Shown piece after piece: positions 1 through 64,000 of a stretch of 64,000 nt of DNA (the stretch's first letter is position 1; every line of letters begins with the position of its first letter). The translations under genes were made by a program, and so were the position numbers. The notes beneath the pieces were generated by a model. The model saw only the letters and a list, made by a program, of their open reading frames with translations. It made no database searches and was not told the DNA's origin. Source of the stretch: Tuwongella immobilis (lineage in GTDB: Bacteria; Planctomycetota; Planctomycetia; Gemmatales; Gemmataceae); contig NZ_LR593887.1 in the NCBI RefSeq assembly GCF_901538355.1, forward strand, positions 5,246,920 through 5,310,919, read 5' to 3'.

Positions 1-873
1 ATCATAATTCGGGCGGGCCATCGGGTTGGAGTGATCGGCGGCCGTGTAGATGATGTGCTTGCTATCGCGGTACCAATAGGGTGCCCAATAGATCCATTGA
101 TCGTCATTGGTGAGTGCTTTTTCGCCGGTGCCATCCGTATTGATGACATACAGTTGCAGCCGTTCCTTTTCCTTGCGGTCGCTGCGGAAAATGACTTTCT
201 TGCCATCGGGGGAGAAGAACGGGCCGCCGTTGTAGCATCCGGGTGCGTTGGTCAATTTTCGCACCTGGCTGCCATCCGAATTCATGATGTACAGCTCCAG
301 ATTGCCATCGCGATTGGAGCAGAAGACAATCTGCTTGCCATCGGGCGAGAACGAACCTTCCGCGTCGTAGCCTTTGGTGTTGGTGATATTGCGCAGGTTC
401 CCACCATCGGGATCGCCCACGAAAATGTCCATATACGGGTCGAAGTCCCAGCTATATCGGCGACGGACGCCCTTCTTGCGGTCGTCTTCGCGCTGAACGT
501 ACTCGGCTTGCTGCTGCTTCTTGGCTTCCGGGTCGAGGTGCGAGCTGGCAAACATGACCTGCTTGCCGTCCGGCGTGAAGTAGGCGCAGGTCGTGCGACC
601 GATTCCGGGGCTGATTCGGCGAGCGCGACCATTCGCTAAATCTTGCACGAAAATCTGATAGAACGGATTCCCCGTTCCCTTCTCTTCGGCCTGGTAGACG
701 ATCTGCTTTCCGTCTGGCGAAAAATATCCTTCCCCGGCGCGGAGATAATCGCTGGTCAACTGGCGGATATTGGTGAGGTGCTTGGCCTCGTCTTTGGTCC
801 ATGGCCCTTCAGGTGTCGGAAGTCCGACGGGATCAGCGGCAATGGCGAGGCTGAGGATCATCATTGGGAGCAT
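1..873 (-). CDS. Secreted TolB/PD40-type beta-propeller protein (C-terminus beyond window)
   Basis: The frame stays open to the left edge, so at least 291 residues are present and the C-terminus is missing. The start at 873 follows AGGAG about nine bases upstream and opens a short hydrophobic signal peptide (MLPMMILSLAIAA). The mature part is a series of PD40 blades: FSPDGKQIVYQ near residue 51, FTPDGKQVMF near 99, FSPDGKQIVFCS near 175, FSPDGKKVIFRS near 220, and a looser blade near 265. Such TolB-like propellers are exported binding or scaffold domains, and in many bacteria the N-terminal part of peptidases; the missing end decides which. Function unknown. Confidence 0.8.
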   Translation of the reverse strand, partial: MLPMMILSLAIAADPVGLPTPEGPWTKDEAKHLTNIRQLTSDYLRAGEGYFSPDGKQIVYQAEEKGTGNPFYQIFVQDLANGRARRISPGIGRTTCAYFTPDGKQVMFASSHLDPEAKKQQQAEYVQREDDRKKGVRRRYSWDFDPYMDIFVGDPDGGNLRNITNTKGYDAEGSFSPDGKQIVFCSNRDGNLELYIMNSDGSQVRKLTNAPGCYNGGPFFSPDGKKVIFRSDRKEKERLQLYVINTDGTGEKALTNDDQWIYWAPYWYRDSKHIIYTAADHSNPMARPNYD

Positions 874-966
874 GAAACGAGACTCCTGCCTACGGGATGC
901 TTGTGTGCAAGCGGTTCATGAATTAGTGTAGTCGAAACCGATCCGTGAATCGCGGAGAATTTCGCC

Positions 967-1614
967 ATGCTATTCGCCCAAGATGCGCTAAAACAAAGTT
1001 CTGAACTGCTCAACGAGGGCAGTGAGAAGCTAAAAGAGTTGACCGGCAGTTCGTTCGATCTGGCGGTATTGATTTTCGGCGTGCTGGTCGTGGGCGTGGG
1101 TGCCCTGATTCTGCGGCGGTTTCTGTATCGCCGCGAGGTGATGCCCGATCTGCAAAAGGGACTGCGCGAAGACCTGCGGGAATATCCGCCCGCGCCGCCG
1201 GCAGGATCACGCACGCTTCACTATCAGAACGAACCGACGCGATTGCGGCTGGTGGTGGTCGCCCCGCAAGGCAAGAATGGCGAGCCAATTACCGCCGACG
1301 ATGTCCCCGCGCTGTTGGATGAAGTCTGTCGCGGATTGGGGGCCATGGTGCGGCTGGATAAGCCGCGAATCAAGGTGTGGCCACCGCAACTGTCGATTCC
1401 AGGCTTCGCGCCGACATTTCATCGCCTGATTACCACCGGCGATGATGCCAAAAGCCCCACCAAGTGGATTCTGACCGCTGGCCCCGCCAAGGCAGGCAAG
1501 CGGCCGATTCTGTTGGCCATGGCACTCAAGGCCGACGATGCGATGGAGCGCGACTTGGAGATTGTCACCCAACCGGCCGAATGGAACGACCGGCTGCGGA
1601 TTGTCAGTGAATGA
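967..1614 (+). CDS. Hypothetical single-pass membrane protein
   Basis: A 215-residue protein I do not recognise. The start at 967 has GGAGAA eight bases upstream. An N-terminal stretch of about 25 polar residues, partly helical, precedes one clear membrane segment near residues 30-48 (LAVLIFGVLVVGVGALIL), followed by a basic RRFLYRRE stop-transfer patch. The remaining 160 residues are soluble, with a proline-rich hinge near 77-82 (PPAPPAG) and a mixed alpha/beta pattern. The orientation is probably N-out with a cytoplasmic C-terminal domain, by the positive-inside rule. It faces a Nudix-like gene convergently across a strong hairpin and shows no operon partner. It looks like a lineage-specific planctomycete protein. 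Confidence 0.7.
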   Translation: MLFAQDALKQSSELLNEGSEKLKELTGSSFDLAVLIFGVLVVGVGALILRRFLYRREVMPDLQKGLREDLREYPPAPPAGSRTLHYQNEPTRLRLVVVAPQGKNGEPITADDVPALLDEVCRGLGAMVRLDKPRIKVWPPQLSIPGFAPTFHRLITTGDDAKSPTKWILTAGPAKAGKRPILLAMALKADDAMERDLEIVTQPAEWNDRLRIVSE

Positions 1615-1636
1615 CGTGCAAGCGTTGGTTGCCCGT

Positions 1637-1675
1637 ATCGCGGTCAGATTCCGAGCTGTGAAATCTGACTGCGAT
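1637..1675. terminator. Hairpin between convergent genes
   Basis: Two 14-base arms, 1637-1650 and 1662-1675, pair completely apart from one G.U, with an 11-base loop. The hairpin lies between the stop codons at 1614 (+) and 1689 (-). Neither side has a long T tract, so it is a probable two-way terminator or 3'-end stabiliser. Confidence 0.6.
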
Positions 1676-1688
1676 GCCGCAGCGGCGA

Positions 1689-2096
1689 TTAGGCCAACGT
1701 GGAGAATGTGGGTTGCAAGAACACGGCGGTGAGCAGATCGCGCAGGCTCGCGTCTTGCAGCTTCTCAATCGCTTCCGGGATGCTCACCCAAATTCGGGAA
1801 CGCTTCCCCTGCTCCGGCCACGTGACCGACTCTTCATGGACTTGCATGAGAAACACAACGACGTGATTGATTCGGTTGTCTTTTTCGTACAGGTAACTGC
1901 CCACCGGTTCCGGTTGAATGCTGCCGACCAGCCCCGCTTCTTCCCAGGCTTCAATGAGTGCGGTCTGCCCGGCGGTGTGGCCCAACTCAATGGCGCCCTT
2001 GGGAATGACCCAACGACGGCCACCACTGGAGCTGACCAGGCAAATTTGCCCGTCGCGCATGGGAATCGCAGCAGCTTGGCTCATCCATTCCGCCAT
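1689..2096 (-). CDS. Nudix-fold hydrolase-like protein with degenerate Nudix box
   Basis: A 135-residue protein, the usual size of a minimal Nudix domain. The start at 2096 is preceded by AAGGAG at five bases. Sequence around WVIPKGAIELGHT followed by ALIEAWEEAGLVG aligns with the Nudix box and the preceding 'W.lPKG' strand typical of diadenosine-polyphosphate or diphosphoinositol-polyphosphate hydrolases. The EExG core is kept, but the early Glu of the box is His and the Arg of the REUxEE core is Ile, so the metal site is altered. It may hydrolyse a nucleoside diphosphate-linked substrate with changed metal use, or be inactive. It diverges from the CBS-phosphatase gene across a 209-base gap. 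Confidence 0.75.
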   Translation of the reverse strand: MAEWMSQAAAIPMRDGQICLVSSSGGRRWVIPKGAIELGHTAGQTALIEAWEEAGLVGSIQPEPVGSYLYEKDNRINHVVVFLMQVHEESVTWPEQGKRSRIWVSIPEAIEKLQDASLRDLLTAVFLQPTFSTLA

Positions 2097-2305
2097 TGGG
2101 ACTCCTTAACGATCGATTTCGCTAGTCTGAACGAGCGCGATTGCCCGTCGATGGATTATCGCTAGTCTTGGAAGAGATCGTTCACATTTCAAGGAAACTC
2201 GACTGATTTCATCAAAAGCACACATTTTCGCTCTTTTCATCCACTCGTGAATCTGCTCACAATCAGTCTCAAGTGAATAGACGCGATGGAAGTGGAATAG
2301 GATCG

Positions 2306-3505
2306 ATGCAAACGATTGCCGATTTGACGGTTCGCCAAGTGATGGTCGGTGAACCGATTTGTGTGCGCCCCGAGGAAAGCATTCAGCAGGTGCTTCGCCG
2401 CATGTCGGAGCTGCGCATTGGCGCGGTGCTGGTGACCGATGACGACCAACTGCTGGGCATCTTCACCGAGCGGGATTTACTTCGGCACGCAGCAGTTGCT
2501 GCGGTCGGCTGGCGGCAAACCCCGGTTGCGCACTGGATGACCACCGACGTTTACACCATCTCGCCCGATGCCGGTTGGGAAGAGGCGATGTCGCGGCTGG
2601 AGCAGTGGCACGTTCGGCATCTGCCGGTGGTCGAAGATGGCCGAGTCATCGGGATTCTGTCCTCGCGGCAGTTAATCAGCCGCCGGGAAGAATATCTGAA
2701 TCAACAAATCGCCGAGCGCACCCGAGAAGTCCGCCAAGCCAACGAAGAACTCCTCGCTCGTGATGCGGAAATGACGCACCACCTGCGCATGGCCAGCCGA
2801 CTGATGAACCGCATCGTGCTGCCGCATGCCTCGCCATCATGGCCGGAACTCATGATCGGCGTGGAGTTTGTGCCGTTGGATCTGCTCGGCGGCGATTACT
2901 ACGATTTCGCATACCCCGATGCCAACCACCTGGGCATTCTCATGGCCGATGCCAGCGGCCACAGCTTGCCCGCCGCGATGGTGGCCATCATGGCCCGCAT
3001 CGCCTTCAGCGAAGTCGCCCACACGACCATTCACCCCGGCGAAGTGCTGGCAGCTATGAACAAGCGCCTGCAAGGGCTAAGCGATGAGCGATTTGTCACC
3101 GCATTCTATGGCGTGATTGATCGTCGGAACTATCGCTTCACGTATGCCAATGCCGGGCACCCCATTCCGCTGTTGCAGCGTGCCAAAGCCACGACCGTGG
3201 AACCGCTGACCAGTCGGGGATTCATGCTGGGGATTCTGCCCGATGAAGTGTATACCGAACGCAGCATTGATCTTGCGCCGGGCGATCGGCTCTGTATGTT
3301 CACCGACGGTGTGGTCGAATCGATGAACGACCGTGGCGAGATGCTCGGGAATCGTCGATTTGAGGCAATGGTCAATCAGCGTCATCGCGACCCGGTGAAC
3401 GGGCTGGCGTCGCGGCTCTTGGGCGATGTCAACCGCTTCCGATCCGGCAATCCCGCAAGCGACGACATCACGTTGATGATGGTCGGCCTGCGGGAATCGG
3501 TCTAA
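2306..3505 (+). CDS. CBS-pair/SpoIIE-type (PP2C) serine phosphatase
   Basis: A 399-residue cytoplasmic regulator. Two CBS motifs occupy about residues 8-125, the usual Bateman module for adenine-nucleotide sensing. A charged helical linker (about 128-160, EEYLNQQIAERTREV) leads into an RsbU/SpoIIE-type PP2C domain (about 170-398). Phosphatase motifs are intact: LLGGDYYDF, MADASGHSLPAA, YANAGHPIPLL, MFTDGVVES and SDDITLMMV carry the metal-binding Asp and Gly residues. The ATG at 2306 has AGGA just upstream; an in-frame GTG at 2273 lacks one. Family members dephosphorylate anti-anti-sigma (STAS) proteins, so this probably links energy state to a partner-switching pathway. No STAS or anti-sigma gene is nearby. 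Confidence 0.9.
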   Translation: MQTIADLTVRQVMVGEPICVRPEESIQQVLRRMSELRIGAVLVTDDDQLLGIFTERDLLRHAAVAAVGWRQTPVAHWMTTDVYTISPDAGWEEAMSRLEQWHVRHLPVVEDGRVIGILSSRQLISRREEYLNQQIAERTREVRQANEELLARDAEMTHHLRMASRLMNRIVLPHASPSWPELMIGVEFVPLDLLGGDYYDFAYPDANHLGILMADASGHSLPAAMVAIMARIAFSEVAHTTIHPGEVLAAMNKRLQGLSDERFVTAFYGVIDRRNYRFTYANAGHPIPLLQRAKATTVEPLTSRGFMLGILPDEVYTERSIDLAPGDRLCMFTDGVVESMNDRGEMLGNRRFEAMVNQRHRDPVNGLASRLLGDVNRFRSGNPASDDITLMMVGLRESV

Positions 3506-3525
3506 CGCTCGCGATTGCGAATCGC

Positions 3526-3915
3526 TTAGTTGGTCACTTTCACCGTCAACTTGGCCGTCTCGCCAGTCGCGGAGACGGCGTAGAGACGGATTTCTTCATT
3601 GGCCGGAACCGTCGCAGTAAAGCGGGTGCCGGTGCTCTTGATCTGCTTGTTCACCACAGTCGCAGGTGGTTTGCCATCTTGCAGTTGCGTTTCCAACTGT
3701 TCGGTCACCAACTTTTCGGGCAACACATAGAAATGCACCGGCTTATCGCTGGTGAACTCGACGTTCAGCGTGGTTTCTTTTTTGAACGGATCGATGATAT
3801 TCGTCCAAGGCTGGCTGGCGGTGACGGTTGCTTCGGAGGAGAAATCGAGTTTCGCCCCGCAGCCCGAAAGCCCCAATAATCCCATTGCCACCAATGTCAG
3901 CATCCCGCAACGCAT
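3526..3915 (-). CDS. Small predicted lipoprotein
   Basis: A 129-residue protein starting at ATG 3915 (GGGAG seven bases upstream; a TTG two codons earlier is possible). The N-terminus MRCGMLTLVAMGLLGLSGCG is a lipoprotein signal with lipobox LSGC, giving Cys19 as the lipidated residue. The mature part is beta-rich, with alternating hydrophobic strands and no known motif, and resembles small bacterial C2/Ig-like periplasmic domains only in general pattern. It is followed leftward, across two hairpins, by nothing obviously related, and its 3' end almost abuts the convergent phosphatase gene (20 bases). Function unknown; an envelope-anchored binding protein is the most that can be said. Confidence 0.7.
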   Translation of the reverse strand: MRCGMLTLVAMGLLGLSGCGAKLDFSSEATVTASQPWTNIIDPFKKETTLNVEFTSDKPVHFYVLPEKLVTEQLETQLQDGKPPATVVNKQIKSTGTRFTATVPANEEIRLYAVSATGETAKLTVKVTN

Positions 3916-3955
3916 TCGCAAACTCCCGAGAATGATACGCGATCCGAAATAACAA

Positions 3956-3995
3956 GGCCGCCATCGACCAGATCATTGTCTGATCGACAGCGGCC
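3956..3995 (-). terminator. Rho-independent-type terminator of the 4035-5840 gene
   Basis: Outer arms GGCCGC (3956-3961) and GCGGCC (3990-3995), with inner pairing around CGACCAGA/TCTGATCG. Read leftward, the hairpin is followed by TTGTTATTT, a T-rich tract. Confidence 0.65.
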
Positions 3996-4006
3996 ATTGT
4001 CCATGC

Positions 4007-4028
4007 GATTTCGGAATTTCCCGAAATC
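4007..4028 (-). terminator. Short hairpin just after the stop codon
   Basis: Perfect 8-base arms GATTTCGG (4007-4014) and CCGAAATC (4021-4028) with a six-base loop, seven bases beyond the stop at 4035. It forms a tandem pair with the 3956-3995 hairpin. Confidence 0.5.
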
Positions 4029-4034
4029 CACTTC

Positions 4035-5840
4035 TTACTGAATGCCACCGCGGAGTTGTTGGACCAACGGCATCACCACGGCGCGAATCGCCTTGATGCT
4101 TTCGGCGGACAGCAGCAGGTTGCCCTGAGCCGAACCTTCCGACAGGGTGATGGTGGCGCCAATGAATCCGGCCGGTCCCTTGGGAGCCGCGGGAACGGGG
4201 ATTTGGAACGGCACCATGCCCGAGTCGTTGGCGACATTGGCGATGGTTTCAATCAGCGAAGCCACGCTGCGGCCGCCATCGACGAACAGCATCATGTTGG
4301 CGTCCTTGGGCAGAGCCGAGCGAACGGCTTGGTAGCCCTTGTCCGTGGCCAGCGTGTCTTTGCCGGTCAGATACGCCGTGGCGGTCTTCTTGGCTTCTTC
4401 CCAGTTCGGAGCGGTCACAGTGATCAGAGCCTTGTCCGACGCACCAATCCACAGCTTCAGCGAATCCGGAACCAACTTCTTGAGCAGCGGTTCCAGAAGC
4501 ATCTTGGCTTGTTCGGGAATTTGCGGATCGTCCAGCAGCTTGGCCGAATCGATCTTCAGTTCCACGCCGGTGAAATCGACGCCTTCCACGGTGCCGGCCT
4601 TTTCGGTGATCTTCGGCTTGGCGATGAGCGGCAGCCCTTGGAATTCGCTTTCAGCGACCAGAGCCTTGTAGATTTTCAGCATCGCGACCTTGGCCTTGGC
4701 GGGTTGCTTCATGATGGCCACTTCGATGCCCTTGGCGGGGAACGAGGTTGCCGACAGCGATTCCGTCAAACCAGCGCCGAGATATTCCTTCAGCGATTCT
4801 TCCAGGATTTCAGCGATCTTCTCATCGTCGCTGCTGCCCAATTGGGTCAACCCTTCCAAGGAACGACGCAGGGCTTCGTCCATCTTGATGACGGCGTAGC
4901 TGAGTTGCCCCTTGGGCAGCGTGCCGATGGCGGGGAGCGGGCCGGGGGTCAACTTGGCGAGCGCGTCGCTGGTGTCGGTTTCCTTGCCGAAGCCGATGTG
5001 GAAGTGCAGATCCAGGCCAACCGGCTTGAAATCGGTCGCCAGCACCAGGCCGGTGCCATCGGTGATGCCTTGAATCAGCCCGTTGAACACGGCCTTCACG
5101 GCTTCCGCTTGCTTGGGATCAATATTGCCACCCTGAGCCAGGCCCAGTTCGATGACCGTTTTGATGGTTTGCAGCGTATCGCCGTATTGCTGATTGATGG
5201 CAGCCAAGCTCAGGTACACGGCACCGTCGTTGTTCAGGAACGACGCCGCAACTCCTTCGGGCATCACCGCATTCAGGCGAACGTCCTTGCGGAGGAACGC
5301 AGCGATGTTGTCCTTGTTCGTGGTCACCACCAGATAGCCGGCGGTGGGGTACAGATAAACGGTCTTGCCGTTGATTTCGACCGCTTCAGACGGGCCGTCT
5401 TTCTTCAGCGTGCCCCGTTCATCGTCGGTCAGCACACCCTTTTTGAAGGCGGCATAATCTTTGACCGGCAGCAGAATGGCGGGTTGCGGGGGTTCATCTC
5501 CGGTCAGGTCTTCCAGGCTGGAAATGACGAGGAATACCGGGGCATTCAGGTCGATGGCGGCCAGATCGCGGCCATCCATGAACGGCAGCGACTTCAGTCC
5601 ACCTTGGAGCATGCCGTTGATCGGCGCGGCCAAATCCGGCAGCGCAGCGGCCAGCGTTGCGCCCAATCGCTTGGGGGCCGCTTCCAGACCACGCAGTTGC
5701 AGCACCAACGGCGCTTTGCCGGGGATCGCTCCAAGCGGGGACGCTTTCGGTTGGCTCGCCGGTTGAGCAAAGCTGCTGGAGATCAGCACCAGCGCACTCA
5801 ACAAGGCGACACCGAATCGACGAATCTTCAGAGTCGACAT
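4035..5840 (-). CDS. Large secreted protein, DUF3352-like, unknown function
   Basis: A 601-residue protein with a Sec signal peptide (MSTLKIRRFGVALLSALVLI, cleavage probably after SSSFAQ). The start at 5840 has AGGA ten bases upstream. No catalytic motif is visible. The mature chain alternates helices and strands, with repeated patterns of the type 'LV.TTNKD.I..FL' and 'a.lsla.in...gd' that recall DUF3352-type planctomycete/cyanobacterial periplasmic proteins, which have several repeats of one alpha/beta unit. The C-terminal part has two low-complexity hinges (PVPAAPKGPAG). It stands alone: leftward orientation, its own terminators, and a 316-base gap upstream. The family assignment is tentative. 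Confidence 0.7.
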   Translation of the reverse strand: MSTLKIRRFGVALLSALVLISSSFAQPASQPKASPLGAIPGKAPLVLQLRGLEAAPKRLGATLAAALPDLAAPINGMLQGGLKSLPFMDGRDLAAIDLNAPVFLVISSLEDLTGDEPPQPAILLPVKDYAAFKKGVLTDDERGTLKKDGPSEAVEINGKTVYLYPTAGYLVVTTNKDNIAAFLRKDVRLNAVMPEGVAASFLNNDGAVYLSLAAINQQYGDTLQTIKTVIELGLAQGGNIDPKQAEAVKAVFNGLIQGITDGTGLVLATDFKPVGLDLHFHIGFGKETDTSDALAKLTPGPLPAIGTLPKGQLSYAVIKMDEALRRSLEGLTQLGSSDDEKIAEILEESLKEYLGAGLTESLSATSFPAKGIEVAIMKQPAKAKVAMLKIYKALVAESEFQGLPLIAKPKITEKAGTVEGVDFTGVELKIDSAKLLDDPQIPEQAKMLLEPLLKKLVPDSLKLWIGASDKALITVTAPNWEEAKKTATAYLTGKDTLATDKGYQAVRSALPKDANMMLFVDGGRSVASLIETIANVANDSGMVPFQIPVPAAPKGPAGFIGATITLSEGSAQGNLLLSAESIKAIRAVVMPLVQQLRGGIQ

Positions 5841-6156
5841 CAGTGGATATCCTGGTTAGAGAATCATTCCCGTGATAACCGCTTGCTATCGTAGGCGATA
5901 CGAATCCGAAAGCAAGCATCGGAGAGGTTCGTTCTTGCCGATTCCAACGATTCTTTCGAGCCAATTGGCCTGGAATCTGGCCCATGCTGGCAATTCGTTG
6001 ACGACGGGCAAATCTCGCAGAAAAATTCCCGATTTCCGTCGAACGCATGGCGCTCAACCTGCGATTGGATCATGGTTTGCGTGTCCGATCGGCCGGGGGC
6101 GCGGGTCGGTTTCCCGCGCACTCCAGCGAGTCCAGCAGAGGATCGCAGCAACGCGA
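5841..6156. other. Gene-free stretch (316 bp) upstream of the secreted-protein gene
   Basis: This lies between the stop of the diadenylate-cyclase-like gene (6157) and the start at 5840, so it should carry the 3' end of the first and the promoter of the second. Visible structures are an inverted pair around GCTTGCT/AGCAAGC (about 5881-5916) and a 7-base hairpin GCGCGGG/CCCGCGC (6099-6119). I see no supported gene, RNA or recognisable operator. Confidence 0.4.
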
Positions 6157-7218
6157 TCAAGCGTCGCCGTTTTTGCTCACGGAATCTTTCGCATCCGCAG
6201 AATGGGGGATGGGCAGATTCAGCTTCACTGGCGTGTGAAATGGCCCACTCACGGGTTGCGGCATCAGGCCGGTGGTCGGACGGCTGACATGCGTATCCAA
6301 TCGCACATTCGACCACAAATGCGGCCGCGAAGGTGTCGCTGCCACATACATCTGCTGCTTGCCACCCACAAAGACCCGCACCGACCCGCTGGATTGACTC
6401 ACGCAGATTGCCACCGCCTTGGTCATCTTGCTGACCGATGCCGCCGCCCAGTGACGCGATCCGAACCCGGCAGGCAGTTCCACATCCTTCGATGGCACGT
6501 CCAAATAAACACACCCCTCTTTGGCGATGCCTTTATTCGTGATAATGAACGCACCATCCAGCTTGGCCAATTCCTTAATTTGCTCGCGCACCTTGACTTG
6601 CACCAGACTGCGATCGAGCGTTTTGTAGCCCCGAAAGGGGTTGAAGTTAATCGGTCGGCATAGCGGCAGCACATTCTCCGTATCGCCGACGACGAACAAC
6701 GCCCCCACCGGCTGCCCTTCCCGGCCTTCACGCCCGATTTGGGCGGCCAGATCGATCACGCGGCGCAACGTCTCCACGGGAACCGTCGATTTGAGCCGAC
6801 GCAGATCGCTGAGCTTCATCTTTTCCAAATGGTCATTCAGATGAATGACACTCAGACTGTCGAGTGGTTCTGGTGCGTTGGGATCGTTCAGCACCCCGTT
6901 GTAGATCACCACCACACGGCCCATCTCTTTCAACTTGCCGCTACAGGTGGCCTCCAACAAGGCTTGCCCCAAGCGTTCTTGGATTGAGCGGGAATCGATG
7001 GGCAAATTGATGACCGTCAGCGTCCCTTCCTCGCGCAATCGGGGTGCGAGTTTCGCATGGTCGGCGGCGACAATGAGCCGAGTATCGCCCATTTCGGCGA
7101 TCACTTCGCTCCATTCCAACTGCGTCTCCGTCAACAGCACCACCGCATCGGCCATGACATGCGTGTTCAGGCAGCGCGCGGCCTGCAGCAAGCCCAAAGT
7201 TTGCGGCGGCAATGCCAT
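6157..7218 (-). CDS. Probable diadenylate cyclase (c-di-AMP synthase, DacZ/CdaZ-like layout)
   Basis: A 353-residue soluble protein. Residues about 165-290 form a DAC (DisA_N) domain: LDGAFIITNKG at 220 carries the Asp-Gly-Ala metal/ATP motif and GFGSRHWAAASVSK at 251 the second nucleotide motif. The usual second motif is RHR; here residue 257 is Trp. The N-terminal 160 residues (ADAVVLLTET near 23-32, VVVIYNG near 102-108) resemble the pyruvate-kinase C-terminal-like alpha/beta domain that precedes the DAC domain in DacZ-type enzymes. There are no membrane segments, unlike CdaA. Expected reaction: 2 ATP to c-di-AMP plus 2 PPi. It diverges from the PLP synthase gene at 7452. Confident as a DAC domain, less so on activity. 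Confidence 0.8.
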   Translation of the reverse strand: MALPPQTLGLLQAARCLNTHVMADAVVLLTETQLEWSEVIAEMGDTRLIVAADHAKLAPRLREEGTLTVINLPIDSRSIQERLGQALLEATCSGKLKEMGRVVVIYNGVLNDPNAPEPLDSLSVIHLNDHLEKMKLSDLRRLKSTVPVETLRRVIDLAAQIGREGREGQPVGALFVVGDTENVLPLCRPINFNPFRGYKTLDRSLVQVKVREQIKELAKLDGAFIITNKGIAKEGCVYLDVPSKDVELPAGFGSRHWAAASVSKMTKAVAICVSQSSGSVRVFVGGKQQMYVAATPSRPHLWSNVRLDTHVSRPTTGLMPQPVSGPFHTPVKLNLPIPHSADAKDSVSKNGDA

Positions 7219-7451
7219 GAGGATTCCAACCTGGAATGGGTGCTTATGGTGACAATCATCTGAGTGACTTCAATCTATTTTAGAGCAATCAGCGAGCCGA
7301 AACCAAGCGGCTTTCCCCGGAAAAATTCCAGAAATCACAAACTTCTTCTTGTTTTCAACGGGAAATGCCCAACTGCTCTTGTCGTAGTTCGAATGTTGTG
7401 CACAAAATGGGCGCGGGAACTGCCATTCGGCCCACTTCGGGGAGGATTTCC

Positions 7452-8795
7452 ATGGATGAAACGATTCTCCAGAGCATTGGACGCACACCGCTGGTCCGGT
7501 TGAATCGGATCACTCAGGGGCTATCCGTTCCGATTGCGATCAAGGTTGAAGCGAATAATCCCGGCGGCAGCGTCAAAGACCGCGTCGCCTTGGCGATGGT
7601 CCGCGAGGCAGAGCGACTGGGGCAGCTTCGCGCAGGTGGCACCATCATCGAAGCGACAGCGGGCAATACTGGCGTCGGACTGGCGATGGTGGCGGCGGTT
7701 CGCGGCTATCGCTGCATTTTCGTCTTGCCCGATAAGATGGCACCCGAAAAAATTGCCCTGCTCAAAGGCTACGGCGCGGAAGTGGTCATCACTCCCACCA
7801 ATGTACCGCCCGACGCTCCGGAATCGTACAACGGCGTCGCCGATCGCTTGGCCCGCGAAATCCCCGGTGCCTGGCGACCGAACCAATTCGCCAATCTCGC
7901 CAACCCCGAGATCCACTACCGCACCACCGGCCCGGAAATTTGGCAGCAGACCGAAGGCCGCATCACCGCGTTTGTCTCCGGCGTCGGCACAGGCGGCACG
8001 CTCTCCGGTGTGGCGCGGTATCTCAAGGAAATGAACCCGGAAATCCGCATCATCGGGGCCGATCCCGAAGGTTCCGTCCTCTCCGGGGGCACGCCAAAAT
8101 CGTGGAAAGTCGAGGGAATTGGCGAAGATTTCGTTCCTCGCACATTCAACAGCCAATTAGTCGATGAATGGATTCGCATCAGCGATGCCGAATCATTCGA
8201 GACCGCACGCCAAATCGCCCGGCAGGAAGGGATGCTACTGGGCGGCTCGACCGGCACCAATGTCGCCGCCGCACTGCGCTACGCCCGACGACTCGATGGC
8301 CCGCATCTGATCGTGGCGTTGGGTTGCGATACGGGCCGAAACTATCTCAGCAAATTTTACGATGATCGCTGGCTTGCGGACAATCAACTCACCGCCAAGC
8401 CGACCATCCGCGAAAGCATCGATGCCCTGCTGCAACAGCGAGGCCCACGCGAACTGCTCACCATCAGCCCGGAAGAACCGCTCACCCATGCGATTGCCTT
8501 GATGCAACGGCGGGGCATCTCGCAATTGCCCGTTGTCGCGGAGGGGAAATCAGTCGGTAGCATTCAGGAAGTGACCCTGGCACGCGTCTTGCACGATCGA
8601 CTCGACCCCGGCCAAGTCCGCGTCGGCGAAATCATGGCTCGCCCGCTGCCGATTCTCGATTCCGCAGTGCAACTCGACGAAGCGTATCGACTGCTCCTGG
8701 CGGGCAATACCGGGGTGCTGATCACCCATGCGGGCAACCTCGTGGATATTCTCACCCGCATCGATTTGATCCAACATTGGGGCCAACCGCGATAA
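7452..8795 (+). CDS. PLP-dependent cysteine/cystathionine beta-synthase with C-terminal CBS pair
   Basis: A 447-residue fold-type II PLP enzyme. The ATG at 7452 follows GGGGAGGA; longer in-frame starts lack a ribosome site. NNPGGSVKDR holds the Schiff-base Lys42; EATAGNTGVGLAM is the substrate loop; GVGTGGTLSG and GGSTGTNVAAAL bind the cofactor phosphate. Residues about 340-447 form two CBS motifs, as in cystathionine beta-synthase, but the mammalian heme-binding N-terminus is absent. The substrate is therefore either serine/homocysteine (transsulfuration) or O-acetylserine/sulfide; sequence alone does not decide. The CBS pair suggests nucleotide or AdoMet control. It is a single gene ending in a two-way hairpin. 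Confidence 0.88.
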   Translation: MDETILQSIGRTPLVRLNRITQGLSVPIAIKVEANNPGGSVKDRVALAMVREAERLGQLRAGGTIIEATAGNTGVGLAMVAAVRGYRCIFVLPDKMAPEKIALLKGYGAEVVITPTNVPPDAPESYNGVADRLAREIPGAWRPNQFANLANPEIHYRTTGPEIWQQTEGRITAFVSGVGTGGTLSGVARYLKEMNPEIRIIGADPEGSVLSGGTPKSWKVEGIGEDFVPRTFNSQLVDEWIRISDAESFETARQIARQEGMLLGGSTGTNVAAALRYARRLDGPHLIVALGCDTGRNYLSKFYDDRWLADNQLTAKPTIRESIDALLQQRGPRELLTISPEEPLTHAIALMQRRGISQLPVVAEGKSVGSIQEVTLARVLHDRLDPGQVRVGEIMARPLPILDSAVQLDEAYRLLLAGNTGVLITHAGNLVDILTRIDLIQHWGQPR

Positions 8796-8844
8796 TTGCC
8801 GCGCCCCCGATTCACGCGCGTGGAACAAGCCCCCCTGAAACGAC

Positions 8845-8880
8845 AACCCCCGTTGCGACTGATGAGTCTCAACGGGGGGT
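8845..8880. terminator. Two-way terminator hairpin
   Basis: Arms AACCCCCGTTG (8845-8855) and CAACGGGGGGT (8870-8880) pair, and the loop adds a GACT/AGTC extension. It lies between convergent stops at 8795 and 8907; leftward it is followed by TTGTCGTTT. Confidence 0.65.
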
Positions 8881-8906
8881 AATGATTCTCACAATCGCCG
8901 ATGCAC

Positions 8907-10232
8907 TTATCGGCCGAGTTTGCTTTGCAGCAGCGAATGCACTTCGGTGGTTTGCCGCACAATCAGTGACATCGTCGGCATATGGAATTGGATCGAGCCG
9001 AGGCCGCCGTTCCCCTTCCAACTCATCGGATCAATCGATTGCTCAATTGCCTGAAGGATCACCTTCAGATTCTCTTGCGTCTGCATCTGATCGACGAACG
9101 GTCCCCACGTCACCGCACCACCGAACGGCCCAGTCGCCTGCACCAGATCGCCGATGTAATAGACGCGGGTGACGAGCATTTCCCGAGCCCGCACCGTCGA
9201 AGTCACGTAGATGACTTCGTTCTTGATGACATACGTTAACCCCATGTCGGAGAGGATCTTCCGTAGCGCAGTACGGCCGCTGACTTTGCTCAGTTTGGCG
9301 GTGACTGGGGCGGAGTTATCCACCGCGGCATCGGCGAGCGCGGCCTTGTCGATGATAATCGGCTGGCCCAAGCGATCCGACAAATCCTGGAGTGCTTCCG
9401 AGAACGACGTTTCGCGGTAGTTCAATTCCACCTGGGAATCGAGTGCCCGCATGATTTCCTTTTCCTTGGCGGTCAGCACTTCTTGCTTGCGGCGAGCAGT
9501 CTTTTCTTTCCAGTCTTCCGGGAATTCGACATCCCCCTTCGCCGGCAGCGCAGACTTGACAATTTCTTTGTTCGCTTGAATGATTCGCTTTTCGTACTCG
9601 GCGAGCAATTCTTTGGCTTCCTTCAACCGACGAGCCAACGATTGCCGATTGAGCATCGCTTGAGCCGGTGGCGCATCGGGGAATTGCTCGGCGAGTGCGG
9701 CGGCTTGCGTTTCGGCATCGATGAGTTTGCCAGCAGTGGCGAGTCGATCAATCTCGGCGAGCGAATCCGCAATTCGTTGCACCTGAGCGACTTGCGCAGC
9801 ATACTCGCTCACCTGCGCCGCCGGAGAACGCTGCCCCATCACCGGCACACCACCAGGAGCGGCTCCATTCGCCGCCGTGCCCATCGGGTTGGCATTCGCC
9901 GCCGGTGCATTGCGGATGCTGGCAATGCGGGCTTGCAGCTTCTGCGTCATCTCTCGCCGAGTATTCGGCGGCAGAATCGTATCCGCATCCAATTGATATT
10001 GCACTTCCTTCAGGCGGGCAACGGCTTGTTCGGGCGAGGTGGCTTTGAGTCGATCGGCTTCGGCAATGGCCGAGCGAATGGCAATCTCGAATCGCTGCAT
10101 GGCCACCACTTGCAAGGCTTGCGAGCGGCCAGCGAAATCGCTTTCGCCCACTTGGGCCATCAGCGGGGACGCCGAGCCAATTGAGAGGCCCGCGACAACG
10201 GCGAGGGTTCGCTTCCAGATCCACTGGTTCAT
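8907..10232 (-). CDS. Secreted coiled protein with secretin-N/STN-like C-terminal domain
   Basis: A 441-residue exported protein: signal peptide MNQWIWKRTLAVVAGLSIGS with cleavage near SPLMAQ, start supported by AGGAG at ten bases. Residues about 30-290 are largely helical with two low-complexity linkers (Ala/Gly/Pro-rich near 110-140). Residues about 290-370 (FSEALQDLSDRLGQPIIID, then TALRKILSDMGLTYVIK and VIYVTST) match the STN/secretin N-domain pattern found at the N-terminus of secretins and TonB-dependent receptors. No secretin barrel follows. It resembles planctomycete secreted proteins with an isolated secretin-N repeat; it may be a periplasmic accessory of a secretion or pilus system, which is inference. 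Confidence 0.72.
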   Translation of the reverse strand: MNQWIWKRTLAVVAGLSIGSASPLMAQVGESDFAGRSQALQVVAMQRFEIAIRSAIAEADRLKATSPEQAVARLKEVQYQLDADTILPPNTRREMTQKLQARIASIRNAPAANANPMGTAANGAAPGGVPVMGQRSPAAQVSEYAAQVAQVQRIADSLAEIDRLATAGKLIDAETQAAALAEQFPDAPPAQAMLNRQSLARRLKEAKELLAEYEKRIIQANKEIVKSALPAKGDVEFPEDWKEKTARRKQEVLTAKEKEIMRALDSQVELNYRETSFSEALQDLSDRLGQPIIIDKAALADAAVDNSAPVTAKLSKVSGRTALRKILSDMGLTYVIKNEVIYVTSTVRAREMLVTRVYYIGDLVQATGPFGGAVTWGPFVDQMQTQENLKVILQAIEQSIDPMSWKGNGGLGSIQFHMPTMSLIVRQTTEVHSLLQSKLGR

Positions 10233-10330
10233 GGGCCGCTACTCCTGATCGGCATTCGGTCGAGATGGTTCCTTCATTGTAACGTAATCGATTCCGCGGC
10301 TGTTGGTGAAAATATGGCAAGAAAGTGACA

Positions 10331-10385
10331 GGACCGAGTGATTCCCGCCTCGGCAGAATCGCCACAGCAGGAATCCTCGGTCCTT
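10331..10385 (-). terminator. Terminator hairpin of the giant surface-protein gene
   Basis: Arms 10331-10346 and 10371-10385 pair almost completely (AGGACCGAG with CTCGGTCCT, extended by GATTCC/GGAATC). It sits just downstream of the leftward stop at 10417; read leftward it is followed by CACTTTCTT. Confidence 0.6.
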
Positions 10386-10416
10386 CAATCACTTCCGCAT
10401 CGGAGCCATTCGCGGA

Positions 10417-13400
10417 TTAGCCGACGTAGATGCCCGTGCGTTCCGTATCGCTGAACGGCGTGAAGTTTTCGCTGAATGCCGGTGCGCCGTCCGCCGGGAT
10501 GTTGCGGCCCAGGTAGACGCGAACCACCGGGGCATCCCCTTCACCGGAGCCGACGACCAAATCATCCTGCGAGTCGCCATCGACATCTTGAGCCGAGATG
10601 CGGACCCCGCCTCGCGAAGTCGAATTCCCGGCGAAGAAGTTCGCCAACTGCGTGCGGGTGTTGCCGCCCGAATCGAGGAAATCTCGCCCCGAGATGGCAT
10701 AAATCCGCGGCCCGCCACCCGGCCCACCACCGACGATGATATCGCTGGCGCCATCGCCATTGAGATCGCCCAGGGTGATGAACACACCGTTGCGAAGCGT
10801 CTGCTCGAAGACGAAGAAGTCGGAAACGAGCTTCTCGACGCGGCCTTCCCGCAGCGACGCTCCATTGAAGAGCGCCACCCGTGGCCCGCCTCCGAAGCCG
10901 GCCCCAACCGCGAGATCCGCGACGCCATCGCCGTTGAGATCGCCCGCAGCCACCCGAGTCCCACCTCGGAAACTCGGATCTTCGATGCCGAAGAAGTCGG
11001 CGATCACCGCTTGCGTGACACCATCGAACACGCGAATCCGTGGCCCACCACCTTGATCGGCGGAGACAATCACCTCCGCGCGGCCATCGCCGGTAATGTC
11101 GGCCGCAGCGACATACACCCCACCCGCGAACGATTCTTCGTAGGCCAGGAAGGAATAGACTTCGCTGCCCGTTACCCCATCAAAGACGCGAACAATCGGC
11201 ACACTACCGGGGCCAGCGGCGACAATGGTATCTGGCAAGCCATCACCGGTAATGTCGGCCGTGGCGGTACGGGTGCCACCGGCGAAGCGCGGATCGTTCT
11301 GAATTCCGGTCAGCACCGTGCCAGTGCCCGTGGCGTTATACGCAACCACTTGCGGCGTTCCGGCATCGCGGCCCACCGAGAATCGCGTGCCCGGCGGAAC
11401 GGGCGGAACGGCGGGCGGTCCCGGCGGTGGCGGCGGCGGACTCACCGGCGGCAGTGGTGGCGGTGGCGGCGGCGGCGGGAACACCGGCGGAGTCGGTGGC
11501 GGCGGCGGAGACGGCGGCGATGGAGGCGACGGAGCCACCCCACCTTCCACCACCTGCGTGAATTCCGGCGATGTGCTGGCCAGATAATTCGTGTCGCCCG
11601 AATATTGCGCTGTGATCTTATTCTGACCAATCGGCAGCACATTCAGCGCAATCACCGCTTGATTGTTGCTCAGCACGGCTTGGCCAATGAACGTGGCCCC
11701 GTTGAAGAAATTCACCATCCCCGACACGCCCGGCCCGCCGGTATTCGACGGCGTCACCGTGGCGACCAGTTGAATGAAAGTCCCTGCGGCGGACGGCGAT
11801 TGCGACGATGTCACCACAGCCGTTGTCGCAATCGGCTGAACCGGCGGCGCGGTAATCGTTTGCAAGAGCGTCGTGGAGATGCTGCGTGAAAAGACCGCAT
11901 CGCCCGTGTAGGTGGCGATCACATTCCGCGTGCCGAGCGGCAGCGTGTTGAGCGTGATGGCCGCTCGCCCATCCGGGCCAACCGGCGCGGTGCCCAACAG
12001 CGTTTGATCGTCGCGGAATTCCACCATGCCCGACAGCGTGCCGGTGCCATTGCTGATGTTCACCGTCGCAATCAGCGTGACCATTTCGCCTTGGACGGCG
12101 GGATTCTTCGAGCTAGTCAGAATCGTCACGGTCGGCTGGCTGGACGATACCCGCGTCAGCACGACATCGTTGCCGGTGCCGCCCTGGTAGCTGATCGAGA
12201 AGACTTTGCCATCGACCGCAAAGATCGCCCCCTCGGACAAGCCGTTGAACGTGCCAATGACCGGATCGGTGCCATCGTTGGTGATGATCTGGAATTTCTG
12301 GTCGATCGGCGGGCTGTACTGCGAACTCAACGTGACGATCAGCTTGGCCGAGTTCAACGTCACCGCACCCGTTACTTCGACTTGCGAATATTCGGTTCCG
12401 GCCAGTGGGCCGTTGATGGTGACGCCGAAGGTCGAATCGGGTCCGAGCGTGAGATCGCCGGTCTTCAGCAGCGACGGCTGATTATTCGACTTCGGAAGAA
12501 TCACACCACCGGAAGTCGCATCGACCACGCCGACCGATCCGCGACCGGAGAGGGTGCCGACTTTGCTGATGGTGACCGGATTCCCAGCGGCGTTGCCATC
12601 CACATTCAGCGTGCCATCGTCGATGATGAGCGAGCCGGTCAGCGAGCTGCTTCCCGAAAGCGTGAAGGAGCCGGTGCCCGTCTTGAAAAGGTCGCCGGTG
12701 CCGGTGAGGTTCCCCTCGAATTGGCTGCTGCCGTTGTAGGTGCCCACCGAGAGCTTGGCGTTGTTGATGCTGATCGCCCCGGCCCCGTTGAGCTGGTCGA
12801 TGGTGGTGCTGAAGCCGTTGAGGTTCAACACGCCATTGGAGGCGATTCCGACCACGCCGGTATCGGCAATTTGATTGGAGCCGGTGAGGCTGACAATCGT
12901 CGTATCGCCATTGCCCGTCCCGATTTGCAACTGATTGGCAATCGCATTCGTGGGCGCTTGCAGGAAGATCTGTCCCGCTTCGACACGAGCAACTCCGGTG
13001 AACAAGTTGGTCGCCCCCAGCCGCACCTGGCCGGCTCCCACCTTGACGAAGTTGCCCTGTCCGAGAATCGCACCGTTGATAATCAAATCATCGCCGAATC
13101 CATTGGCGATATCGAACGTATGATCGCCAGGCAACAATTCCAACTTCGACGAAATCGTCGAACTGCTGGGCGATGCCACCACCGAGACATTGCCGAACAG
13201 TTGCAGCGTCCCTTCGCCAGTGACATTGCCACCGCCGTTGATGCTGCCCAATCGGAGCAGGCTGACGGCAGTGCTTTCGCCGGAGAGATTCAGCAAGCCA
13301 TCCGACAACACATTGATAATCGAATTATTCGGCGTCGTCTGGAACGACTGTTGAATCACGACTTGGGCCGTGTTCGCGGCTCCCGAGTCATCCCCGACGG

Positions 13401-14031
13401 TCAGTTTCAGTCGCGTTGCTTCAGTAACTGCGCTGGACAGCGACATCAGGCCGTTGTTGACGAAGGTTTCGCCCTGGAATTGATTGCTGCTGAGCCATTG
13501 CATTGTTCCGGGGCCGTCTTTGACGACGCCTGCGGTGCCGACGATGTCTGCATTGAAGATGCTCTGCCCCGCCCCCTTAACCACGAGGTCGGTCAGGTAG
13601 ATCAGCACCGGGGATTCTAGTTGCAGGAATGCCGCCGCGTTGGTGGTGGTGATCGAACTGGGACCTTCGATGAGGGAGATCGGCAGATCCAGCAGGTTGG
13701 TGCCCTTGGCTTGATTGGAGATCAAACCCGTGGTGCCAATGAAGATCGGCGCACCGGAGATGTTGTATCCCGCACCATTCAGAGTCACCGAGGCGTACTT
13801 CATCGAGTTGAGATCGTTGAAGCTGGCCAGTCGTGGCGACCCATCCGGGAAGATGACATCTTCCGTGCCATCGCCCAACGGCACCGCGCCGGTGGACCAA
13901 TTGGCGGCATTGGACCATAGCCCGGTATCACCGGCACCAGTCCAAGTGATGGTGGCCGGGGTCAACCGGTCCTCGAAGGCTTGCAGGTGTAGATACACCC
14001 GCGATTGAGATTCGCGTGATCGTGCGGGCAT
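10417..14031 (-). CDS. Giant surface protein: autotransporter-type repeats, Ig-like domains, FG-GAP repeats
   Basis: A 1204-residue protein, start at 14031 with GGGGAAA eight bases upstream. The N-terminus has no classical signal; it shows RVYLHLQAFEDRLTPA, the 'LE.LEDR.tP' tag common at the start of planctomycete surface proteins. Residues about 28-630 are Gly/Asn/Ser-rich autotransporter-passenger-type beta-helix repeats (GTGDLFKTGTGSFTLSGSS). About 634-825 are two Ig-like domains (VATYTGDAVFSRS and ITAQYSGDTNYLAS each end one). About 829-882 is a Pro/Ser/Gly linker. About 885-1204 are FG-GAP/VCBS repeats with calcium-loop patterns such as DITGDGLPD, DLNGDGVAD and DVDGDSQDD. No barrel or PEP-CTERM anchor is seen. 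Likely an adhesin or matrix protein; ligand unknown. Confidence 0.85.
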   Translation of the reverse strand: MPARSRESQSRVYLHLQAFEDRLTPATITWTGAGDTGLWSNAANWSTGAVPLGDGTEDVIFPDGSPRLASFNDLNSMKYASVTLNGAGYNISGAPIFIGTTGLISNQAKGTNLLDLPISLIEGPSSITTTNAAAFLQLESPVLIYLTDLVVKGAGQSIFNADIVGTAGVVKDGPGTMQWLSSNQFQGETFVNNGLMSLSSAVTEATRLKLTVGDDSGAANTAQVVIQQSFQTTPNNSIINVLSDGLLNLSGESTAVSLLRLGSINGGGNVTGEGTLQLFGNVSVVASPSSSTISSKLELLPGDHTFDIANGFGDDLIINGAILGQGNFVKVGAGQVRLGATNLFTGVARVEAGQIFLQAPTNAIANQLQIGTGNGDTTIVSLTGSNQIADTGVVGIASNGVLNLNGFSTTIDQLNGAGAISINNAKLSVGTYNGSSQFEGNLTGTGDLFKTGTGSFTLSGSSSLTGSLIIDDGTLNVDGNAAGNPVTISKVGTLSGRGSVGVVDATSGGVILPKSNNQPSLLKTGDLTLGPDSTFGVTINGPLAGTEYSQVEVTGAVTLNSAKLIVTLSSQYSPPIDQKFQIITNDGTDPVIGTFNGLSEGAIFAVDGKVFSISYQGGTGNDVVLTRVSSSQPTVTILTSSKNPAVQGEMVTLIATVNISNGTGTLSGMVEFRDDQTLLGTAPVGPDGRAAITLNTLPLGTRNVIATYTGDAVFSRSISTTLLQTITAPPVQPIATTAVVTSSQSPSAAGTFIQLVATVTPSNTGGPGVSGMVNFFNGATFIGQAVLSNNQAVIALNVLPIGQNKITAQYSGDTNYLASTSPEFTQVVEGGVAPSPPSPPSPPPPPTPPVFPPPPPPPPLPPVSPPPPPPGPPAVPPVPPGTRFSVGRDAGTPQVVAYNATGTGTVLTGIQNDPRFAGGTRTATADITGDGLPDTIVAAGPGSVPIVRVFDGVTGSEVYSFLAYEESFAGGVYVAAADITGDGRAEVIVSADQGGGPRIRVFDGVTQAVIADFFGIEDPSFRGGTRVAAGDLNGDGVADLAVGAGFGGGPRVALFNGASLREGRVEKLVSDFFVFEQTLRNGVFITLGDLNGDGASDIIVGGGPGGGPRIYAISGRDFLDSGGNTRTQLANFFAGNSTSRGGVRISAQDVDGDSQDDLVVGSGEGDAPVVRVYLGRNIPADGAPAFSENFTPFSDTERTGIYVG

Positions 14032-14247
14032 GGGTACATTTCCCCGGTCGCTGCGGGTGCGGGTCGAAGTCGTCCCGGATTTCCAACGAGATTACGTTAT
14101 TAAGATACCCCAAGACAACGGCGAGCCTGCGGAGTCTCTCCGGTTTATCAAAAACCCGCCCCCCGAGCGGACACTATATTCGCTACAACCGAATGTGAAT
14201 CCTCGAAAATGGTTGCAACCCGCGATCGGGTGACTATCCTAGCCGGT

Positions 14248-15123
14248 ATGAACCGCTTTACCGATTCCGAACGCCGAAACGCCGAAACGCTCATCGCTCT
14301 CGCCTTTGCGGAGGATCTGGGCGAGGTCGGCGACCGCACCAGTCTGGCGACCATCCCGGCGGATCGTCAGGGGCAAGCCGTTTTTGTCGCTCGCAAGCCC
14401 GGCGTTCTGGCCGGTATCCCCGTGTTGCACGCCATTCAGCAGTCACACGGGAGCAATCTCACCTGGGAATATGCTTGCGAAGATAGCACCGTGTTGCAAC
14501 CGGGAATGCCCATTGCCACCATGCGCGGTAGCATGCGCACGATTCTCGCCGTTGAGCGCACCGCTCTGAATTTCTTGCAGCGATTATGCGGAATCGCCAC
14601 ACTCACCCGCCAATATGTCAACGCCATTGCCGGACTGCCCGCCGTCGTGCTCGACACGCGCAAGACGACTCCCGGCTGGCGATTGCTCGAAAAGTACGCG
14701 GTCCGCATGGGTGGCGGCACCAATCACCGCATTGGATTGTATGACGGCATTCTGATCAAAGATAACCACCTCGCCGCGCTGCAACCCCGCGAGCAAGCCG
14801 TGGCACTGGCCATTGCCGCCGCTCGAGAACATGCCCCGGATCTGTTCGTGGAGATCGAGGTCGATTCCCTGGAACAGCTCGCCCAAGCCCTCCCCTGCCA
14901 CCCGGAAATTGTGCTGCTCGACAACATGAGCAACGCCCAGCTTCGTGAAGCGGTGGCCCTGCGCAACACACACTCGCCAACGACTCGCCTGGAAGCCTCG
15001 GGCGGAGTCAATCTAACCACCATTCGCGGAATTGCCGAAACCGGAGTCGATCGCATCAGCGTGGGTGCGCTCACGCATTCGGCCACCGCGCTGGACATTG
15101 GATTGGATTATGCCGACGCCTGA
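14248..15123 (+). CDS. nadC: Nicotinate-nucleotide pyrophosphorylase (carboxylating), quinolinate PRTase
   Basis: A 291-residue enzyme of the de novo NAD pathway: quinolinate plus PRPP gives nicotinate mononucleotide, CO2 and PPi. All family landmarks are present: an N-terminal EDLGEVGDRTS, the arginine strand LDTRKTTPGWR, EKYAVRMGGGTNHR, DGILIKDNH, EIEVDS, VLLDNMS and the C-terminal LEASGGV. The length is normal. I take ATG 14248 as the start; an in-frame codon 13 positions upstream would add a non-conserved tail. No nadA or nadB is in the window. The 3' end overlaps birA by 14 bases, so the two are probably co-translated. Confidence 0.95.
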   Translation: MNRFTDSERRNAETLIALAFAEDLGEVGDRTSLATIPADRQGQAVFVARKPGVLAGIPVLHAIQQSHGSNLTWEYACEDSTVLQPGMPIATMRGSMRTILAVERTALNFLQRLCGIATLTRQYVNAIAGLPAVVLDTRKTTPGWRLLEKYAVRMGGGTNHRIGLYDGILIKDNHLAALQPREQAVALAIAAAREHAPDLFVEIEVDSLEQLAQALPCHPEIVLLDNMSNAQLREAVALRNTHSPTTRLEASGGVNLTTIRGIAETGVDRISVGALTHSATALDIGLDYADA

Positions 15124-15892
15124 AATTTGGACGCTGCCGACACGCATCATCGGTCGCGAGGTCCAGGTCTACGCCGTCACGGATAGCACCAACGACCGCG
15201 CTGCCATGCTGGGGCATGATGCGCAACATGATGGCACTGTGGTACTTGCGTGGAATCAAACCGCCGGGCGCGGACAATACGGCCGAATCTGGCAATGCGG
15301 CGAACGGCAAGGCGTGCTGCTATCGGTACTGCTGCGACCACCAGCGATGCTCCGTCACCCGGCCATCCTCACCGTCTGGGCCGCCGTCGCGGTGGCGGAG
15401 ACGGTCCAGCGACTCACCGGAGAAAGTTCGCGCATCAAATGGCCCAATGATGTGCTGGTGAATGGGCAAAAAATTTGCGGCATTTTGTTGGAATCCAGCG
15501 GGTCGGCAATGGTCGCTGGCATGGGGTTGAACGTCAACCAGACGACCGCCGATTTCGAGGCGGCGGGGCTACCCGATGCGACATCGTTGGCGATGCTCCT
15601 GGGTCGCGCGGTCGATCCCGCCGAAGTCGCCCGCACACTCATCGATCAATTGGACCGAGAATATACCCGCCTTCTGGATGGCGAAATTGCACTTCTGGAA
15701 GCAACCTGGAAGGCGCGACTGGGTTTGATGGGGAAGATGGTCGCTGTGGAGAAGCACGACGGCATTCGCCTGATTGGGCGATTGATGGAGTTGGGCTTCG
15801 ACGGCGTCTATCTGGATGTGGGTGGCTCGCTACCGAGTCTGTTCCGGCCTGAAGAGGTGCGGCAGATTCGCGAGCAACGCCCGGAATCGTGA
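15110..15892 (+). CDS. birA: Biotin--[acetyl-CoA-carboxylase] ligase, monofunctional
   Basis: A 260-residue protein that adenylates biotin and transfers it to the biotin-carrier Lys of carboxylases. Motifs: TDSTNDRA near the N-terminus, the biotinyl-AMP loop AGRGQYGRIWQ, KWPNDVLVNGQKICGILLE, and a C-terminal SH3-like domain (DGVYLDVGGSLPSLF). There is no N-terminal winged helix, so it cannot act as the DNA-binding repressor known from E. coli BirA. The ATG at 15110 overlaps the end of nadC by 14 bases with no clear ribosome site of its own, which suggests coupling to nadC. Confidence 0.93.
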   Translation: MPTPEIWTLPTRIIGREVQVYAVTDSTNDRAAMLGHDAQHDGTVVLAWNQTAGRGQYGRIWQCGERQGVLLSVLLRPPAMLRHPAILTVWAAVAVAETVQRLTGESSRIKWPNDVLVNGQKICGILLESSGSAMVAGMGLNVNQTTADFEAAGLPDATSLAMLLGRAVDPAEVARTLIDQLDREYTRLLDGEIALLEATWKARLGLMGKMVAVEKHDGIRLIGRLMELGFDGVYLDVGGSLPSLFRPEEVRQIREQRPES

Positions 15893-15991
15893 ATGCTTGT
15901 CGTAACAAGCATTCTGCTTGCTCCTGTGGCTGGGACCGGTATACTGGGGGAATTCCCGGTGGGTCCGGTGGATTTCAAGGAACGTGCTCCT

Positions 15992-17251
15992 ATGAAGTTG
16001 CGTTGGTTGCCTCTGCTTGGAATGGCCACGGTACTGATGCCCACGCTGGCGTTGGCCGCCGATTGGCCCCAATGGCGTGGCCCGAATCGAGACGGTAAAT
16101 CGAGCGAGACGGGGCTGAATCCCTCGCTGAGCGAACCCAAGTTGCTCTGGACCGCAACCGGCCTGGGCAACTCCTACTCTGGCCCCGCCATCGTCGGCGA
16201 TCGCATCTATAGCATGGGTGCCGACAAGACCGGGAACGTCGAATATCTGTTCTGCTTAGACGCCACCAACGGCAAAGAACTGTGGCGCACCGTGTTCGCC
16301 AAGTTCGTAGACAACAACTGGGGCGGCGGTCCGCGTGGCAATCCCACCGTGGATGGCGATCGCGTCTACGGCTTGGGCGCGGGCGGCGATCTGGTCTGCC
16401 TGAATACCAAGGACGGCTCGAAAGTCTGGGCGGTCAACTTCCCCAAGGATCTCGGCGGGAAGATGATGTCGAGCTGGAATTTCAGCGAATCCGTGCTGAT
16501 CGACGGCGACCGAGTGATCTGCACCCCCGGCGGCAGCAAGGGCACCCTGGCCGCACTGAACAAAATGACCGGCGAAGTCATTTGGCGCAGCACCGGCCTG
16601 ACCGACCCCGCCGCGTATGCCTCGATTCAAGCGCATGAACTGGGCGGCATCAAGCAATACATCACCATGACCAACAAGGGCGTCGTGGGTGTGAAGGCCG
16701 ACGATGGCAAGTTGCTGTGGCAAAGCCCGCTGGCCAAGAACCCCACCGCGGTGATTCCCACGCCGGTCATCAAGGGCAATCTGGTGTTCGTCACCAGTGG
16801 CTACGGCGCGGGCTGCGGTCTGGTCAAGCTGACACCGGATGGCAAAGGTGGCATTACCGCCGAAGACGTGTACGATAATAAAGATATGTCGAACCATCAC
16901 GGCGGCGTGATTCTGATCGACGACCATGTGTATGGCCACAGCGATCGCAAAGGCTGGACCTGCATGGAGTTGGAAACGGGCAAAGTCGTTTGGGCCGAGA
17001 ACAAGAAGCAAGATAAGGGCAGCATTGTCTACGCCGATGGCCACTTCTGGCTGTACGGCGAAGGCAGCCACGCTCTGGTGACCATCAAAGCCACCACCGA
17101 AGGCTTCCAAGAAGTCGGCCGCATGAAACTGCCCAAGGAAACCACCATTCGCGCCCGCGCGGGTCGCACGTGGACTCACCCGGTGATCGCCAACGGCAAA
17201 CTGTACCTGCGCGATCAAGACCTGCTGTTCTGCTTCGACGTGTCGAAGTAA
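15992..17251 (+). CDS. Secreted PQQ-like beta-propeller protein
   Basis: A 419-residue exported propeller. The start at 15992 has AAGGAA upstream and opens a signal peptide (MKLRWLPLLGMATVLMPTLA). The mature N-terminus ADWPQWRGPNRDG is the standard opening of planctomycete 'PQQ-binding-like beta-propeller repeat' proteins. Blades are marked by LDATNGKELWR, LNTKDGSKVWAV, LNKMTGEVIWRS, VKADDGKLLWQ and LETGKVVWAE. The tryptophan-docking pattern is that of quinoprotein dehydrogenases, but the catalytic and PQQ-binding residues of true alcohol dehydrogenases are not evident, so an enzymatic role is unproven. It is the first of three such genes in this 9-kb stretch. Confidence 0.85.
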   Translation: MKLRWLPLLGMATVLMPTLALAADWPQWRGPNRDGKSSETGLNPSLSEPKLLWTATGLGNSYSGPAIVGDRIYSMGADKTGNVEYLFCLDATNGKELWRTVFAKFVDNNWGGGPRGNPTVDGDRVYGLGAGGDLVCLNTKDGSKVWAVNFPKDLGGKMMSSWNFSESVLIDGDRVICTPGGSKGTLAALNKMTGEVIWRSTGLTDPAAYASIQAHELGGIKQYITMTNKGVVGVKADDGKLLWQSPLAKNPTAVIPTPVIKGNLVFVTSGYGAGCGLVKLTPDGKGGITAEDVYDNKDMSNHHGGVILIDDHVYGHSDRKGWTCMELETGKVVWAENKKQDKGSIVYADGHFWLYGEGSHALVTIKATTEGFQEVGRMKLPKETTIRARAGRTWTHPVIANGKLYLRDQDLLFCFDVSK

Positions 17252-17323
17252 TCCCTCTTCCCCGACTGATCCGCTCGCCGTCATCAGCCGGGTGGATCAG
17301 TCGGCGACCTGTGAGGCTGGGCG

Positions 17324-18574
17324 ATGGACAACGACGCAACTCGTTGGGAATCCTTGATTTCGGCAATTCTGCCAGCCAATCGCTTTTACGCAGCGAAGCT
17401 CGCCGATTGGCAGCCGGGCCAACCGATTCCATTCACCACCAAGGCGGAACTCATCGCCGATCAGATCGCTCACCCTCCGTATGGCAGCAATCATTCCGCA
17501 CCACGAAATCAATACACCCGATTGCATCAGACCTCCGGCACCACCAGCGGCAAACCGTTGCGATGGCTGGACACCCCCGAATCGTGGCAATGGATGTTGG
17601 ATTGTTGGACCACGATTTTCTCCCGCTGCGGAGTGTCCGCCGCCGATCGCCTGTTTTTCCCGTTTTCGTTCGGCCCATTCCTGGGATTTTGGACCGCCTT
17701 TGAAGCCGCCACCCGCGCGGGCTGGTTCTGCCTTCCGGCAGGCGGAATGGCGACCACTGCCCGACTTCGCTATCTCCTGGAACACCACGCAACCGTCATC
17801 TGCTGCACCCCGACCTACGCGCTGCATCTGGCGGAAGTCGCTGCCAAGGAAGGACTTCCGATTCGGGAATCCGCCGTGCGCGCCATCATTGTCGCAGGCG
17901 AACCGGGCGGCACCATCGGGGCAACGCGACAGCGAATCGAACAAGCATGGGGCGCACGCGTGTTCGATCATTATGGCTTAACCGAAGTCGGGCCAGTGGC
18001 GGTGGAATCCGTCGCGCAGCCCGAAACGCTCGAAGTGTTAAGCGATGCCTATATTGCCGAAGTCATTAACCCACAAGAAGATACGCCTACGCCCGTTGGC
18101 GAAGTGGGTGAACTGGTGCTCACGAATCTCGGTCGGCTGGGCAGTCCGCTCATCCGCTATCGCACGGGCGACTTGGTTCGCCATCAGCGCACCGAGCGCG
18201 GAGAATTACGACTTGCCGGTGGGATTTTGGGCCGCACCGACGATATGATTCATATTCGTGGCAACAATTTGTATCCGGGTTCGCTGGAAGCGATTCTGCG
18301 TCGCTTTCAAGAGGTGGCCGAGTATCGCGTTACCTTGGAACAGACCGGGTCGCTGGCCGATCTGTTCATCGAAATTGAACCCATCCCCACGATCGGCGAT
18401 GGCTCTCGCCTGGCCGATCGCGTGCAGCGAATGTTTCGTGACGAGCTGCTGTTCACTCCCGAAATTGTCTGCGTTCCCCCCGGAACGCTGCCACGTTTCG
18501 AGATGAAAGCCCGACGGATTTTGCACCGCTCTACCCCAATTGACGGGGTGCCCCGAGGAGACCGCATCGGATGA
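17324..18574 (+). CDS. Phenylacetate-CoA ligase-like adenylate-forming enzyme
   Basis: A 416-residue member of the PaaK branch of the ANL superfamily (acyl-AMP formation followed by thioester formation). HQTSGTTSGKPLRW near 67-80 is the phosphate-binding loop; FDHYGLTEVGPVA near 211-223 is the adenine/acyl motif; YRTGDLV near 281 carries the ribose-binding Asp; GRTDDMIHIRGNNLYP near 304 is the hinge; PRFEMKARRI holds the C-terminal Lys of the family. The length matches PaaK. No other phenylacetate-catabolism gene is present, so the acyl substrate is unknown. The stop overlaps the start of the next propeller gene (ATGA), tying the two into one transcription unit. Confidence 0.85.
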   Translation: MDNDATRWESLISAILPANRFYAAKLADWQPGQPIPFTTKAELIADQIAHPPYGSNHSAPRNQYTRLHQTSGTTSGKPLRWLDTPESWQWMLDCWTTIFSRCGVSAADRLFFPFSFGPFLGFWTAFEAATRAGWFCLPAGGMATTARLRYLLEHHATVICCTPTYALHLAEVAAKEGLPIRESAVRAIIVAGEPGGTIGATRQRIEQAWGARVFDHYGLTEVGPVAVESVAQPETLEVLSDAYIAEVINPQEDTPTPVGEVGELVLTNLGRLGSPLIRYRTGDLVRHQRTERGELRLAGGILGRTDDMIHIRGNNLYPGSLEAILRRFQEVAEYRVTLEQTGSLADLFIEIEPIPTIGDGSRLADRVQRMFRDELLFTPEIVCVPPGTLPRFEMKARRILHRSTPIDGVPRGDRIG

Positions 18575-20880
18575 GACGGAACGTACTCGCCTGCTTGGTC
18601 GGATTGGCCCTCTTTGCGAGCCCGATCTATGCCGACAACTGGACCCATTGGCGTGGCCCGCTGCAAACCGGCTGGTCCCCCGCCAAGAATCTCCCCGACG
18701 ATTGGTCGCCGGCCAAACCCGGTGCCAACAATCTGATCTGGAAGCAGCCCATTGGCTTGCGCTCCACGCCGATTGTGCTCAACGGCAAGGTGGTCATCAT
18801 CACCAGCGACGGAATGGGACAAAACGAAGGCGAAAAGGTCGTTTGCTTGGACGAAAAGACGGGCAAAGTCGAATGGCAAGACCAATTCAACGTCTTCCAT
18901 ACCGACATTGTCTCCAGCCGCGTCGGTTGGACTAGCCCAACTGCCGCCCCGGAATTGGGTTACGTCTACGCCCACGGCACCCAAGGGTTGCTGACCTGCT
19001 ACGACCTGACCGGCAAAATCATCTGGCGACGATCGCTCACCGAAGAATATGGCCGCACCAGTGGCTACGGTGGCCGCATCATCGGCCCGGTCTACGACAC
19101 GGGCAAAGTGATTGTTGGCATGGTCAATTCGAGCTGGGGCAACCATGCGCGGGGTGGCTGCCGATTCTATGCCTTCGACGCCAAAACGGGCGAAGTCGTT
19201 TGGGTGTCTGATCCCTGTGGCACCATCAACAACACGCACAACTCCACGCCGGTGGTGGCGACCATCAATGGCGAACGGCTGTTGATCGCCGGTGCCGCCG
19301 ATGGCACCGTGGTGGCCGTGCAAGTGCATACGGGCAAAAAGGTTTGGGCGTATCCGATGACCTCTGGTGTCGTGAACGGCTCGCCGATCGTGAACGGCAC
19401 GATGGTCTACGTCGGCCACGGGGATGAGAACCTGGTCGGTGGCGGCGGCGGTGCCTTCATCTGCTTGGATGCCAGCAAGATCGAAAACGGCAAGCCCAAA
19501 CTGGTGTGGGAATATAAGAAGAATAACACCCGTTTCGGTCTGGCCAACCCCGCGTATTACGATGGCCGCATCTACGCACCGGACGACTTCGGCAAACTGT
19601 ATTGCTTCGATGCGAAGAAGGGCAAGCTGCTGTGGAAGTATAACTACGGCCGCGTCGCTCGTGGTTCGCCGCTGATTGCCGACAACAAAGTCTACATCTT
19701 TGAAGTGAACTCGAACCTGCACATTCTGGCGCTCAACGGCGATGAAGAACCGGAAGAAACCTCGAAGGTGTTCTTCCGCGATACCACGGGGCTGGGCTTC
19801 GTGGAAACCAACTGCACGCCGTGCGCCGTCAATGGCCGCGTGATTTTCGGCACCCGCGATGAACTGTTCTCGATCGGTCTGGCGGGCGAACCGCAAGCCG
19901 AAATGGTTGCCCCCGAAAAGCCGACTGCCCCAGCAACGGGTCCGGTGGCGCAAATCATTGCCGTGCCGGGAGAAGTGTCGATTGCACCGGGCAGCACACT
20001 CAAGGTGACGCTGCAAGGGTTCACGGCCAAGGGCGAACCCGTGGCGAACGCGAACCTGGGCGAAGTGACCTGGACGTTGCCGGAACCCCCGCCGCCACCG
20101 ATGTCGATGCTCAAGCCGCCCGCGCTGAAGGCGAAAGTCACCGCGACCGGGCCGACGACTGCGGATGTGGTCATCGACAAGATGCCGCCGGGCCAACAAG
20201 GTCTGGTGCTGGCCAAGAGCGGGAACATGACCGCGAGTGTGCGAGTTCGGGTGGTGCCGCAACTGCCGTACAAGGTTGACTTTAACGCCGCTCCGGTGGG
20301 TGCCCCGCCGGGTGGGTGGGTCAACGCTGCGGGCAAATTCGTCATCGCGGAAGTGGACGGCGAAAAGGTGCTGCTGAAGGTCAATAACAATGCCCGAGTG
20401 CCCATCGCCAAGGCGAACGGTTACATCACGCTGCCGACTGCATCGAATTACACCATTCAATGCGATCTGATGGCGAAGGAAGTGCGCGAACAACTGCCGG
20501 ACTTCGGCCTGGTCGCCAATCGCTACACGCTGCTGTTGGATGGCAAAAAGGATAGCCCATCGTCCAAACGTCGGATTAGCTTGACTGCCTGGGAAGCGAT
20601 GCCGCGATTGAAGCAGGAAGTGGAATTCGATTGGAAGCCCGACGTTTGGTATCGCGCCAAGCTGACGGTCGATACGGCCAATGGAAAGACCACGATCAAA
20701 GGCAAAATCTGGCCGCGCGAAGATGCCGAACCGACCGATTGGACCATCTCGTTCGTCGATCCTCGCCCGCAATTGGAAGGAAGCGCCGCGCTGTTTGGCA
20801 GCATCAAGAATGTGCTGGAAGGCAAGCCCGGTTCGCCTGCGTATTTTGACAATCTCGTAATTACCCCGAACTCGAAATAA
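18571..20880 (+). CDS. Secreted PQQ-like beta-propeller protein with C-terminal lectin-like domain
   Basis: A 769-residue exported protein. The ATG at 18571 overlaps the ligase stop and has GAGGAGA ten bases upstream; the signal peptide is MRRNVLACLVGLALFASPIYA. Residues about 20-440 form the propeller (NWTHWRGPLQTG; LDEKTGKVEWQD; FDAKTGEVVWVS; VHTGKKVWAY; FDAKKGKLLWKY). About 455-560 is a Pro-rich Ig-like segment (EPPPPPMSMLKPP). About 570-769 is a beta-sandwich of the concanavalin/DUF1080 sort (NYTIQCDLMAKE, DVWYRAKLTV, AYFDNLVI at the end), usually sugar- or surface-binding. The product is probably periplasmic or surface-located, and the pairing with a ligase is unexplained. Confidence 0.85.
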   Translation: MRRNVLACLVGLALFASPIYADNWTHWRGPLQTGWSPAKNLPDDWSPAKPGANNLIWKQPIGLRSTPIVLNGKVVIITSDGMGQNEGEKVVCLDEKTGKVEWQDQFNVFHTDIVSSRVGWTSPTAAPELGYVYAHGTQGLLTCYDLTGKIIWRRSLTEEYGRTSGYGGRIIGPVYDTGKVIVGMVNSSWGNHARGGCRFYAFDAKTGEVVWVSDPCGTINNTHNSTPVVATINGERLLIAGAADGTVVAVQVHTGKKVWAYPMTSGVVNGSPIVNGTMVYVGHGDENLVGGGGGAFICLDASKIENGKPKLVWEYKKNNTRFGLANPAYYDGRIYAPDDFGKLYCFDAKKGKLLWKYNYGRVARGSPLIADNKVYIFEVNSNLHILALNGDEEPEETSKVFFRDTTGLGFVETNCTPCAVNGRVIFGTRDELFSIGLAGEPQAEMVAPEKPTAPATGPVAQIIAVPGEVSIAPGSTLKVTLQGFTAKGEPVANANLGEVTWTLPEPPPPPMSMLKPPALKAKVTATGPTTADVVIDKMPPGQQGLVLAKSGNMTASVRVRVVPQLPYKVDFNAAPVGAPPGGWVNAAGKFVIAEVDGEKVLLKVNNNARVPIAKANGYITLPTASNYTIQCDLMAKEVREQLPDFGLVANRYTLLLDGKKDSPSSKRRISLTAWEAMPRLKQEVEFDWKPDVWYRAKLTVDTANGKTTIKGKIWPREDAEPTDWTISFVDPRPQLEGSAALFGSIKNVLEGKPGSPAYFDNLVITPNSK

Positions 20881-20893
20881 TCCCAGCCCAAGT

Positions 20894-20939
20894 CCCCCGT
20901 CGCAACCATCGAGCATCCGCACGAAGGTTGTTGACGGGG
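20894..20939 (+). terminator. Imperfect hairpin after the 769-residue propeller gene
   Basis: CCCCGTCGCAACC (from 20895) can pair with GGTTGTTGACGGGG (to 20938) with one bulge. There is no T tract, so it may attenuate or stabilise rather than stop transcription into the next gene. Confidence 0.4.
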
Positions 20940-20968
20940 TCTCGGGCGATTCTGGAAGGGAACCTTGC

Positions 20969-23065
20969 ATGAGTTCAGTTCTCACTGTGTTGAAACGCTT
21001 GCTCGCGCTGGTGGTTCTGGTCGGCGTGATCTATGGCGCGTTCAAACTGAATGAAGCCGGCGTTGTCGCCAAGTCGAATAAATCGACCGAAACCACGGCA
21101 CCGGAAACGGTTGCGTCGGTGGCTCCGGCCCCTGCTCCGGCCGCTCCGACGACCCAAGCCGCCCCGCCGACTCCGCCCAAACCGATGGTGGAAGCGCCCA
21201 AGCCGGTCACGCCGCCCGCACCCAAGCCCGAAATGACCAAGCCCGAAGCACCAAAGCCCGAAGCGCCGAAGCCCGAAGCGCCGAAGCCCGTGACGCCGCC
21301 CGCTCCCAAGCCCGAAACGCCCAAGCCCGAAACGCCCAAGCCCGAAACGCCCAAGCCGGTGACGCCGCCCGCGCCGAAACCCGAAACGCCGAAGCCCGAA
21401 ACGCCCAAGCCGGTGGTTCCCGCCGTTCCGTTGAAGCCGGCGACTCCGGCAGCTCCGGCAGCTCCGGCAGCCACGGGCGCGAAGGCCGTGTTGGCCCCCG
21501 TCGCTGGCTCGTGGGCGATGTTCGGTGGCAGCGTGGTCCGCAATATGGTCAACCCGCACGACAAAGACATCCCCACGGAATTTGACGTTCCGGGTGGCGA
21601 AGGCGTGAAGTGGAAGGCCGAACTCGGCTCGAAGTCGTATGGTGGTCCGACCATTGCTGCGGGCAAAGTCTTCGTCGGCACCAACAACGATAAGGCTCGC
21701 AATCCCCGTGACCGCGAAAAGCCCGCGGAAGGCGAAGAAGAAGGCAAGCCGCTCGATAAGGGCGTGCTGATGGCCTTCGATGAAAAGACCGGCCAATTCC
21801 TGTGGCAGCACGTCAACGACAAGCTCCCCAGCGGTCAGGTCAACGACTGGCCGCACGAAGGTGTCTGCTCGACGCCGACCGTGGAAGGCAATCGTCTGTA
21901 CTACGTCACCAATCGCTGCGAACTGGTTTGCTTGGATGTCAACGGATTCTTGGATAGCAAGAACGATGGCATCACCACAGAAAAGTACCAAGACAAGACC
22001 GATGCGGATGTCATCTGGGCGTATGACCTGATGGCGAACGACAAAGTCTTCCCGCACAACATGTCGAACTGTGCCCCGTTGATCGTGGGCGATTTGCTGT
22101 TCATCGTCACCGCCAACGGCGTGGACGAAGGGCACATCAACATCCCGGCTCCGGAAGCGCCGAGCTTCATGTGCCTGGAAAAGGCCACTGGCAAGCCGGT
22201 GTGGCGCAACAACTTGCCGGGCCGCAACATCATGCACGGCCAATGGTCCAACCCCAGCTACGCCGAAATCAAGGGCGTGCCGCAAGTGATGTTCCCGGGT
22301 GGCGACGGTGTGCTGTACAGCTTCGAGCCGAAGACCGGCAAGCTGCTGTGGAAGTTCGCCTGCAATCCCAAGGATGCCAAGTATGAATTGGGCGGTCGTG
22401 GCACCAAGAGCGACTTCATCGCCACGCCGGTGATCTGGCAAGACAAGGTGTATATTGGCACCGGCCAAGATCCGGAACACCTCGACGGCATCGGCCACCT
22501 GTGGTGCATCGATCCGACCAAGGCAACGCCGGATGCCGATGGCGATATTTCCCCCAAAGACGAAGCCTTTGATCCGAAGGCTCCCGTCAATGCCAAGTCG
22601 GGTCTGGTTTGGCACTTCGGCGGCAAGGAAACCAAGCCAAACTCCAAGCGGGAATTCGTCTTCGGTCGCACCATGTCCACGGTGGCGATTGTCGATGGCA
22701 TTCTGTATGTCGCGGAATTGAACGGCTTCTTCTTCTGCCTGGATGCCAACACTGGGAAGAAGTTTTACCTGTATGACCTGAAGTCGGGCATCTGGGGCTC
22801 GCCGTATTTCGTGGATGGCAAAATCTACATCGGCAACGAAGACGGCGATTTGTTCATCTTCCGCCATGTGGCCAAGCCAGAAGCCATTGATGACGATGTT
22901 GCCGACCGCGCGACCGCGAAGAAACTCAAAGCCGACATCGAAAAGAAGTACCTCGTCAAGAAGCTGACCGTGGATGAGCCGATCCGCTCGACTCCAGTGG
23001 TGGCCAACGGCGTGCTGTACATTCTGACCGAGCGTTCGCTGGTGGCCATCGGCAAGAAAGACTAA
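20969..23065 (+). CDS. Membrane-anchored PQQ-like beta-propeller protein with Pro-rich stalk
   Basis: A 698-residue protein, start at 20969 with AAGGGA upstream. One N-terminal membrane segment (LLALVVLVGVIYGAF, about residues 11-25) is followed by a stalk of about 110 residues rich in Pro, Lys, Glu and Ala, including tandem PKPET/PKPEA units, and then a propeller from about residue 175 to the end (WAMFGGSVVRNM, FDEKTGQFLWQH, LEKATGKPVWRN, FEPKTGKLLWKF, LDANTGKKFYLYD). The lack of a cleavage site suggests it stays anchored, with the stalk crossing the periplasm or peptidoglycan-containing layer. It may be transcribed with the preceding genes (88-base gap) and ends at a strong terminator. Confidence 0.85.
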   Translation: MSSVLTVLKRLLALVVLVGVIYGAFKLNEAGVVAKSNKSTETTAPETVASVAPAPAPAAPTTQAAPPTPPKPMVEAPKPVTPPAPKPEMTKPEAPKPEAPKPEAPKPVTPPAPKPETPKPETPKPETPKPVTPPAPKPETPKPETPKPVVPAVPLKPATPAAPAAPAATGAKAVLAPVAGSWAMFGGSVVRNMVNPHDKDIPTEFDVPGGEGVKWKAELGSKSYGGPTIAAGKVFVGTNNDKARNPRDREKPAEGEEEGKPLDKGVLMAFDEKTGQFLWQHVNDKLPSGQVNDWPHEGVCSTPTVEGNRLYYVTNRCELVCLDVNGFLDSKNDGITTEKYQDKTDADVIWAYDLMANDKVFPHNMSNCAPLIVGDLLFIVTANGVDEGHINIPAPEAPSFMCLEKATGKPVWRNNLPGRNIMHGQWSNPSYAEIKGVPQVMFPGGDGVLYSFEPKTGKLLWKFACNPKDAKYELGGRGTKSDFIATPVIWQDKVYIGTGQDPEHLDGIGHLWCIDPTKATPDADGDISPKDEAFDPKAPVNAKSGLVWHFGGKETKPNSKREFVFGRTMSTVAIVDGILYVAELNGFFFCLDANTGKKFYLYDLKSGIWGSPYFVDGKIYIGNEDGDLFIFRHVAKPEAIDDDVADRATAKKLKADIEKKYLVKKLTVDEPIRSTPVVANGVLYILTERSLVAIGKKD
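21195..21416 (+). repeat. Tandem codon repeat for PKPET/PKPEA units
   Basis: In-frame repeats of a 15-base unit (CCCAAGCCCGAAACG and variants) code for the stalk of the membrane-anchored propeller. Units differ mainly at the last codon (ACG or GCG). It is a coding low-complexity array, prone to length change. Confidence 0.8.
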
Positions 23066-23116
23066 TCCCGGAATCGCGCGAGCGACTCCCGCTCGCCGAA
23101 TCGATCGGTATTCGCG

Positions 23117-23158
23117 TCCCCCGTGCGTCGTCTTTGGGCGATTCACGGGGGATTTTTT
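23117..23158 (+). terminator. Rho-independent terminator
   Basis: Perfect 9-base arms TCCCCCGTG (23117-23125) and CACGGGGGA (23144-23152), followed directly by six T. It ends the propeller gene cluster. Confidence 0.85.
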
Positions 23159-23306
23159 CGTCGGCAAGGGCCGGAATATCCCATTTTTCAGCTGAATTTT
23201 CGCAAATCGAAACGGGAGAAATTCAGAGTTTCCGATTGGTCGATGCAACTGAGTCTGATACTCTATCTCAACAACTACTTCGAAGTCCCTGGATGGAAAC
23301 TCTCCG

Positions 23307-24266
23307 ATGAACCGGCGTGCCTTCACGTTAATCGAACTGTTGGTGGTGATTGCGATTATCGCCATTTTGATTGGCCTGCTCCTGCCCGCCGTGCAGAAAG
23401 TTCGGGAAGCCGCCGCCCGAATGAAATGCCAGAACAACTTGAAACAACTGGGGTTAGCACTGCACAACCATGAGTCGTCGATGGGGACCTTCCCCACCTT
23501 GGGCGACTACACCGGCGGCACCGTGGCCTGGAGCACGCAGACACGATTGCTGCCGTATTGCGAGCAAGAGAACCTCCAACGTTTGATTAACTTTGCCGCC
23601 CCGTACAACACGCAACCCGCCGTGGCGAAAGTCCGTGTGCCGTTCCTGATCTGCCCCAGCGAACCGAAGGACCGCGAACGGGTGGATGGCACGTTCATCC
23701 ATTATCCGTTAAACTATGCCGTCAACGCTGGGGTGTGGCACCTGATGCAGCCCCCCACGGGCGTAGGCTCGGGGACATTCCTGGTCAATCGGCAAATGCG
23801 CATTGCCGAGATTACCGACGGGCTGAGCAACACCCTGGGCATGTCCGAAGTGAAGGCGTACACGCCGTACTTGCGGGATGGTGGCAACCCGGCGGCCTCG
23901 ACGCCTGTCCCCGCAACCCCCGCTGCCGTCACCAGTTACGGCGGGGATTTCAAGGCCGATTCCGGTCACACGGAATGGGTCGATGCCCGAGTCCATCAAA
24001 CCGGCTTCACCACGACATTCCCACCGAATACCCCCGTGATTTTCAGCTCGGGCGGGGTCAATTATGATGTCGATTTCAATTCCAGCCGCGAAGGTCGGGC
24101 CGCACTGCCAACGTATGCAGTGGTCACCAGCCGCAGCCACCACACCGGCGGGGTCAATTCGCTGCTCATGGATGGATCGGTGCGGTTTATGAATGACCGC
24201 ATCTCGGCGGCGACTTGGCAAGCGCTCGGCAGTCGCATGGGTGGCGAAGTCATTGGCGATTATTGA
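23307..24266 (+). CDS. DUF1559 protein with type II pseudopilin N-terminus
   Basis: A 319-residue planctomycete hallmark protein. The N-terminus [20 protein letters not shown] is a prepilin-peptidase site followed by the pilin helix, continuing [26 protein letters not shown], the standard DUF1559 opening. The C-terminal half contains the family signature [21 protein letters not shown]. Processing by a PilD-like peptidase and assembly into a pseudopilus-like structure is expected from the family; the role of the many DUF1559 paralogues in this phylum is not settled. It is monocistronic, between a terminator at 23158 and the next start at 24423. Confidence 0.93.
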
Positions 24267-24422
24267 GACCGCGTCTGAATCTCGACGGGCTGTTGACACC
24301 GATTCTCAGGCGACGGATTCGGTGTCGCAACAATTCTTCGAAGTGAGTTGCAGACGGGTTACGAATTGACTAAAAATGCGGGTATGAACGCAGACCCTCC
24401 CACCCCGAATGTTGGAGAAACG

Positions 24423-25634
24423 ATGAGCGAGTCGGTTCTGCCCACCCCCAAGGACTTCCTGGTTCAACCGCGAACCGAGCCGAAGCCCGCGAAGGTCACC
24501 ACGGCCCACGACGCCAAGGAACAACTCGACGCCAAGGTGCGCGAAGTCGTTCAATGGCACTTCCATCCGGATACGGGTACTCCGTTCTGGCTGGAAAAAG
24601 CCAAATCGTACAACTTCAACCCGCTTAAAGACGTTCAGGGATTCGATGACCTGAAGCTCTTCGGCACGTTTGAAGACGATTGGCTGCGAGGCGGTCCGAT
24701 CTCGCGCTGGGTGCCACGTGGCTTTGCCGGTCGCCCGGTGTACGTCTTTGAAACCGGCGGCACCACCGGTCTGCCCAAGTCGCGCATGGTCATTGATGAC
24801 TTCCGCATCGACTATGAGATGATGTCGGACACCCTGCCGAATCAATACTTCCCCCCCGGATCGAATTGGCTCATGCTCGGACCGAGCGGCCCCCGTCGGC
24901 TGCGATTGGCCATCGAACATTTGGCCCAATATCGTGGCGGGATTAGCTTCTGCGTCGACCTCGATCCGCGCTGGGTCGTGAAGTTGCTCAAGCAACGCAA
25001 GATCGACGAAGTGAACGCCTACAAGGAACACTGCATCGATCAAGCCTTGACCATCTTGGCCGCCGATCACAACGTCAAGTGCATGTTCACCACGCCGAAA
25101 TTGCTGGCGTCGCTGGACGAAGCCCTGCGAGCGGGCAAACTCGAAGAGAAATTCGAATCGTTGGGCAAAGAAGTCCCCGAAGGTGGCTTGCGCTCGATTC
25201 GCGCAGCCGGAATCACGGGGATCTTCAGCGGCGGGACCGAATTCACCCCGCAATTCACTCGCGAAGCCTACGAAGAAATGCTCGACAACGGCGAAGTCTA
25301 CATGACGCCAACGTATGGCAACACGCTGATGGGTCTGGCCTGCTCCCGCCCCATCGGACCGCATGATGGGTTCAAGATCACCTACTACGCCCCGCAACCG
25401 CGTGCGGCCATTCAAGTGGTTGATCCCAAGGATTACACCAAGGTCGTGGGTTACGGCGAAACCGGCCGCGTGCTGCTGACCACGCTCACCAAGGAATTCT
25501 TCGTGCCTCGATTCCCCGAACGGGACGAAGGCGAACGCGAAGAACCATACGGCGACGTCTTCCCGTGGGATGGCGTTTCGGGCGTGCGACCGTTCAGCGA
25601 ATTGGCCCAAAGCACCGTCGTCGGCGTCTATTGA
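24423..25634 (+). CDS. Adenylate-forming enzyme of the PaaK/LuxE type
   Basis: A 403-residue protein. I place the start at ATG 24423, which has TGGAGA five bases upstream; two earlier in-frame starts have none. FETGGTTGLPKSRMV near 109-123 is the ANL phosphate loop (Gly in place of the usual Ser), TPTYGNTLMGLA near 298 is the adenine region, and VGYGETGRVLLTTL near 341 precedes the end. The C-terminal lid with its catalytic Lys is short or absent, as in acyl-protein synthetases of the LuxE type. The likely chemistry is acyl-AMP formation and transfer to a protein or reductase. It ends in a strong hairpin. The ALDH/ADH pair that could use an activated acyl group lies 4 kb to the right. Confidence 0.7.
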   Translation: MSESVLPTPKDFLVQPRTEPKPAKVTTAHDAKEQLDAKVREVVQWHFHPDTGTPFWLEKAKSYNFNPLKDVQGFDDLKLFGTFEDDWLRGGPISRWVPRGFAGRPVYVFETGGTTGLPKSRMVIDDFRIDYEMMSDTLPNQYFPPGSNWLMLGPSGPRRLRLAIEHLAQYRGGISFCVDLDPRWVVKLLKQRKIDEVNAYKEHCIDQALTILAADHNVKCMFTTPKLLASLDEALRAGKLEEKFESLGKEVPEGGLRSIRAAGITGIFSGGTEFTPQFTREAYEEMLDNGEVYMTPTYGNTLMGLACSRPIGPHDGFKITYYAPQPRAAIQVVDPKDYTKVVGYGETGRVLLTTLTKEFFVPRFPERDEGEREEPYGDVFPWDGVSGVRPFSELAQSTVVGVY

Positions 25635-25666
25635 TTCCATCGATGGCTTGATTCGGCAACAACGCA

Positions 25667-25707
25667 ACACTCCCCGACCTGGAACCACTGTCCAAGCCGG
25701 GGAGTGT
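25667..25707. terminator. Two-way terminator hairpin
   Basis: Perfect 10-base arms ACACTCCCCG (25667-25676) and CGGGGAGTGT (25698-25707) between the convergent stops at 25634 and 25741. Confidence 0.65.
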
Positions 25708-25740
25708 GTGATTTCAACCGTGGAATCCGAGTTTGTCGAA

Positions 25741-26121
25741 TTATTCTTTAACGCATTCCGCGTACAGTGCATCGAATTCCGGGCTGGTCGACTTTGCTCC
25801 CGCCTTCAGGGCTTTCAGCAACGCAATTTCATCCGCATCCACGGTCTGATCGGCGAAAATCGCCTTGCGAAGCCACTTCGTTTCGGTGTCGCTAATCGAC
25901 CCATCGGCCAGCATATGCGACTTGACGGCTTCCAGGAACAATTCGCTGAACGCGCGCACGCTGCCGGTCGAGCCGTGCTTCAATTCGGCGAGGAAATCCA
26001 ATTCGGACTTATCGACTTTGCCATCGGCAAAGATGTATTCCTTGAGAATCTCGACTTCCTTGGTGTCGATGCGACCATCCGACAACAAAGCCGCCTTCGC
26101 CACTTTCTTCCAGTCTGCCAT
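25741..26121 (-). CDS. Small TerB-like protein with two repeats
   Basis: A 126-residue acidic, all-helical protein; start at 26121 with AAGGA eight bases upstream. Two homologous halves are visible: LLSDGRIDTKEVEILKEYIF and FADGKVDKSELDFLAELK in the first, MLADGSISDTETKWLRKAIF and FADQTVDADEIALLKALK in the second. The 'aDG.id..E...l' pattern is that of TerB/DjlA-type domains, whose acidic loops can bind metal. TerB proteins are linked to tellurite resistance and membrane-associated stress complexes, but no other ter gene is here. Cytoplasmic; specific role unknown. Confidence 0.75.
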   Translation of the reverse strand: MADWKKVAKAALLSDGRIDTKEVEILKEYIFADGKVDKSELDFLAELKHGSTGSVRAFSELFLEAVKSHMLADGSISDTETKWLRKAIFADQTVDADEIALLKALKAGAKSTSPEFDALYAECVKE

Positions 26122-26269
26122 GAGAGAGTCCTTCGGTTGAACGGAGTCGATGAATCAGGCACTACCGCGTGCCCATTGTATGCCGCCAAATGGACGGAAA
26201 CCAAGCAAAAGTCGCCGCAGCCAATCGCTTTCGATTTGTTGCAAGCCGTGCCCCTGCCAGAGTTACCGG

Positions 26270-27811
26270 TTATTCGCTGGGCACATCAAACAATTCGAAC
26301 AATTTCCCCCGCCAGAGCGATTTTCGACCCGCCAACAATTCTCGCATCAACGGCCACTGTTGGATACGCTCATATTCATTGGCTTCTTGCGGAAGTGGGA
26401 TCGCCAATCGCCGCCCCTGCGTGACGGCCCGCACGGCGGCCTGCTCGCGGGGTGTATACACGGGCATGGTCGTCAACCAACCGCATTCCGGTGCGATGAA
26501 TCGCGGATCAAAAACCGACTCCGGGAAACTGGCCAACACGACAAACGGCTCCGGATTGCGTTGCAGCAATTGGTGATATTCGTCGACCAGTTTCGGGGAT
26601 TGGCCCAGGATTTCCCCCGGTCCCAACGGCACGCGGTTCTGCCAGGCGGTGATTTGATAGCCGCCAAAAATCAGCATCGGCGGCAATGTCGCCAGGATGG
26701 CAACGCCAACGCATTGGAATTGCAATCGGGGCCATGCGGAGAGTCGATTCAACCACCCCGCCGAAGCCACGAAGGTAAATGTGCAGAAATAGAACCATGT
26801 CGCCGGATGTCCGTAGAGCAGGAACATTCCGGCCCCGGCCAATCCCCCCATCAGAAGCCGCAGATCGGATTCGGCGGTTCCCCCGAATCGTCGCCATGCT
26901 CCGAGAATGACTCCCGCCCCAACGAGCAATCCCACCGACAGCAAAATCCAACTGGCAAACGGCTCAAAGAGATAATTCATCCAGGAATTCGCCGCCGGGT
27001 CCCAAATCACTCGCCCAATCGGACGAAAGAACCCGTAGCCCTCATCCTGATAAAATTTCCGGGGGATGCTCGGCCAGAGCATTTGCCACAGCGACAATCG
27101 GCCGAAGATAGCCAGAAAACCGAGCGTTCCGATGACCGCCCAAAGAATCGGAATCCGAATCATCCGCAGACTCTCCACGCGAGTCCGCCGACCGGTCGCC
27201 AGGGAATGCAACTCCAATGCGAACAATCCCGCCAAAAGCAGATAGCCCAACCCGGCTTTCACCCAGGCTGCCGTAATCGCCCAAACCCATGCCCCAGAAC
27301 GATTTCCGCTCGCCAATTGCTGAAACGATGCGAGCAAAAAGATCTTTTCGAGCAAATGAACGGTGGAGAGGTGAATCGGAATTACGATCCAAAACAACCA
27401 GACCGCCATCATTGTGCGAGCCGCCCCACCCCACCGGCAAATTTCGCTCAGCCGCCAGACCTGCCACGACATCAAGAATCCGCCGACATATTGCAGCAGA
27501 ATCAGCGCGAGCGGTTCCGGTCCCGCGCAGCCCATGACGAATCGCGTGACCATCAGCCCGAGCGGCCCGTAAAAATAGGTAAAATCGATGGTGGGAATCA
27601 GGCCACGCGCCAGGAGTTGATCCAAGCGCATTGCTGCCCCCTGATCGATTCGCAGCCATTGAAGGTAATCGGTCGCAAACGGCCAAAACAATATCATTTC
27701 GACCATCGCAACGATGAGCACCAACACCAACCACTTCCACTGCGGCGGGGCAGGCGCATCGGCATGGTTCGGTAAATCACAGGTCGCGGCGTGGAGCATG
27801 CGTGCGAACAT
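26270..27811 (-). CDS. Polytopic membrane protein, GT-C glycosyltransferase-like (paralogue 1)
   Basis: A 513-residue integral membrane protein with about ten hydrophobic segments. The first helix (LVLVLIVAMVEMILFWPFA) is followed by a loop MRLDQLLARGLIPTIDFTYFYGP whose Asp residues and 'YFYGP' recall the first external loop of GT-C-fold enzymes such as ArnT and PMT. The final 90 residues form a soluble domain (SPKLVDEYHQLLQRNPEPFV, APECGWLTTMP). Start: ATG 27811 directly abuts AAGGG, so ATG 27799 is an alternative. It lies 79 bases downstream of its paralogue in the same direction, and its last 29 codons are DNA-identical to that gene. Polyprenyl-phosphate-sugar use is inference. Confidence 0.65.
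   Translation of the reverse strand: MFARMLHAATCDLPNHADAPAPPQWKWLVLVLIVAMVEMILFWPFATDYLQWLRIDQGAAMRLDQLLARGLIPTIDFTYFYGPLGLMVTRFVMGCAGPEPLALILLQYVGGFLMSWQVWRLSEICRWGGAARTMMAVWLFWIVIPIHLSTVHLLEKIFLLASFQQLASGNRSGAWVWAITAAWVKAGLGYLLLAGLFALELHSLATGRRTRVESLRMIRIPILWAVIGTLGFLAIFGRLSLWQMLWPSIPRKFYQDEGYGFFRPIGRVIWDPAANSWMNYLFEPFASWILLSVGLLVGAGVILGAWRRFGGTAESDLRLLMGGLAGAGMFLLYGHPATWFYFCTFTFVASAGWLNRLSAWPRLQFQCVGVAILATLPPMLIFGGYQITAWQNRVPLGPGEILGQSPKLVDEYHQLLQRNPEPFVVLASFPESVFDPRFIAPECGWLTTMPVYTPREQAAVRAVTQGRRLAIPLPQEANEYERIQQWPLMRELLAGRKSLWRGKLFELFDVPSE
26279..26365 (-). repeat. 87-bp perfect direct repeat, copy 1
   Basis: Identical base for base to 27900-27986. It covers the 3' end of the first membrane-protein gene, coding IQQWPLMRELLAGRKSLWR followed by GKLFELFDVP. 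Identity stops abruptly on both sides. It includes all synonymous sites, which points to recent gene conversion or duplication of this segment. Confidence 0.95.
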
Positions 27812-27890
27812 CCCTTGGTTTCAGCGGGTCGTCGGTCGTCAGAATCGCTCGAAGTGATGGAACAGAAGCACGTTACGCGGCCATTGTCTG

Positions 27891-29429
27891 TCATGATTCG
27901 GGCACATCAAACAATTCGAACAATTTCCCCCGCCAGAGCGATTTTCGACCCGCCAACAATTCTCGCATCAACGGCCACTGTTGGATGCGGGCATGATCGG
28001 CATCGCCGCGGATGATCGGCACCCCGATGCGTCGCCCACGGACCAATGCCCGCAGTCGGTCTTGTTCCTGCGGCGTGAACACAGGGATGGTCGTGACCCA
28101 ACTGCACTCGGGGGCCAGAATGCGCGGGTCGAAAATTCCCTCGGGAAATCCGTTCAGCAGAACGAACGGCTCGGGATTGCGTGCCAAGAGTTCCTGATAT
28201 TCTTTGCCGAATCCCGGCGATTGGCCCAACCAAGGATGTTCGGGGAATAGTTGACGCGACTCCCATCGGCCCGAGTAATGCAACGAAGTCGTCATCATCG
28301 GTAGTCCGGTTAGCAGCACGAGTCCGAACACAATTCGCGGTAAGGCTTTGGAATGCTCGGGGAGTAATGCCAACACGGATGCCACGGCAAGGAACGTGAA
28401 CGGGCAGAAATAAATCCAGGTCGCCGGATGTCCGTACAACACGAACATCCCGACGATCGCCAACAGGGCCAATGCACTGCGGGTTTCGAGCGCGGCGGAG
28501 GACGGTCGGCTCCCCTGTCGGAACAATTCCACTCCGGCGACAATCGCCACGATGAGCGTCAACAGCATCCAACTCAGGAACGGCTCGAAGACAAAATCCA
28601 TCCACGAATTCTGGGCGGGGTCCCAAATCGCACGACCGTATTTGCCCCAGAATCCAAATTCTTCCTCGCGGTAAAAGCGCATCGGCACCAACGGTACCAG
28701 CATTTGCCAGACCGCTCGCCCTCCGAAGCACATCACAAACAGGGTGAGCAGCCCCAGCCCCAGCAACACTGGCAGTCGCACGGTGTGCCACACTTGTCGG
28801 GGAGTTTTGATCCGCAGCCAGTAATCCCGGCATTCCCAAACGAGAATCCACGCGAGCAACACCTGCCCCAATCCCGCCTTGACTGTGCAAGCCAACAATG
28901 CCCAGCAAATCGCCCCAGTGCGGCTTCCGGCCAACAATCGCATCAACGCGACCAAGAGAAAGCACTTCTCGAACAAATGAACGAACGATGCGTGCGTCGG
29001 AATCACGAACCAAAACAACCACACACCAATCAGAATCCGAATGGGCGCACTCCACTGCCCCTGCTCCGACATCCGCCAAACCACCCACGCCATGCCCAAT
29101 CCGCTCAAGCCTTGCACGATTTGGAACGTCGCAATCGGGTTGAGAGGCGTCAGTGCATGAATCGTTCGGGTCAGCAACACTCCCATTGGCCCGTAAAAAT
29201 AATTGAAATCAATCGTCGGAATCCGCCCTTGGGCCACAAGCTGATCCAATCGCAAAGCTGTCCCTTGGTCCAACAACAACCATTGCTTGAAATCCGTTGC
29301 ATATGGCCACCCAAGAATCGTCACGGCGAGTGTGAGCATCCAATATGCGAACAGCCACCACCAATTTGCGGGTGGGTGCGGGGATTCATCGTTGGATGGT
29401 GGATCGGAAACGGGTGCTAGTGCCGCCAT
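27891..29429 (-). CDS. Polytopic membrane protein, GT-C glycosyltransferase-like (paralogue 2)
   Basis: A 512-residue protein homologous along its full length to the 26270-27811 product. I use ATG 29429; an upstream in-frame TTG at 29471 would add 14 non-hydrophobic residues. Shared landmarks: LRLDQLVAQGRIPTIDFNYF plus YGPMG after helix 1, WLFWFVIPTHASFVHLFEKC, IWDPAQNSWMDFVFEPFLSW, FVLYGHPATWIYFCPFTF, and the soluble tail with APECSWVTTIPVFTP. The Asp-rich first loop again suggests a GT-C enzyme, but no donor or acceptor can be named. It diverges from the aldehyde dehydrogenase gene across about 200 bases and is probably co-transcribed with paralogue 1. Confidence 0.65.
   Translation of the reverse strand: MAALAPVSDPPSNDESPHPPANWWWLFAYWMLTLAVTILGWPYATDFKQWLLLDQGTALRLDQLVAQGRIPTIDFNYFYGPMGVLLTRTIHALTPLNPIATFQIVQGLSGLGMAWVVWRMSEQGQWSAPIRILIGVWLFWFVIPTHASFVHLFEKCFLLVALMRLLAGSRTGAICWALLACTVKAGLGQVLLAWILVWECRDYWLRIKTPRQVWHTVRLPVLLGLGLLTLFVMCFGGRAVWQMLVPLVPMRFYREEEFGFWGKYGRAIWDPAQNSWMDFVFEPFLSWMLLTLIVAIVAGVELFRQGSRPSSAALETRSALALLAIVGMFVLYGHPATWIYFCPFTFLAVASVLALLPEHSKALPRIVFGLVLLTGLPMMTTSLHYSGRWESRQLFPEHPWLGQSPGFGKEYQELLARNPEPFVLLNGFPEGIFDPRILAPECSWVTTIPVFTPQEQDRLRALVRGRRIGVPIIRGDADHARIQQWPLMRELLAGRKSLWRGKLFELFDVPES
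27900..27986 (-). repeat. 87-bp perfect direct repeat, copy 2
   Basis: Second copy of the repeat at 26279-26365, 1621 bases away in the same orientation, at the same place in the paralogous gene (last 29 codons, ending three codons before the stop). Confidence 0.95.
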
Positions 29430-29631
29430 TCGAGCGATTCTCACTTGGGGGATTCTCACGAATGCTGGCAACCTAGCACATCAGTCGGTTAGTCGCCGCC
29501 GATTTTTCCGGTCGAAAGAGAAACTGTGCCATTTCGCTGGCCGGTGACTAGAATAGTTTCAGAACCGATGCGACCATCAGCCGTGCCTTGACCGATGGTT
29601 CCTACCCTTGGGTCCATTTTGGATAGCAACG

Positions 29632-31071
29632 ATGCTGCACATTCCTGCTCTGCGTGCTGGCAAGCCCTACACCAGCTTGGAAAAGACCACTCTGGTTCAC
29701 CACGCAGATGGCTCGCCCATCGCCGAGGTGAGTCAGGTCAACGGCTCGATGATTGCCCGCGACCTGGCCCAAGCCGCTCAAGCCAAGAAAGCCTTGGCCG
29801 CCATTCCGTTCAAAGAATTGGTCGGCATGTACGCCAAGGCCGCCGATTACTTCGTCAATGGCACGCTGCCGATGGGCGACAGCGAACAGACGTTTGACGA
29901 TTATATCCGCAGCCTGTCCAGCACCACCGGATCGCCGATGGTGTTCTGCCGACGCAACGCCGCCAAGGTCGAATATGTGCTGCGAAACGTCGAAACCGTT
30001 CTCGGCGGCCTGACCCGCGGCGTCGATTTGACGCTGTTGGATCGCGGCTACGGCGAACAAGACGGCCGCATGCAGTGCTTCTACTCCACCACGGATGCGT
30101 TCGGCGCGATTCTGCCCAGCAACTCGCCCGGTGTGCATTCGCTGTGGGTGCCGACGCTGGCCCTCAAGACGCCGCTGGTGCTCAAGCCCGGCCGCGAAGA
30201 ACCCTGGACGCCGTTCCGCGTGCTGCAAGCCTTCCTCAAGGCCGGCCTGCCCGCCTCGGCCATCTTCTTCTACCCCACCGACCACGCCGGCGCGGGTGAC
30301 ATTCTCCGCCTCACCAATCGCAGCATGCTGTTCGGTGATAGCCGCACCACCGATCCGTACAAGAACGACCATCGCGTCGAACTGCACGGCCCCGGCTACA
30401 GCAAGATTCTGCTCGGCGAAGACATGGTCGATCGCTGGGAAGAATTTGTCGATGTCATGGTCGAGTGCATTGCCGCCAACGGGGGCCGCTCCTGCATCAA
30501 CGTCTCGGCCATTTGGACGCCCCGCCACGGCAAAGCCATCGCCGAAGCCGTCGGCGCCAAGCTTGCCAAGGTCAAAGCCCGATCCTGGGATGATCCCGAA
30601 GCCGAACTCGCCGCCTTCGGCAATCCCGATGTCGCCAATGCCATCTCGAATATGGTCGATGAAGGGCTGAAATCACCCGGCGCCACCGACGTGACTGAAC
30701 AAATCCGTGGCTCGCATCGTCTGGTAAAGGAAGGACGCTGCGCCTGGATTCTGCCGACCATCGTGCTTTGCGACAGCCCCAATCACACTTTGGCCAACAA
30801 GGAATTTTTGTTCCCATACGCCAGTGTGGTCGAATGCCCCCAGCGCCAGTATCTTAGCAAGATCGGACCAAGCCTCGCTGTCATGGCTTTGACCGAAGAT
30901 GACGCCTTCATCCGACAATTGTTGGATACTCCGCTGATTGAGCGACTCAACGTCGGGCCGCTCCCGACCACCCGGCTGACTTGGGATCAACCGCATGAAG
31001 GGAATCTCTTCACCCACCTCTACCGGCAACGCGCTTTCCAGCAAGCTCGCCGGACCGCTGCCGTCGTTTGA
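29632..31071 (+). CDS. Aldehyde dehydrogenase-family oxidoreductase
   Basis: A 479-residue NAD(P)-dependent ALDH-fold enzyme. ATG 29632 is chosen over TTG 29608 because a weak GGAT site precedes it. The catalytic Cys is in ANGGRSCINVS; the general-base Glu is in VELHGPGYSK, replacing the usual ELGGKS; LPSNSPGVHSLW near 155 and PLVLKPGREEPWTPFR form the cofactor region. The sequence departs from mainstream ALDHs, so direction (aldehyde oxidation or acyl reduction) and substrate cannot be read. It opens a rightward run of eight genes. Its 3' end overlaps the next ORF by 77 bases, implying tight coupling with the alcohol dehydrogenase. Confidence 0.8.
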   Translation: MLHIPALRAGKPYTSLEKTTLVHHADGSPIAEVSQVNGSMIARDLAQAAQAKKALAAIPFKELVGMYAKAADYFVNGTLPMGDSEQTFDDYIRSLSSTTGSPMVFCRRNAAKVEYVLRNVETVLGGLTRGVDLTLLDRGYGEQDGRMQCFYSTTDAFGAILPSNSPGVHSLWVPTLALKTPLVLKPGREEPWTPFRVLQAFLKAGLPASAIFFYPTDHAGAGDILRLTNRSMLFGDSRTTDPYKNDHRVELHGPGYSKILLGEDMVDRWEEFVDVMVECIAANGGRSCINVSAIWTPRHGKAIAEAVGAKLAKVKARSWDDPEAELAAFGNPDVANAISNMVDEGLKSPGATDVTEQIRGSHRLVKEGRCAWILPTIVLCDSPNHTLANKEFLFPYASVVECPQRQYLSKIGPSLAVMALTEDDAFIRQLLDTPLIERLNVGPLPTTRLTWDQPHEGNLFTHLYRQRAFQQARRTAAVV

Positions 31072-32197
31072 TTTCAACCCGCTGGGTCGCGTTCTTTTCG
31101 GGGCGGGCACACTCGCTCGCCTCGCCGAAGCCGTTCGTGAACTGGGAGGATCGCACGTCCTCCTGGTCACCGACCCTGGACTCAACCAAGCTGGCCACCC
31201 GCAACGCGCCATCAAACTCCTCACGGAGGCGGGCTTGCGGGTGACACTCTTTGACGGCGTCGAAGAAAATCCAACCGATCGCCACGTCGAAGCTGGCACT
31301 GCCATGGCCAAACAAGCCGGAATCGACATTCTTGTCGGTCTCGGTGGCGGCTCCGCTATGGACTGCGCCAAAGGCATCAACTTCATTCTGACCAACGGCG
31401 GACGCATGGCCGACTACAAAGGCCATGGCAAAGCCACCAAACCGATGCTCCCCTCCATCGGCATCCCCACCACTGCCGGAACGGGGAGCGAATCGCAATC
31501 GTATGCGCTCATTACCGATGAATCGTCGCACTTGAAAATGGCCTGTGGCGACCGCAAAGCCGCGTTTCGCATCTCGATTCTCGACCCCGAACTCACGCTC
31601 AGTCTCCCCCGCTCCGTCAGCGCCATCACCGGCATCGACGCCATTGCCCATGCCCTGGAATCGTATGTCTGCCTGAAACGAAACCCCGTTTCGCAAATGG
31701 CCGCGAGCACCGCTTGGCGCATGCTCGAACCAAATTTTGATCTCGTTCTGGACGATCCCAAGAACGTGGAAGCCCGATCAGCCATGCTTGTGGGTGCCCA
31801 CTTCGCCGGAATGGCCATTGAAAATTCGATGCTTGGCATCTGCCATTCGTGTGCCAATCCCCTCACTGCGCACTACGGCATCGCTCACGGAATCGCCATT
31901 GGGCTGATGCTGCCGCATGTCCTGCGATTCAATGGCCAAACCATCGGCAATCTGTACGATGAACTGGCCCAAGAAACCCGGATGCACAACGGTCAACCCG
32001 GTTACGAGGCGATTGCCCAGCGCATCGAAGCCATGCTCCACCACGCGGAACTGCCGATGCGGCTACGCGATCGCGGCGTCAGCCAAAGCATTCTGCCGAT
32101 TTTGGCCGAAGAAGCCAACCAACAATGGACCGCCCGCTTTAACCCGCGCCCGGTCACCGAAACCGATCTGCTTCAGGTATATCAAGCCGCCTGGTGA
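30995..32197 (+). CDS. Iron-containing alcohol dehydrogenase
   Basis: A 400-residue group III alcohol dehydrogenase. VGLGGGSAMDCAKGINF is the dinucleotide-binding motif, IPTTAGTGSESQSYA the next conserved block, and metal ligands are expected at Asp in DPELTLSLP/GIDAIAHALESYV and the His residues of CHSCANPLTAHYGIAHG. ATG 30995 lies 77 bases inside the preceding gene. The first about 25 residues (Ser/Pro/Leu-rich) are not conserved, so a later non-ATG start is possible. Together with the upstream ALDH it makes a typical acyl/aldehyde/alcohol interconversion pair; substrate chain length is unknown. Confidence 0.88.
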   Translation: MKGISSPTSTGNALSSKLAGPLPSFDFNPLGRVLFGAGTLARLAEAVRELGGSHVLLVTDPGLNQAGHPQRAIKLLTEAGLRVTLFDGVEENPTDRHVEAGTAMAKQAGIDILVGLGGGSAMDCAKGINFILTNGGRMADYKGHGKATKPMLPSIGIPTTAGTGSESQSYALITDESSHLKMACGDRKAAFRISILDPELTLSLPRSVSAITGIDAIAHALESYVCLKRNPVSQMAASTAWRMLEPNFDLVLDDPKNVEARSAMLVGAHFAGMAIENSMLGICHSCANPLTAHYGIAHGIAIGLMLPHVLRFNGQTIGNLYDELAQETRMHNGQPGYEAIAQRIEAMLHHAELPMRLRDRGVSQSILPILAEEANQQWTARFNPRPVTETDLLQVYQAAW

Positions 32198-32257
32198 ATC
32201 CCGACACCGGCTCGGGCGTCTAATCAAATGGGTCGCAAGTTCCGCCTAGGAGAGATC

Positions 32258-33367
32258 ATGCGCCGGATTCGAATCGCCTTCGCAATGCTGCTCACCCTCG
32301 GCATGGCCACCACCACCGCCCTAGCCGATTGGCCCCTGTTCCGCGGCAACCCCGAACAGACCGGACTGGCCAACACGAGCAAACTTCCCGAAACACTCGC
32401 CATTCAATGGAAGTTCAAAACGAATGGTGCCATTGAAGGGGCACCCGCGATTGTCGGCGACACCGTCTTTATCGCATCGTTCGATGAGCATCTCTACGCA
32501 TTGAATCGAACCGATGGCACGCTCCGCTGGAAGACCAAACTCGCCCCCATGAAAGCCCCCGCCGCGGTTCACAAAAACCGCGTTTTCATCGGCGATATTG
32601 ACGGAAAATTCTACGGCCTGGATGCGACGACTGGTAAACGACTCTGGACCTATGAAATGGGCGCGGAAATCACCGCTGGTGCCAATTTCTTCGGGGATTC
32701 CATTCTGATCGGATCACACGACCAAACGCTTTACAGTCTCACACTCGATGGCAAATTAAATTGGAAATATGAAATCGATGGCCCCATTAACGGTGCTGCC
32801 GCCGTCGTGGGCAACAAAACATTTGTCGCCGGCTGTGATAGCATGTTGCATATGGTCGATGCCGACAAAGGCAAACAATTGGGCACCATCAATCTCGACG
32901 GCCAAGCCGGTGCCACCGCCGCGATTTCTGGAAATCAATTATTCGTTGGCCTGATGTCGAATCAGGTCATTGGAATCGACTGGAATACGCAAAAAGTGCT
33001 GTGGCGATTCGAATCCGAACGCCGCAAACTCCCATTTTATTCCTCCGCAGCAGTCACCGATAAACTCGTGATTCTCGGCGGACGTGACAAAACACTGTAC
33101 GCATTAGATCGCAATAAAGGCACCATCGCCTGGAGTTTTCTCACCGATGACCGAATCGACGCATCCCCCGTGGTCGTGGGATCTAAAGTCTATTTCGGCA
33201 ATCTCAGCGATGATGGCTTATTCTATGTGTTAGATTTGGCCACCGGTCGTGAACTCCAACGACTGGAACTCGATGGCCCCGTGTTAGGCTCCCCCGCAGT
33301 CGGTCCCGATTGTCTCATCGTTGGCACCGAATCGGGTGTGGTATACTCTCTGGGAGCTGGCAAATAA
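32258..33367 (+). CDS. Secreted PQQ-like beta-propeller protein (compact)
   Basis: A 369-residue exported propeller; start at 32258 with AGGAGA five bases upstream, signal peptide MRRIRIAFAMLLTLGMATTT ending near ALA-DW. The mature start ADWPLFRGNPEQTG is typical. Blades: LNRTDGTLRWKT, LDATTGKRLWTYE, LTLDGKLNWKYE, DADKGKQLGTI, IDWNTQKVLWRFE, LDRNKGTIAWSF, LDLATGRELQRLE. This is a complete seven-to-eight-blade ring with no extra domain, close to BamB in plan. It sits 60 bases after the alcohol dehydrogenase and 49 before the radical SAM gene. Codon choice changes to AT-ending codons in its second half. Confidence 0.85.
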   Translation: MRRIRIAFAMLLTLGMATTTALADWPLFRGNPEQTGLANTSKLPETLAIQWKFKTNGAIEGAPAIVGDTVFIASFDEHLYALNRTDGTLRWKTKLAPMKAPAAVHKNRVFIGDIDGKFYGLDATTGKRLWTYEMGAEITAGANFFGDSILIGSHDQTLYSLTLDGKLNWKYEIDGPINGAAAVVGNKTFVAGCDSMLHMVDADKGKQLGTINLDGQAGATAAISGNQLFVGLMSNQVIGIDWNTQKVLWRFESERRKLPFYSSAAVTDKLVILGGRDKTLYALDRNKGTIAWSFLTDDRIDASPVVVGSKVYFGNLSDDGLFYVLDLATGRELQRLELDGPVLGSPAVGPDCLIVGTESGVVYSLGAGK

Positions 33368-33416
33368 CAATTGCGACTTCCCCATTCCGCAACCACTCAA
33401 TCCAGGAGAGCATCGG

Positions 33417-34748
33417 ATGCAAATTGCTGAAGGCACCCAACAAGAGAAAACCGGGCTGGGGAATTATTTCATCGCCAACTATCCCCCGTTTTCGTTCTGG
33501 AATGCCAATCACCTGGCAGCAGCCTACGAAGCGATGCAATCCCCGCCCAAACCGGGAACTCCACTAGGGTTATATCTCCATATTCCCTTTTGCCGCAAAC
33601 GCTGCAAATTCTGTTATTTCCGAGTCTATACCGATAAGAACGCCCGAGATGTGGAATCCTATCTCAACGCGTTAATCAAAGAAGTCGAATTATTGGCCAA
33701 GCAGCCCATCGTGGGCGGTCGGCAACTCGATTATGTCTATTTTGGCGGTGGCACCCCATCGTATTTGAGTGCAACGCAACTTCGCGGTCTCATGGAACGG
33801 CTCAAACAAATCCTCCCCTGGGATGCCGCCCGTGAAGTGACCTTCGAATGCGAACCAGGCACACTCCAACTCCATAAACTGCAGACGCTTAAAGAATTGG
33901 GCGTCACGCGGCTCAGCTTGGGAATTGAAAACTTCTCAGACGCGATTCTCGAATCCAACGGTCGCGCTCACCTTTCTGCGGAAATTTACCGCGCATTCGG
34001 CTGGGCACGCGAAACCGGATTCCAACAAATTAATATCGACCTCATCGCCGGGATGGTCGGCGAAACCTGGGATAATTGGAAAGAGTGCATCGCCAAAACA
34101 ATCGAACTCGGCCCGGAATCGGTCACGATTTATCAGATGGAATTGCCGTATAACACGGTCTTTTCCAAAGAATTACATGTGATCGGGCAAGAATCGACGC
34201 CATCGAGCGGCGTCGCCGATTGGCCCACCAAACGCGCCTGGGTCGATTACGCATTCACCGAGTTTCGCAACGCCGGATACGATCAATCCTCCGCGTACAC
34301 GGTGGTCAAGAATAAAGCGCAAACCCAATTCGTTTATCGGGATGCGCTCTGGCATGGTGCCGACATGTTCGGTACCGGCGTGGCCTCCTTCGGGCACGTC
34401 AACGGCGTTCACATTCAAAATGTGGACACCTGGGAAAAATACCTTGAGAAATTGGAGCAGAATGAGCTGCCGCTGGGCCGGGCACTCCCCGTGAACTCGC
34501 GTGAACAACTCATTCGAGAAATGATCCTCCAACTCAAAACCGGATCGTTAGAGCGAAAATACTTCCAGATGAAATTCGGTGAAGATATTCTGGAAGTATT
34601 CCGCGATGGATACCAATCGTTGGCCAACGATGGCTGGTTAACGCTTCATGCCGATGGCGTGACCCTCACGCCGAAAGGGTTCCTTCAAGTCGATCGGCTC
34701 CTGCCGACCTTCTTCGAAGAACGTCACCGTTCCAGCCGTTATACTTGA
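33417..34748 (+). CDS. HemW/HemN-like radical SAM protein
   Basis: A 443-residue radical SAM enzyme. ATG 33417 has GGAGAG six bases upstream. HIPFCRKRCKFCYFRV places the 4Fe-4S-ligating cysteines at 59, 63 and 66; YFGGGTPSYL near 107 is the GGG(S/T)P SAM-binding motif, and INIDLIAGMVGETWDNW near 204 the third conserved block. A winged-helix-like C-terminal part (about 350-443) matches the HemN_C domain. In this superfamily the fold is used for oxygen-independent coproporphyrinogen oxidation, heme delivery (HemW) and various methyl or cyclopropane chemistries. The neighbours (lipoyl carrier, ferredoxin, second radical SAM) argue for a pathway role other than heme. Confidence 0.88.
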   Translation: MQIAEGTQQEKTGLGNYFIANYPPFSFWNANHLAAAYEAMQSPPKPGTPLGLYLHIPFCRKRCKFCYFRVYTDKNARDVESYLNALIKEVELLAKQPIVGGRQLDYVYFGGGTPSYLSATQLRGLMERLKQILPWDAAREVTFECEPGTLQLHKLQTLKELGVTRLSLGIENFSDAILESNGRAHLSAEIYRAFGWARETGFQQINIDLIAGMVGETWDNWKECIAKTIELGPESVTIYQMELPYNTVFSKELHVIGQESTPSSGVADWPTKRAWVDYAFTEFRNAGYDQSSAYTVVKNKAQTQFVYRDALWHGADMFGTGVASFGHVNGVHIQNVDTWEKYLEKLEQNELPLGRALPVNSREQLIREMILQLKTGSLERKYFQMKFGEDILEVFRDGYQSLANDGWLTLHADGVTLTPKGFLQVDRLLPTFFEERHRSSRYT

Positions 34749-34759
34749 GATGAATCCCG

Positions 34760-35221
34760 ATGACTCCCGAGAATCTCGTCTTCGATATGGGAAAGTTCCC
34801 GGCCGCAATTCCGGGGGATCGTCGCTATTGTAAAAATCATATGTGGTGTCTGACCGATTCCAATGGTCAGCACCGCTTCGGCTTTACTGCATATGCCATC
34901 CGACTCATGCAAGATGTCTATTTTCTCGAATGGTGTGTGAACGAGGGGGATACCATCGCCCTCAAGCAACAAATCGGGAATATCGAAACATCCAAGGCAA
35001 CTTCCGATTTATTTGCACCGATCGCGGGTCAACTCACGATCATCAACGGGGAATTATTAAAAGACCCCTCCGCAATTAACGCCGATTGTTATACTGCTGG
35101 CTGGCTCTTTGAGATGGCCGGAGAGGCGACTAATACATTATCGCCATCAGAATACCATGCCCATCTCACCGCCACCTGGGAAAATACACAACGCATTCTC
35201 AAAGGACAAATGCACGACTAA
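34760..35221 (+). CDS. GcvH-like lipoyl-carrier protein
   Basis: A 153-residue protein, close to GcvH in length. CKNHMWCLTD near 24-33 matches the 'HEWv' opening, FGFTAYAIRLMQDVYFLEW the middle, and GNIETSKATSDLFAPIAG carries the predicted lipoylation Lys79. NADCYTAGWLFEMA matches the 'dpyg.GWl.ki' end. It differs from housekeeping GcvH by extra Cys residues (24, 30, 59, 92-type positions) and a longer tail. It starts 11 bases after the radical SAM stop. No gcvT or gcvP is nearby, so it is either a dispersed glycine-cleavage H protein or a dedicated carrier for the neighbouring radical SAM enzymes. Confidence 0.82.
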   Translation: MTPENLVFDMGKFPAAIPGDRRYCKNHMWCLTDSNGQHRFGFTAYAIRLMQDVYFLEWCVNEGDTIALKQQIGNIETSKATSDLFAPIAGQLTIINGELLKDPSAINADCYTAGWLFEMAGEATNTLSPSEYHAHLTATWENTQRILKGQMHD

Positions 35222-35337
35222 TTGTCGTGCTGATCGGTCCTCGCGCCGAGAAATTAGCATCCGCTGATTGCGAAGCGGTTTACGTCCGGTTATACTAAGA
35301 TGATACCGAGTTGGATTTCCCCCGGAGCGTCGCACTG

Positions 35338-36375
35338 ATGAGCCGCAACCGCATCACCGTGGTTCTGTCACAAGCCCCCGGTAAACACCCTGCCAAGCGA
35401 TCACTCGAAGAGTCGATCGCTGCCGCGTTTATTTTAGAACCATCCCTCGAAGTCTCGATTATTCCGAATCTATATGATTTAGATCCTCAACATACCGGCC
35501 GACTGTTTTTAGAATCGGTTCGTGGCGATATGGTCGTGTTGAGTTGGCTGTATCCGCGAGCCGCATTCTGGTTGTTAGACCGCATTGGCATCCGTGGCCA
35601 CTTCGGTGAAACACTCCTGAAATCGCCCAACGAAGACGCAGACGAGGAAGAAACCGAAGCCGCCCAACGGGAGAAAAAAGGCGTTGGCCCATCCGGTGAA
35701 ATTCCCGATCGCCATATTTACACGTTAGATTTGCGGGATGCCAAATCTGCGGATGCGTATCTGAAAGAAGTCCGCCGAATTGCCGAGGAATGCGAACAGC
35801 GGCGTCAAGAAAAAGCCAAAGCGAACCCCGTGATGGTTCAGCTTGGACTACTCACGCCGAAATTGGAACCCGCGACCGATGCCCTGCCCGCCGCCTTCTC
35901 GCCGGATGCGCTTCTGGCACCGCCCAATCGCCGTTGGTATCCGGTCATTGATTATAGCCGTTGTACCAATTGCATGGAATGCTTAGATTTCTGCTTATTC
36001 GGCGTCTATGGGTTAGATTCGTGGGATAAAATTCTCGTCGAAAATCAAGATAATTGCAAGAAAGGCTGTCCGGCATGTAGCCGTGTTTGCCCCGAACAGG
36101 CAATTATGTTCCCCGAATATAAATCGCCCGCAATCGCCGGGGCCGATACCGGAGCCGTTGGCGGACTTAAAATTGATCTCACCCGGTTGTTTGGCGGCGA
36201 ATCGCAAGATGCGGTCAGCCAAGCAGTTGCGGAACGAGATGCGGAACTGGTCAAAGACGGTCGAAACGCCGTCGGCACGGCAGTGGGGCTGCCCAAACGA
36301 CAAACCACACTCGCCGAAAAGCCCAAAGATGATCTCGACCAACTGATGGATGATTTGGATGCGTTAGGTCTGTGA
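35338..36375 (+). CDS. Ferredoxin-domain protein with two 4Fe-4S sites
   Basis: A 345-residue cytoplasmic protein. Residues 1-90 are an alpha/beta domain I do not recognise (ITVVLSQAPGKHPAKRSLEE), followed by an acidic linker (EDADEEETEAAQ near 100). At the centre are cysteines C209-x2-C212-x2-C215-x3-C219, a classical 4Fe-4S motif, and C240-x3-C244-x2-C247-x3-C251 followed by Pro, a second site with a widened first gap. The C-terminal 80 residues are charged and helical. It probably supplies electrons to the radical SAM enzymes on either side. ATG 35338 has GGAG twelve bases upstream; a TTG nine codons earlier is less likely. Confidence 0.8.
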   Translation: MSRNRITVVLSQAPGKHPAKRSLEESIAAAFILEPSLEVSIIPNLYDLDPQHTGRLFLESVRGDMVVLSWLYPRAAFWLLDRIGIRGHFGETLLKSPNEDADEEETEAAQREKKGVGPSGEIPDRHIYTLDLRDAKSADAYLKEVRRIAEECEQRRQEKAKANPVMVQLGLLTPKLEPATDALPAAFSPDALLAPPNRRWYPVIDYSRCTNCMECLDFCLFGVYGLDSWDKILVENQDNCKKGCPACSRVCPEQAIMFPEYKSPAIAGADTGAVGGLKIDLTRLFGGESQDAVSQAVAERDAELVKDGRNAVGTAVGLPKRQTTLAEKPKDDLDQLMDDLDALGL

Positions 36376-36418
36376 GGCAATCAGTATCACATTGTGAATT
36401 CCGAAAGGATTGTCTCTC

Positions 36419-37609
36419 ATGATTCCCCAATTAGCTTGGCGAGCGGCGACCCAATTAAGCCCTCGATTAGCGACCAAAGCCGCCTATTTGTGGGTGCTGA
36501 AAGGCGCACTCGCAGTGTGGGCTTATCAGCGTCGGCTGAAGCGCAAAGAATTATTTCCGCCGTTTATGTTTGTGGCGTTAACCAACACCTGTAATCTTCG
36601 ATGTCAGGGTTGTTGGGTTGAGAAGGAAGGCACAGCGCACTACCTGCCCGAACAGGATCTCGATCATCTGATTAATTCCGGCAAAAAACGCCATGCGTAT
36701 TATTATACGCTGCTTGGCGGTGAGCCGTATATGTACAAGAACATTTGGGATATTTTCAAGCGACATCCCGACTGTTATTTCCAGACGATCACCAACGGCA
36801 TGTTGTTCACCGAAGCCAATGTCAAACGGCTGAAACAAGCTGGGAATGTCACGCCGCTCATTAGCATTGATGGCTGGAAAGAACAGAACGACCTTCGGCG
36901 TGGCGAAGGGGTGTTTGAGTCTGCGGATCGAGGGATGGAACGGCTGAAAAAAGCCGGGATCATCTTCGGAATCGCGACCACGACGACTGGCAAAAATATG
37001 GATGAAGTGATGACGGATGAGTACGTCCAACACTTCATTAACAAGGGTGCGATGTATATTTGGTATTATATCTATCGCCCCGTGGGTGAGCATCCGCACC
37101 CGGAATATTGCATGAGTCGGGAGCAGATTATTGAGATGCGAAAGCGTCTTCTCCGGCTCCGTCGCAAGCATCCAATTGTGATTATTGACACCTATTGGAC
37201 CGCAGAGGGTGAGGCATTTTGCCCGGCGGCCATGGGATTGGGATTCCATGTCGGTCCACAAGGGAGCATCGAGCCCTGCCCGCCATTATCATTTGCCCGC
37301 GAAAAACTCTCGGATAACGGCGGGGATGTCTTTCAGACCATCAATAACAGCGAATTTCTTCGCGGATTTCAGAATTTTGTGAAAGACCGCACGAAAGGCT
37401 GTGTGATTCTGGAACATCCGCAGGAACTCATGGAATTTATGCGGTCGCATCAGGTGACCGATTTCTCAACTCGTGATGCATTCACCGAATACGATGCCAG
37501 CAAACCGCGACATAGTCACCACCTTCCCGGCGATGAAATTCCGGAAGATTATTGGGTTTACAAGCTGTTGAAAAAGAATGTCTTTTTCGGAATGGGTGCG
37601 TTGGGATGA
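36419..37609 (+). CDS. Radical SAM protein (HpnH-like layout)
   Basis: A 396-residue radical SAM enzyme, start at 36419 with AAAGGA nine bases upstream. An N-terminal amphipathic/hydrophobic region (LWVLKGALAVWAYQRRLKRK) may bind membrane. TNTCNLRCQGCW gives the cluster ligands Cys58, 62 and 65; YTLLGGEPYMYKN near 98 is the 'GGEP' SAM motif; LISIDGWKEQNDLRRGEG is the 'SiDG' block. The C-terminal part has Cys residues near FCPAAMGLGF, EPCPP and KGCV that could hold an auxiliary cluster. The nearest familiar plan is HpnH, which adenosylates hopanoids. The stop overlaps the start of the class II cyclase by four bases, which supports a terpenoid-linked role. Confidence 0.85.
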   Translation: MIPQLAWRAATQLSPRLATKAAYLWVLKGALAVWAYQRRLKRKELFPPFMFVALTNTCNLRCQGCWVEKEGTAHYLPEQDLDHLINSGKKRHAYYYTLLGGEPYMYKNIWDIFKRHPDCYFQTITNGMLFTEANVKRLKQAGNVTPLISIDGWKEQNDLRRGEGVFESADRGMERLKKAGIIFGIATTTTGKNMDEVMTDEYVQHFINKGAMYIWYYIYRPVGEHPHPEYCMSREQIIEMRKRLLRLRRKHPIVIIDTYWTAEGEAFCPAAMGLGFHVGPQGSIEPCPPLSFAREKLSDNGGDVFQTINNSEFLRGFQNFVKDRTKGCVILEHPQELMEFMRSHQVTDFSTRDAFTEYDASKPRHSHHLPGDEIPEDYWVYKLLKKNVFFGMGALG

Positions 37610-39408
37610 GCGTGGCGATTGCTCGCGAGGAACTTCGGCAACTCGTTACCACTGCACGAGATCGGATTCTTGCCGACCTGCTTGCCACGCGCTCACCCGC
37701 TGGCAACTGGGTCGGCGAACTCTCCACATCCGCGTTATCCACAGCGACAGCCATCATGGCTCTCACGATGGTTCAACGCCATCATCCTCAACATCCCGAT
37801 TATTCACGTTGGATTCAACAGGGTCGGGATTGGCTCATCGCCAATCAAAATGCGGATGGGGGTTGGGGGGACACGGTTCGGAATTCTTCCAACATCTCCA
37901 CATCCATGCTCGTTTGGGCCGCTCTCACTGTTAGTCTTTCTGATTTTCCAACGACTTCGACGTATCGTCAGCTCCAACAATATCTTCATCACAATTATGG
38001 AAAAACACCTGCCGAATTAGCCGACTCCATTCGGAAGCGATATGGAAAAGATCACACCTTTTCCGTTCCGATTCTCACGATGTGTGCGTTAGCCGGTCTC
38101 GTCGATTGGCGAGAAGTGCCGCGATTACCCTTCGAATTGGCGTGTCTGCCGCAATCCTGGTATCGATTCGCTCGCTTGCCGGTGGTGAGCTATGCACTCC
38201 CCGCGCTCATTGCAATCGGGCAATGCATTCACACGCATCGGGGTCATTGGAATCCGATGATGCGCGTGCTTCGTTCACTCGCTCGGAAGCCGAGTCTCAC
38301 GGTATTACGTCGAATTCAGCCCGAGAGTGGAGGGTATTTAGAAGCCGCTCCCTTAACGAGCTTTGTGAGTATGAGTTTGGCGAGTATTGGCCAGGCGGAT
38401 CATCCGGTTGTAAAAGCCGGGATTCAGTTTTTGTTAGACGGCGTTCGTGAGGATGGCTCGTGGCCAATTGATACCAATTTATCGATCTGGGTGACCACGC
38501 TGAGCATTCAGGCGATTGTCCAAGCGGATGCGTGGGAGCAAGTGCCGAATCGGGATGCGCTCCGCGAATGGCTAATCTCGCAGCAAACCCAGACACAGCA
38601 TCCCTTTACGGGAGCTGCGCCGGGTGCCTGGGGTTGGTCGGATCTCTCCGGGAGCGTGCCGGATGCGGATGATACACCTGGCGCGTTAATTGCGTTAGCT
38701 AAGATCGGAAACCTTGCCGAGGCTCTGCCGCGAGCGCGGGAGGGCATTCGTTGGCTTTGTGATTTACAGAATCGGGACGGTGGTTGGCCCACGTTCTGTA
38801 AGGGGTGGGGACTGTTGCCGTTCGACCGTTCCGGTGCCGATCTCACGGCCCACGCGATTCGAGCGTTTGTGATTTGGCAGCCGCATCTCAACGCCGATGA
38901 TCCGTTAATCCCGCGGATGCAACGAGCGATTTCAGCGGGATTTCGTTATTTGCAATCCCAACAACGTGCCGATGGATCGTGGTTGCCATTATGGTTTGGG
39001 AATCAACATTCCGCGACGGAAGATAATCCCACCTATGGAACCGCTCGCGTGTTAGCGGCCTATCGTGATGCGGGGAGAACTGGCGAGGCTGCTGCTCAAA
39101 CCGGGGCGAAATGGCTGCATTCGCTGCAAAATCGTGATGGTGGCTGGGGCGGGGATGCTCACACTCCGTCGAGTGTGGAAGAAACGGCTTTGGCGGTCGA
39201 AGCGTTGATGGCGATGGACGATGCGGCGTGGAATCCGGCAATTGAACGTGGCTTAACGTATCTAGCGCAGCGGATTCATGAGGGTGCCCATCTCACCGCC
39301 ACGCCGATTGGGTTTTATTTTGCGAAATTATGGTATTTTGAGCAGTGCTACCCCCTCACCTTTGGCCTTTCGGCGTTAGGTTCGGGGGTTCGCTGGCTGA
39401 ATCGTTAA
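37606..39408 (+). CDS. Squalene-hopene-cyclase-type class II terpene cyclase
   Basis: A 600-residue protein, near the length of squalene-hopene cyclases. ATG 37606 overlaps the preceding stop (ATGA). QW-type repeats recur through the chain: NADGGWGDTV, REDGSWPID, NRDGGWPTFCKGWG, RADGSWLPLW and NRDGGWGGD. The catalytic motif DADDT is at residues 353-357, close to the DXDD position (about 375) in bacterial SHC, so protonation-initiated cyclisation is chemically possible. No signal peptide; a monotopic membrane attachment is expected. It differs from true SHC in the first 100 residues, so the substrate (squalene, another polyprene, or an unusual isoprenoid) is open. It is the last gene of the run and meets the patatin gene stop-to-stop. 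Confidence 0.87.
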   Translation: MSVAIAREELRQLVTTARDRILADLLATRSPAGNWVGELSTSALSTATAIMALTMVQRHHPQHPDYSRWIQQGRDWLIANQNADGGWGDTVRNSSNISTSMLVWAALTVSLSDFPTTSTYRQLQQYLHHNYGKTPAELADSIRKRYGKDHTFSVPILTMCALAGLVDWREVPRLPFELACLPQSWYRFARLPVVSYALPALIAIGQCIHTHRGHWNPMMRVLRSLARKPSLTVLRRIQPESGGYLEAAPLTSFVSMSLASIGQADHPVVKAGIQFLLDGVREDGSWPIDTNLSIWVTTLSIQAIVQADAWEQVPNRDALREWLISQQTQTQHPFTGAAPGAWGWSDLSGSVPDADDTPGALIALAKIGNLAEALPRAREGIRWLCDLQNRDGGWPTFCKGWGLLPFDRSGADLTAHAIRAFVIWQPHLNADDPLIPRMQRAISAGFRYLQSQQRADGSWLPLWFGNQHSATEDNPTYGTARVLAAYRDAGRTGEAAAQTGAKWLHSLQNRDGGWGGDAHTPSSVEETALAVEALMAMDDAAWNPAIERGLTYLAQRIHEGAHLTATPIGFYFAKLWYFEQCYPLTFGLSALGSGVRWLNR

Positions 39409-40733
39409 TTATTCCGTTGAATGTAGGTGCCTGGGGGAAGCGTCTGCGTCCCGTCGAACGGCATCTGGGTTCGTCCCTTCACTTTCAACGGTGCACCGCC
39501 TTCTAACATGGTGCTATAACGCATGTCGGGCGATTCCTCGGTGGTCCGTCCGGGTGGGATGGTCCGCCAGGATTCCGCCGCTTGGATTTGGCGTCGCCCT
39601 TCCTCGAACAGCTTGGTCATCTCGGCTGGCTCGAACTTGGTGGCATCTTCGGAGCCACTGTAATTCTTATTCAGCGAAATATACTTAAAGTCGGTTCCGG
39701 TCAATAGACAGGCAGTATACATCTTAAACAATTCATCGCGCGTCTGGGTGTACGTCATCGCCGAAATCGCCGTGCTGGCGATGGATAGCGCCCGCATCTT
39801 GACATCAGATGGGGTCGCATACAGTTTCCCGGCAATAATCACATACAGTCCGGTATCGGTATTTAACGCCTCGGTTGGATTTTGGGAATAGGGCGGGCGA
39901 GCAAAGACGGCCGCGGAGACGCCGCCATCAATATGCTTTTCATAATAGGTTTCGCCATTCACGGTGATGGGAATTTCGACAGGCGGGAAGAAGCCTGGAA
40001 TTGCTGCGGAAGCGAGCAGAATTCGGCAAAACAGCTCGCGGTCATTGGGTCCGTGGCGGGTGGCGATTTCGCCCATATCCCAGACAACATGTCGGCGGCT
40101 TTCCAGTTCGGTGGTGCCCACATAGAGCCGCCGCCCTTTGGCGTGCTCGGCGATGACTCGAACGATATATTCCGGTGTGATAATCGATTCAATGGTTTTC
40201 AACAGCGGGGCATTGCTGGCTAACGAATCACTCAAAATCGATGTGAGGATAAATTTCCGCTTCAGCACATCATCATTGGTGATGGTGGTGTAGGAACGCT
40301 TGAGAATCTCATCATATTCCGGCCCGAGGAATGCGATTGCTCCGATGAGCGAGCCGGTGCTGACGCCGGTGACGACGTCGAAGTTGGGGCGTTGGCCGGT
40401 CTGCGTCCACCCGTAGAGCACGCCTGCGGTATAGGCACCCAGCGACCCGCCGCCGGAGAGGGCGAGGATGGTCTTTTTCCCGGTCTTTCCGGCTTTGGCC
40501 ATTTGCTCTAAGCGGTTTTGCTTGATGCTTTTGCGGATATCTTCGGCACGGTCAAAGTATTGATTCCAAGTGACCATGTTGCTGACTTCGCGTTCCGCTT
40601 GCGCATCCTGAATTTCGGCGGGGTCGAGCCCGGCGGCGGTCGGCGAAGGACGCTTCATGAGCGGACTTTGGCACCCCCAAAGCCCGCCGAGAACCATGAG
40701 AATCAAGAGCCAACGAGACGCCGATTTCCACAT
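39405..40733 (-). CDS. Patatin-like phospholipase, predicted lipoprotein
   Basis: A 442-residue protein. I use ATG 40733 (GGGAG nine bases upstream); an ATG two codons earlier and a TTG are alternatives. Signal MWKSASRWLLILMVLGGLWGC ends in a lipobox, so Cys21 is probably lipidated. The patatin fold is clear: oxyanion GGGSLGAYTAGV, nucleophile elbow GVSTGSLIG and catalytic Asp in IDGGVSAAVF, giving a Ser-Asp dyad. It should hydrolyse acyl esters of membrane lipids, in the periplasm. Its stop overlaps the cyclase stop on the other strand by four bases. It shares the TTA-rich codon use of the cyclase cluster. Confidence 0.88.
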   Translation of the reverse strand: MWKSASRWLLILMVLGGLWGCQSPLMKRPSPTAAGLDPAEIQDAQAEREVSNMVTWNQYFDRAEDIRKSIKQNRLEQMAKAGKTGKKTILALSGGGSLGAYTAGVLYGWTQTGQRPNFDVVTGVSTGSLIGAIAFLGPEYDEILKRSYTTITNDDVLKRKFILTSILSDSLASNAPLLKTIESIITPEYIVRVIAEHAKGRRLYVGTTELESRRHVVWDMGEIATRHGPNDRELFCRILLASAAIPGFFPPVEIPITVNGETYYEKHIDGGVSAAVFARPPYSQNPTEALNTDTGLYVIIAGKLYATPSDVKMRALSIASTAISAMTYTQTRDELFKMYTACLLTGTDFKYISLNKNYSGSEDATKFEPAEMTKLFEEGRRQIQAAESWRTIPPGRTTEESPDMRYSTMLEGGAPLKVKGRTQMPFDGTQTLPPGTYIQRNN

Positions 40734-40882
40734 GGACATGCACTCCCACAATCGGATTGGTGCCCCCTTGAGAACTCACAGTGCTCAAGGGAGTGCAGCC
40801 CACCGAGTGAATCGATCGAATCACATGTATGGGAGTCTATCGGCAAAGTAGACTGGCGAAGCACACAGGATTTTGTCGATTC

Positions 40883-41851
40883 TTACGGCTTCTTGGTGGC
40901 GACAGGCGGTTCAATTGCGCGGAATGGCTGACCTTTTTGATCGAGATTGCGATTCAGGTCGATCGGATCGAACTGGACCGGTGCCCCACCTTCGGGAATG
41001 TCCGCTTTGGCGGTCCAGAGAATCGCATTCACCACCAGGCGGCGGTAGTCTTCGTTGGCCCAGTTACGGTGGAAGTGCCCGCCGGTGAAGCCAAAGCCGC
41101 GTCCGCCATCGGCACGATCATACGACCAGGCCATGATTTCCGGTCGGCCTGGGAATCGCTTGGCGTCGGGCGTGCCTCGGGTGTTGTCTGGCGGAATAGC
41201 GACGAGAATCGGCGTGACATTCTTCATTTCCGGCACAAACTGCATGTTGTAATACCATTCATCCCGCAGCGTGAACGGCTTGACGCCACGGGTGATCGGG
41301 TGTTTGGGCAGCGAGCGGATTTGGGCATCCCAGTGGGGATTGATCGAAATTTTCGCATCATAATAGCCGCCCATCCATTCCAAAATTTGCGTCCCTTCTT
41401 TGGTGGGATAATCGACCGCATAGTGCAAATTGACCCAACCCACGCCTTGGCTCATGAGTTTTTTCATTTTTTGCAGATGGTCGCCCTGAATGACAGGGTG
41501 CCCGCCTCGGCCATCCATGTAGAACATGACGGTTGCGGCCCCGTCAAAAATCTTTTCATTTTTGGGCCAGCCATCGCGGACCATGACCGGCCAGACGCCG
41601 GGAGTTTGTTTGAGCAGATTCATGAGAATCGCGGTGCCGGCAAAAAATTCATGATCGCCGGGGGCGTGACTGCGTCGGCCGGCAATCAGGATGATCTTCT
41701 TTCCCGTAAACCCTTGTGGTGGCTCGACTTCGAGCGGAACTTTGGATTGATCGTAGGGGTCAAACGGCAGATTGACCTTGGGATCGGCTGCGGAGAGCGT
41801 GCCGGTGATGCTCGCAAGCAGAAGAGTGAGGAAGGTACGTCGGCGGATCAT
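40883..41851 (-). CDS. Secreted ThuA-domain protein
   Basis: A 322-residue exported protein; ATG 41851 opens the signal peptide MIRRRTFLTLLLASITGTLS, with the twin Arg giving a weak TAT look. The ThuA (trehalose-utilisation, glutamine-amidotransferase-like) fold is marked by KIILIAGRRSHAPGDHEFFA, VMFYMDGRGGHPVIQGD, WVNLHYAVD, TLRDEWYYNMQF and GFGFTGGHFHRNWAN. Planctomycetes encode many ThuA proteins, often beside glycoside or oxidoreductase genes; the biochemical activity is still unclear. Two earlier in-frame ATGs exist (41866 and further), but they lack good ribosome sites. It is divergent from the prenyl-synthase fusion gene. Confidence 0.87.
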   Translation of the reverse strand: MIRRRTFLTLLLASITGTLSAADPKVNLPFDPYDQSKVPLEVEPPQGFTGKKIILIAGRRSHAPGDHEFFAGTAILMNLLKQTPGVWPVMVRDGWPKNEKIFDGAATVMFYMDGRGGHPVIQGDHLQKMKKLMSQGVGWVNLHYAVDYPTKEGTQILEWMGGYYDAKISINPHWDAQIRSLPKHPITRGVKPFTLRDEWYYNMQFVPEMKNVTPILVAIPPDNTRGTPDAKRFPGRPEIMAWSYDRADGGRGFGFTGGHFHRNWANEDYRRLVVNAILWTAKADIPEGGAPVQFDPIDLNRNLDQKGQPFRAIEPPVATKKP

Positions 41852-42162
41852 GGAAACGGTTCCCATACCTGGAGAGTTGATGGTCCCAAAACGGCAGCAG
41901 ATCACAGAATCGAGGCGGTTGCAAGAATCGAGCGAAAATGTGTGAATATTTTGGCGAAATGAGGCATCTAACCGAGAGACGGGGAGTCGGGATTGCGTGA
42001 ATTTTCACAAAGCTCTGGAAAAACGGAATTGTTGACCGCATAATCCACTGGGGCGACCCGAATCGTCCGACTTCGTTCGACGGACCGTACCCAATCATGG
42101 TGGCTCGACGAATCCCCATGACTTGAGGATGCCTCATCCGCACCCGCTGAAGGATCCCCACC
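41852..42162. other. Gene-free divergent intergenic stretch (311 bp)
   Basis: This should hold the promoters of the ThuA gene (leftward) and the DUF116-prenyl-synthase gene (rightward). It is AT-richer than the flanking genes around 41905-42060. I see no convincing ORF, RNA fold or known operator. Confidence 0.4.
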
Positions 42163-43947
42163 GTGGCGACAGTTCTCGAAGATACGCAGCTCGATCCGAA
42201 ACCGAAAAAGCAATCCACGGCCCACCTGAAAGTGGTTCCCGAAACCCGTGCTCTGCGCGATCGGGTTCGAGAAGCTGCCCGGGTATACGTGACCAAGCTC
42301 GATAAAAGCCAGCCGCTCAGCCGCGAAGATGCGACGTTTCATACCGCCAAGCTGTTGCAGGAATTGGAGTTAGGCGAACAGTACACCGGCTTCACGCTGG
42401 TGGCGATTATGAACGAATTCTGGCGCGAACAAGTTGCATCGATTCCGTTCAATCGCCGCTTGTTGTTGTTGCCGCACTGCTTGAAGAACGCGGAAGGCTG
42501 CCCGGCCGATTACGATGAATTCGGCCTGGATTGCGAAAAGTGCGGCGCGTGCAATGTCGCCGACTTCAAAACCCGCGCCGAACAGTTGGGGTACAAGGTG
42601 CTGGTGTCCGAAGGGACGCCGATTGTGCTCAAGATTATTGTCAGCGGGCATGTGGACGCGATTGTCGGCGTGGCTTGCTTGAACGTGCTGGAAAAAGCGT
42701 TCGACAAGATTCTGCTTTCGGGCATCCCCTGCGTTGCCACGCCGTTGCTCTCCAGCAACTGCAAAAATACGAGCGTCGATCAGGATTGGGTCAGCGAGTT
42801 GATCGAACTGAAAATCGATCCGCCCGAAACCAAGACGAAATCGTACCTGCCGTTGATGCGGGCCGCGAATCAGATGTTTGATGAGCCGGAATTGTCCCGC
42901 TTGGCGCCGCGATTGCGATCGGCTGGCAAGGCGAATGATCCGCTGCGACTGCACGAAGATTTGGCCTACGAATTTCTGGCCCGAGGTGGAAAGCGCTCGC
43001 GGCCGTTGATTACGCTGGCCACCTACGATGCCCTCACGGGTGGGCATGGCACGACTTCCGAAGCGAATCTGAATCTGACGGATTCCGTCAAGCGGACCGC
43101 GCTCGCCATCGAAACCTTCCACAAGGCATCGCTGGTTCACGACGACATTGAAGACGATGATGCGTACCGCTACGGGCACGAGACGCTGCACCGCACGCAT
43201 GGTACGGGTGTGGCCATCAACGTCGGGGATTACCTGATCGGGCTGGGCTATCGGCTGGTCAGTCGGGAACGGGGCGTTCTCGGTGGCGATTGTGCGGCGG
43301 ACATTCTGGATAAGCTCGCCGATGCGCACATGAAATTGTCCGAAGGTCAAGGTGCGGAACTGCTTTGGCGAGATGCCGAAGATCAGAATCTGGCGCCGCT
43401 GGATGCCCTGAAAATCTACGCGCTCAAGACTTCGCCGGCGTTCGAGGCCGCGCTGTATGCCGGGGCACGGCTGGCCGGGTCGGTGGAAGCGTATGAAAAG
43501 CTGATTCTCGACTTCAGCCGGAACTTGGGCGTCGCGTTCCAAATTCTGAATGACCTGAAGGATTGGTCGGCGGATGGCGATAATAAGCTCATCGCTGGCC
43601 AAGACGTGCTGGCGGCTCGCCCCACCCTGCTGCTGGCACTGGCCTTGGAATCCCTCAGCCCCGCCGAACGGGAAGAACTGCTGGCATTGATCCAAAATTC
43701 ACGCAAACAAAAGAAGCATGATCCGATCGCAACAGTCGATCGCGTGCGGATTTTGTATCAGCGTGCGAATGTCTTCACCAAGGCGGAAGCCATGGTCGAA
43801 AAGTACCGCGCTCGGGCGGAAGCATTGGCCGATGAGATCGAGCCGTTGCCCTTCCGGGAATTGCTGTATTACCTTGTCGATACGGTGCTGGAGCGGCCCG
43901 CGGTCCCGGAAGCACCGCCGACCTTCTTTGTCGAGTTAAACCGATGA
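42163..43947 (+). CDS. DUF116-polyprenyl synthetase fusion
   Basis: A 594-residue protein starting at GTG 42163 (AAGGA nine bases upstream). Residues about 80-215 are a DUF116 domain with many cysteines (Cys106, 113, 124, 127, 130, 172, 190, 200), including DCEKCGACN, suitable for a metal or Fe-S site. Residues about 240-590 are a trans-isoprenyl diphosphate synthase: GGKRSRP, first Asp-rich motif HDDIEDDD (D327, D328, D331), KTSPAFEAALYAGA, and a second Asp-rich motif changed to FQILNDLKD (N463 in place of Asp). The reaction is chain elongation of an allylic diphosphate with IPP; the product length is unknown. The stop overlaps the next gene by four bases. Confidence 0.88.
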   Translation: MATVLEDTQLDPKPKKQSTAHLKVVPETRALRDRVREAARVYVTKLDKSQPLSREDATFHTAKLLQELELGEQYTGFTLVAIMNEFWREQVASIPFNRRLLLLPHCLKNAEGCPADYDEFGLDCEKCGACNVADFKTRAEQLGYKVLVSEGTPIVLKIIVSGHVDAIVGVACLNVLEKAFDKILLSGIPCVATPLLSSNCKNTSVDQDWVSELIELKIDPPETKTKSYLPLMRAANQMFDEPELSRLAPRLRSAGKANDPLRLHEDLAYEFLARGGKRSRPLITLATYDALTGGHGTTSEANLNLTDSVKRTALAIETFHKASLVHDDIEDDDAYRYGHETLHRTHGTGVAINVGDYLIGLGYRLVSRERGVLGGDCAADILDKLADAHMKLSEGQGAELLWRDAEDQNLAPLDALKIYALKTSPAFEAALYAGARLAGSVEAYEKLILDFSRNLGVAFQILNDLKDWSADGDNKLIAGQDVLAARPTLLLALALESLSPAEREELLALIQNSRKQKKHDPIATVDRVRILYQRANVFTKAEAMVEKYRARAEALADEIEPLPFRELLYYLVDTVLERPAVPEAPPTFFVELNR

Positions 43948-44495
43948 CGCACGCTGCCTCCATCGTCGGACCTGAACTGACCAAGCTGTACCAGTTGTTC
44001 CCCGATGAGGCCGCGATTCCGGCACACGAGATTCTAGCCCCGGATCTGGTGCCGCCTCCGTACCATGATTTGTTGGTGCATCCGCATCATATGACGGTGG
44101 CCGTGGAACGCTTCTACGGACAACCGGTGGATGTGGAAGTGTTGCACTCCCGTCTCGATGGTCATTGCTACTCCCGAATCATCCGCCTTCGATTGCATGA
44201 TGGATCGAAGGTGGTGCAGTTCGGGATTGTTCGCATTCACCTGGATTGTTGCTCGCCTCCGGTGCGTGACAAGATTCTCGAAGGCAAAACGCCGTTGGGC
44301 CGAGTGCTGATTGAACACAACGTGCTGCGAAGCATCCACCCCACCGCATTTCTGCAAGTCATGCCGAACGCCAAGTTGATGGAACAGATGGAGATCGACG
44401 AGCCATCGCTGTTATACGGTCGCTTGGGCGTCATCTTCTGCGATCATCGCCCGGCGATTGAAGTGCTCGAAATTCTCAATCCGATTTCGGAATAA
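43944..44495 (+). CDS. Chorismate-lyase-like (DUF98) protein
   Basis: A 183-residue protein whose ATG overlaps the prenyl-synthase stop (ATGA). The stretch CYSRIIRLRLHDG, then VVQFGIVRIHLDCCSPPVRD, then KILEGKTPLGRVLIEHN follows the pattern of DUF98/chorismate lyase-like proteins such as mycobacterial Rv2949c: an 'R.i.L...' strand, an 'a.s.i.l..l' strand and 'Il.g..PLG.vl'. These convert chorismate to 4-hydroxybenzoate and pyruvate. Conservation is partial, and the first 80 residues are not recognisable. Coupling to a prenyl synthase would supply the two substrates for aromatic prenylation. The family call is tentative. Confidence 0.6.
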   Translation: MTHAASIVGPELTKLYQLFPDEAAIPAHEILAPDLVPPPYHDLLVHPHHMTVAVERFYGQPVDVEVLHSRLDGHCYSRIIRLRLHDGSKVVQFGIVRIHLDCCSPPVRDKILEGKTPLGRVLIEHNVLRSIHPTAFLQVMPNAKLMEQMEIDEPSLLYGRLGVIFCDHRPAIEVLEILNPISE

Positions 44496-44719
44496 CCTCC
44501 CCGATCCACTCGGACAACGCTCCACATTGCGAGGAATCGCAACCGATTCGTCGGAGGTATGGAACTTTTCTCTGAGATGGTTCGTCTGTTGAGGCATGCC
44601 GGGTTCGCCGAAGTGCCTTCGATTCCGTCAGCGTGTATGGATAACCCGCGTGGTGATCCACAGAAAGCCATCGGTTGATGCGATTTCCTCCGCGCAGTTG
44701 TCCCCACTCCCTTGAGCAA

Positions 44720-44738
44720 ATCCTCCATATCGGAGGAT
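44720..44738. terminator. Short hairpin between convergent genes
   Basis: Perfect 7-base arms ATCCTCC and GGAGGAT with a five-base loop, within the 277-base gap separating the stops at 44495 and 44773. I see no gene in the rest of that gap. Confidence 0.35.
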
Positions 44739-44772
44739 GGAACAACCGCGGCGGAGTCATGCGGCATTCGGC

Positions 44773-46689
44773 TTATTTCGGCGATTGCTCGCGATGCAGC
44801 CAAACTTCGGGGTGGGTGGTGTAGAGCCGATAGCCCGCGCCATCGGGCACGACGATTCCACTGGAACGATTCTCGGCCAGCGGTCGCAGCGGATTCATGG
44901 GATATTTTTCCCAATGGATAAGGTCCGTTGACGTGGCGATGGCGGTACTCCAGAGTCGGGGTTGGGCATCGCGTTTGGCCGCGCCGTGGTAGAAGGCGTA
45001 ATAGCGGCCCTGATGCCGAATCACCTGATTCATCGCCACGAAATCGCGGTCGTATTCGTTGGGTCCGGGCGAAATCACGGGGGCATCTTGCACATGCTGC
45101 CATTGGCGCAGATCGCTGCTGGTGGCCAGCCATATGCCGGCATCTTTGCGTTCGTAGAAGAGATACCAGCGATTGGCTTCGTGATAGAGCGTGGGGGTGC
45201 CATACGGTCCATCGGGAATCGGCTTGCCGTGCGTGTCGCGGATGTCGATGCGGCCCTGGTGCGTCCAATTGATTCCATCCGGCGAGATGAACCACTGGGC
45301 GCGGTCATTCTCCCCCTCGGCAACCATGATATAACGATCGCCATCGCGGACAATGCAGACATCTTCGACCCATTGATTGCGGATGAGCGGATTGGCGGGG
45401 TGACGAGTCCACTGCACGCCGTCGCGGGAAGTGGCCAGCCCCAGCATGCGTCGGCCGTTGGTGGTGCCATCGTAGCCGGTGTACCAGAGTTTGTAGCCAT
45501 CGGCTTCGCGGAGTATCCAGCCGCGCTCCCGAATCGCTCGATCCCAGGCGGTAGTTGGGCCAGCGGTGAAAACCGGCTTGCTGCCAACGGTTTCAAAGCG
45601 GGTGAGTTCGGCGGGGAATTTCTCGGGGTTGCGCGGTTCATTCAGCGGAATGACATACTCGGCGAATCGCTTGGAGGCAATGGCCTGCTCGCCGGTGGGG
45701 GTTGCGGTGACAATCAGCGCGGCAGCGCCGTCGATCGCCTCGATGAGTTTGAGACTGGTTTCGGGCGGCAGAATGCTCACCGGCTTGGTGTGACTATCGG
45801 CGATGATGCCACGCGGCGCGATGACCGTGACATTGCGGCGACCGATCAGCCCCAACCCCGTGCGGGGATCGACGATATGCGAATAGCGCACGCCGTTGAT
45901 TTCGACAAATTGCTCGGCGTCGCCGGAGGTGCTGACAGCAGCGTGACGGAGTCGAATCAAGCGACGGGGCGATTGTCGCGTCAGCGGCACAATTTCGACG
46001 CGCCAGCCGGATTGCCCGGGCGGGGCGTCACTGACGGCGACATCGCCGCCGGCGGCCACAAGTGCGCGGGTGATGCCGTGCGATTCCAAGGTTTTCAGCA
46101 TTTCATCGGCGGCGTAGCCTTTGGCGATTCCGCCCAGATCCAATTGCATTCCGGGGACCAGCAATTGGGCGGTTTGTTTGTCGGCATCGAGCTTGAGTTT
46201 TTGCCAGCCGCTGCGTTCGCGGGCGCTGCGCAGTTCGGTCTCGCCGGGGAGTTCCTGGGTGCGTCGGACCTGGCGCCACAATTGCACGAGCGGCCCAACG
46301 GTGACATCAAACACGCCATCGCATTGGGCGGATAATTTCTGGGCGGCGGCGAGGACGATGAATAAATCTCGGCTGATGGGCACGGGTGGACGAACGTGTC
46401 GAGCGGATTGCGCACACAACTGCATCAATTCGCTGGTGGGCAGATAGTCGCTCATGATGCGATTCAGCTCGGAAACACGATCAAACGCGGCCTTGGCGGC
46501 GGCGTCTGCGGTCTGGCGATCGGGGGCAAATATCACCATGCGAAACGTGGTGCCCATGTGGGGTTGTTCGTAGGCGAATCGTTCCCAAGAGTCCGCTGGC
46601 ATTTTCGGCACCGAATTTTGGGCCGCGAGCCTGGGAACTGGCGAATTCAGCCCGACTAACAGAGCCAGAATCGCTACAATACAGCGCAT
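44773..46689 (-). CDS. Exported ApbE (FAD:protein FMN transferase) fused to a GH43-like five-bladed propeller
   Basis: A 638-residue fusion with signal peptide MRCIVAILALLVGLNS. Residues about 40-330 are ApbE: YEQPHMGTTFRMVIFA, DLGGIAKGYAADEML, AAGGDVAVS and SHIVDPRTGLG carry the FAD- and Mg-binding positions, so covalent flavinylation of a Thr/Ser in an exported partner is plausible. Residues about 345-638 resemble a five-bladed glycosidase (GH43/62/32-type) propeller: AWDRAIRERGWILR, KLWYTGYDGT, LGLATSRDGVQWTRH, FISPDGINWTHQG, YLFYERKDAGIWLATS, YYAFYHGAA. The two parts are normally separate proteins. No Rnf/Nqr genes are nearby. It diverges from the SUMF1-like gene, with about 94 bases between starts. 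Confidence 0.85.
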   Translation of the reverse strand: MRCIVAILALLVGLNSPVPRLAAQNSVPKMPADSWERFAYEQPHMGTTFRMVIFAPDRQTADAAAKAAFDRVSELNRIMSDYLPTSELMQLCAQSARHVRPPVPISRDLFIVLAAAQKLSAQCDGVFDVTVGPLVQLWRQVRRTQELPGETELRSARERSGWQKLKLDADKQTAQLLVPGMQLDLGGIAKGYAADEMLKTLESHGITRALVAAGGDVAVSDAPPGQSGWRVEIVPLTRQSPRRLIRLRHAAVSTSGDAEQFVEINGVRYSHIVDPRTGLGLIGRRNVTVIAPRGIIADSHTKPVSILPPETSLKLIEAIDGAAALIVTATPTGEQAIASKRFAEYVIPLNEPRNPEKFPAELTRFETVGSKPVFTAGPTTAWDRAIRERGWILREADGYKLWYTGYDGTTNGRRMLGLATSRDGVQWTRHPANPLIRNQWVEDVCIVRDGDRYIMVAEGENDRAQWFISPDGINWTHQGRIDIRDTHGKPIPDGPYGTPTLYHEANRWYLFYERKDAGIWLATSSDLRQWQHVQDAPVISPGPNEYDRDFVAMNQVIRHQGRYYAFYHGAAKRDAQPRLWSTAIATSTDLIHWEKYPMNPLRPLAENRSSGIVVPDGAGYRLYTTHPEVWLHREQSPK

Positions 46690-46783
46690 GATTTTTTCCC
46701 CCGGTTCGTCGCTCCCGCTAGCGGTCGGACATCTGGAAAGGCCGACCGGCCGGGGGATCGATTCCGAGGAGATTGTATCGGCG

Positions 46784-47836
46784 ATGCGTTACTCTGTACA
46801 AACACTCTTGGGACTGAGTTTTCTGGGCCTTAGCGGCGTTCTGGCCGTTGCCCTGTCGCTGGCCCCATCCCAACCCGCGCTCGCTGATGCGGCCCCGGCT
46901 TCGGCACCCAAATCGTACACCGAAAAGATTCCCGATTCCTCGGTGACGTTCGACATGGTCGGCGTTCCCGGCGGCAGCTACCTGATGGGTAGCCCGGACA
47001 ACGAGCCGGGGCGCAACCCCGATGAAGGCCCGCAGCACCCCGTCACCGTCGCGCCGTTTTGGATGGGCAAATGCGAAGTGACCTGGGATGAATTCGACCT
47101 GTATTGGAAGAATGAAGGGCTGATCGAATTCGGCAAAGACTCGGAACCCGTAACAGATGCCGATGCGTTGACTCGTCCCACCCCGCCGTATGTGGATGAA
47201 ACGTACGGCCACGAACGGGAAAAACACCCCGCATTGTGCATGACCCATCATACGGCGATGATGTATTGTTCCTGGCTTTCCAAAGTCACGGGCAAAAAAT
47301 ATCGACTTCCGACCGAAGCGGAGTGGGAATATGCTTGCCGCGCCGGCTCCAAGGGGCGATACTCATTTGGCGATGATCCCGCACAGCTTGGTGAGTACGC
47401 GTGGTTCAAGGGCAACTCGACCGACGAGGACCACCCCAAGGGCACGACGCATCCAGTTGGCAGCAAGAAAGCCAACGCCTTTGGCCTGCACGATATGCAC
47501 GGCAGCGTGATGGAATGGTGCCTGGATCATTATGCGGCGGATACTTACGGCAAATTTGATCTGAAAAAAGCTGCGTTGCGTCCGGTGATTGTGCCGACTG
47601 AACGGAAATGGTCTCATGTGGCCCGTGGCGGTAGCTGGGCAGATGGCCCGGAAAAACTGCGAAGTGCGGCCCGTCGCGCGTCCGAAAAATCGTGGATGAA
47701 GCACGATCCGCAAATTCCGCAGAGCATTTGGTGGTTGACTCGGTTTGATGTCATTGGCTTCCGCGTGGTGCGCGCAGTCGACGAACAACCGGAATTGAAA
47801 GACCTGCGATCCAAGGTCAATTACCAAAGCCAGTGA
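46784..47836 (+). CDS. SUMF1/FGE-fold protein, secreted, without the oxidase cysteines
   Basis: A 350-residue exported protein. ATG 46784 (GAGGAG twelve bases upstream) opens a signal sequence (YSVQTLLGLSFLGLSGVLAV). The formylglycine-generating-enzyme fold is clear: MVGVPGGSYLMGSPDNEPG, MGKCEVTWDEFDLYW, YRLPTEAEWEYACRAG, FGLHDMHGSVMEWCLDHY, HVARGGSWADGPE. True FGEs carry two active-site Cys just after the RGGSW region; here that region reads LRSAARRASEKSW and has none. It is therefore probably not a sulfatase-activating oxidase but one of the many planctomycete SUMF1-domain proteins of unknown role. No sulfatase is nearby. Confidence 0.88.
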   Translation: MRYSVQTLLGLSFLGLSGVLAVALSLAPSQPALADAAPASAPKSYTEKIPDSSVTFDMVGVPGGSYLMGSPDNEPGRNPDEGPQHPVTVAPFWMGKCEVTWDEFDLYWKNEGLIEFGKDSEPVTDADALTRPTPPYVDETYGHEREKHPALCMTHHTAMMYCSWLSKVTGKKYRLPTEAEWEYACRAGSKGRYSFGDDPAQLGEYAWFKGNSTDEDHPKGTTHPVGSKKANAFGLHDMHGSVMEWCLDHYAADTYGKFDLKKAALRPVIVPTERKWSHVARGGSWADGPEKLRSAARRASEKSWMKHDPQIPQSIWWLTRFDVIGFRVVRAVDEQPELKDLRSKVNYQSQ

Positions 47837-47916
47837 GCGTTGCATGCAATCACGCTGTTCAACCCGTGTGGAAACGCCTTCCGCCGGATTGAACAGCCAC
47901 TCTCAAAGGGGCTCCC

Positions 47917-49200
47917 ATGTCCGAATCCATGCCGATGGGCGGCGATCGCCGCGATTTCATGAAGACCGCCACCATCACCGGTGCGGCTCTCGCCACGACG
48001 GGCTTCGCAGGCGGCGTGTTTGCCAAGGGCGATGAAACCATCAAGGTCGGCCTGATCGGTTGCGGCGGTCGCGGCACCGGTGCGGCTGACAACATTCTCG
48101 AAGCCGATCCCAATGTCCGCATCGTTGCGTTGGGCGATGTGTTCCCCGGCAAAGCCAAGAACGCCCTCAACTACCTGAAGCGCAAAGACGCCAAGCGCGT
48201 TACCGCCACCGAAGAAACCTGCTTCGATGGCCTGGATAACTTCCAAAAGGTGCTCGCCGCCGATGTCGATCTGGTGATTCTGGCCACCCCGCCGGGATTC
48301 CGCCCCACGCACCTGGAAGCCGCGGTCAAGGCTGGCAAGCACATCTTCACCGAAAAGCCCGTCGCCGTCGATGGCCCCGGCATTCGCAAGTGCTTGGCCC
48401 TGGTCGAAGAAGCCAAGAACAAGAAGCTCGGCATCGTCGCCGGAACGCAACGCCGCCACCAAGCCGGTTATCTCGCCACCCTCAAGCAACTGCATGATGG
48501 GGCCATTGGCGATATCGTCGGCGGACGCTGCTACTGGAATCAAGGCGATATCTGGTTCCGCAATCGCCAAAAGGGTCAATCGGATGTGCAGTATCAACTG
48601 CTCAACTGGTACCACTTCCTGTGGCTGTGCGGCGATCACTACGTCGAACAACACGTGCACAACATTGACGTCATCAACTGGGTGATGAAGGCTCACCCCG
48701 TTCGCGTCGTCACCGGCATGGGCGGACGCAGCAACCGCAAGGAAGGCCCGGCGGGTGAAGTCGGCCATATCTTCGATCACTTCGCCGTGGAATTCGAATA
48801 TCCCAACGGCGTTGTCATTCAAAGCTATGCTCGCCAAATCGGTGGCACCGGCAACAACGTCTCCGAATTCGTCGTCGGCACCAAGGGCACCAGCCAAGTC
48901 AATGCCTATCGCATCAACGGAAAGGGCGTCTTCAGCGGTGAAGAAGTCAATCCGTATGTGCAAGAGCATATCGACCTGCTGGCCTCGATCCGCAGCGGCA
49001 AGCCGCTCAACGAGCTGCAAGCCGTTACCGAATCGACCCTGACCGCCATCATGGGCCGAAACGCCGCCTACACCGGCAACAGCATCACTTGGGAACAAGC
49101 CCTTAACAGCAAGACCGACACCATGCCTGCCAACCTGAAGTTGGACATGGCGTTGGAAACGGCCCCGACTCCGGTCCCTGGCAAGACCAAGATTGCCTAA
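47917..49200 (+). CDS. TAT-exported Gfo/Idh/MocA oxidoreductase
   Basis: A 427-residue protein, start at 47917 with AAAGGGG six bases upstream. The N-terminus RRDFMKTATITGAALATTGF is a twin-arginine signal, so the protein is exported folded, probably with NAD(P) bound. Rossmann motif VGLIGCGGRGTGAADN near 47; the Gfo/Idh EKP motif in FTEKPVAVD near 145; WYHFLWLCGDHYVEQHVHNID carries the catalytic His-containing segment. The substrate is a sugar or cyclitol, not identifiable. Such exported Gfo/Idh proteins are abundant in planctomycetes. The gene is followed by a terminator-like hairpin. Confidence 0.9.
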   Translation: MSESMPMGGDRRDFMKTATITGAALATTGFAGGVFAKGDETIKVGLIGCGGRGTGAADNILEADPNVRIVALGDVFPGKAKNALNYLKRKDAKRVTATEETCFDGLDNFQKVLAADVDLVILATPPGFRPTHLEAAVKAGKHIFTEKPVAVDGPGIRKCLALVEEAKNKKLGIVAGTQRRHQAGYLATLKQLHDGAIGDIVGGRCYWNQGDIWFRNRQKGQSDVQYQLLNWYHFLWLCGDHYVEQHVHNIDVINWVMKAHPVRVVTGMGGRSNRKEGPAGEVGHIFDHFAVEFEYPNGVVIQSYARQIGGTGNNVSEFVVGTKGTSQVNAYRINGKGVFSGEEVNPYVQEHIDLLASIRSGKPLNELQAVTESTLTAIMGRNAAYTGNSITWEQALNSKTDTMPANLKLDMALETAPTPVPGKTKIA

Positions 49201-49222
49201 GACCAATCGGTGATCGATCGCA

Positions 49223-49270
49223 GACCGCTCTCGAGATGGCTTCCCTGGTGGGGTCGTTTCGGGAGCGGTT
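49223..49270 (+). terminator. Terminator hairpin after the Gfo/Idh gene
   Basis: GACCGCTCTCG (49223-49233) pairs with CGGGAGCGGTT (49260-49270) through G.U-containing pairs, followed by a pyrimidine-rich tract TCTCCTTTCC. Confidence 0.55.
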
Positions 49271-49413
49271 CTCCTTTCCTGGGCCAACTCCGTCATCCCG
49301 TTCAACGATTTTGACAAAAATTTCCTTCTACACAAAATTTGCTCGTACCCCGTCGCGTGATCGACGAAAATGAGAGTCCTATCATTTCTGATCACTCGCT
49401 GCGAGCATCAACC

Positions 49414-50343
49414 ATGAACGCCACCCGGCTGATTCTTCTGGTGGGAGTGCTGTTGGGCACCTCGGCATCGGTGTATGGACAGAATCCGAAGTGGAAGATT
49501 CAAGACCAAACCGTCGCGGAATGGGCCAAGCAATTGCGGTCGATGGATGCCGATGAACGCCTCGAAGCCGTGTCGGTGCTTCGGTTTGCAGGTGTTCATG
49601 CGACCGTCGCGTTGGCACCGCTGATTGTCTGTCTACAAGACGAAGATGCCCGCATTCGTCGGAATGCGGCGGTCGCCATTGGCCGGATCGGTCCCAAAGC
49701 CAAATCCGCAGTCCCGGGCTTGACCAAGTTGCTCGGCGATTCGGAACCAGTTGTTCGCAACAATGCCCTGCAAGCGCTGGGTCGCATCGGGCCGAGTGCA
49801 AAGTCTGCGACATCGGCCCTCGCCCCACTGTTTGAAGATTCCACCGAATTGCTGCGCGTGCGAGCCATGGAAACCCTGCTGTTGATTGATCCCAGTCAGA
49901 AGCGGGCCGCCATCGAGCGTTTGCAAGCCTACCTGGGCAACGAAATCAACGACACTGAGATCCGCTTGGAAGCCGTTCTGATCCTGAGCCGACACGACGT
50001 GGCCGCCGCCAAAGCCGGTCAACCCCTGTTGGCCGCCGCCTGGGAAACCAGCGAAAATTTGCAGAAGGTGCGAATCGCCGTCGCCTGGTGTCGCATTGAC
50101 CCGACTCAGACCATGCGAATGCTACCGATTATGGAGAAAATGATCGAGAATATCGAAGAATCGGAACGCGCTCGGATTGAAGCCATCTCCGCCCTGCACC
50201 AACTCGCCCCGAAGCGTCTGCCGGATGTCACCGGACAGTTGGTGGAATGGTCAAAATCGGGGACCGATGCGGTGCGATTGGCCGCCATGGAGACGTTGTG
50301 GCAAATTTCTCCCAAAGCTGCCCAAACTGCCGGAATTCCGTAA
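49414..50343 (+). CDS. Secreted HEAT-repeat protein
   Basis: A 309-residue protein. ATG 49414 opens a signal peptide (NATRLILLVGVLLGTSASVY, cleavage near YGQ). The mature part is a HEAT/PBS-lyase-type solenoid of helical pairs: DADERLEAVSVLRFAG, DEDARIRRNAAVAIGRIGPK, DSEPVVRNNALQALGRIGPS, DSTELLRVRAMETLLLIDPS, then weaker units to TDAVRLAAMETLWQISPK at the end. Such solenoids bind proteins; no enzymatic residues are present. The RPKA/IGPKAKSA pattern between units is common in planctomycete exported HEAT proteins. No strong ribosome site precedes the start, so the exact start is less certain. Partner unknown. Confidence 0.83.
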   Translation: MNATRLILLVGVLLGTSASVYGQNPKWKIQDQTVAEWAKQLRSMDADERLEAVSVLRFAGVHATVALAPLIVCLQDEDARIRRNAAVAIGRIGPKAKSAVPGLTKLLGDSEPVVRNNALQALGRIGPSAKSATSALAPLFEDSTELLRVRAMETLLLIDPSQKRAAIERLQAYLGNEINDTEIRLEAVLILSRHDVAAAKAGQPLLAAAWETSENLQKVRIAVAWCRIDPTQTMRMLPIMEKMIENIEESERARIEAISALHQLAPKRLPDVTGQLVEWSKSGTDAVRLAAMETLWQISPKAAQTAGIP

Positions 50344-50582
50344 ATTGGAACGTCACGTCCCTCGTCGGATCGGCACTGTCGCCACGAATCCGACTTGCAG
50401 GAAACTCCATCCCAACGTACTGTGAAGCCACGCTCCCGCCTCCACGCTCCCGCAAACCGTCGGCTCAGAAATCATAATCCTTCCCATGGATGAATTGTTT
50501 TCTGAGCCACCCCGGCTAATGATAGGAGTAGTGGTCGGTCGGAGGGCGGCAGCCTCTGGCCTGGTTCGGGGAGTCAGTTCCA

Positions 50583-53423
50583 ATGAGTCGTCCATCGTTC
50601 GCCAACATGTCGAATATTGCGGTAATCGAATCCCAGTATATGCGCTGGAGAGAAAACCCCGAATCAGTCGATTCCGACTGGCAGGTATTCTTCCAGGGAT
50701 TCGAGCTTCGCGGGTTGCTGACCCCCTACGCGATTGAAAGCAATCAACTTCAGACTGCCGTTGTCCGCCTGATTTTTGCCTACCGCGACCTTGGTCACTT
50801 TCTAGCCCACCTTGATCCGCTGACGCTTCCCCCCACGACTCATCCGCTATTGGAACTTTCTCAATTCGGTCTCACCGAAGCCGATTTGGATCGGGAAGTC
50901 GATTGCAGCGCGGTCGCCGGGATGGGCCAAGCGAAACTGCGGGAACTGGTTTCGATTCTGCGGCAAATTTATTGCGGCACCATCGGCTACGAGTTCATGC
51001 ACATTCAAGACATCAATGTGCGGGCGTGGCTGCGGGAACGCATCGAACCGCGACGATCGCAGCCGAATCTTCCGCGCCGTCAGCGCATTCGCGTGCTGCA
51101 CGATCTGCACCACTCCGAGAAGTTCGAGCACTTCCTGCACACCCGCTATGTGGGTCAAAAGCGGTTTTCGTTGGAAGGTGCCGAAACGCTGATTCCAGTC
51201 TTGGATGCGATTGTCGAAAAATCGCCGGATTTAGGGGCACAAGAGTTGGTGGTGGGGATGGCGCACCGGGGCCGTCTCAACGTGCTCGCCAACATCATGC
51301 ACAAGCCGTATCACGAAATTTTCGCCGAGTTTGAAGACAACCCGCATGAGGGGTCGTTCTCCGGTGACGGCGATGTGAAGTACCACCTGGGCTTCTCCAG
51401 CAATGTGGTTACCACCAGCGGCAAGACCGTGCACCTGTCGCTGACGCCCAACCCCAGCCACCTGGAAGCGGTCAACCCCGTGGTGGAAGGTCGGGTGCGT
51501 GCGAAACAGCGTCGCTTCAACGACTTGGAACGCAAACGCGGTGTGCCGGTGCTAGTCCATGGCGACGCCGCGTTCGCCGGCCAAGGCATGGTCGCCGAGA
51601 CGCTGAACTTGTCGCAACTGTCGGGGTATCGCACCGGCGGTACCATCCATGTGATCGTCAACAATCAAATTGGCTTCACCACGACGCCGAATGATGCCCG
51701 TTCGACGACCTATTGCACCGACGTTGCCAAGATGATTCAAGCTCCGATCTTCCATGTGAACGCGGAAGATCCCGACGCAGCAGTGTTCATTGCCGAACTG
51801 GCATTGGAATTCCGACAAACCTTCGGGCGCGATGTCGTCATCGACATGTACTGCTATCGCAAGTACGGCCACAACGAAGGCGATGAGCCGATGTTCACCC
51901 AGCCGGTGATGTATCGGAAGATTAAAGGCCGTCCGAGCATCGCCAGCTTGTATAGCGAACAAATCATTCGAGAAGCGGTGTTCACCGAAGAAGAGGTCAG
52001 CGACCTCAACGACGCCTACGAACAGAAGCTCACCGAAGTCCGCGAAGAAGTCCGCAAGGCCAAGCTCCCCAAAAAGGGGATGGCCTCGTATATGGACAAC
52101 TGGTCGGGGTTGCAGCATCGGTATCACAACACGCCGGTTGCAACCGGTGTTGCTGAACCGACTTTGGGCCGCATCATCGATCAACTCACGCGGGTTCCCG
52201 AAGGCTTCTCCATCGAACCCAAGATGGCGACCATGCTCGAAGGCCGCCGCGCCAGCTTCTACGAGACCAAGCAGATCGACTGGGCACTGGGCGAATTACT
52301 CGCCTTCGGGTCGTTGATTCTGGAAGGCACCCACGTGCGATTGTCGGGCCAAGACTGCCGTCGCGGCACCTTCAGCCAACGGCATTCGGTGTTGTATCAC
52401 AATCAATCCGGCGAACGATACGTCCCGTTCAATCACTTCGATCCACCCGCACCGACCACCTTCTCGGTCTACGATAGCTTGCTATCGGAAAACGCGGTGC
52501 TGGGCTTCGAATTCGGCTACTCGATGGATTCGCCCAACTCGCTGGTCATCTGGGAAGCGCAATTCGGTGACTTCGCCAACGGCGCTCAGACGATCATCGA
52601 TCAATTCATCGTCTGTAGTTCGTCGAAATGGCAACGCTCCAGCGGTCTGGTGATGATGTTGCCGCACGGCTACGAAGGCCAAGGCCCGGAACACTCCTCG
52701 GCTCGACTGGAACGGTTCCTCCAATCGTGTGCCGAAGATAATATCCAGGTCGCGTACTGCACCACCGCCGCCCAACATTTCCACATCTTGCGTCGGCAGA
52801 TGAAGCGCAACTTCCGCATTCCCTTGATTTTAATGACGCCCAAGAGTTTGCTCCGCAGTCCGTTGGCCGCCTCGCCGGTCAGCGAATTTGTCGGTGGCCA
52901 ATTCCATGAGGTCATCGGGGATACCACGGTCGATCCAGCGCAGGTTCGCCGAGTGGTGTTGTGCACGGGCAAAATTTATCACGATCTGGCGGATGCTCGC
53001 TTTCCCAAGCCCGCGACCGGGGCCAATCCCGCGGCTTCCAAGACGAGCAACCCGCCGCACCCGGATGTGGCGTTGATCCGCATCGAACAACTCTACCCGT
53101 TCCCGGAAGAGGCGTTGCAAACCGAATTGAATCGGTACAAAAACGCGGTGGAGCTGGTTTGGGTGCAAGAAGAATCGCAAAATATGGGTGCGTGGAGCTT
53201 TGTCGAGCCGCGACTACGGGCCATGGGTCACGATGCGCAATACATTGGTCGAGATGCCAGCGCCAGCCCGGCCACGGGATCGCCGAAGATCCACAAGGCC
53301 GAGCAAGACGAAATTATTCGATCCACGTTTGAATCGCCTGCTCCGGTGATTGTCCGGGCCGATTCCGCCGGATTGAATCGTCAACCGGTCGCGGATCAAC
53401 CAATGGACAAATCGCGCCGTTAA
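50583..53423 (+). CDS. sucA: 2-oxoglutarate dehydrogenase E1 component
   Basis: A 946-residue thiamine-diphosphate enzyme, the usual length. It decarboxylates 2-oxoglutarate and passes the succinyl group to the lipoyl arm of SucB. Landmarks: N-terminal E2-binding segment SQYMRWRENPESVDSDWQ, RGRLNVLANIMHKPY, VKYHLGFSSNV, the ThDP site VHGDAAFAGQGMVAE with VNNQIGFTT, and RKYGHNEGDEPMFTQP; the C-terminal transketolase-like half holds FGYSMDSPNSLVIWEAQFGD and LPHGYEGQGPEHSSAR. The start at 50583 has GGGGAG nine bases upstream. It forms an operon with sucB 36 bases downstream. It indicates a complete oxidative TCA step. Confidence 0.96.
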   Translation: MSRPSFANMSNIAVIESQYMRWRENPESVDSDWQVFFQGFELRGLLTPYAIESNQLQTAVVRLIFAYRDLGHFLAHLDPLTLPPTTHPLLELSQFGLTEADLDREVDCSAVAGMGQAKLRELVSILRQIYCGTIGYEFMHIQDINVRAWLRERIEPRRSQPNLPRRQRIRVLHDLHHSEKFEHFLHTRYVGQKRFSLEGAETLIPVLDAIVEKSPDLGAQELVVGMAHRGRLNVLANIMHKPYHEIFAEFEDNPHEGSFSGDGDVKYHLGFSSNVVTTSGKTVHLSLTPNPSHLEAVNPVVEGRVRAKQRRFNDLERKRGVPVLVHGDAAFAGQGMVAETLNLSQLSGYRTGGTIHVIVNNQIGFTTTPNDARSTTYCTDVAKMIQAPIFHVNAEDPDAAVFIAELALEFRQTFGRDVVIDMYCYRKYGHNEGDEPMFTQPVMYRKIKGRPSIASLYSEQIIREAVFTEEEVSDLNDAYEQKLTEVREEVRKAKLPKKGMASYMDNWSGLQHRYHNTPVATGVAEPTLGRIIDQLTRVPEGFSIEPKMATMLEGRRASFYETKQIDWALGELLAFGSLILEGTHVRLSGQDCRRGTFSQRHSVLYHNQSGERYVPFNHFDPPAPTTFSVYDSLLSENAVLGFEFGYSMDSPNSLVIWEAQFGDFANGAQTIIDQFIVCSSSKWQRSSGLVMMLPHGYEGQGPEHSSARLERFLQSCAEDNIQVAYCTTAAQHFHILRRQMKRNFRIPLILMTPKSLLRSPLAASPVSEFVGGQFHEVIGDTTVDPAQVRRVVLCTGKIYHDLADARFPKPATGANPAASKTSNPPHPDVALIRIEQLYPFPEEALQTELNRYKNAVELVWVQEESQNMGAWSFVEPRLRAMGHDAQYIGRDASASPATGSPKIHKAEQDEIIRSTFESPAPVIVRADSAGLNRQPVADQPMDKSRR

Positions 53424-53459
53424 GCGGACTAACTCGGATTCGGAAGAGGGATGGCAGAC

Positions 53460-54719
53460 ATGGCCGTGGACATTGTTGTTCCGACAGTCGGCGAATCAGT
53501 CGCAGAAGGTCGGATCGCGCGGTGGGTCAAAAAGTCGGGCGAATCAGTCAAAGAGGGGGAGATCCTCATTGAGCTGGAGACCGACAAAGCCACCGCCGAG
53601 GTGACCGCGCCGGCCTCCGGTGTGGTGCAAGCCGATGTGCCCGAAGGGACGATGGTGCAAATTGGCGCGGTGGTGGGCAAGATTCTGCCCTCCAACGGTG
53701 CAGCGGCACCCGCGCCGAAGGCTGCCCCATCGGCCCCGCCTGCCGCGGCCAAGCCCGCTGCGGCTGCCCCGGTGCCCATTGCCGAACCGGTGGATGGCCC
53801 GCCGCTCAGCCCGGCCGCGCGTCGGGTGGTCGCCGAGAATCATCTCGATCCCAACAATCTGACCGGCTCCGCTCGCGGTGGTGTGGTCACTAAGGAAGAT
53901 GCACTCAAAGCCGTTCAAGCATCATCCGCCCCCGCTGCGGCTCCCGTGGCGGCTCCGGCTCCGGCCAAACCGGCACCGGCGGCTCCCGCTGCAACCCCTG
54001 CCCCGGCAACCGCTTCCGGCGATCGAGTCGTTCGCCAGCCCATGAGCATGATCCGCCGCACCATCGCCGCCCGACTGGTGCAGGCCCAACAAACCACCGC
54101 TTCGCTGACCACCTTCAACGAAGTCGATATGTCCGCTATCATGGACCTGCGAACGAAGTACAAAGACAAATTCAAGGAACGGCACAAAGTCGGCCTCGGA
54201 TTCATGTCGTTCTTTGTCAAAGCCGCCATTGAAGCGCTCAAGGCATTCCCCATGGTGAATGCTCGCATTGATGGCAGCGATGTCGTGCTGCAAAACTTTT
54301 ACGACATTGGAGTTGCGGTCAGCACCGAGCGCGGCTTGGTGGTGCCGGTGATCCGCAATGCCGATGCGATGAGCTACGCCGGAATCGAACAAGCGATTGT
54401 CGATGTGGCCACCAAAGCCCGCGACAACAAAATCAGCATTGCCGATATGTCCGGTGGCACCTTCACCATCACCAACGGCGGCATCTTCGGCTCGATGCTC
54501 TCGACGCCGATCTTGAACACCCCGCAATCGGCCATCTTGGGGATGCACAACATCGTCAAGCGAGCCGTGGTGGTGGACGATCAAATCGTGATTCACCCGA
54601 TGATGTACCTGGCGCTCACCTACGATCATCGCATCATCGACGGGAAGGAAGCCGTCCAATTCTTGGTCCGCATCAAGGATTGTGTCGAAAACCCCGAGCG
54701 CATGCTGCTGAGCATCTGA
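53460..54719 (+). CDS. sucB: 2-oxoglutarate dehydrogenase E2 (dihydrolipoyl succinyltransferase)
   Basis: A 419-residue protein; I prefer ATG 53460 (GAGGG nine bases upstream) over ATG 53451. Domains: one lipoyl domain (residues about 1-78) with the modified Lys in [14 protein letters not shown]; an Ala/Pro linker; an E1/E3-binding domain ([19 protein letters not shown]) near 113; a second Ala/Pro linker; and the acyltransferase domain (about 195-419) ending in the catalytic [17 protein letters not shown] with its His and Asp. It forms the 24-mer core of the complex. It ends at a strong terminator, so lpd is transcribed separately. Confidence 0.95.
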
Positions 54720-54753
54720 GCGATGCTTCGCCGGCAATGCGTTGAAATCATCG

Positions 54754-54794
54754 CACCCCCTTTCGAGGAATTGGCCTCGATTGGGGGTGTTTTT
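54754..54794 (+). terminator. Rho-independent terminator of sucA-sucB
   Basis: CACCCCC (54754-54760) with GGGGGTG (54783-54789), inner CGAGG/CCTCG pairing, followed by five T. Confidence 0.85.
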
Positions 54795-54977
54795 CGTGTT
54801 CCCGCAGGTGATGGGGAGCGTGGCCCCCGTTGGTTGCGGGTCAGATTTTCGGTCACATTCCCCGATGGACCTCGTTTCCCAACGGAATTCGCCATACGAT
54901 AAAGGGTGCCCCCTGGCGGGCGCGCCCCGATCGTCTCGGCGTCTCTCCGGCAGATTGTTTGCGAAGGAAGTCGAATC

Positions 54978-56384
54978 ATGAGCGACAGTTACGACCTGAT
55001 TGTCATCGGCGGCGGGCCAGGCGGATATGTAGCCGCCATTCGCGCGGCCCAACTCGGCAAGAAGGTAGTCTGCATCGAGAAGCGGAAAACGTTGGGCGGC
55101 ACCTGTTTGAATGTCGGCTGCATCCCCAGCAAGGCATTACTGGATTCCAGCGAACTGTTCGAGCAAGCCCGCCACAAATTTGCCAAGCACGGCATCAAGT
55201 GCGACAACGTCCAACTCGATCTCGCCGCCATGATGGCCCGCAAGGATCAGGTCGTCGGCACGCTCACCGGCGGCATCGCGGGACTATTCCGCAAAAACAA
55301 GGTCGCGCATTTGCACGGCGCTGGCAAACTCCTGGGCAACTCCCAAGTCCAAGTCGATCTCGCCGATGGCAGCCAACAGACGCTCACCGCTCCGGCCATT
55401 CTGCTGGCCAGTGGAAGCGAAGTGATGCAAATCCCGTCCCTGCCACAAGATGGGAAATTCATCGTCGGTTCCACCGAAGCCTTGGCGTTTGATAAAGTCC
55501 CCGAACATCTGTTGATCGTCGGCGGCGGCTACATCGGCCTGGAACTCGGCTCGGTCTGGCTGCGACTCGGCGCGAAAGTCACCGTCTTGGAATTTCTGCC
55601 GCGAATTCTGCCGATCACCGATGGCGAAATCGCCACGATGGTCCACAAGTCGCTGCAAAAGCAAGGCATGAACTTCCATCTGAATACCAAAGTGACCGGC
55701 GCCAAAATCGACAGCGACAAAGTCACCGTGACTGCCGAAACCGCCGACGGCCCGACGACCTTCACGGGGGACAAGGTGCTTGTCGCAGTTGGCCGCCGCC
55801 CCGCCAGCAACGGCCTGGGGTTGGACGCCGCCGGAGTCGCATTCGACGCGAAATCCGGGAAGATTCCCGTGGATGCGAAGTTTCAAACGAACGTACCGGG
55901 CATCTACGCCATTGGTGACCTGATCGCCGGCCCGATGCTGGCCCACAAAGCTTCGGAAGAAGGTGTGGCCTTCGCCGAAATGCTCGACGGGCACGCCGCC
56001 CCGATGAATTATGACATGATTCCGAGCGTCATTTACATCTGGCCGGAAGTGTCGAGCGTCGGCCCAACGGAAGAACAACTAAAAGAACGCGGCATCACGT
56101 ATAAGGTCGGCAAATTCCCGATTGCCGCCAGCGGCCGCGCTCGCGCCATGGATGAAACCGAAGGGGTGGTGAAGGTGATTACCGACGCCGCCACCGATCG
56201 CGTGTTGGCGGTGCATATCTTCGGCCCGCGAGCTTCGGAAATGATCGCCGAAGCGGTGACGACGATGGAATTCTCCGGCAGCGCGGAAGACATCACCCGC
56301 ATCGTGCATAGCCACCCGACCTTGTCGGAATCGCTCGCCGAAGCCGCCCGCGCCGCCTTCGTTGGCAAAGCCCTGCACGCCTAA
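54978..56384 (+). CDS. lpd: Dihydrolipoyl dehydrogenase (E3)
   Basis: A 468-residue FAD disulfide reductase that reoxidises the lipoyl groups of 2-oxoacid dehydrogenases and the glycine-cleavage H protein. ATG 54978 has AAGGAAG eight bases upstream. FAD site YDLIVIGGGPGGYVAAIRAA; redox pair GGTCLNVGCIPSK; NAD site LLIVGGGYIGLELGSVW; second FAD segment GIYAIGDLIAGPMLAHKA; dimer-interface base HSHPTLSES. Its own promoter is likely, because a terminator separates it from sucB; this suits an enzyme shared between complexes, possibly including the GcvH-like carrier at 34.8 kb. Confidence 0.96.
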   Translation: MSDSYDLIVIGGGPGGYVAAIRAAQLGKKVVCIEKRKTLGGTCLNVGCIPSKALLDSSELFEQARHKFAKHGIKCDNVQLDLAAMMARKDQVVGTLTGGIAGLFRKNKVAHLHGAGKLLGNSQVQVDLADGSQQTLTAPAILLASGSEVMQIPSLPQDGKFIVGSTEALAFDKVPEHLLIVGGGYIGLELGSVWLRLGAKVTVLEFLPRILPITDGEIATMVHKSLQKQGMNFHLNTKVTGAKIDSDKVTVTAETADGPTTFTGDKVLVAVGRRPASNGLGLDAAGVAFDAKSGKIPVDAKFQTNVPGIYAIGDLIAGPMLAHKASEEGVAFAEMLDGHAAPMNYDMIPSVIYIWPEVSSVGPTEEQLKERGITYKVGKFPIAASGRARAMDETEGVVKVITDAATDRVLAVHIFGPRASEMIAEAVTTMEFSGSAEDITRIVHSHPTLSESLAEAARAAFVGKALHA

Positions 56385-56416
56385 GCCGCCGTCGCAGGCC
56401 GATCTCACTCGCTCCC

Positions 56417-56441
56417 CGGAATCCGCGACCTGCGGATTCCG
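56417..56441. terminator. Two-way terminator hairpin
   Basis: Perfect 10-base arms CGGAATCCGC and GCGGATTCCG with a five-base loop, between convergent stops of lpd (56384) and waaA (56477). Confidence 0.7.
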
Positions 56442-56476
56442 AGGGCGATTCTCATTGCGACATATCAACAATCAAA

Positions 56477-57832
56477 TCAATCGCTTTTCGAAATTTTCGA
56501 CTGCTCCACAATGCGATCCAGCCAGCGCAGGGTGCGTTCGGTCGCACCTTGTTGGTCGCGCACCAGTTGCCGGGCGGCTTGGCTCATGCGTTCGCGGCCG
56601 ATGGGGTCGTCCAGCAGCGTGCGAATCGCCTCGGTCAATCCCGCCGGTGTTGGAACCACGCGGGCCGCCCCGACCTCTTGCAAGCGGATGACGGCATCGC
56701 GGAAGTTCCAAAACGATGGCCCCAGCACAATCGGCATGCCATACGCTGCGGGTTCGATCATGCTCTGCCCGCCGCGCCGACCGTCAAACGTCCCGCCGAC
56801 AAAAGCCAAATGCGCCAGCCCCCACACCGCCCCGAGTTCGCCGATGGTGTCGATGAGAATCACCTCGGCCCGTTGCGTAAGCGGCCCGGTCATCTGACTG
56901 CGTCGAATCGCCGTAAATCCTTGACTGCGAATGAGTTCCGCAACCGCATTAAAGCGATCGACGCTGCGGGGCACGAGAATCAGTCGTAGGTTGCGGTGTC
57001 GCTCTTTCAGCACGCGGAACGATTCCAGCACCAGCGATTCTTCGGGGGCATGCGTCGAACCGGCCACCCAAATCAGATCGTTGGATTGCACGGCAAACGC
57101 CCGCCGAAGCTGCTGCACTTCGGGAGCGTGCCGATCGCCCTTGGCACCATCATATTTGACCGAACCTGTGACCGTCACCCGATCCGCCGGTACTCCCAAC
57201 TTGCGATACGCCTCGGCATACGTCTCGGATTGCGCGGCAAATCCGGTGATGCGACTGAGCAATAACGGTCGCAAGATCCAGCGAAGCATCGAAAATCGCT
57301 TGAAGCTGCGGGGACTCATGCGGGCGTTGATGACCACCACCGGCACCGATCGCAACTGGGCTTGGCGCAAGAAGTTCGGCCACAACTCGCTCTCCGCCAG
57401 CACAATCAATCGCGGTTGTACGAGCGTCAGCACCCGGCGAATGGCCCAGGTGAAATCGAAGGGGAATCGAATTACGGTCAGATCGGCGAAGCGTTTGCGG
57501 GCTTCGGTCAGGCCGGTCTCGGTGCTGCACGAAATGATCACGCGCCAATCGGGGTGTCGCTTGCGAAATGCCGCCACGACAACGCCCAACAGCGCGACCT
57601 CGCCGACGCTCACACCATGAAACCAAACCACCGGACGATCCTGATCCGGTGGGGAATTTGACGAAGTGGAATCTGCCGCAACCGATGATTCATTCACGGG
57701 TTGCGGCAATTGACGCGTTCCCAACAGCCAATCCGCCAGCCCTTGCCGATATCGTCCGGTCAGGGCTGCGCGAATGGCCATCCAGGGGGCCAGTCCGATC
57801 AAGACCAGCCCATACATCAGATTCAGCAACAT
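56477..57832 (-). CDS. waaA: 3-deoxy-D-manno-octulosonate (Kdo) transferase
   Basis: A 451-residue GT30 enzyme that adds Kdo to lipid A precursor at the inner membrane, a marker of lipopolysaccharide synthesis. The chosen start, ATG 57832, has GAGG seven bases upstream and directly opens the N-terminal membrane anchor (MLLNLMYGLVLIGLAPWMA); an ATG at 57886 would overlap secA. Landmarks: VVWFHGVSVGEVALL, IISCSTETGLTEARK, AESELWPNFL, VTGSVKYDG, VAGSTHAPEESLVLE, AFVGGTFDGRRGGQSMIEPA. Seventeen bases separate it from the secA stop, so both are probably co-transcribed. Confidence 0.93.
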   Translation of the reverse strand: MLLNLMYGLVLIGLAPWMAIRAALTGRYRQGLADWLLGTRQLPQPVNESSVAADSTSSNSPPDQDRPVVWFHGVSVGEVALLGVVVAAFRKRHPDWRVIISCSTETGLTEARKRFADLTVIRFPFDFTWAIRRVLTLVQPRLIVLAESELWPNFLRQAQLRSVPVVVINARMSPRSFKRFSMLRWILRPLLLSRITGFAAQSETYAEAYRKLGVPADRVTVTGSVKYDGAKGDRHAPEVQQLRRAFAVQSNDLIWVAGSTHAPEESLVLESFRVLKERHRNLRLILVPRSVDRFNAVAELIRSQGFTAIRRSQMTGPLTQRAEVILIDTIGELGAVWGLAHLAFVGGTFDGRRGGQSMIEPAAYGMPIVLGPSFWNFRDAVIRLQEVGAARVVPTPAGLTEAIRTLLDDPIGRERMSQAARQLVRDQQGATERTLRWLDRIVEQSKISKSD

Positions 57833-57849
57833 GCGATGCCTCGCCGGGG

Positions 57850-60800
57850 TCAGTTGGCCGTGGGCGAGTCGATTCGCATGTGGCAATTCTTATACTTCTT
57901 GCCACTTCCGCAGGGGCACGGATCATTTCGCCCCACGCGCGGCCCCGAGCGAATCGTGGCCACCTTCGGGGCTTCCTCGCTGGTCGCTGCTCCACCGCCG
58001 GACGCGGTTTGCGATTGCGACTGCGATTGTTCCGCAACCTGTTTCTTGGCAATGGTTTCCGTTGCCGACGCTGCCCGTGCATGCGAGGCCGCTTGGCCTG
58101 CCCACAGCACTTCCTGCACGTCTTCTTCGCCCTGCATATCTTCGATGCGGAAGATCGCGTCGGTGACGTGATCCTCGTAGGCCTTCCACATCGCCTCGAA
58201 TTCCTTCATCCCCTCGCGCTTGTATTCGGTCTTGGGGTCCATCTGGCCATAGCCGACGAGCCCCACTGCCGAGCGCAGGTGATCCATCGTCAGCAAATGC
58301 TTCTTCCAAGCGCTGTCCAAATGTTGCAGCACCAGCGATCGCTCGATGGTTCGAATTTCTGGACGATAGTAGACATCGAAGATATTCAGCAGCACATCGC
58401 TGACCTGTTCTTCGCTGAATCCGACCAGATCCTCGGGTTTGATCCCGACATGGAAGGTGGCTTCCATCCAATCGGTCAGTTCTTTGGCATCGGCGAGTTC
58501 CGCGCTCTTGGCGCCGGCCATGGCTTCAGACACTTTGGCGATGATTTCCGTTTCGCCCACCTTCGGGAAGGTGGTTTGCCCCACTTGCAACAGCCGATCG
58601 CGGAGTTGGTTGCGTGGTAGCGTGCGGAAATCTTCTTCGCTGAATTCTGCCTCACGGAATCGAGACCGGGCCCAATCGAGCAGCCCTTCGCGGTTCAGTC
58701 GCGGGGGTCCACCGGTCGGCGAGCGTTCGGGCATGTAGGTGGACATGGCCATCAGCACCGGAACCTCAATGGCCCGTTGATGATAGGTCGCCTGCACCTT
58801 CGTCTGGATGCGGTCGAAGATTTCGGCTTGGTTGTCCAGATTCCCCAGTTCCTCCACCGTCATTCGAACTTGGAACTTGTTCTTGAGCCAATCGATCAGC
58901 GATGCCGCCCCCCAGGTGTCCTCCAGGTACGGTTTGCCTTCGTCGAGATCGATCGACGCGATGGATTCATTGGCCAACTCGGTAAGTTTGTCCATCAGAT
59001 CGTCGCGGCCGATTTTCTTCATCGCCTGTTCGGTCAGCTTCAACCCATAGCGGGCATTCACCGAGCGGACCATTTCTTGCCATTTCCAATCGCCTGGCTC
59101 ATCATCGACGCTCAGGTTTTCTTCCATAGCTTCGTGCAGGAAGGTCGGCACATCCGACAGCGCTCGATCGCGGGCGATGCTTTCCGCTTGCGTGAAGTCG
59201 CAGCGGCGGAAATCGCGGGCATCGAATTTCACATTCAGCCGGTTGGCGGCGAAGGTGGCGAAGGTGTCCGCGCCAAAATCTTCGTCCAGGTATTTTTCCA
59301 TGGCTTCGCGGAGCTGCTTATCGATCATCGTCTGAATGAGTCGTTTGCAGTTGCGGCCATTGAGCACCGCTTGGCGACCGCCGTAGACCAGCTTGCGCTG
59401 CACGTCCATCACTTCATCGTATTCGAGCAAGTTCTTGCGTTGCTCGAAGTGCATTTCTTCGACCTTGCGTTGTGCGGTGGCGATTCGCTTGGAAACCATC
59501 GGGCTTTCGATGGCGTCCCCTTCGCGCATCCCCATGCTCATCAACACCTTCGCGGCCCATTCCGGAGCGAAGAGGCGCATCAGGTCGTCTTGCAGCGAGA
59601 CGTAGAACCGTGCCGATCCAGGGTCGCCCTGCCGCCCTGCCCGACCGCGAAGCTGGTTGTCGATTCGGCGGCTTTCGTGGCGTTCGGTGCCGATGATGTG
59701 CAGCCCGCCCAAGGCGATGACCTGCACCTTTTCTTCGGACATTTTTTCGCGGGCTTCAATTTCCTCGACCGTGGTTTTCCACACATCTTCGGGGACATCC
59801 AGCCGAGTGCGGTACGAATCCTTCAGCCGAGCCCATGCCAAGGCTTCGGGATTCCCGCCGAGGATAATGTCGGTCCCGCGACCGGCCATGTTCGTGGAGA
59901 TGGTCACCGCCCCGAGTCGGCCCGCCTGCGCGACAATTTCCGACTCCCGCGCGACGTTTTCCGGCTTGGCGTTGAGCAATTCATATTTCACGCCACGCTG
60001 TTTGAGCTTCGCGGCCAGCATTTCCGACTTGGCGACATCGGTGGTGCCAATCAGCACCGGCCGCCCCTTGCGTTCCACGTCTTGCACTTCCGACTTGGGA
60101 ATGCTCACCTTCGGCCCGCTCATGGCCGCTTGCACTTCGTAGGTGGTGTCTGTCTCACGCAGCAATGTGCCTTTGAAAATCACACAATTGCGAACGCCAT
60201 CATATTTGATGTAGGCCGGGTAGACTTTTTCGCCCCCGCGTTCCATCATCGAATTTTGAATCGTCGGCGCCCGCTCGGAGAAGAGGAACACATCGTATTT
60301 GTGGATGTTTTCGATGGCTTCGACCACCGCGTTCCATTTATCCTTCTCGGTCAGGAACACCAAGTCCGGCGAATCGATCCGCTGCGTGACGCGGTTGGTG
60401 GGCACTTCCACCACGTCGAGCTTGTAAATTTTGTAGAATTCGGTCGCTTCGGTCATGGCCGTGCCGGTCATCCCCGAAACTTTGTCATACAATTTGAAGA
60501 AATTTTGCAGCGTGATTGTCGCCAGCGTCTGCGTTTCTTGCTTGATCTTCACGCCATCGCGGACGTGTTTGGCTTCGATCGATTGATGCAGCCCGTCCGA
60601 CCATTGCCGACCGAACATCGCTCGACCGGTGAACTCGTCGATGATAATAATCTTGCGTTCGCCTTCGTGTTCGGCGATCATGTAATGCCGGTCGCGGTGA
60701 TACAAGTGCAACGCCTTCAAGGCGTTATCGATCAAGTGCGGCCATTCCATATTCCCGGCGGTGTAGAAACTCTCGACACCCGCCAGCCGCTCGGCTTCGC

Positions 60801-61875
60801 GCACGCCAGCATCCGTCAAATGGCAACTGCGTTCCTTCTCGCGGACGGTAAAGTAGACGCCCTGCGGTTGCCCCTTCTCATCGACATCGGCGGCGGGCAA
60901 CCCGTTGGGATCGTCTTCGCCCTTGAGCATTTCCTCTGCCGATTTCGCGGCGCGGGCACGCTCCTTGCGGGCCTTGCGTTCCATTTCCGTCAACTGCACC
61001 GCCACCCGGTGCGCTTGCTCGTAGCGGGCCAGATCGGTGAAGGCCGGGCCGGAAATAATCAACGGCGTCCGCGCTTCGTCGATCAGAATGTTGTCCACTT
61101 CGTCGATGATGGCAAAGAACAAATTCCGTTGCACCTGATGCTGGCTGGGGTGGAACATCGGATCGCCCCACCGCGCGGGCTTCATGTTATCGCGCAGATA
61201 ATCGAAGCCGAATTCGCTGTTGGTGCCATAGGTGATGTCACACGCATAGGCATTGCGGCGCGAGACCGGATCGGATTCGCTTTGAATGTATCCCGCGCTC
61301 ACACCCAGCGCTTGATAGATCGGCAGCATCCACTCGCAGTCGCGTCGGGCGAGATAATCGTTGACCGTGACGACATGCACGCCCTTGCCGGTCAAGGCAT
61401 TCAGATACGCCGGCAGCGTGGCCACCAGCGTCTTGCCTTCCCCGGTGCGCATTTCGGCGACGCCACCGCGATGGAGCACCACCCCACCGACAATCTGCAC
61501 ATCGAAGTGCCGCATCTTTTTGGCGCGCTTCCCGGCTTCGCGGCAGGCCGCAAAGGCTTCCGGCAGCAGATCTTCCAGCGTTTCTCCCGCTTGGTATCGG
61601 GCACGGAATTTCGCGGTCTGCTCCCGCAATTCCTCGTCCGATAATTGTTGCATTGTCGGTTCGAGCTGATTGATTCGATCCAGGATCGAGCCGGGGACCA
61701 CCGTGGCCGGCTGACCCGGTTTGCGGGGCTTGATGTAGCCGATCCCCTTGACCATTCGATCGTTGCTCGACCCGAGAAATTGGGTCAGCAGCCCGAAAAA
61801 GCCATCGAAGAACCGGGAAAACGACTCGCCTACTCGGTCCAGCAAACTGGACTGAACCTGGTTATTCGTGGCCAT
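57850..61875 (-). CDS. secA: Protein translocase ATPase SecA, extended form
   Basis: A 1341-residue SecA, far above the about 900 of E. coli. ATG 61875 has GGAGATG ten bases upstream; TTG 61899 is less likely. NBD1: MRTGEGKTLVATLP (Walker A), FFAIIDEVDNILIDEARTPL (DEAD region). NBD2: INLQLRGRAGRQGDPGSARF-type block present as NQLRGRAGRQGDPGSARFY. The scaffold helix QHLDSAWKKHLLTMDHLRSA and the C-terminal zinc motif NDPCPCGSGKKYKNCH are intact. Extra length sits in two places: about 70-80 residues before GRPVLIGTTDVAKSE, and about 240 in the helical wing/scaffold region. It drives Sec export together with SecYEG. Confidence 0.95.
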   Translation of the reverse strand: MATNNQVQSSLLDRVGESFSRFFDGFFGLLTQFLGSSNDRMVKGIGYIKPRKPGQPATVVPGSILDRINQLEPTMQQLSDEELREQTAKFRARYQAGETLEDLLPEAFAACREAGKRAKKMRHFDVQIVGGVVLHRGGVAEMRTGEGKTLVATLPAYLNALTGKGVHVVTVNDYLARRDCEWMLPIYQALGVSAGYIQSESDPVSRRNAYACDITYGTNSEFGFDYLRDNMKPARWGDPMFHPSQHQVQRNLFFAIIDEVDNILIDEARTPLIISGPAFTDLARYEQAHRVAVQLTEMERKARKERARAAKSAEEMLKGEDDPNGLPAADVDEKGQPQGVYFTVREKERSCHLTDAGVREAERLAGVESFYTAGNMEWPHLIDNALKALHLYHRDRHYMIAEHEGERKIIIIDEFTGRAMFGRQWSDGLHQSIEAKHVRDGVKIKQETQTLATITLQNFFKLYDKVSGMTGTAMTEATEFYKIYKLDVVEVPTNRVTQRIDSPDLVFLTEKDKWNAVVEAIENIHKYDVFLFSERAPTIQNSMMERGGEKVYPAYIKYDGVRNCVIFKGTLLRETDTTYEVQAAMSGPKVSIPKSEVQDVERKGRPVLIGTTDVAKSEMLAAKLKQRGVKYELLNAKPENVARESEIVAQAGRLGAVTISTNMAGRGTDIILGGNPEALAWARLKDSYRTRLDVPEDVWKTTVEEIEAREKMSEEKVQVIALGGLHIIGTERHESRRIDNQLRGRAGRQGDPGSARFYVSLQDDLMRLFAPEWAAKVLMSMGMREGDAIESPMVSKRIATAQRKVEEMHFEQRKNLLEYDEVMDVQRKLVYGGRQAVLNGRNCKRLIQTMIDKQLREAMEKYLDEDFGADTFATFAANRLNVKFDARDFRRCDFTQAESIARDRALSDVPTFLHEAMEENLSVDDEPGDWKWQEMVRSVNARYGLKLTEQAMKKIGRDDLMDKLTELANESIASIDLDEGKPYLEDTWGAASLIDWLKNKFQVRMTVEELGNLDNQAEIFDRIQTKVQATYHQRAIEVPVLMAMSTYMPERSPTGGPPRLNREGLLDWARSRFREAEFSEEDFRTLPRNQLRDRLLQVGQTTFPKVGETEIIAKVSEAMAGAKSAELADAKELTDWMEATFHVGIKPEDLVGFSEEQVSDVLLNIFDVYYRPEIRTIERSLVLQHLDSAWKKHLLTMDHLRSAVGLVGYGQMDPKTEYKREGMKEFEAMWKAYEDHVTDAIFRIEDMQGEEDVQEVLWAGQAASHARAASATETIAKKQVAEQSQSQSQTASGGGAATSEEAPKVATIRSGPRVGRNDPCPCGSGKKYKNCHMRIDSPTAN

Positions 61876-62104
61876 GGAATTCGCATCTCCGACAAGCAAA
61901 TCTGGGACCGATCAAATCAGTCCGCACAAGGACAGTCTAAGAATGCCCCGAAATCGGGTCAATACAGACCGCACAACCGGCGAACTCGTTTCCGGTTTCT
62001 CTCGTCGAATATGGGACAGCCGCTCGCCGCATTCTCGCCCCCGTTCTCAGTCGGATTCCGCGCCGCAAACCGCGATCCATGCCGATCCTGGCCTCCTTCG
62101 GGAT

Positions 62105-62887
62105 TCAACGCCGTGAAACCCCGCCCATGTTCCCAATGGCCTCCGCCTCCATCGAATGCGGATCACCACCCGCAGATGCGGCAGGCAATTCGCGGACAAT
62201 CCGACCATCTTCCATGCGCACAATCCGATCCGCCAAATCCAGAATCCGATGATCGTGCGTGACAATCAACACCGTACTCCCGCGACGATCAGCCAAGCGT
62301 CGTAGCAACTGCATCACCTTGCGGCCATTCTCCGCATCCAACGCGGCGGTCGGCTCATCGGCCAGAATCACCTCCGGATCGCCCACCAACGCCCGGGCAA
62401 TAGCCACCCGCTGCTTCTGCCCCCCGGACAACGCCGCGGGCAGAAAATCACGGCGATCGGCCAGCCCGACCAGATTCAACGCATGCTCACACGTCGCTTG
62501 CCACTGGCGCAGCGCGGCCCGGCCATGAATCTCCAACCCCATGCGGACATTTTCTAACGCCGTTAATCCACGATGCAGATTGTGGGCCTGGAAGATGAAC
62601 CCCAGCCGCTGCCGCAGTTGCCGCAGCTCCGTCTCGGTCGCCCCGGCCAACTCCTGCTCCAACACCCGCACCGATCCCTGCTGCACACTCCGCAGTGCCC
62701 CAATCAGCGTCAACAGCGTGGTTTTCCCCGATCCCGATGGCCCCATCAGCACCACCACTTCCCCGCTGGCGATGCGCAAATTCAGCTCATGCAACACCGG
62801 CACGCGCGTTTCGCCACTGCCAAAGGCGTGCGCCAATTGTTGCACGACGACCCGATTCTCTGCCGACGTTGTCGATTCTCGCATCAT
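62105..62887 (-). CDS. devA: ABC transporter ATP-binding protein, DevA/LolD-like
   Basis: A 260-residue ATPase of the MacB/LolD/DevA group. Walker A LMGPSGSGKTTLLTLIG, Q-loop FIFQAHNLHRGLTALENV, signature LPAALSGGQKQRVAIARAL, Walker B EVILADEPTAALDAENG, H-loop VLIVTHDHRIL. ATG 62887 is followed immediately by a second ATG (62884); upstream sequence in the same frame is only the shadow of the permease gene. It starts 29 bases after the permease stop, so they form one export system. Such systems expel lipids, lipoproteins or glycolipids with a HlyD-type adaptor, here expected to the right of the window. The DevA name is by similarity of layout. Confidence 0.9.
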   Translation of the reverse strand: MMRESTTSAENRVVVQQLAHAFGSGETRVPVLHELNLRIASGEVVVLMGPSGSGKTTLLTLIGALRSVQQGSVRVLEQELAGATETELRQLRQRLGFIFQAHNLHRGLTALENVRMGLEIHGRAALRQWQATCEHALNLVGLADRRDFLPAALSGGQKQRVAIARALVGDPEVILADEPTAALDAENGRKVMQLLRRLADRRGSTVLIVTHDHRILDLADRIVRMEDGRIVRELPAASAGGDPHSMEAEAIGNMGGVSRR

Positions 62888-62916
62888 GGCAATCGCCCCC
62901 GTCTTTCGCGTCGGAA

Positions 62917-64000
62917 TCAGAATAAATCCGCCGGGTCCGCCGCCTGCAATCGCCGTGTCGCAATCCACCCCGAGACGGTGCACATCGCCGCCGTCAGGCC
63001 AAACACCAGGAGCGGTCGCGTCCACGGCATCGAGATCGGCAGCGCGGTCGCATTCGCCGCCAGCGCATACAGCCCCAGCGAAATCAACAGCCCCGGCACG
63101 AATCCCAGCGCCGAAAGCTCCAATGCTTCTTCGAGAATAATTCCCGAGAAGTAGCGTGGCGGGTAGCCAATCGCCTTCAGCGTCGCATATTCGGCCAAAT
63201 GATCTTGCACATCGGTCGACAACACTTGGTAGACAATCACCAATCCGACAACCAACCCCATCACCGTGCCAAAGCCGAAGACAAAGCCAATCGGCGTCTG
63301 CCGGGCCTGATACGCTTGCTCGGCGGCAATCCATTCGTCCTTGACGAAGACCCGGACATCCGATTCCGGAAAGCGCTCCCGAAGCGCGGCATGGGCCGTT
63401 GTCGGATCGACTCCCGCAGCCAACTCCAGCGCAACAATCGACGGTGTCCCCGACTGGCGATTCGGAAACAATCGCAGAAACGTCTGATCCGACACAATTA
63501 AATTGCCATCGACATCGAACGCCGCCCCCTGATCGAACAGCCCCACCACCCGCATCCGCCGACCTTGCATCTCCAACGGAAACACCCCATTTGCTGACAC
63601 CGCAGCAGCGATTCGCTTGGGAAAATCGCGCATTCGCCGATCTAATATTGCGGTATCGGCACTGCTGAGCGGTGCAAGCTGCTTCTGAATGGATAAGTCG
63701 GTGAAAACCGGCTCGGAAGTCGGCACCCCAATCACCCGAAAATTGGTCGTATCGCCGGTCGCTGGATCGGTCCAAAGCAGCGTTCCCAGGTAGATGGGAA
63801 TCGCCCGCACCACTCCCGGAACACTCAACGCCTCGTACATTCGCACCCGTGGCATCGGGCTGGCTTCTCGCAGCGTGCGAAAATCGGCACTGGTCAGAAA
63901 CAGATCGCCATGCAACTTGCGATGCGTCATCACGCTGGTTTCAAACAGCGCATTCATGAACCCCAACTGCATCAGAATCAACACATTCGCAAACGTCACG
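62917..64000 (-). CDS. devC: ABC transporter permease, DevC/FtsX-like (N-terminus beyond window)
   Basis: At least 361 residues; the frame remains open at the right edge and the N-terminal cytoplasmic lead is missing. The first visible segment (VLILMQLGFMNALFETSV) is the end of the first helix typical of DevC ('LMFMQLGFRDALFDS'). A periplasmic MacB-like domain follows (about 30-225), then three C-terminal helices (IGFVFGFGTVMGLVVGLVIV; ALELSALGFVPGLLISLGLY; LLVFGLTAAMCTVSGWIATR) with the FtsX block EYATLKAIGYPPRYFSGII. The end RLQAADPADLF is typical of the family. It works with the ATPase downstream; the adaptor gene is not in view. Confidence 0.9.
   Translation of the reverse strand, partial: VTFANVLILMQLGFMNALFETSVMTHRKLHGDLFLTSADFRTLREASPMPRVRMYEALSVPGVVRAIPIYLGTLLWTDPATGDTTNFRVIGVPTSEPVFTDLSIQKQLAPLSSADTAILDRRMRDFPKRIAAAVSANGVFPLEMQGRRMRVVGLFDQGAAFDVDGNLIVSDQTFLRLFPNRQSGTPSIVALELAAGVDPTTAHAALRERFPESDVRVFVKDEWIAAEQAYQARQTPIGFVFGFGTVMGLVVGLVIVYQVLSTDVQDHLAEYATLKAIGYPPRYFSGIILEEALELSALGFVPGLLISLGLYALAANATALPISMPWTRPLLVFGLTAAMCTVSGWIATRRLQAADPADLF

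What the first reader, a model, noticed from the sequence alone, without database searches (positions are those of the whole stretch)
26279..27986. 87-bp perfect repeat at the 3' ends of two diverged paralogues
Positions 26279-26365 and 27900-27986 are identical at every base, including synonymous sites, although the rest of the two genes has diverged strongly. Identity begins and ends abruptly at the C-terminal 29 codons. This fits recent gene conversion, or a DNA/RNA element (for example a 3'-end structure or protein site) under selection.
Basis: seen in the sequence. Interest (0 to 1): 0.58.

Follow-up and report, generated by a model that had tools for sequence, protein, structure and literature searches.

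The report
Short gene-conversion tract between tandem paralogues
Two old, side-by-side duplicate genes for membrane proteins share an identical 87-base stretch near their ends, most likely because one gene recently copied it from the other, which is an ordinary kind of DNA repair event.

Summary
Bases 26279-26365 and 27900-27986 are identical at all 87 positions. They lie in register in two tandem minus-strand genes (26270-27811 and 27891-29471), 9 nt before each ORF end. Elsewhere the genes are 46% identical in protein and 55% in DNA; where they share an amino acid they share the codon in 81 of 195 cases, against 26 of 26 degenerate codons inside the tract. The best reading is non-reciprocal copying (gene conversion) between tandem paralogues. 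A conserved 3'-end element is not supported: the 87 bases occur only at these two sites in the 6.69-Mb genome, have no credible match in 396 other class genomes, fold no better than shuffles, have no credible Rfam match, and the C-terminal stretch is only averagely conserved in 13 homologues. A protein-kinase tandem pair in the same genome has a similar 119-nt tract in mid-gene. The sister-strain test could not be run: no same-genus genome is held. Donor and date are unresolved.

The parts
26270..27811 (-). Downstream paralogue W1, 513 aa, predicted multi-helix membrane protein of an unnamed family
   Evidence: ORF; 48% identical to its neighbour; no Pfam or NCBIfam match
27891..29471 (-). Upstream paralogue W2, 526 aa, tandem, 79 bp from W1
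   Evidence: ORF; sister of W1 with support 100/100
26279..26365 (-). 87-bp identical tract, copy in W1 (codons 483-511)
27900..27986 (-). 87-bp identical tract, copy in W2 (codons 496-524)

Best explanation
An old tandem duplication gave two membrane-protein genes that diverged until synonymous sites were close to saturated. Later a short non-reciprocal copying event (intrachromosomal gene conversion) replaced about 87-90 bp near the 3' end of one gene with the aligned stretch of the other. Shown: identity, register, old divergence on the 5' side, only two copies. Inferred: the copying step, homologous recombination as its route, and its recency. Not resolved: donor, and one event versus repeated events.
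For: Identity includes 26 of 26 degenerate codons against 81 of 195 outside. The boundary is abrupt, with nine differing codons in a row just before the flanking Arg codon. The tract lies in register with no indel at the homologous position. It occurs at two sites only in the own genome, and the 30-aa peptide likewise. The C-terminal stretch is not specially conserved in 13 homologues: 23% identity to W1, against 12-34% in other 29-residue blocks. Among 37 mechanically called paralogous ORF pairs in 1.264 Mb of this genome, a Ser/Thr-kinase tandem pair has a 119-nt exact run with 62% nt identity elsewhere, not at the 3' end. Gene-conversion tracts in M. tuberculosis have a median length of 101 bp, IQR 33-244 (PMC13061034, passages seen), so 87 bp is a usual size.
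Against: The longest exact run outside the tract is 17 nt. This is short for RecA-type initiation (minimum homology recalled, about 25 bp or more), so how pairing began is unclear. No sister genome shows the pre-conversion state. Most of the other long-run pairs in the sample lie in repetitive modules or doubtful ORFs and are weak support.
Confidence: 0.8

Rival explanations
1. RecA-independent copying: replication template switching or microhomology repair moved the 87 bp from one tandem gene to the other.
For: Short exact runs outside (at most 17 nt) and abrupt ends; short exact repeats without flanking similarity exist elsewhere in the genome (80 bp in L052, though that one belongs to a family with 38 matches).
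Against: The exact in-register position fits homologous pairing better than microhomology.
Confidence: 0.13
2. A DNA or RNA element (3'-end structure, protein site, internal promoter) kept identical by selection in both genes.
For: Both copies sit at the same distance (9 nt) from the ORF end.
Against: z-scores 0.90, 0.14, 0.07 and -0.21 against shuffles; no terminator-like site in the tract; one Rfam match below its gathering score, outside the tract; no further copy in the genome; one match in 396 other class genomes, 34 bases at 85%, judged a chance match on reading that sequence; 11 of 11 fourfold-degenerate codons agree, which a binding site rarely needs.
Confidence: 0.04
3. Assembly or polishing artefact.
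For: No reads could be examined.
Against: The genome is one contig of 6.69 Mb; the tract is far shorter than ordinary long reads and is flanked by unique, strongly differing sequence, so a collapse would not make just these 87 bases alike.
Confidence: 0.03

Closest known systems
Intrachromosomal gene conversion between paralogues in M. tuberculosis (PMC13061034, passages seen)
   Same: Short tracts (median 101 bp, IQR 33-244) matching another paralogue
   Different: There shown on a strain phylogeny; here only one genome is available
mtrA-1/mtrA-2 conversion in methanogens (PMC4632066, abstract and section list seen)
   Same: Two copies in one operon with one part homogenised while the rest differs
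   Different: A whole domain over long times; here 29 codons and no time series
tuf gene conversion in enterobacteria (cited in PMC8046335, passages seen; original papers not read)
   Same: Intrachromosomal conversion between duplicate genes
   Different: tuf copies are nearly identical throughout (recalled); here only 87 bp are

Membership tests
Gene conversion between tandem paralogues | Tract identical at synonymous sites, bounded by diverged homologous sequence | tested here: met
   On the 3' side only two codons remain before the stop, so the homologous flank there is very short
Gene conversion between tandem paralogues | Tract in register at the homologous position | tested here: met
   no gap around codons 483-511 / 496-524
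Gene conversion between tandem paralogues | Tract differs between strains while each gene otherwise matches its orthologue | not testable with these tools
   no same-genus genome among 95 family genomes; genome contigs gave no relative
Gene conversion between tandem paralogues | Donor identified | tested here: inconclusive
   codon-usage log-likelihood difference 0.08, inside both genes' ranges
Dispersed repeat or REP-like element | Further copies in the genome | tested here: not met
   2 places only
Structured RNA or terminator element | Folding better than shuffles, or a family match | tested here: not met
Diversity-generating retroelement (template and variable repeat) | Adenine-directed differences between the repeats | tested here: not met
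   no differences in 87 bases; both copies coding. Presence of a reverse transcriptase was not searched

The most novel reading that the evidence does not exclude
The 3' segment is held identical by repeated, locally confined conversion over a long time, so that two otherwise independent proteins keep one common C-terminal tail, for example to share a partner.
Probability: 0.07. Interest if true: 0.35.

Novelty: new member of a known kind. Interest (0 to 1): 0.12.

Why it matters
It is a clean single example of a very short conversion tract between paralogues that are only about 55% identical in DNA, in a planctomycete-type genome rich in paralogues. It bears modestly on how little homology conversion needs. 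It does not point to a new element or system.

Tried and rejected
Pfam and NCBIfam gave nothing for the two proteins. Pfam on 10 of the 15 homologue ORFs located gave only sub-threshold hits, among them PMT_4TMC at E 0.056 for L020. A PDB sequence search with W1 gave nothing. The weak DNA match in G240 (L031) is 34 bases at 85%; I read the sequence around it and judged it chance. The donor test by codon usage was inconclusive. The idea that the C-terminus is under unusual protein constraint was rejected (13 homologues, leaving out L007 and L008, whose frames run on into sequence that looks unrelated, and L028, not taken up). The idea of a 3'-end-specific process was not supported: the clean comparison pair has its tract in mid-gene. 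Of the 37 pairs, six had a run at least 50 nt beyond the longest in 100 column shuffles: this one, the kinase pair, and four that I set aside as repetitive modules or doubtful reading frames (S18 twice, S12, S17; L072 module with 34 matches; L051 repeat with 9). A first version of the survey used a greedy choice of longest ORFs and lost the window pair itself; one search replaced it.

Full report
Observation. The window is bases 5246920-5310919 of a single-contig genome of 6,690,754 bases. Two minus-strand ORFs lie in tandem, 27891-29471 (W2, 526 aa, upstream) and 26270-27811 (W1, 513 aa), 79 bp apart. Bases 26279-26365 and 27900-27986 are identical at every position. The tract covers 29 codons. 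After it come two codons that differ and then TAA or TGA. Before it stands an Arg codon that differs at one synonymous base, preceded by nine codons that all differ.

Is it more than chance? Outside the tract 219 of 478 aligned residues and 786 of 1434 bases agree. Where both genes have the same residue (Met and Trp left out) the codon agrees in 81 of 195 cases; 33 of 106 fourfold sites agree, close to random. Inside, 26 of 26 degenerate codons agree, with a pooled probability near 10^-9.9. The longest exact run outside is 17 nt. In 2000 shuffles of the codon columns the longest run averaged 14.7 and was at most 36. In the 64-kb window it is the longest exact direct repeat found by the 25-base seed search; the next is 38 bases.

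What the genes are. Neither protein matches Pfam or NCBIfam at E 1, and W1 matches no PDB chain at E 10. Relatives at 22-32% identity occur in 7 of 94 other family genomes with W1 as query, and in 14 of 396 other sampled class genomes with W2 as query. W1 and W2 are sisters with support 100/100, with branches of 0.52 and 0.71 changes per column. The duplication is therefore old and specific to this lineage among the genomes held. No third member was found in the genome. The proteins look like many-helix membrane proteins, perhaps GT-C-like glycosyltransferases by their DQG and YGP motifs; that last point is recalled and untested, and the fold prediction was too poor to use.

Conversion or element? 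The 87 bases occur at these two places only in the genome, and the encoded 30-aa peptide likewise. In 396 other class genomes the only match is 34 bases at 85% in one genome, which I judged chance after reading it. Folding of either strand, or of the coding strand with downstream sequence, is no better than shuffles. No terminator-like site lies in the tract. The one Rfam match, far below its gathering score, lies elsewhere. Among 13 homologues the matching C-terminal stretch is 23% identical to W1, inside the 12-34% span of the other blocks. So neither protein constraint nor a nucleotide element explains identity at synonymous sites.

Base rate in the same genome. I sampled 60 stretches of 20 kb plus the window, 1.264 Mb in all. 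ORFs of at least 120 aa were called mechanically, and 37 non-redundant paralogous pairs were compared. Six have an exact run at least 50 nt beyond the longest of 100 shuffles. One is the pair in question. One is a clean tandem pair of Ser/Thr kinases (L078:14465-17173 and 17357-19894; Pfam PF00069) with a 119-nt run at codons 106-145 and 58-97. The other four lie in repetitive modules or in frames that may not be genes, so I do not count them. Such tracts thus recur in this genome and are not tied to 3' ends, but the sample is small.

Mechanism. The simplest account is non-reciprocal copying between the tandem genes. Tracts of this size are usual: in M. tuberculosis a median of 101 bp is reported (PMC13061034, passages seen). 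What remains odd is the low homology around the tract. Either pairing started inside a formerly more similar 3' end, or a template switch was involved. Codon usage does not tell the donor.

Literature. One search for Planctomycetes with gene conversion listed 20 of 21 papers; none has both terms in its title, and I opened one of them (PMC4632066, on methanogens, abstract and section list). A search for Tuwongella with paralog gave two papers; passages of one (PMC8567305) report expanded protein families in T. immobilis. That this genome is T. immobilis is my guess from its size and family and was not tested. Other paper searches were made; passages of PMC8046335 were seen. I do not claim that this tract has been described, nor that it has not.

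Noticed in passing
L078:14465-17173 and 17357-19894: Tandem Ser/Thr-kinase paralogues with a 119-nt exact run and near-identical protein around the start of the kinase domain, 62% nt identity elsewhere: a likely second conversion tract.
   Followed up: partly
L072:5775-6422 and 6989-7681: Two neighbouring ORFs share a near-identical first 60 codons and have dissimilar C-termini; the shared piece has 34 matches in the genome, as in modular families with a common leader and variable ends.
   Followed up: partly
L051:9400-14000: Four copies of a repeat, at least 98% alike over 132 bases, with further partial copies elsewhere in the genome; open frames are short, nature unknown.
   Followed up: partly
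L052:10346-10425: 80-bp stretch with an exact copy 2.7 kb away without flanking similarity and 38 matches in the genome in all.
   Followed up: partly
window 21153-21428: 15-bp tandem repeats coding for a Pro-Lys-Pro-Glu-rich stretch in the 698-aa protein at 20969-23065.
   Followed up: no
window 26150-27775: A 541-aa open frame on the + strand lies antisense over W1; it looks like a shadow frame and misled a longest-ORF gene choice.
   Followed up: partly
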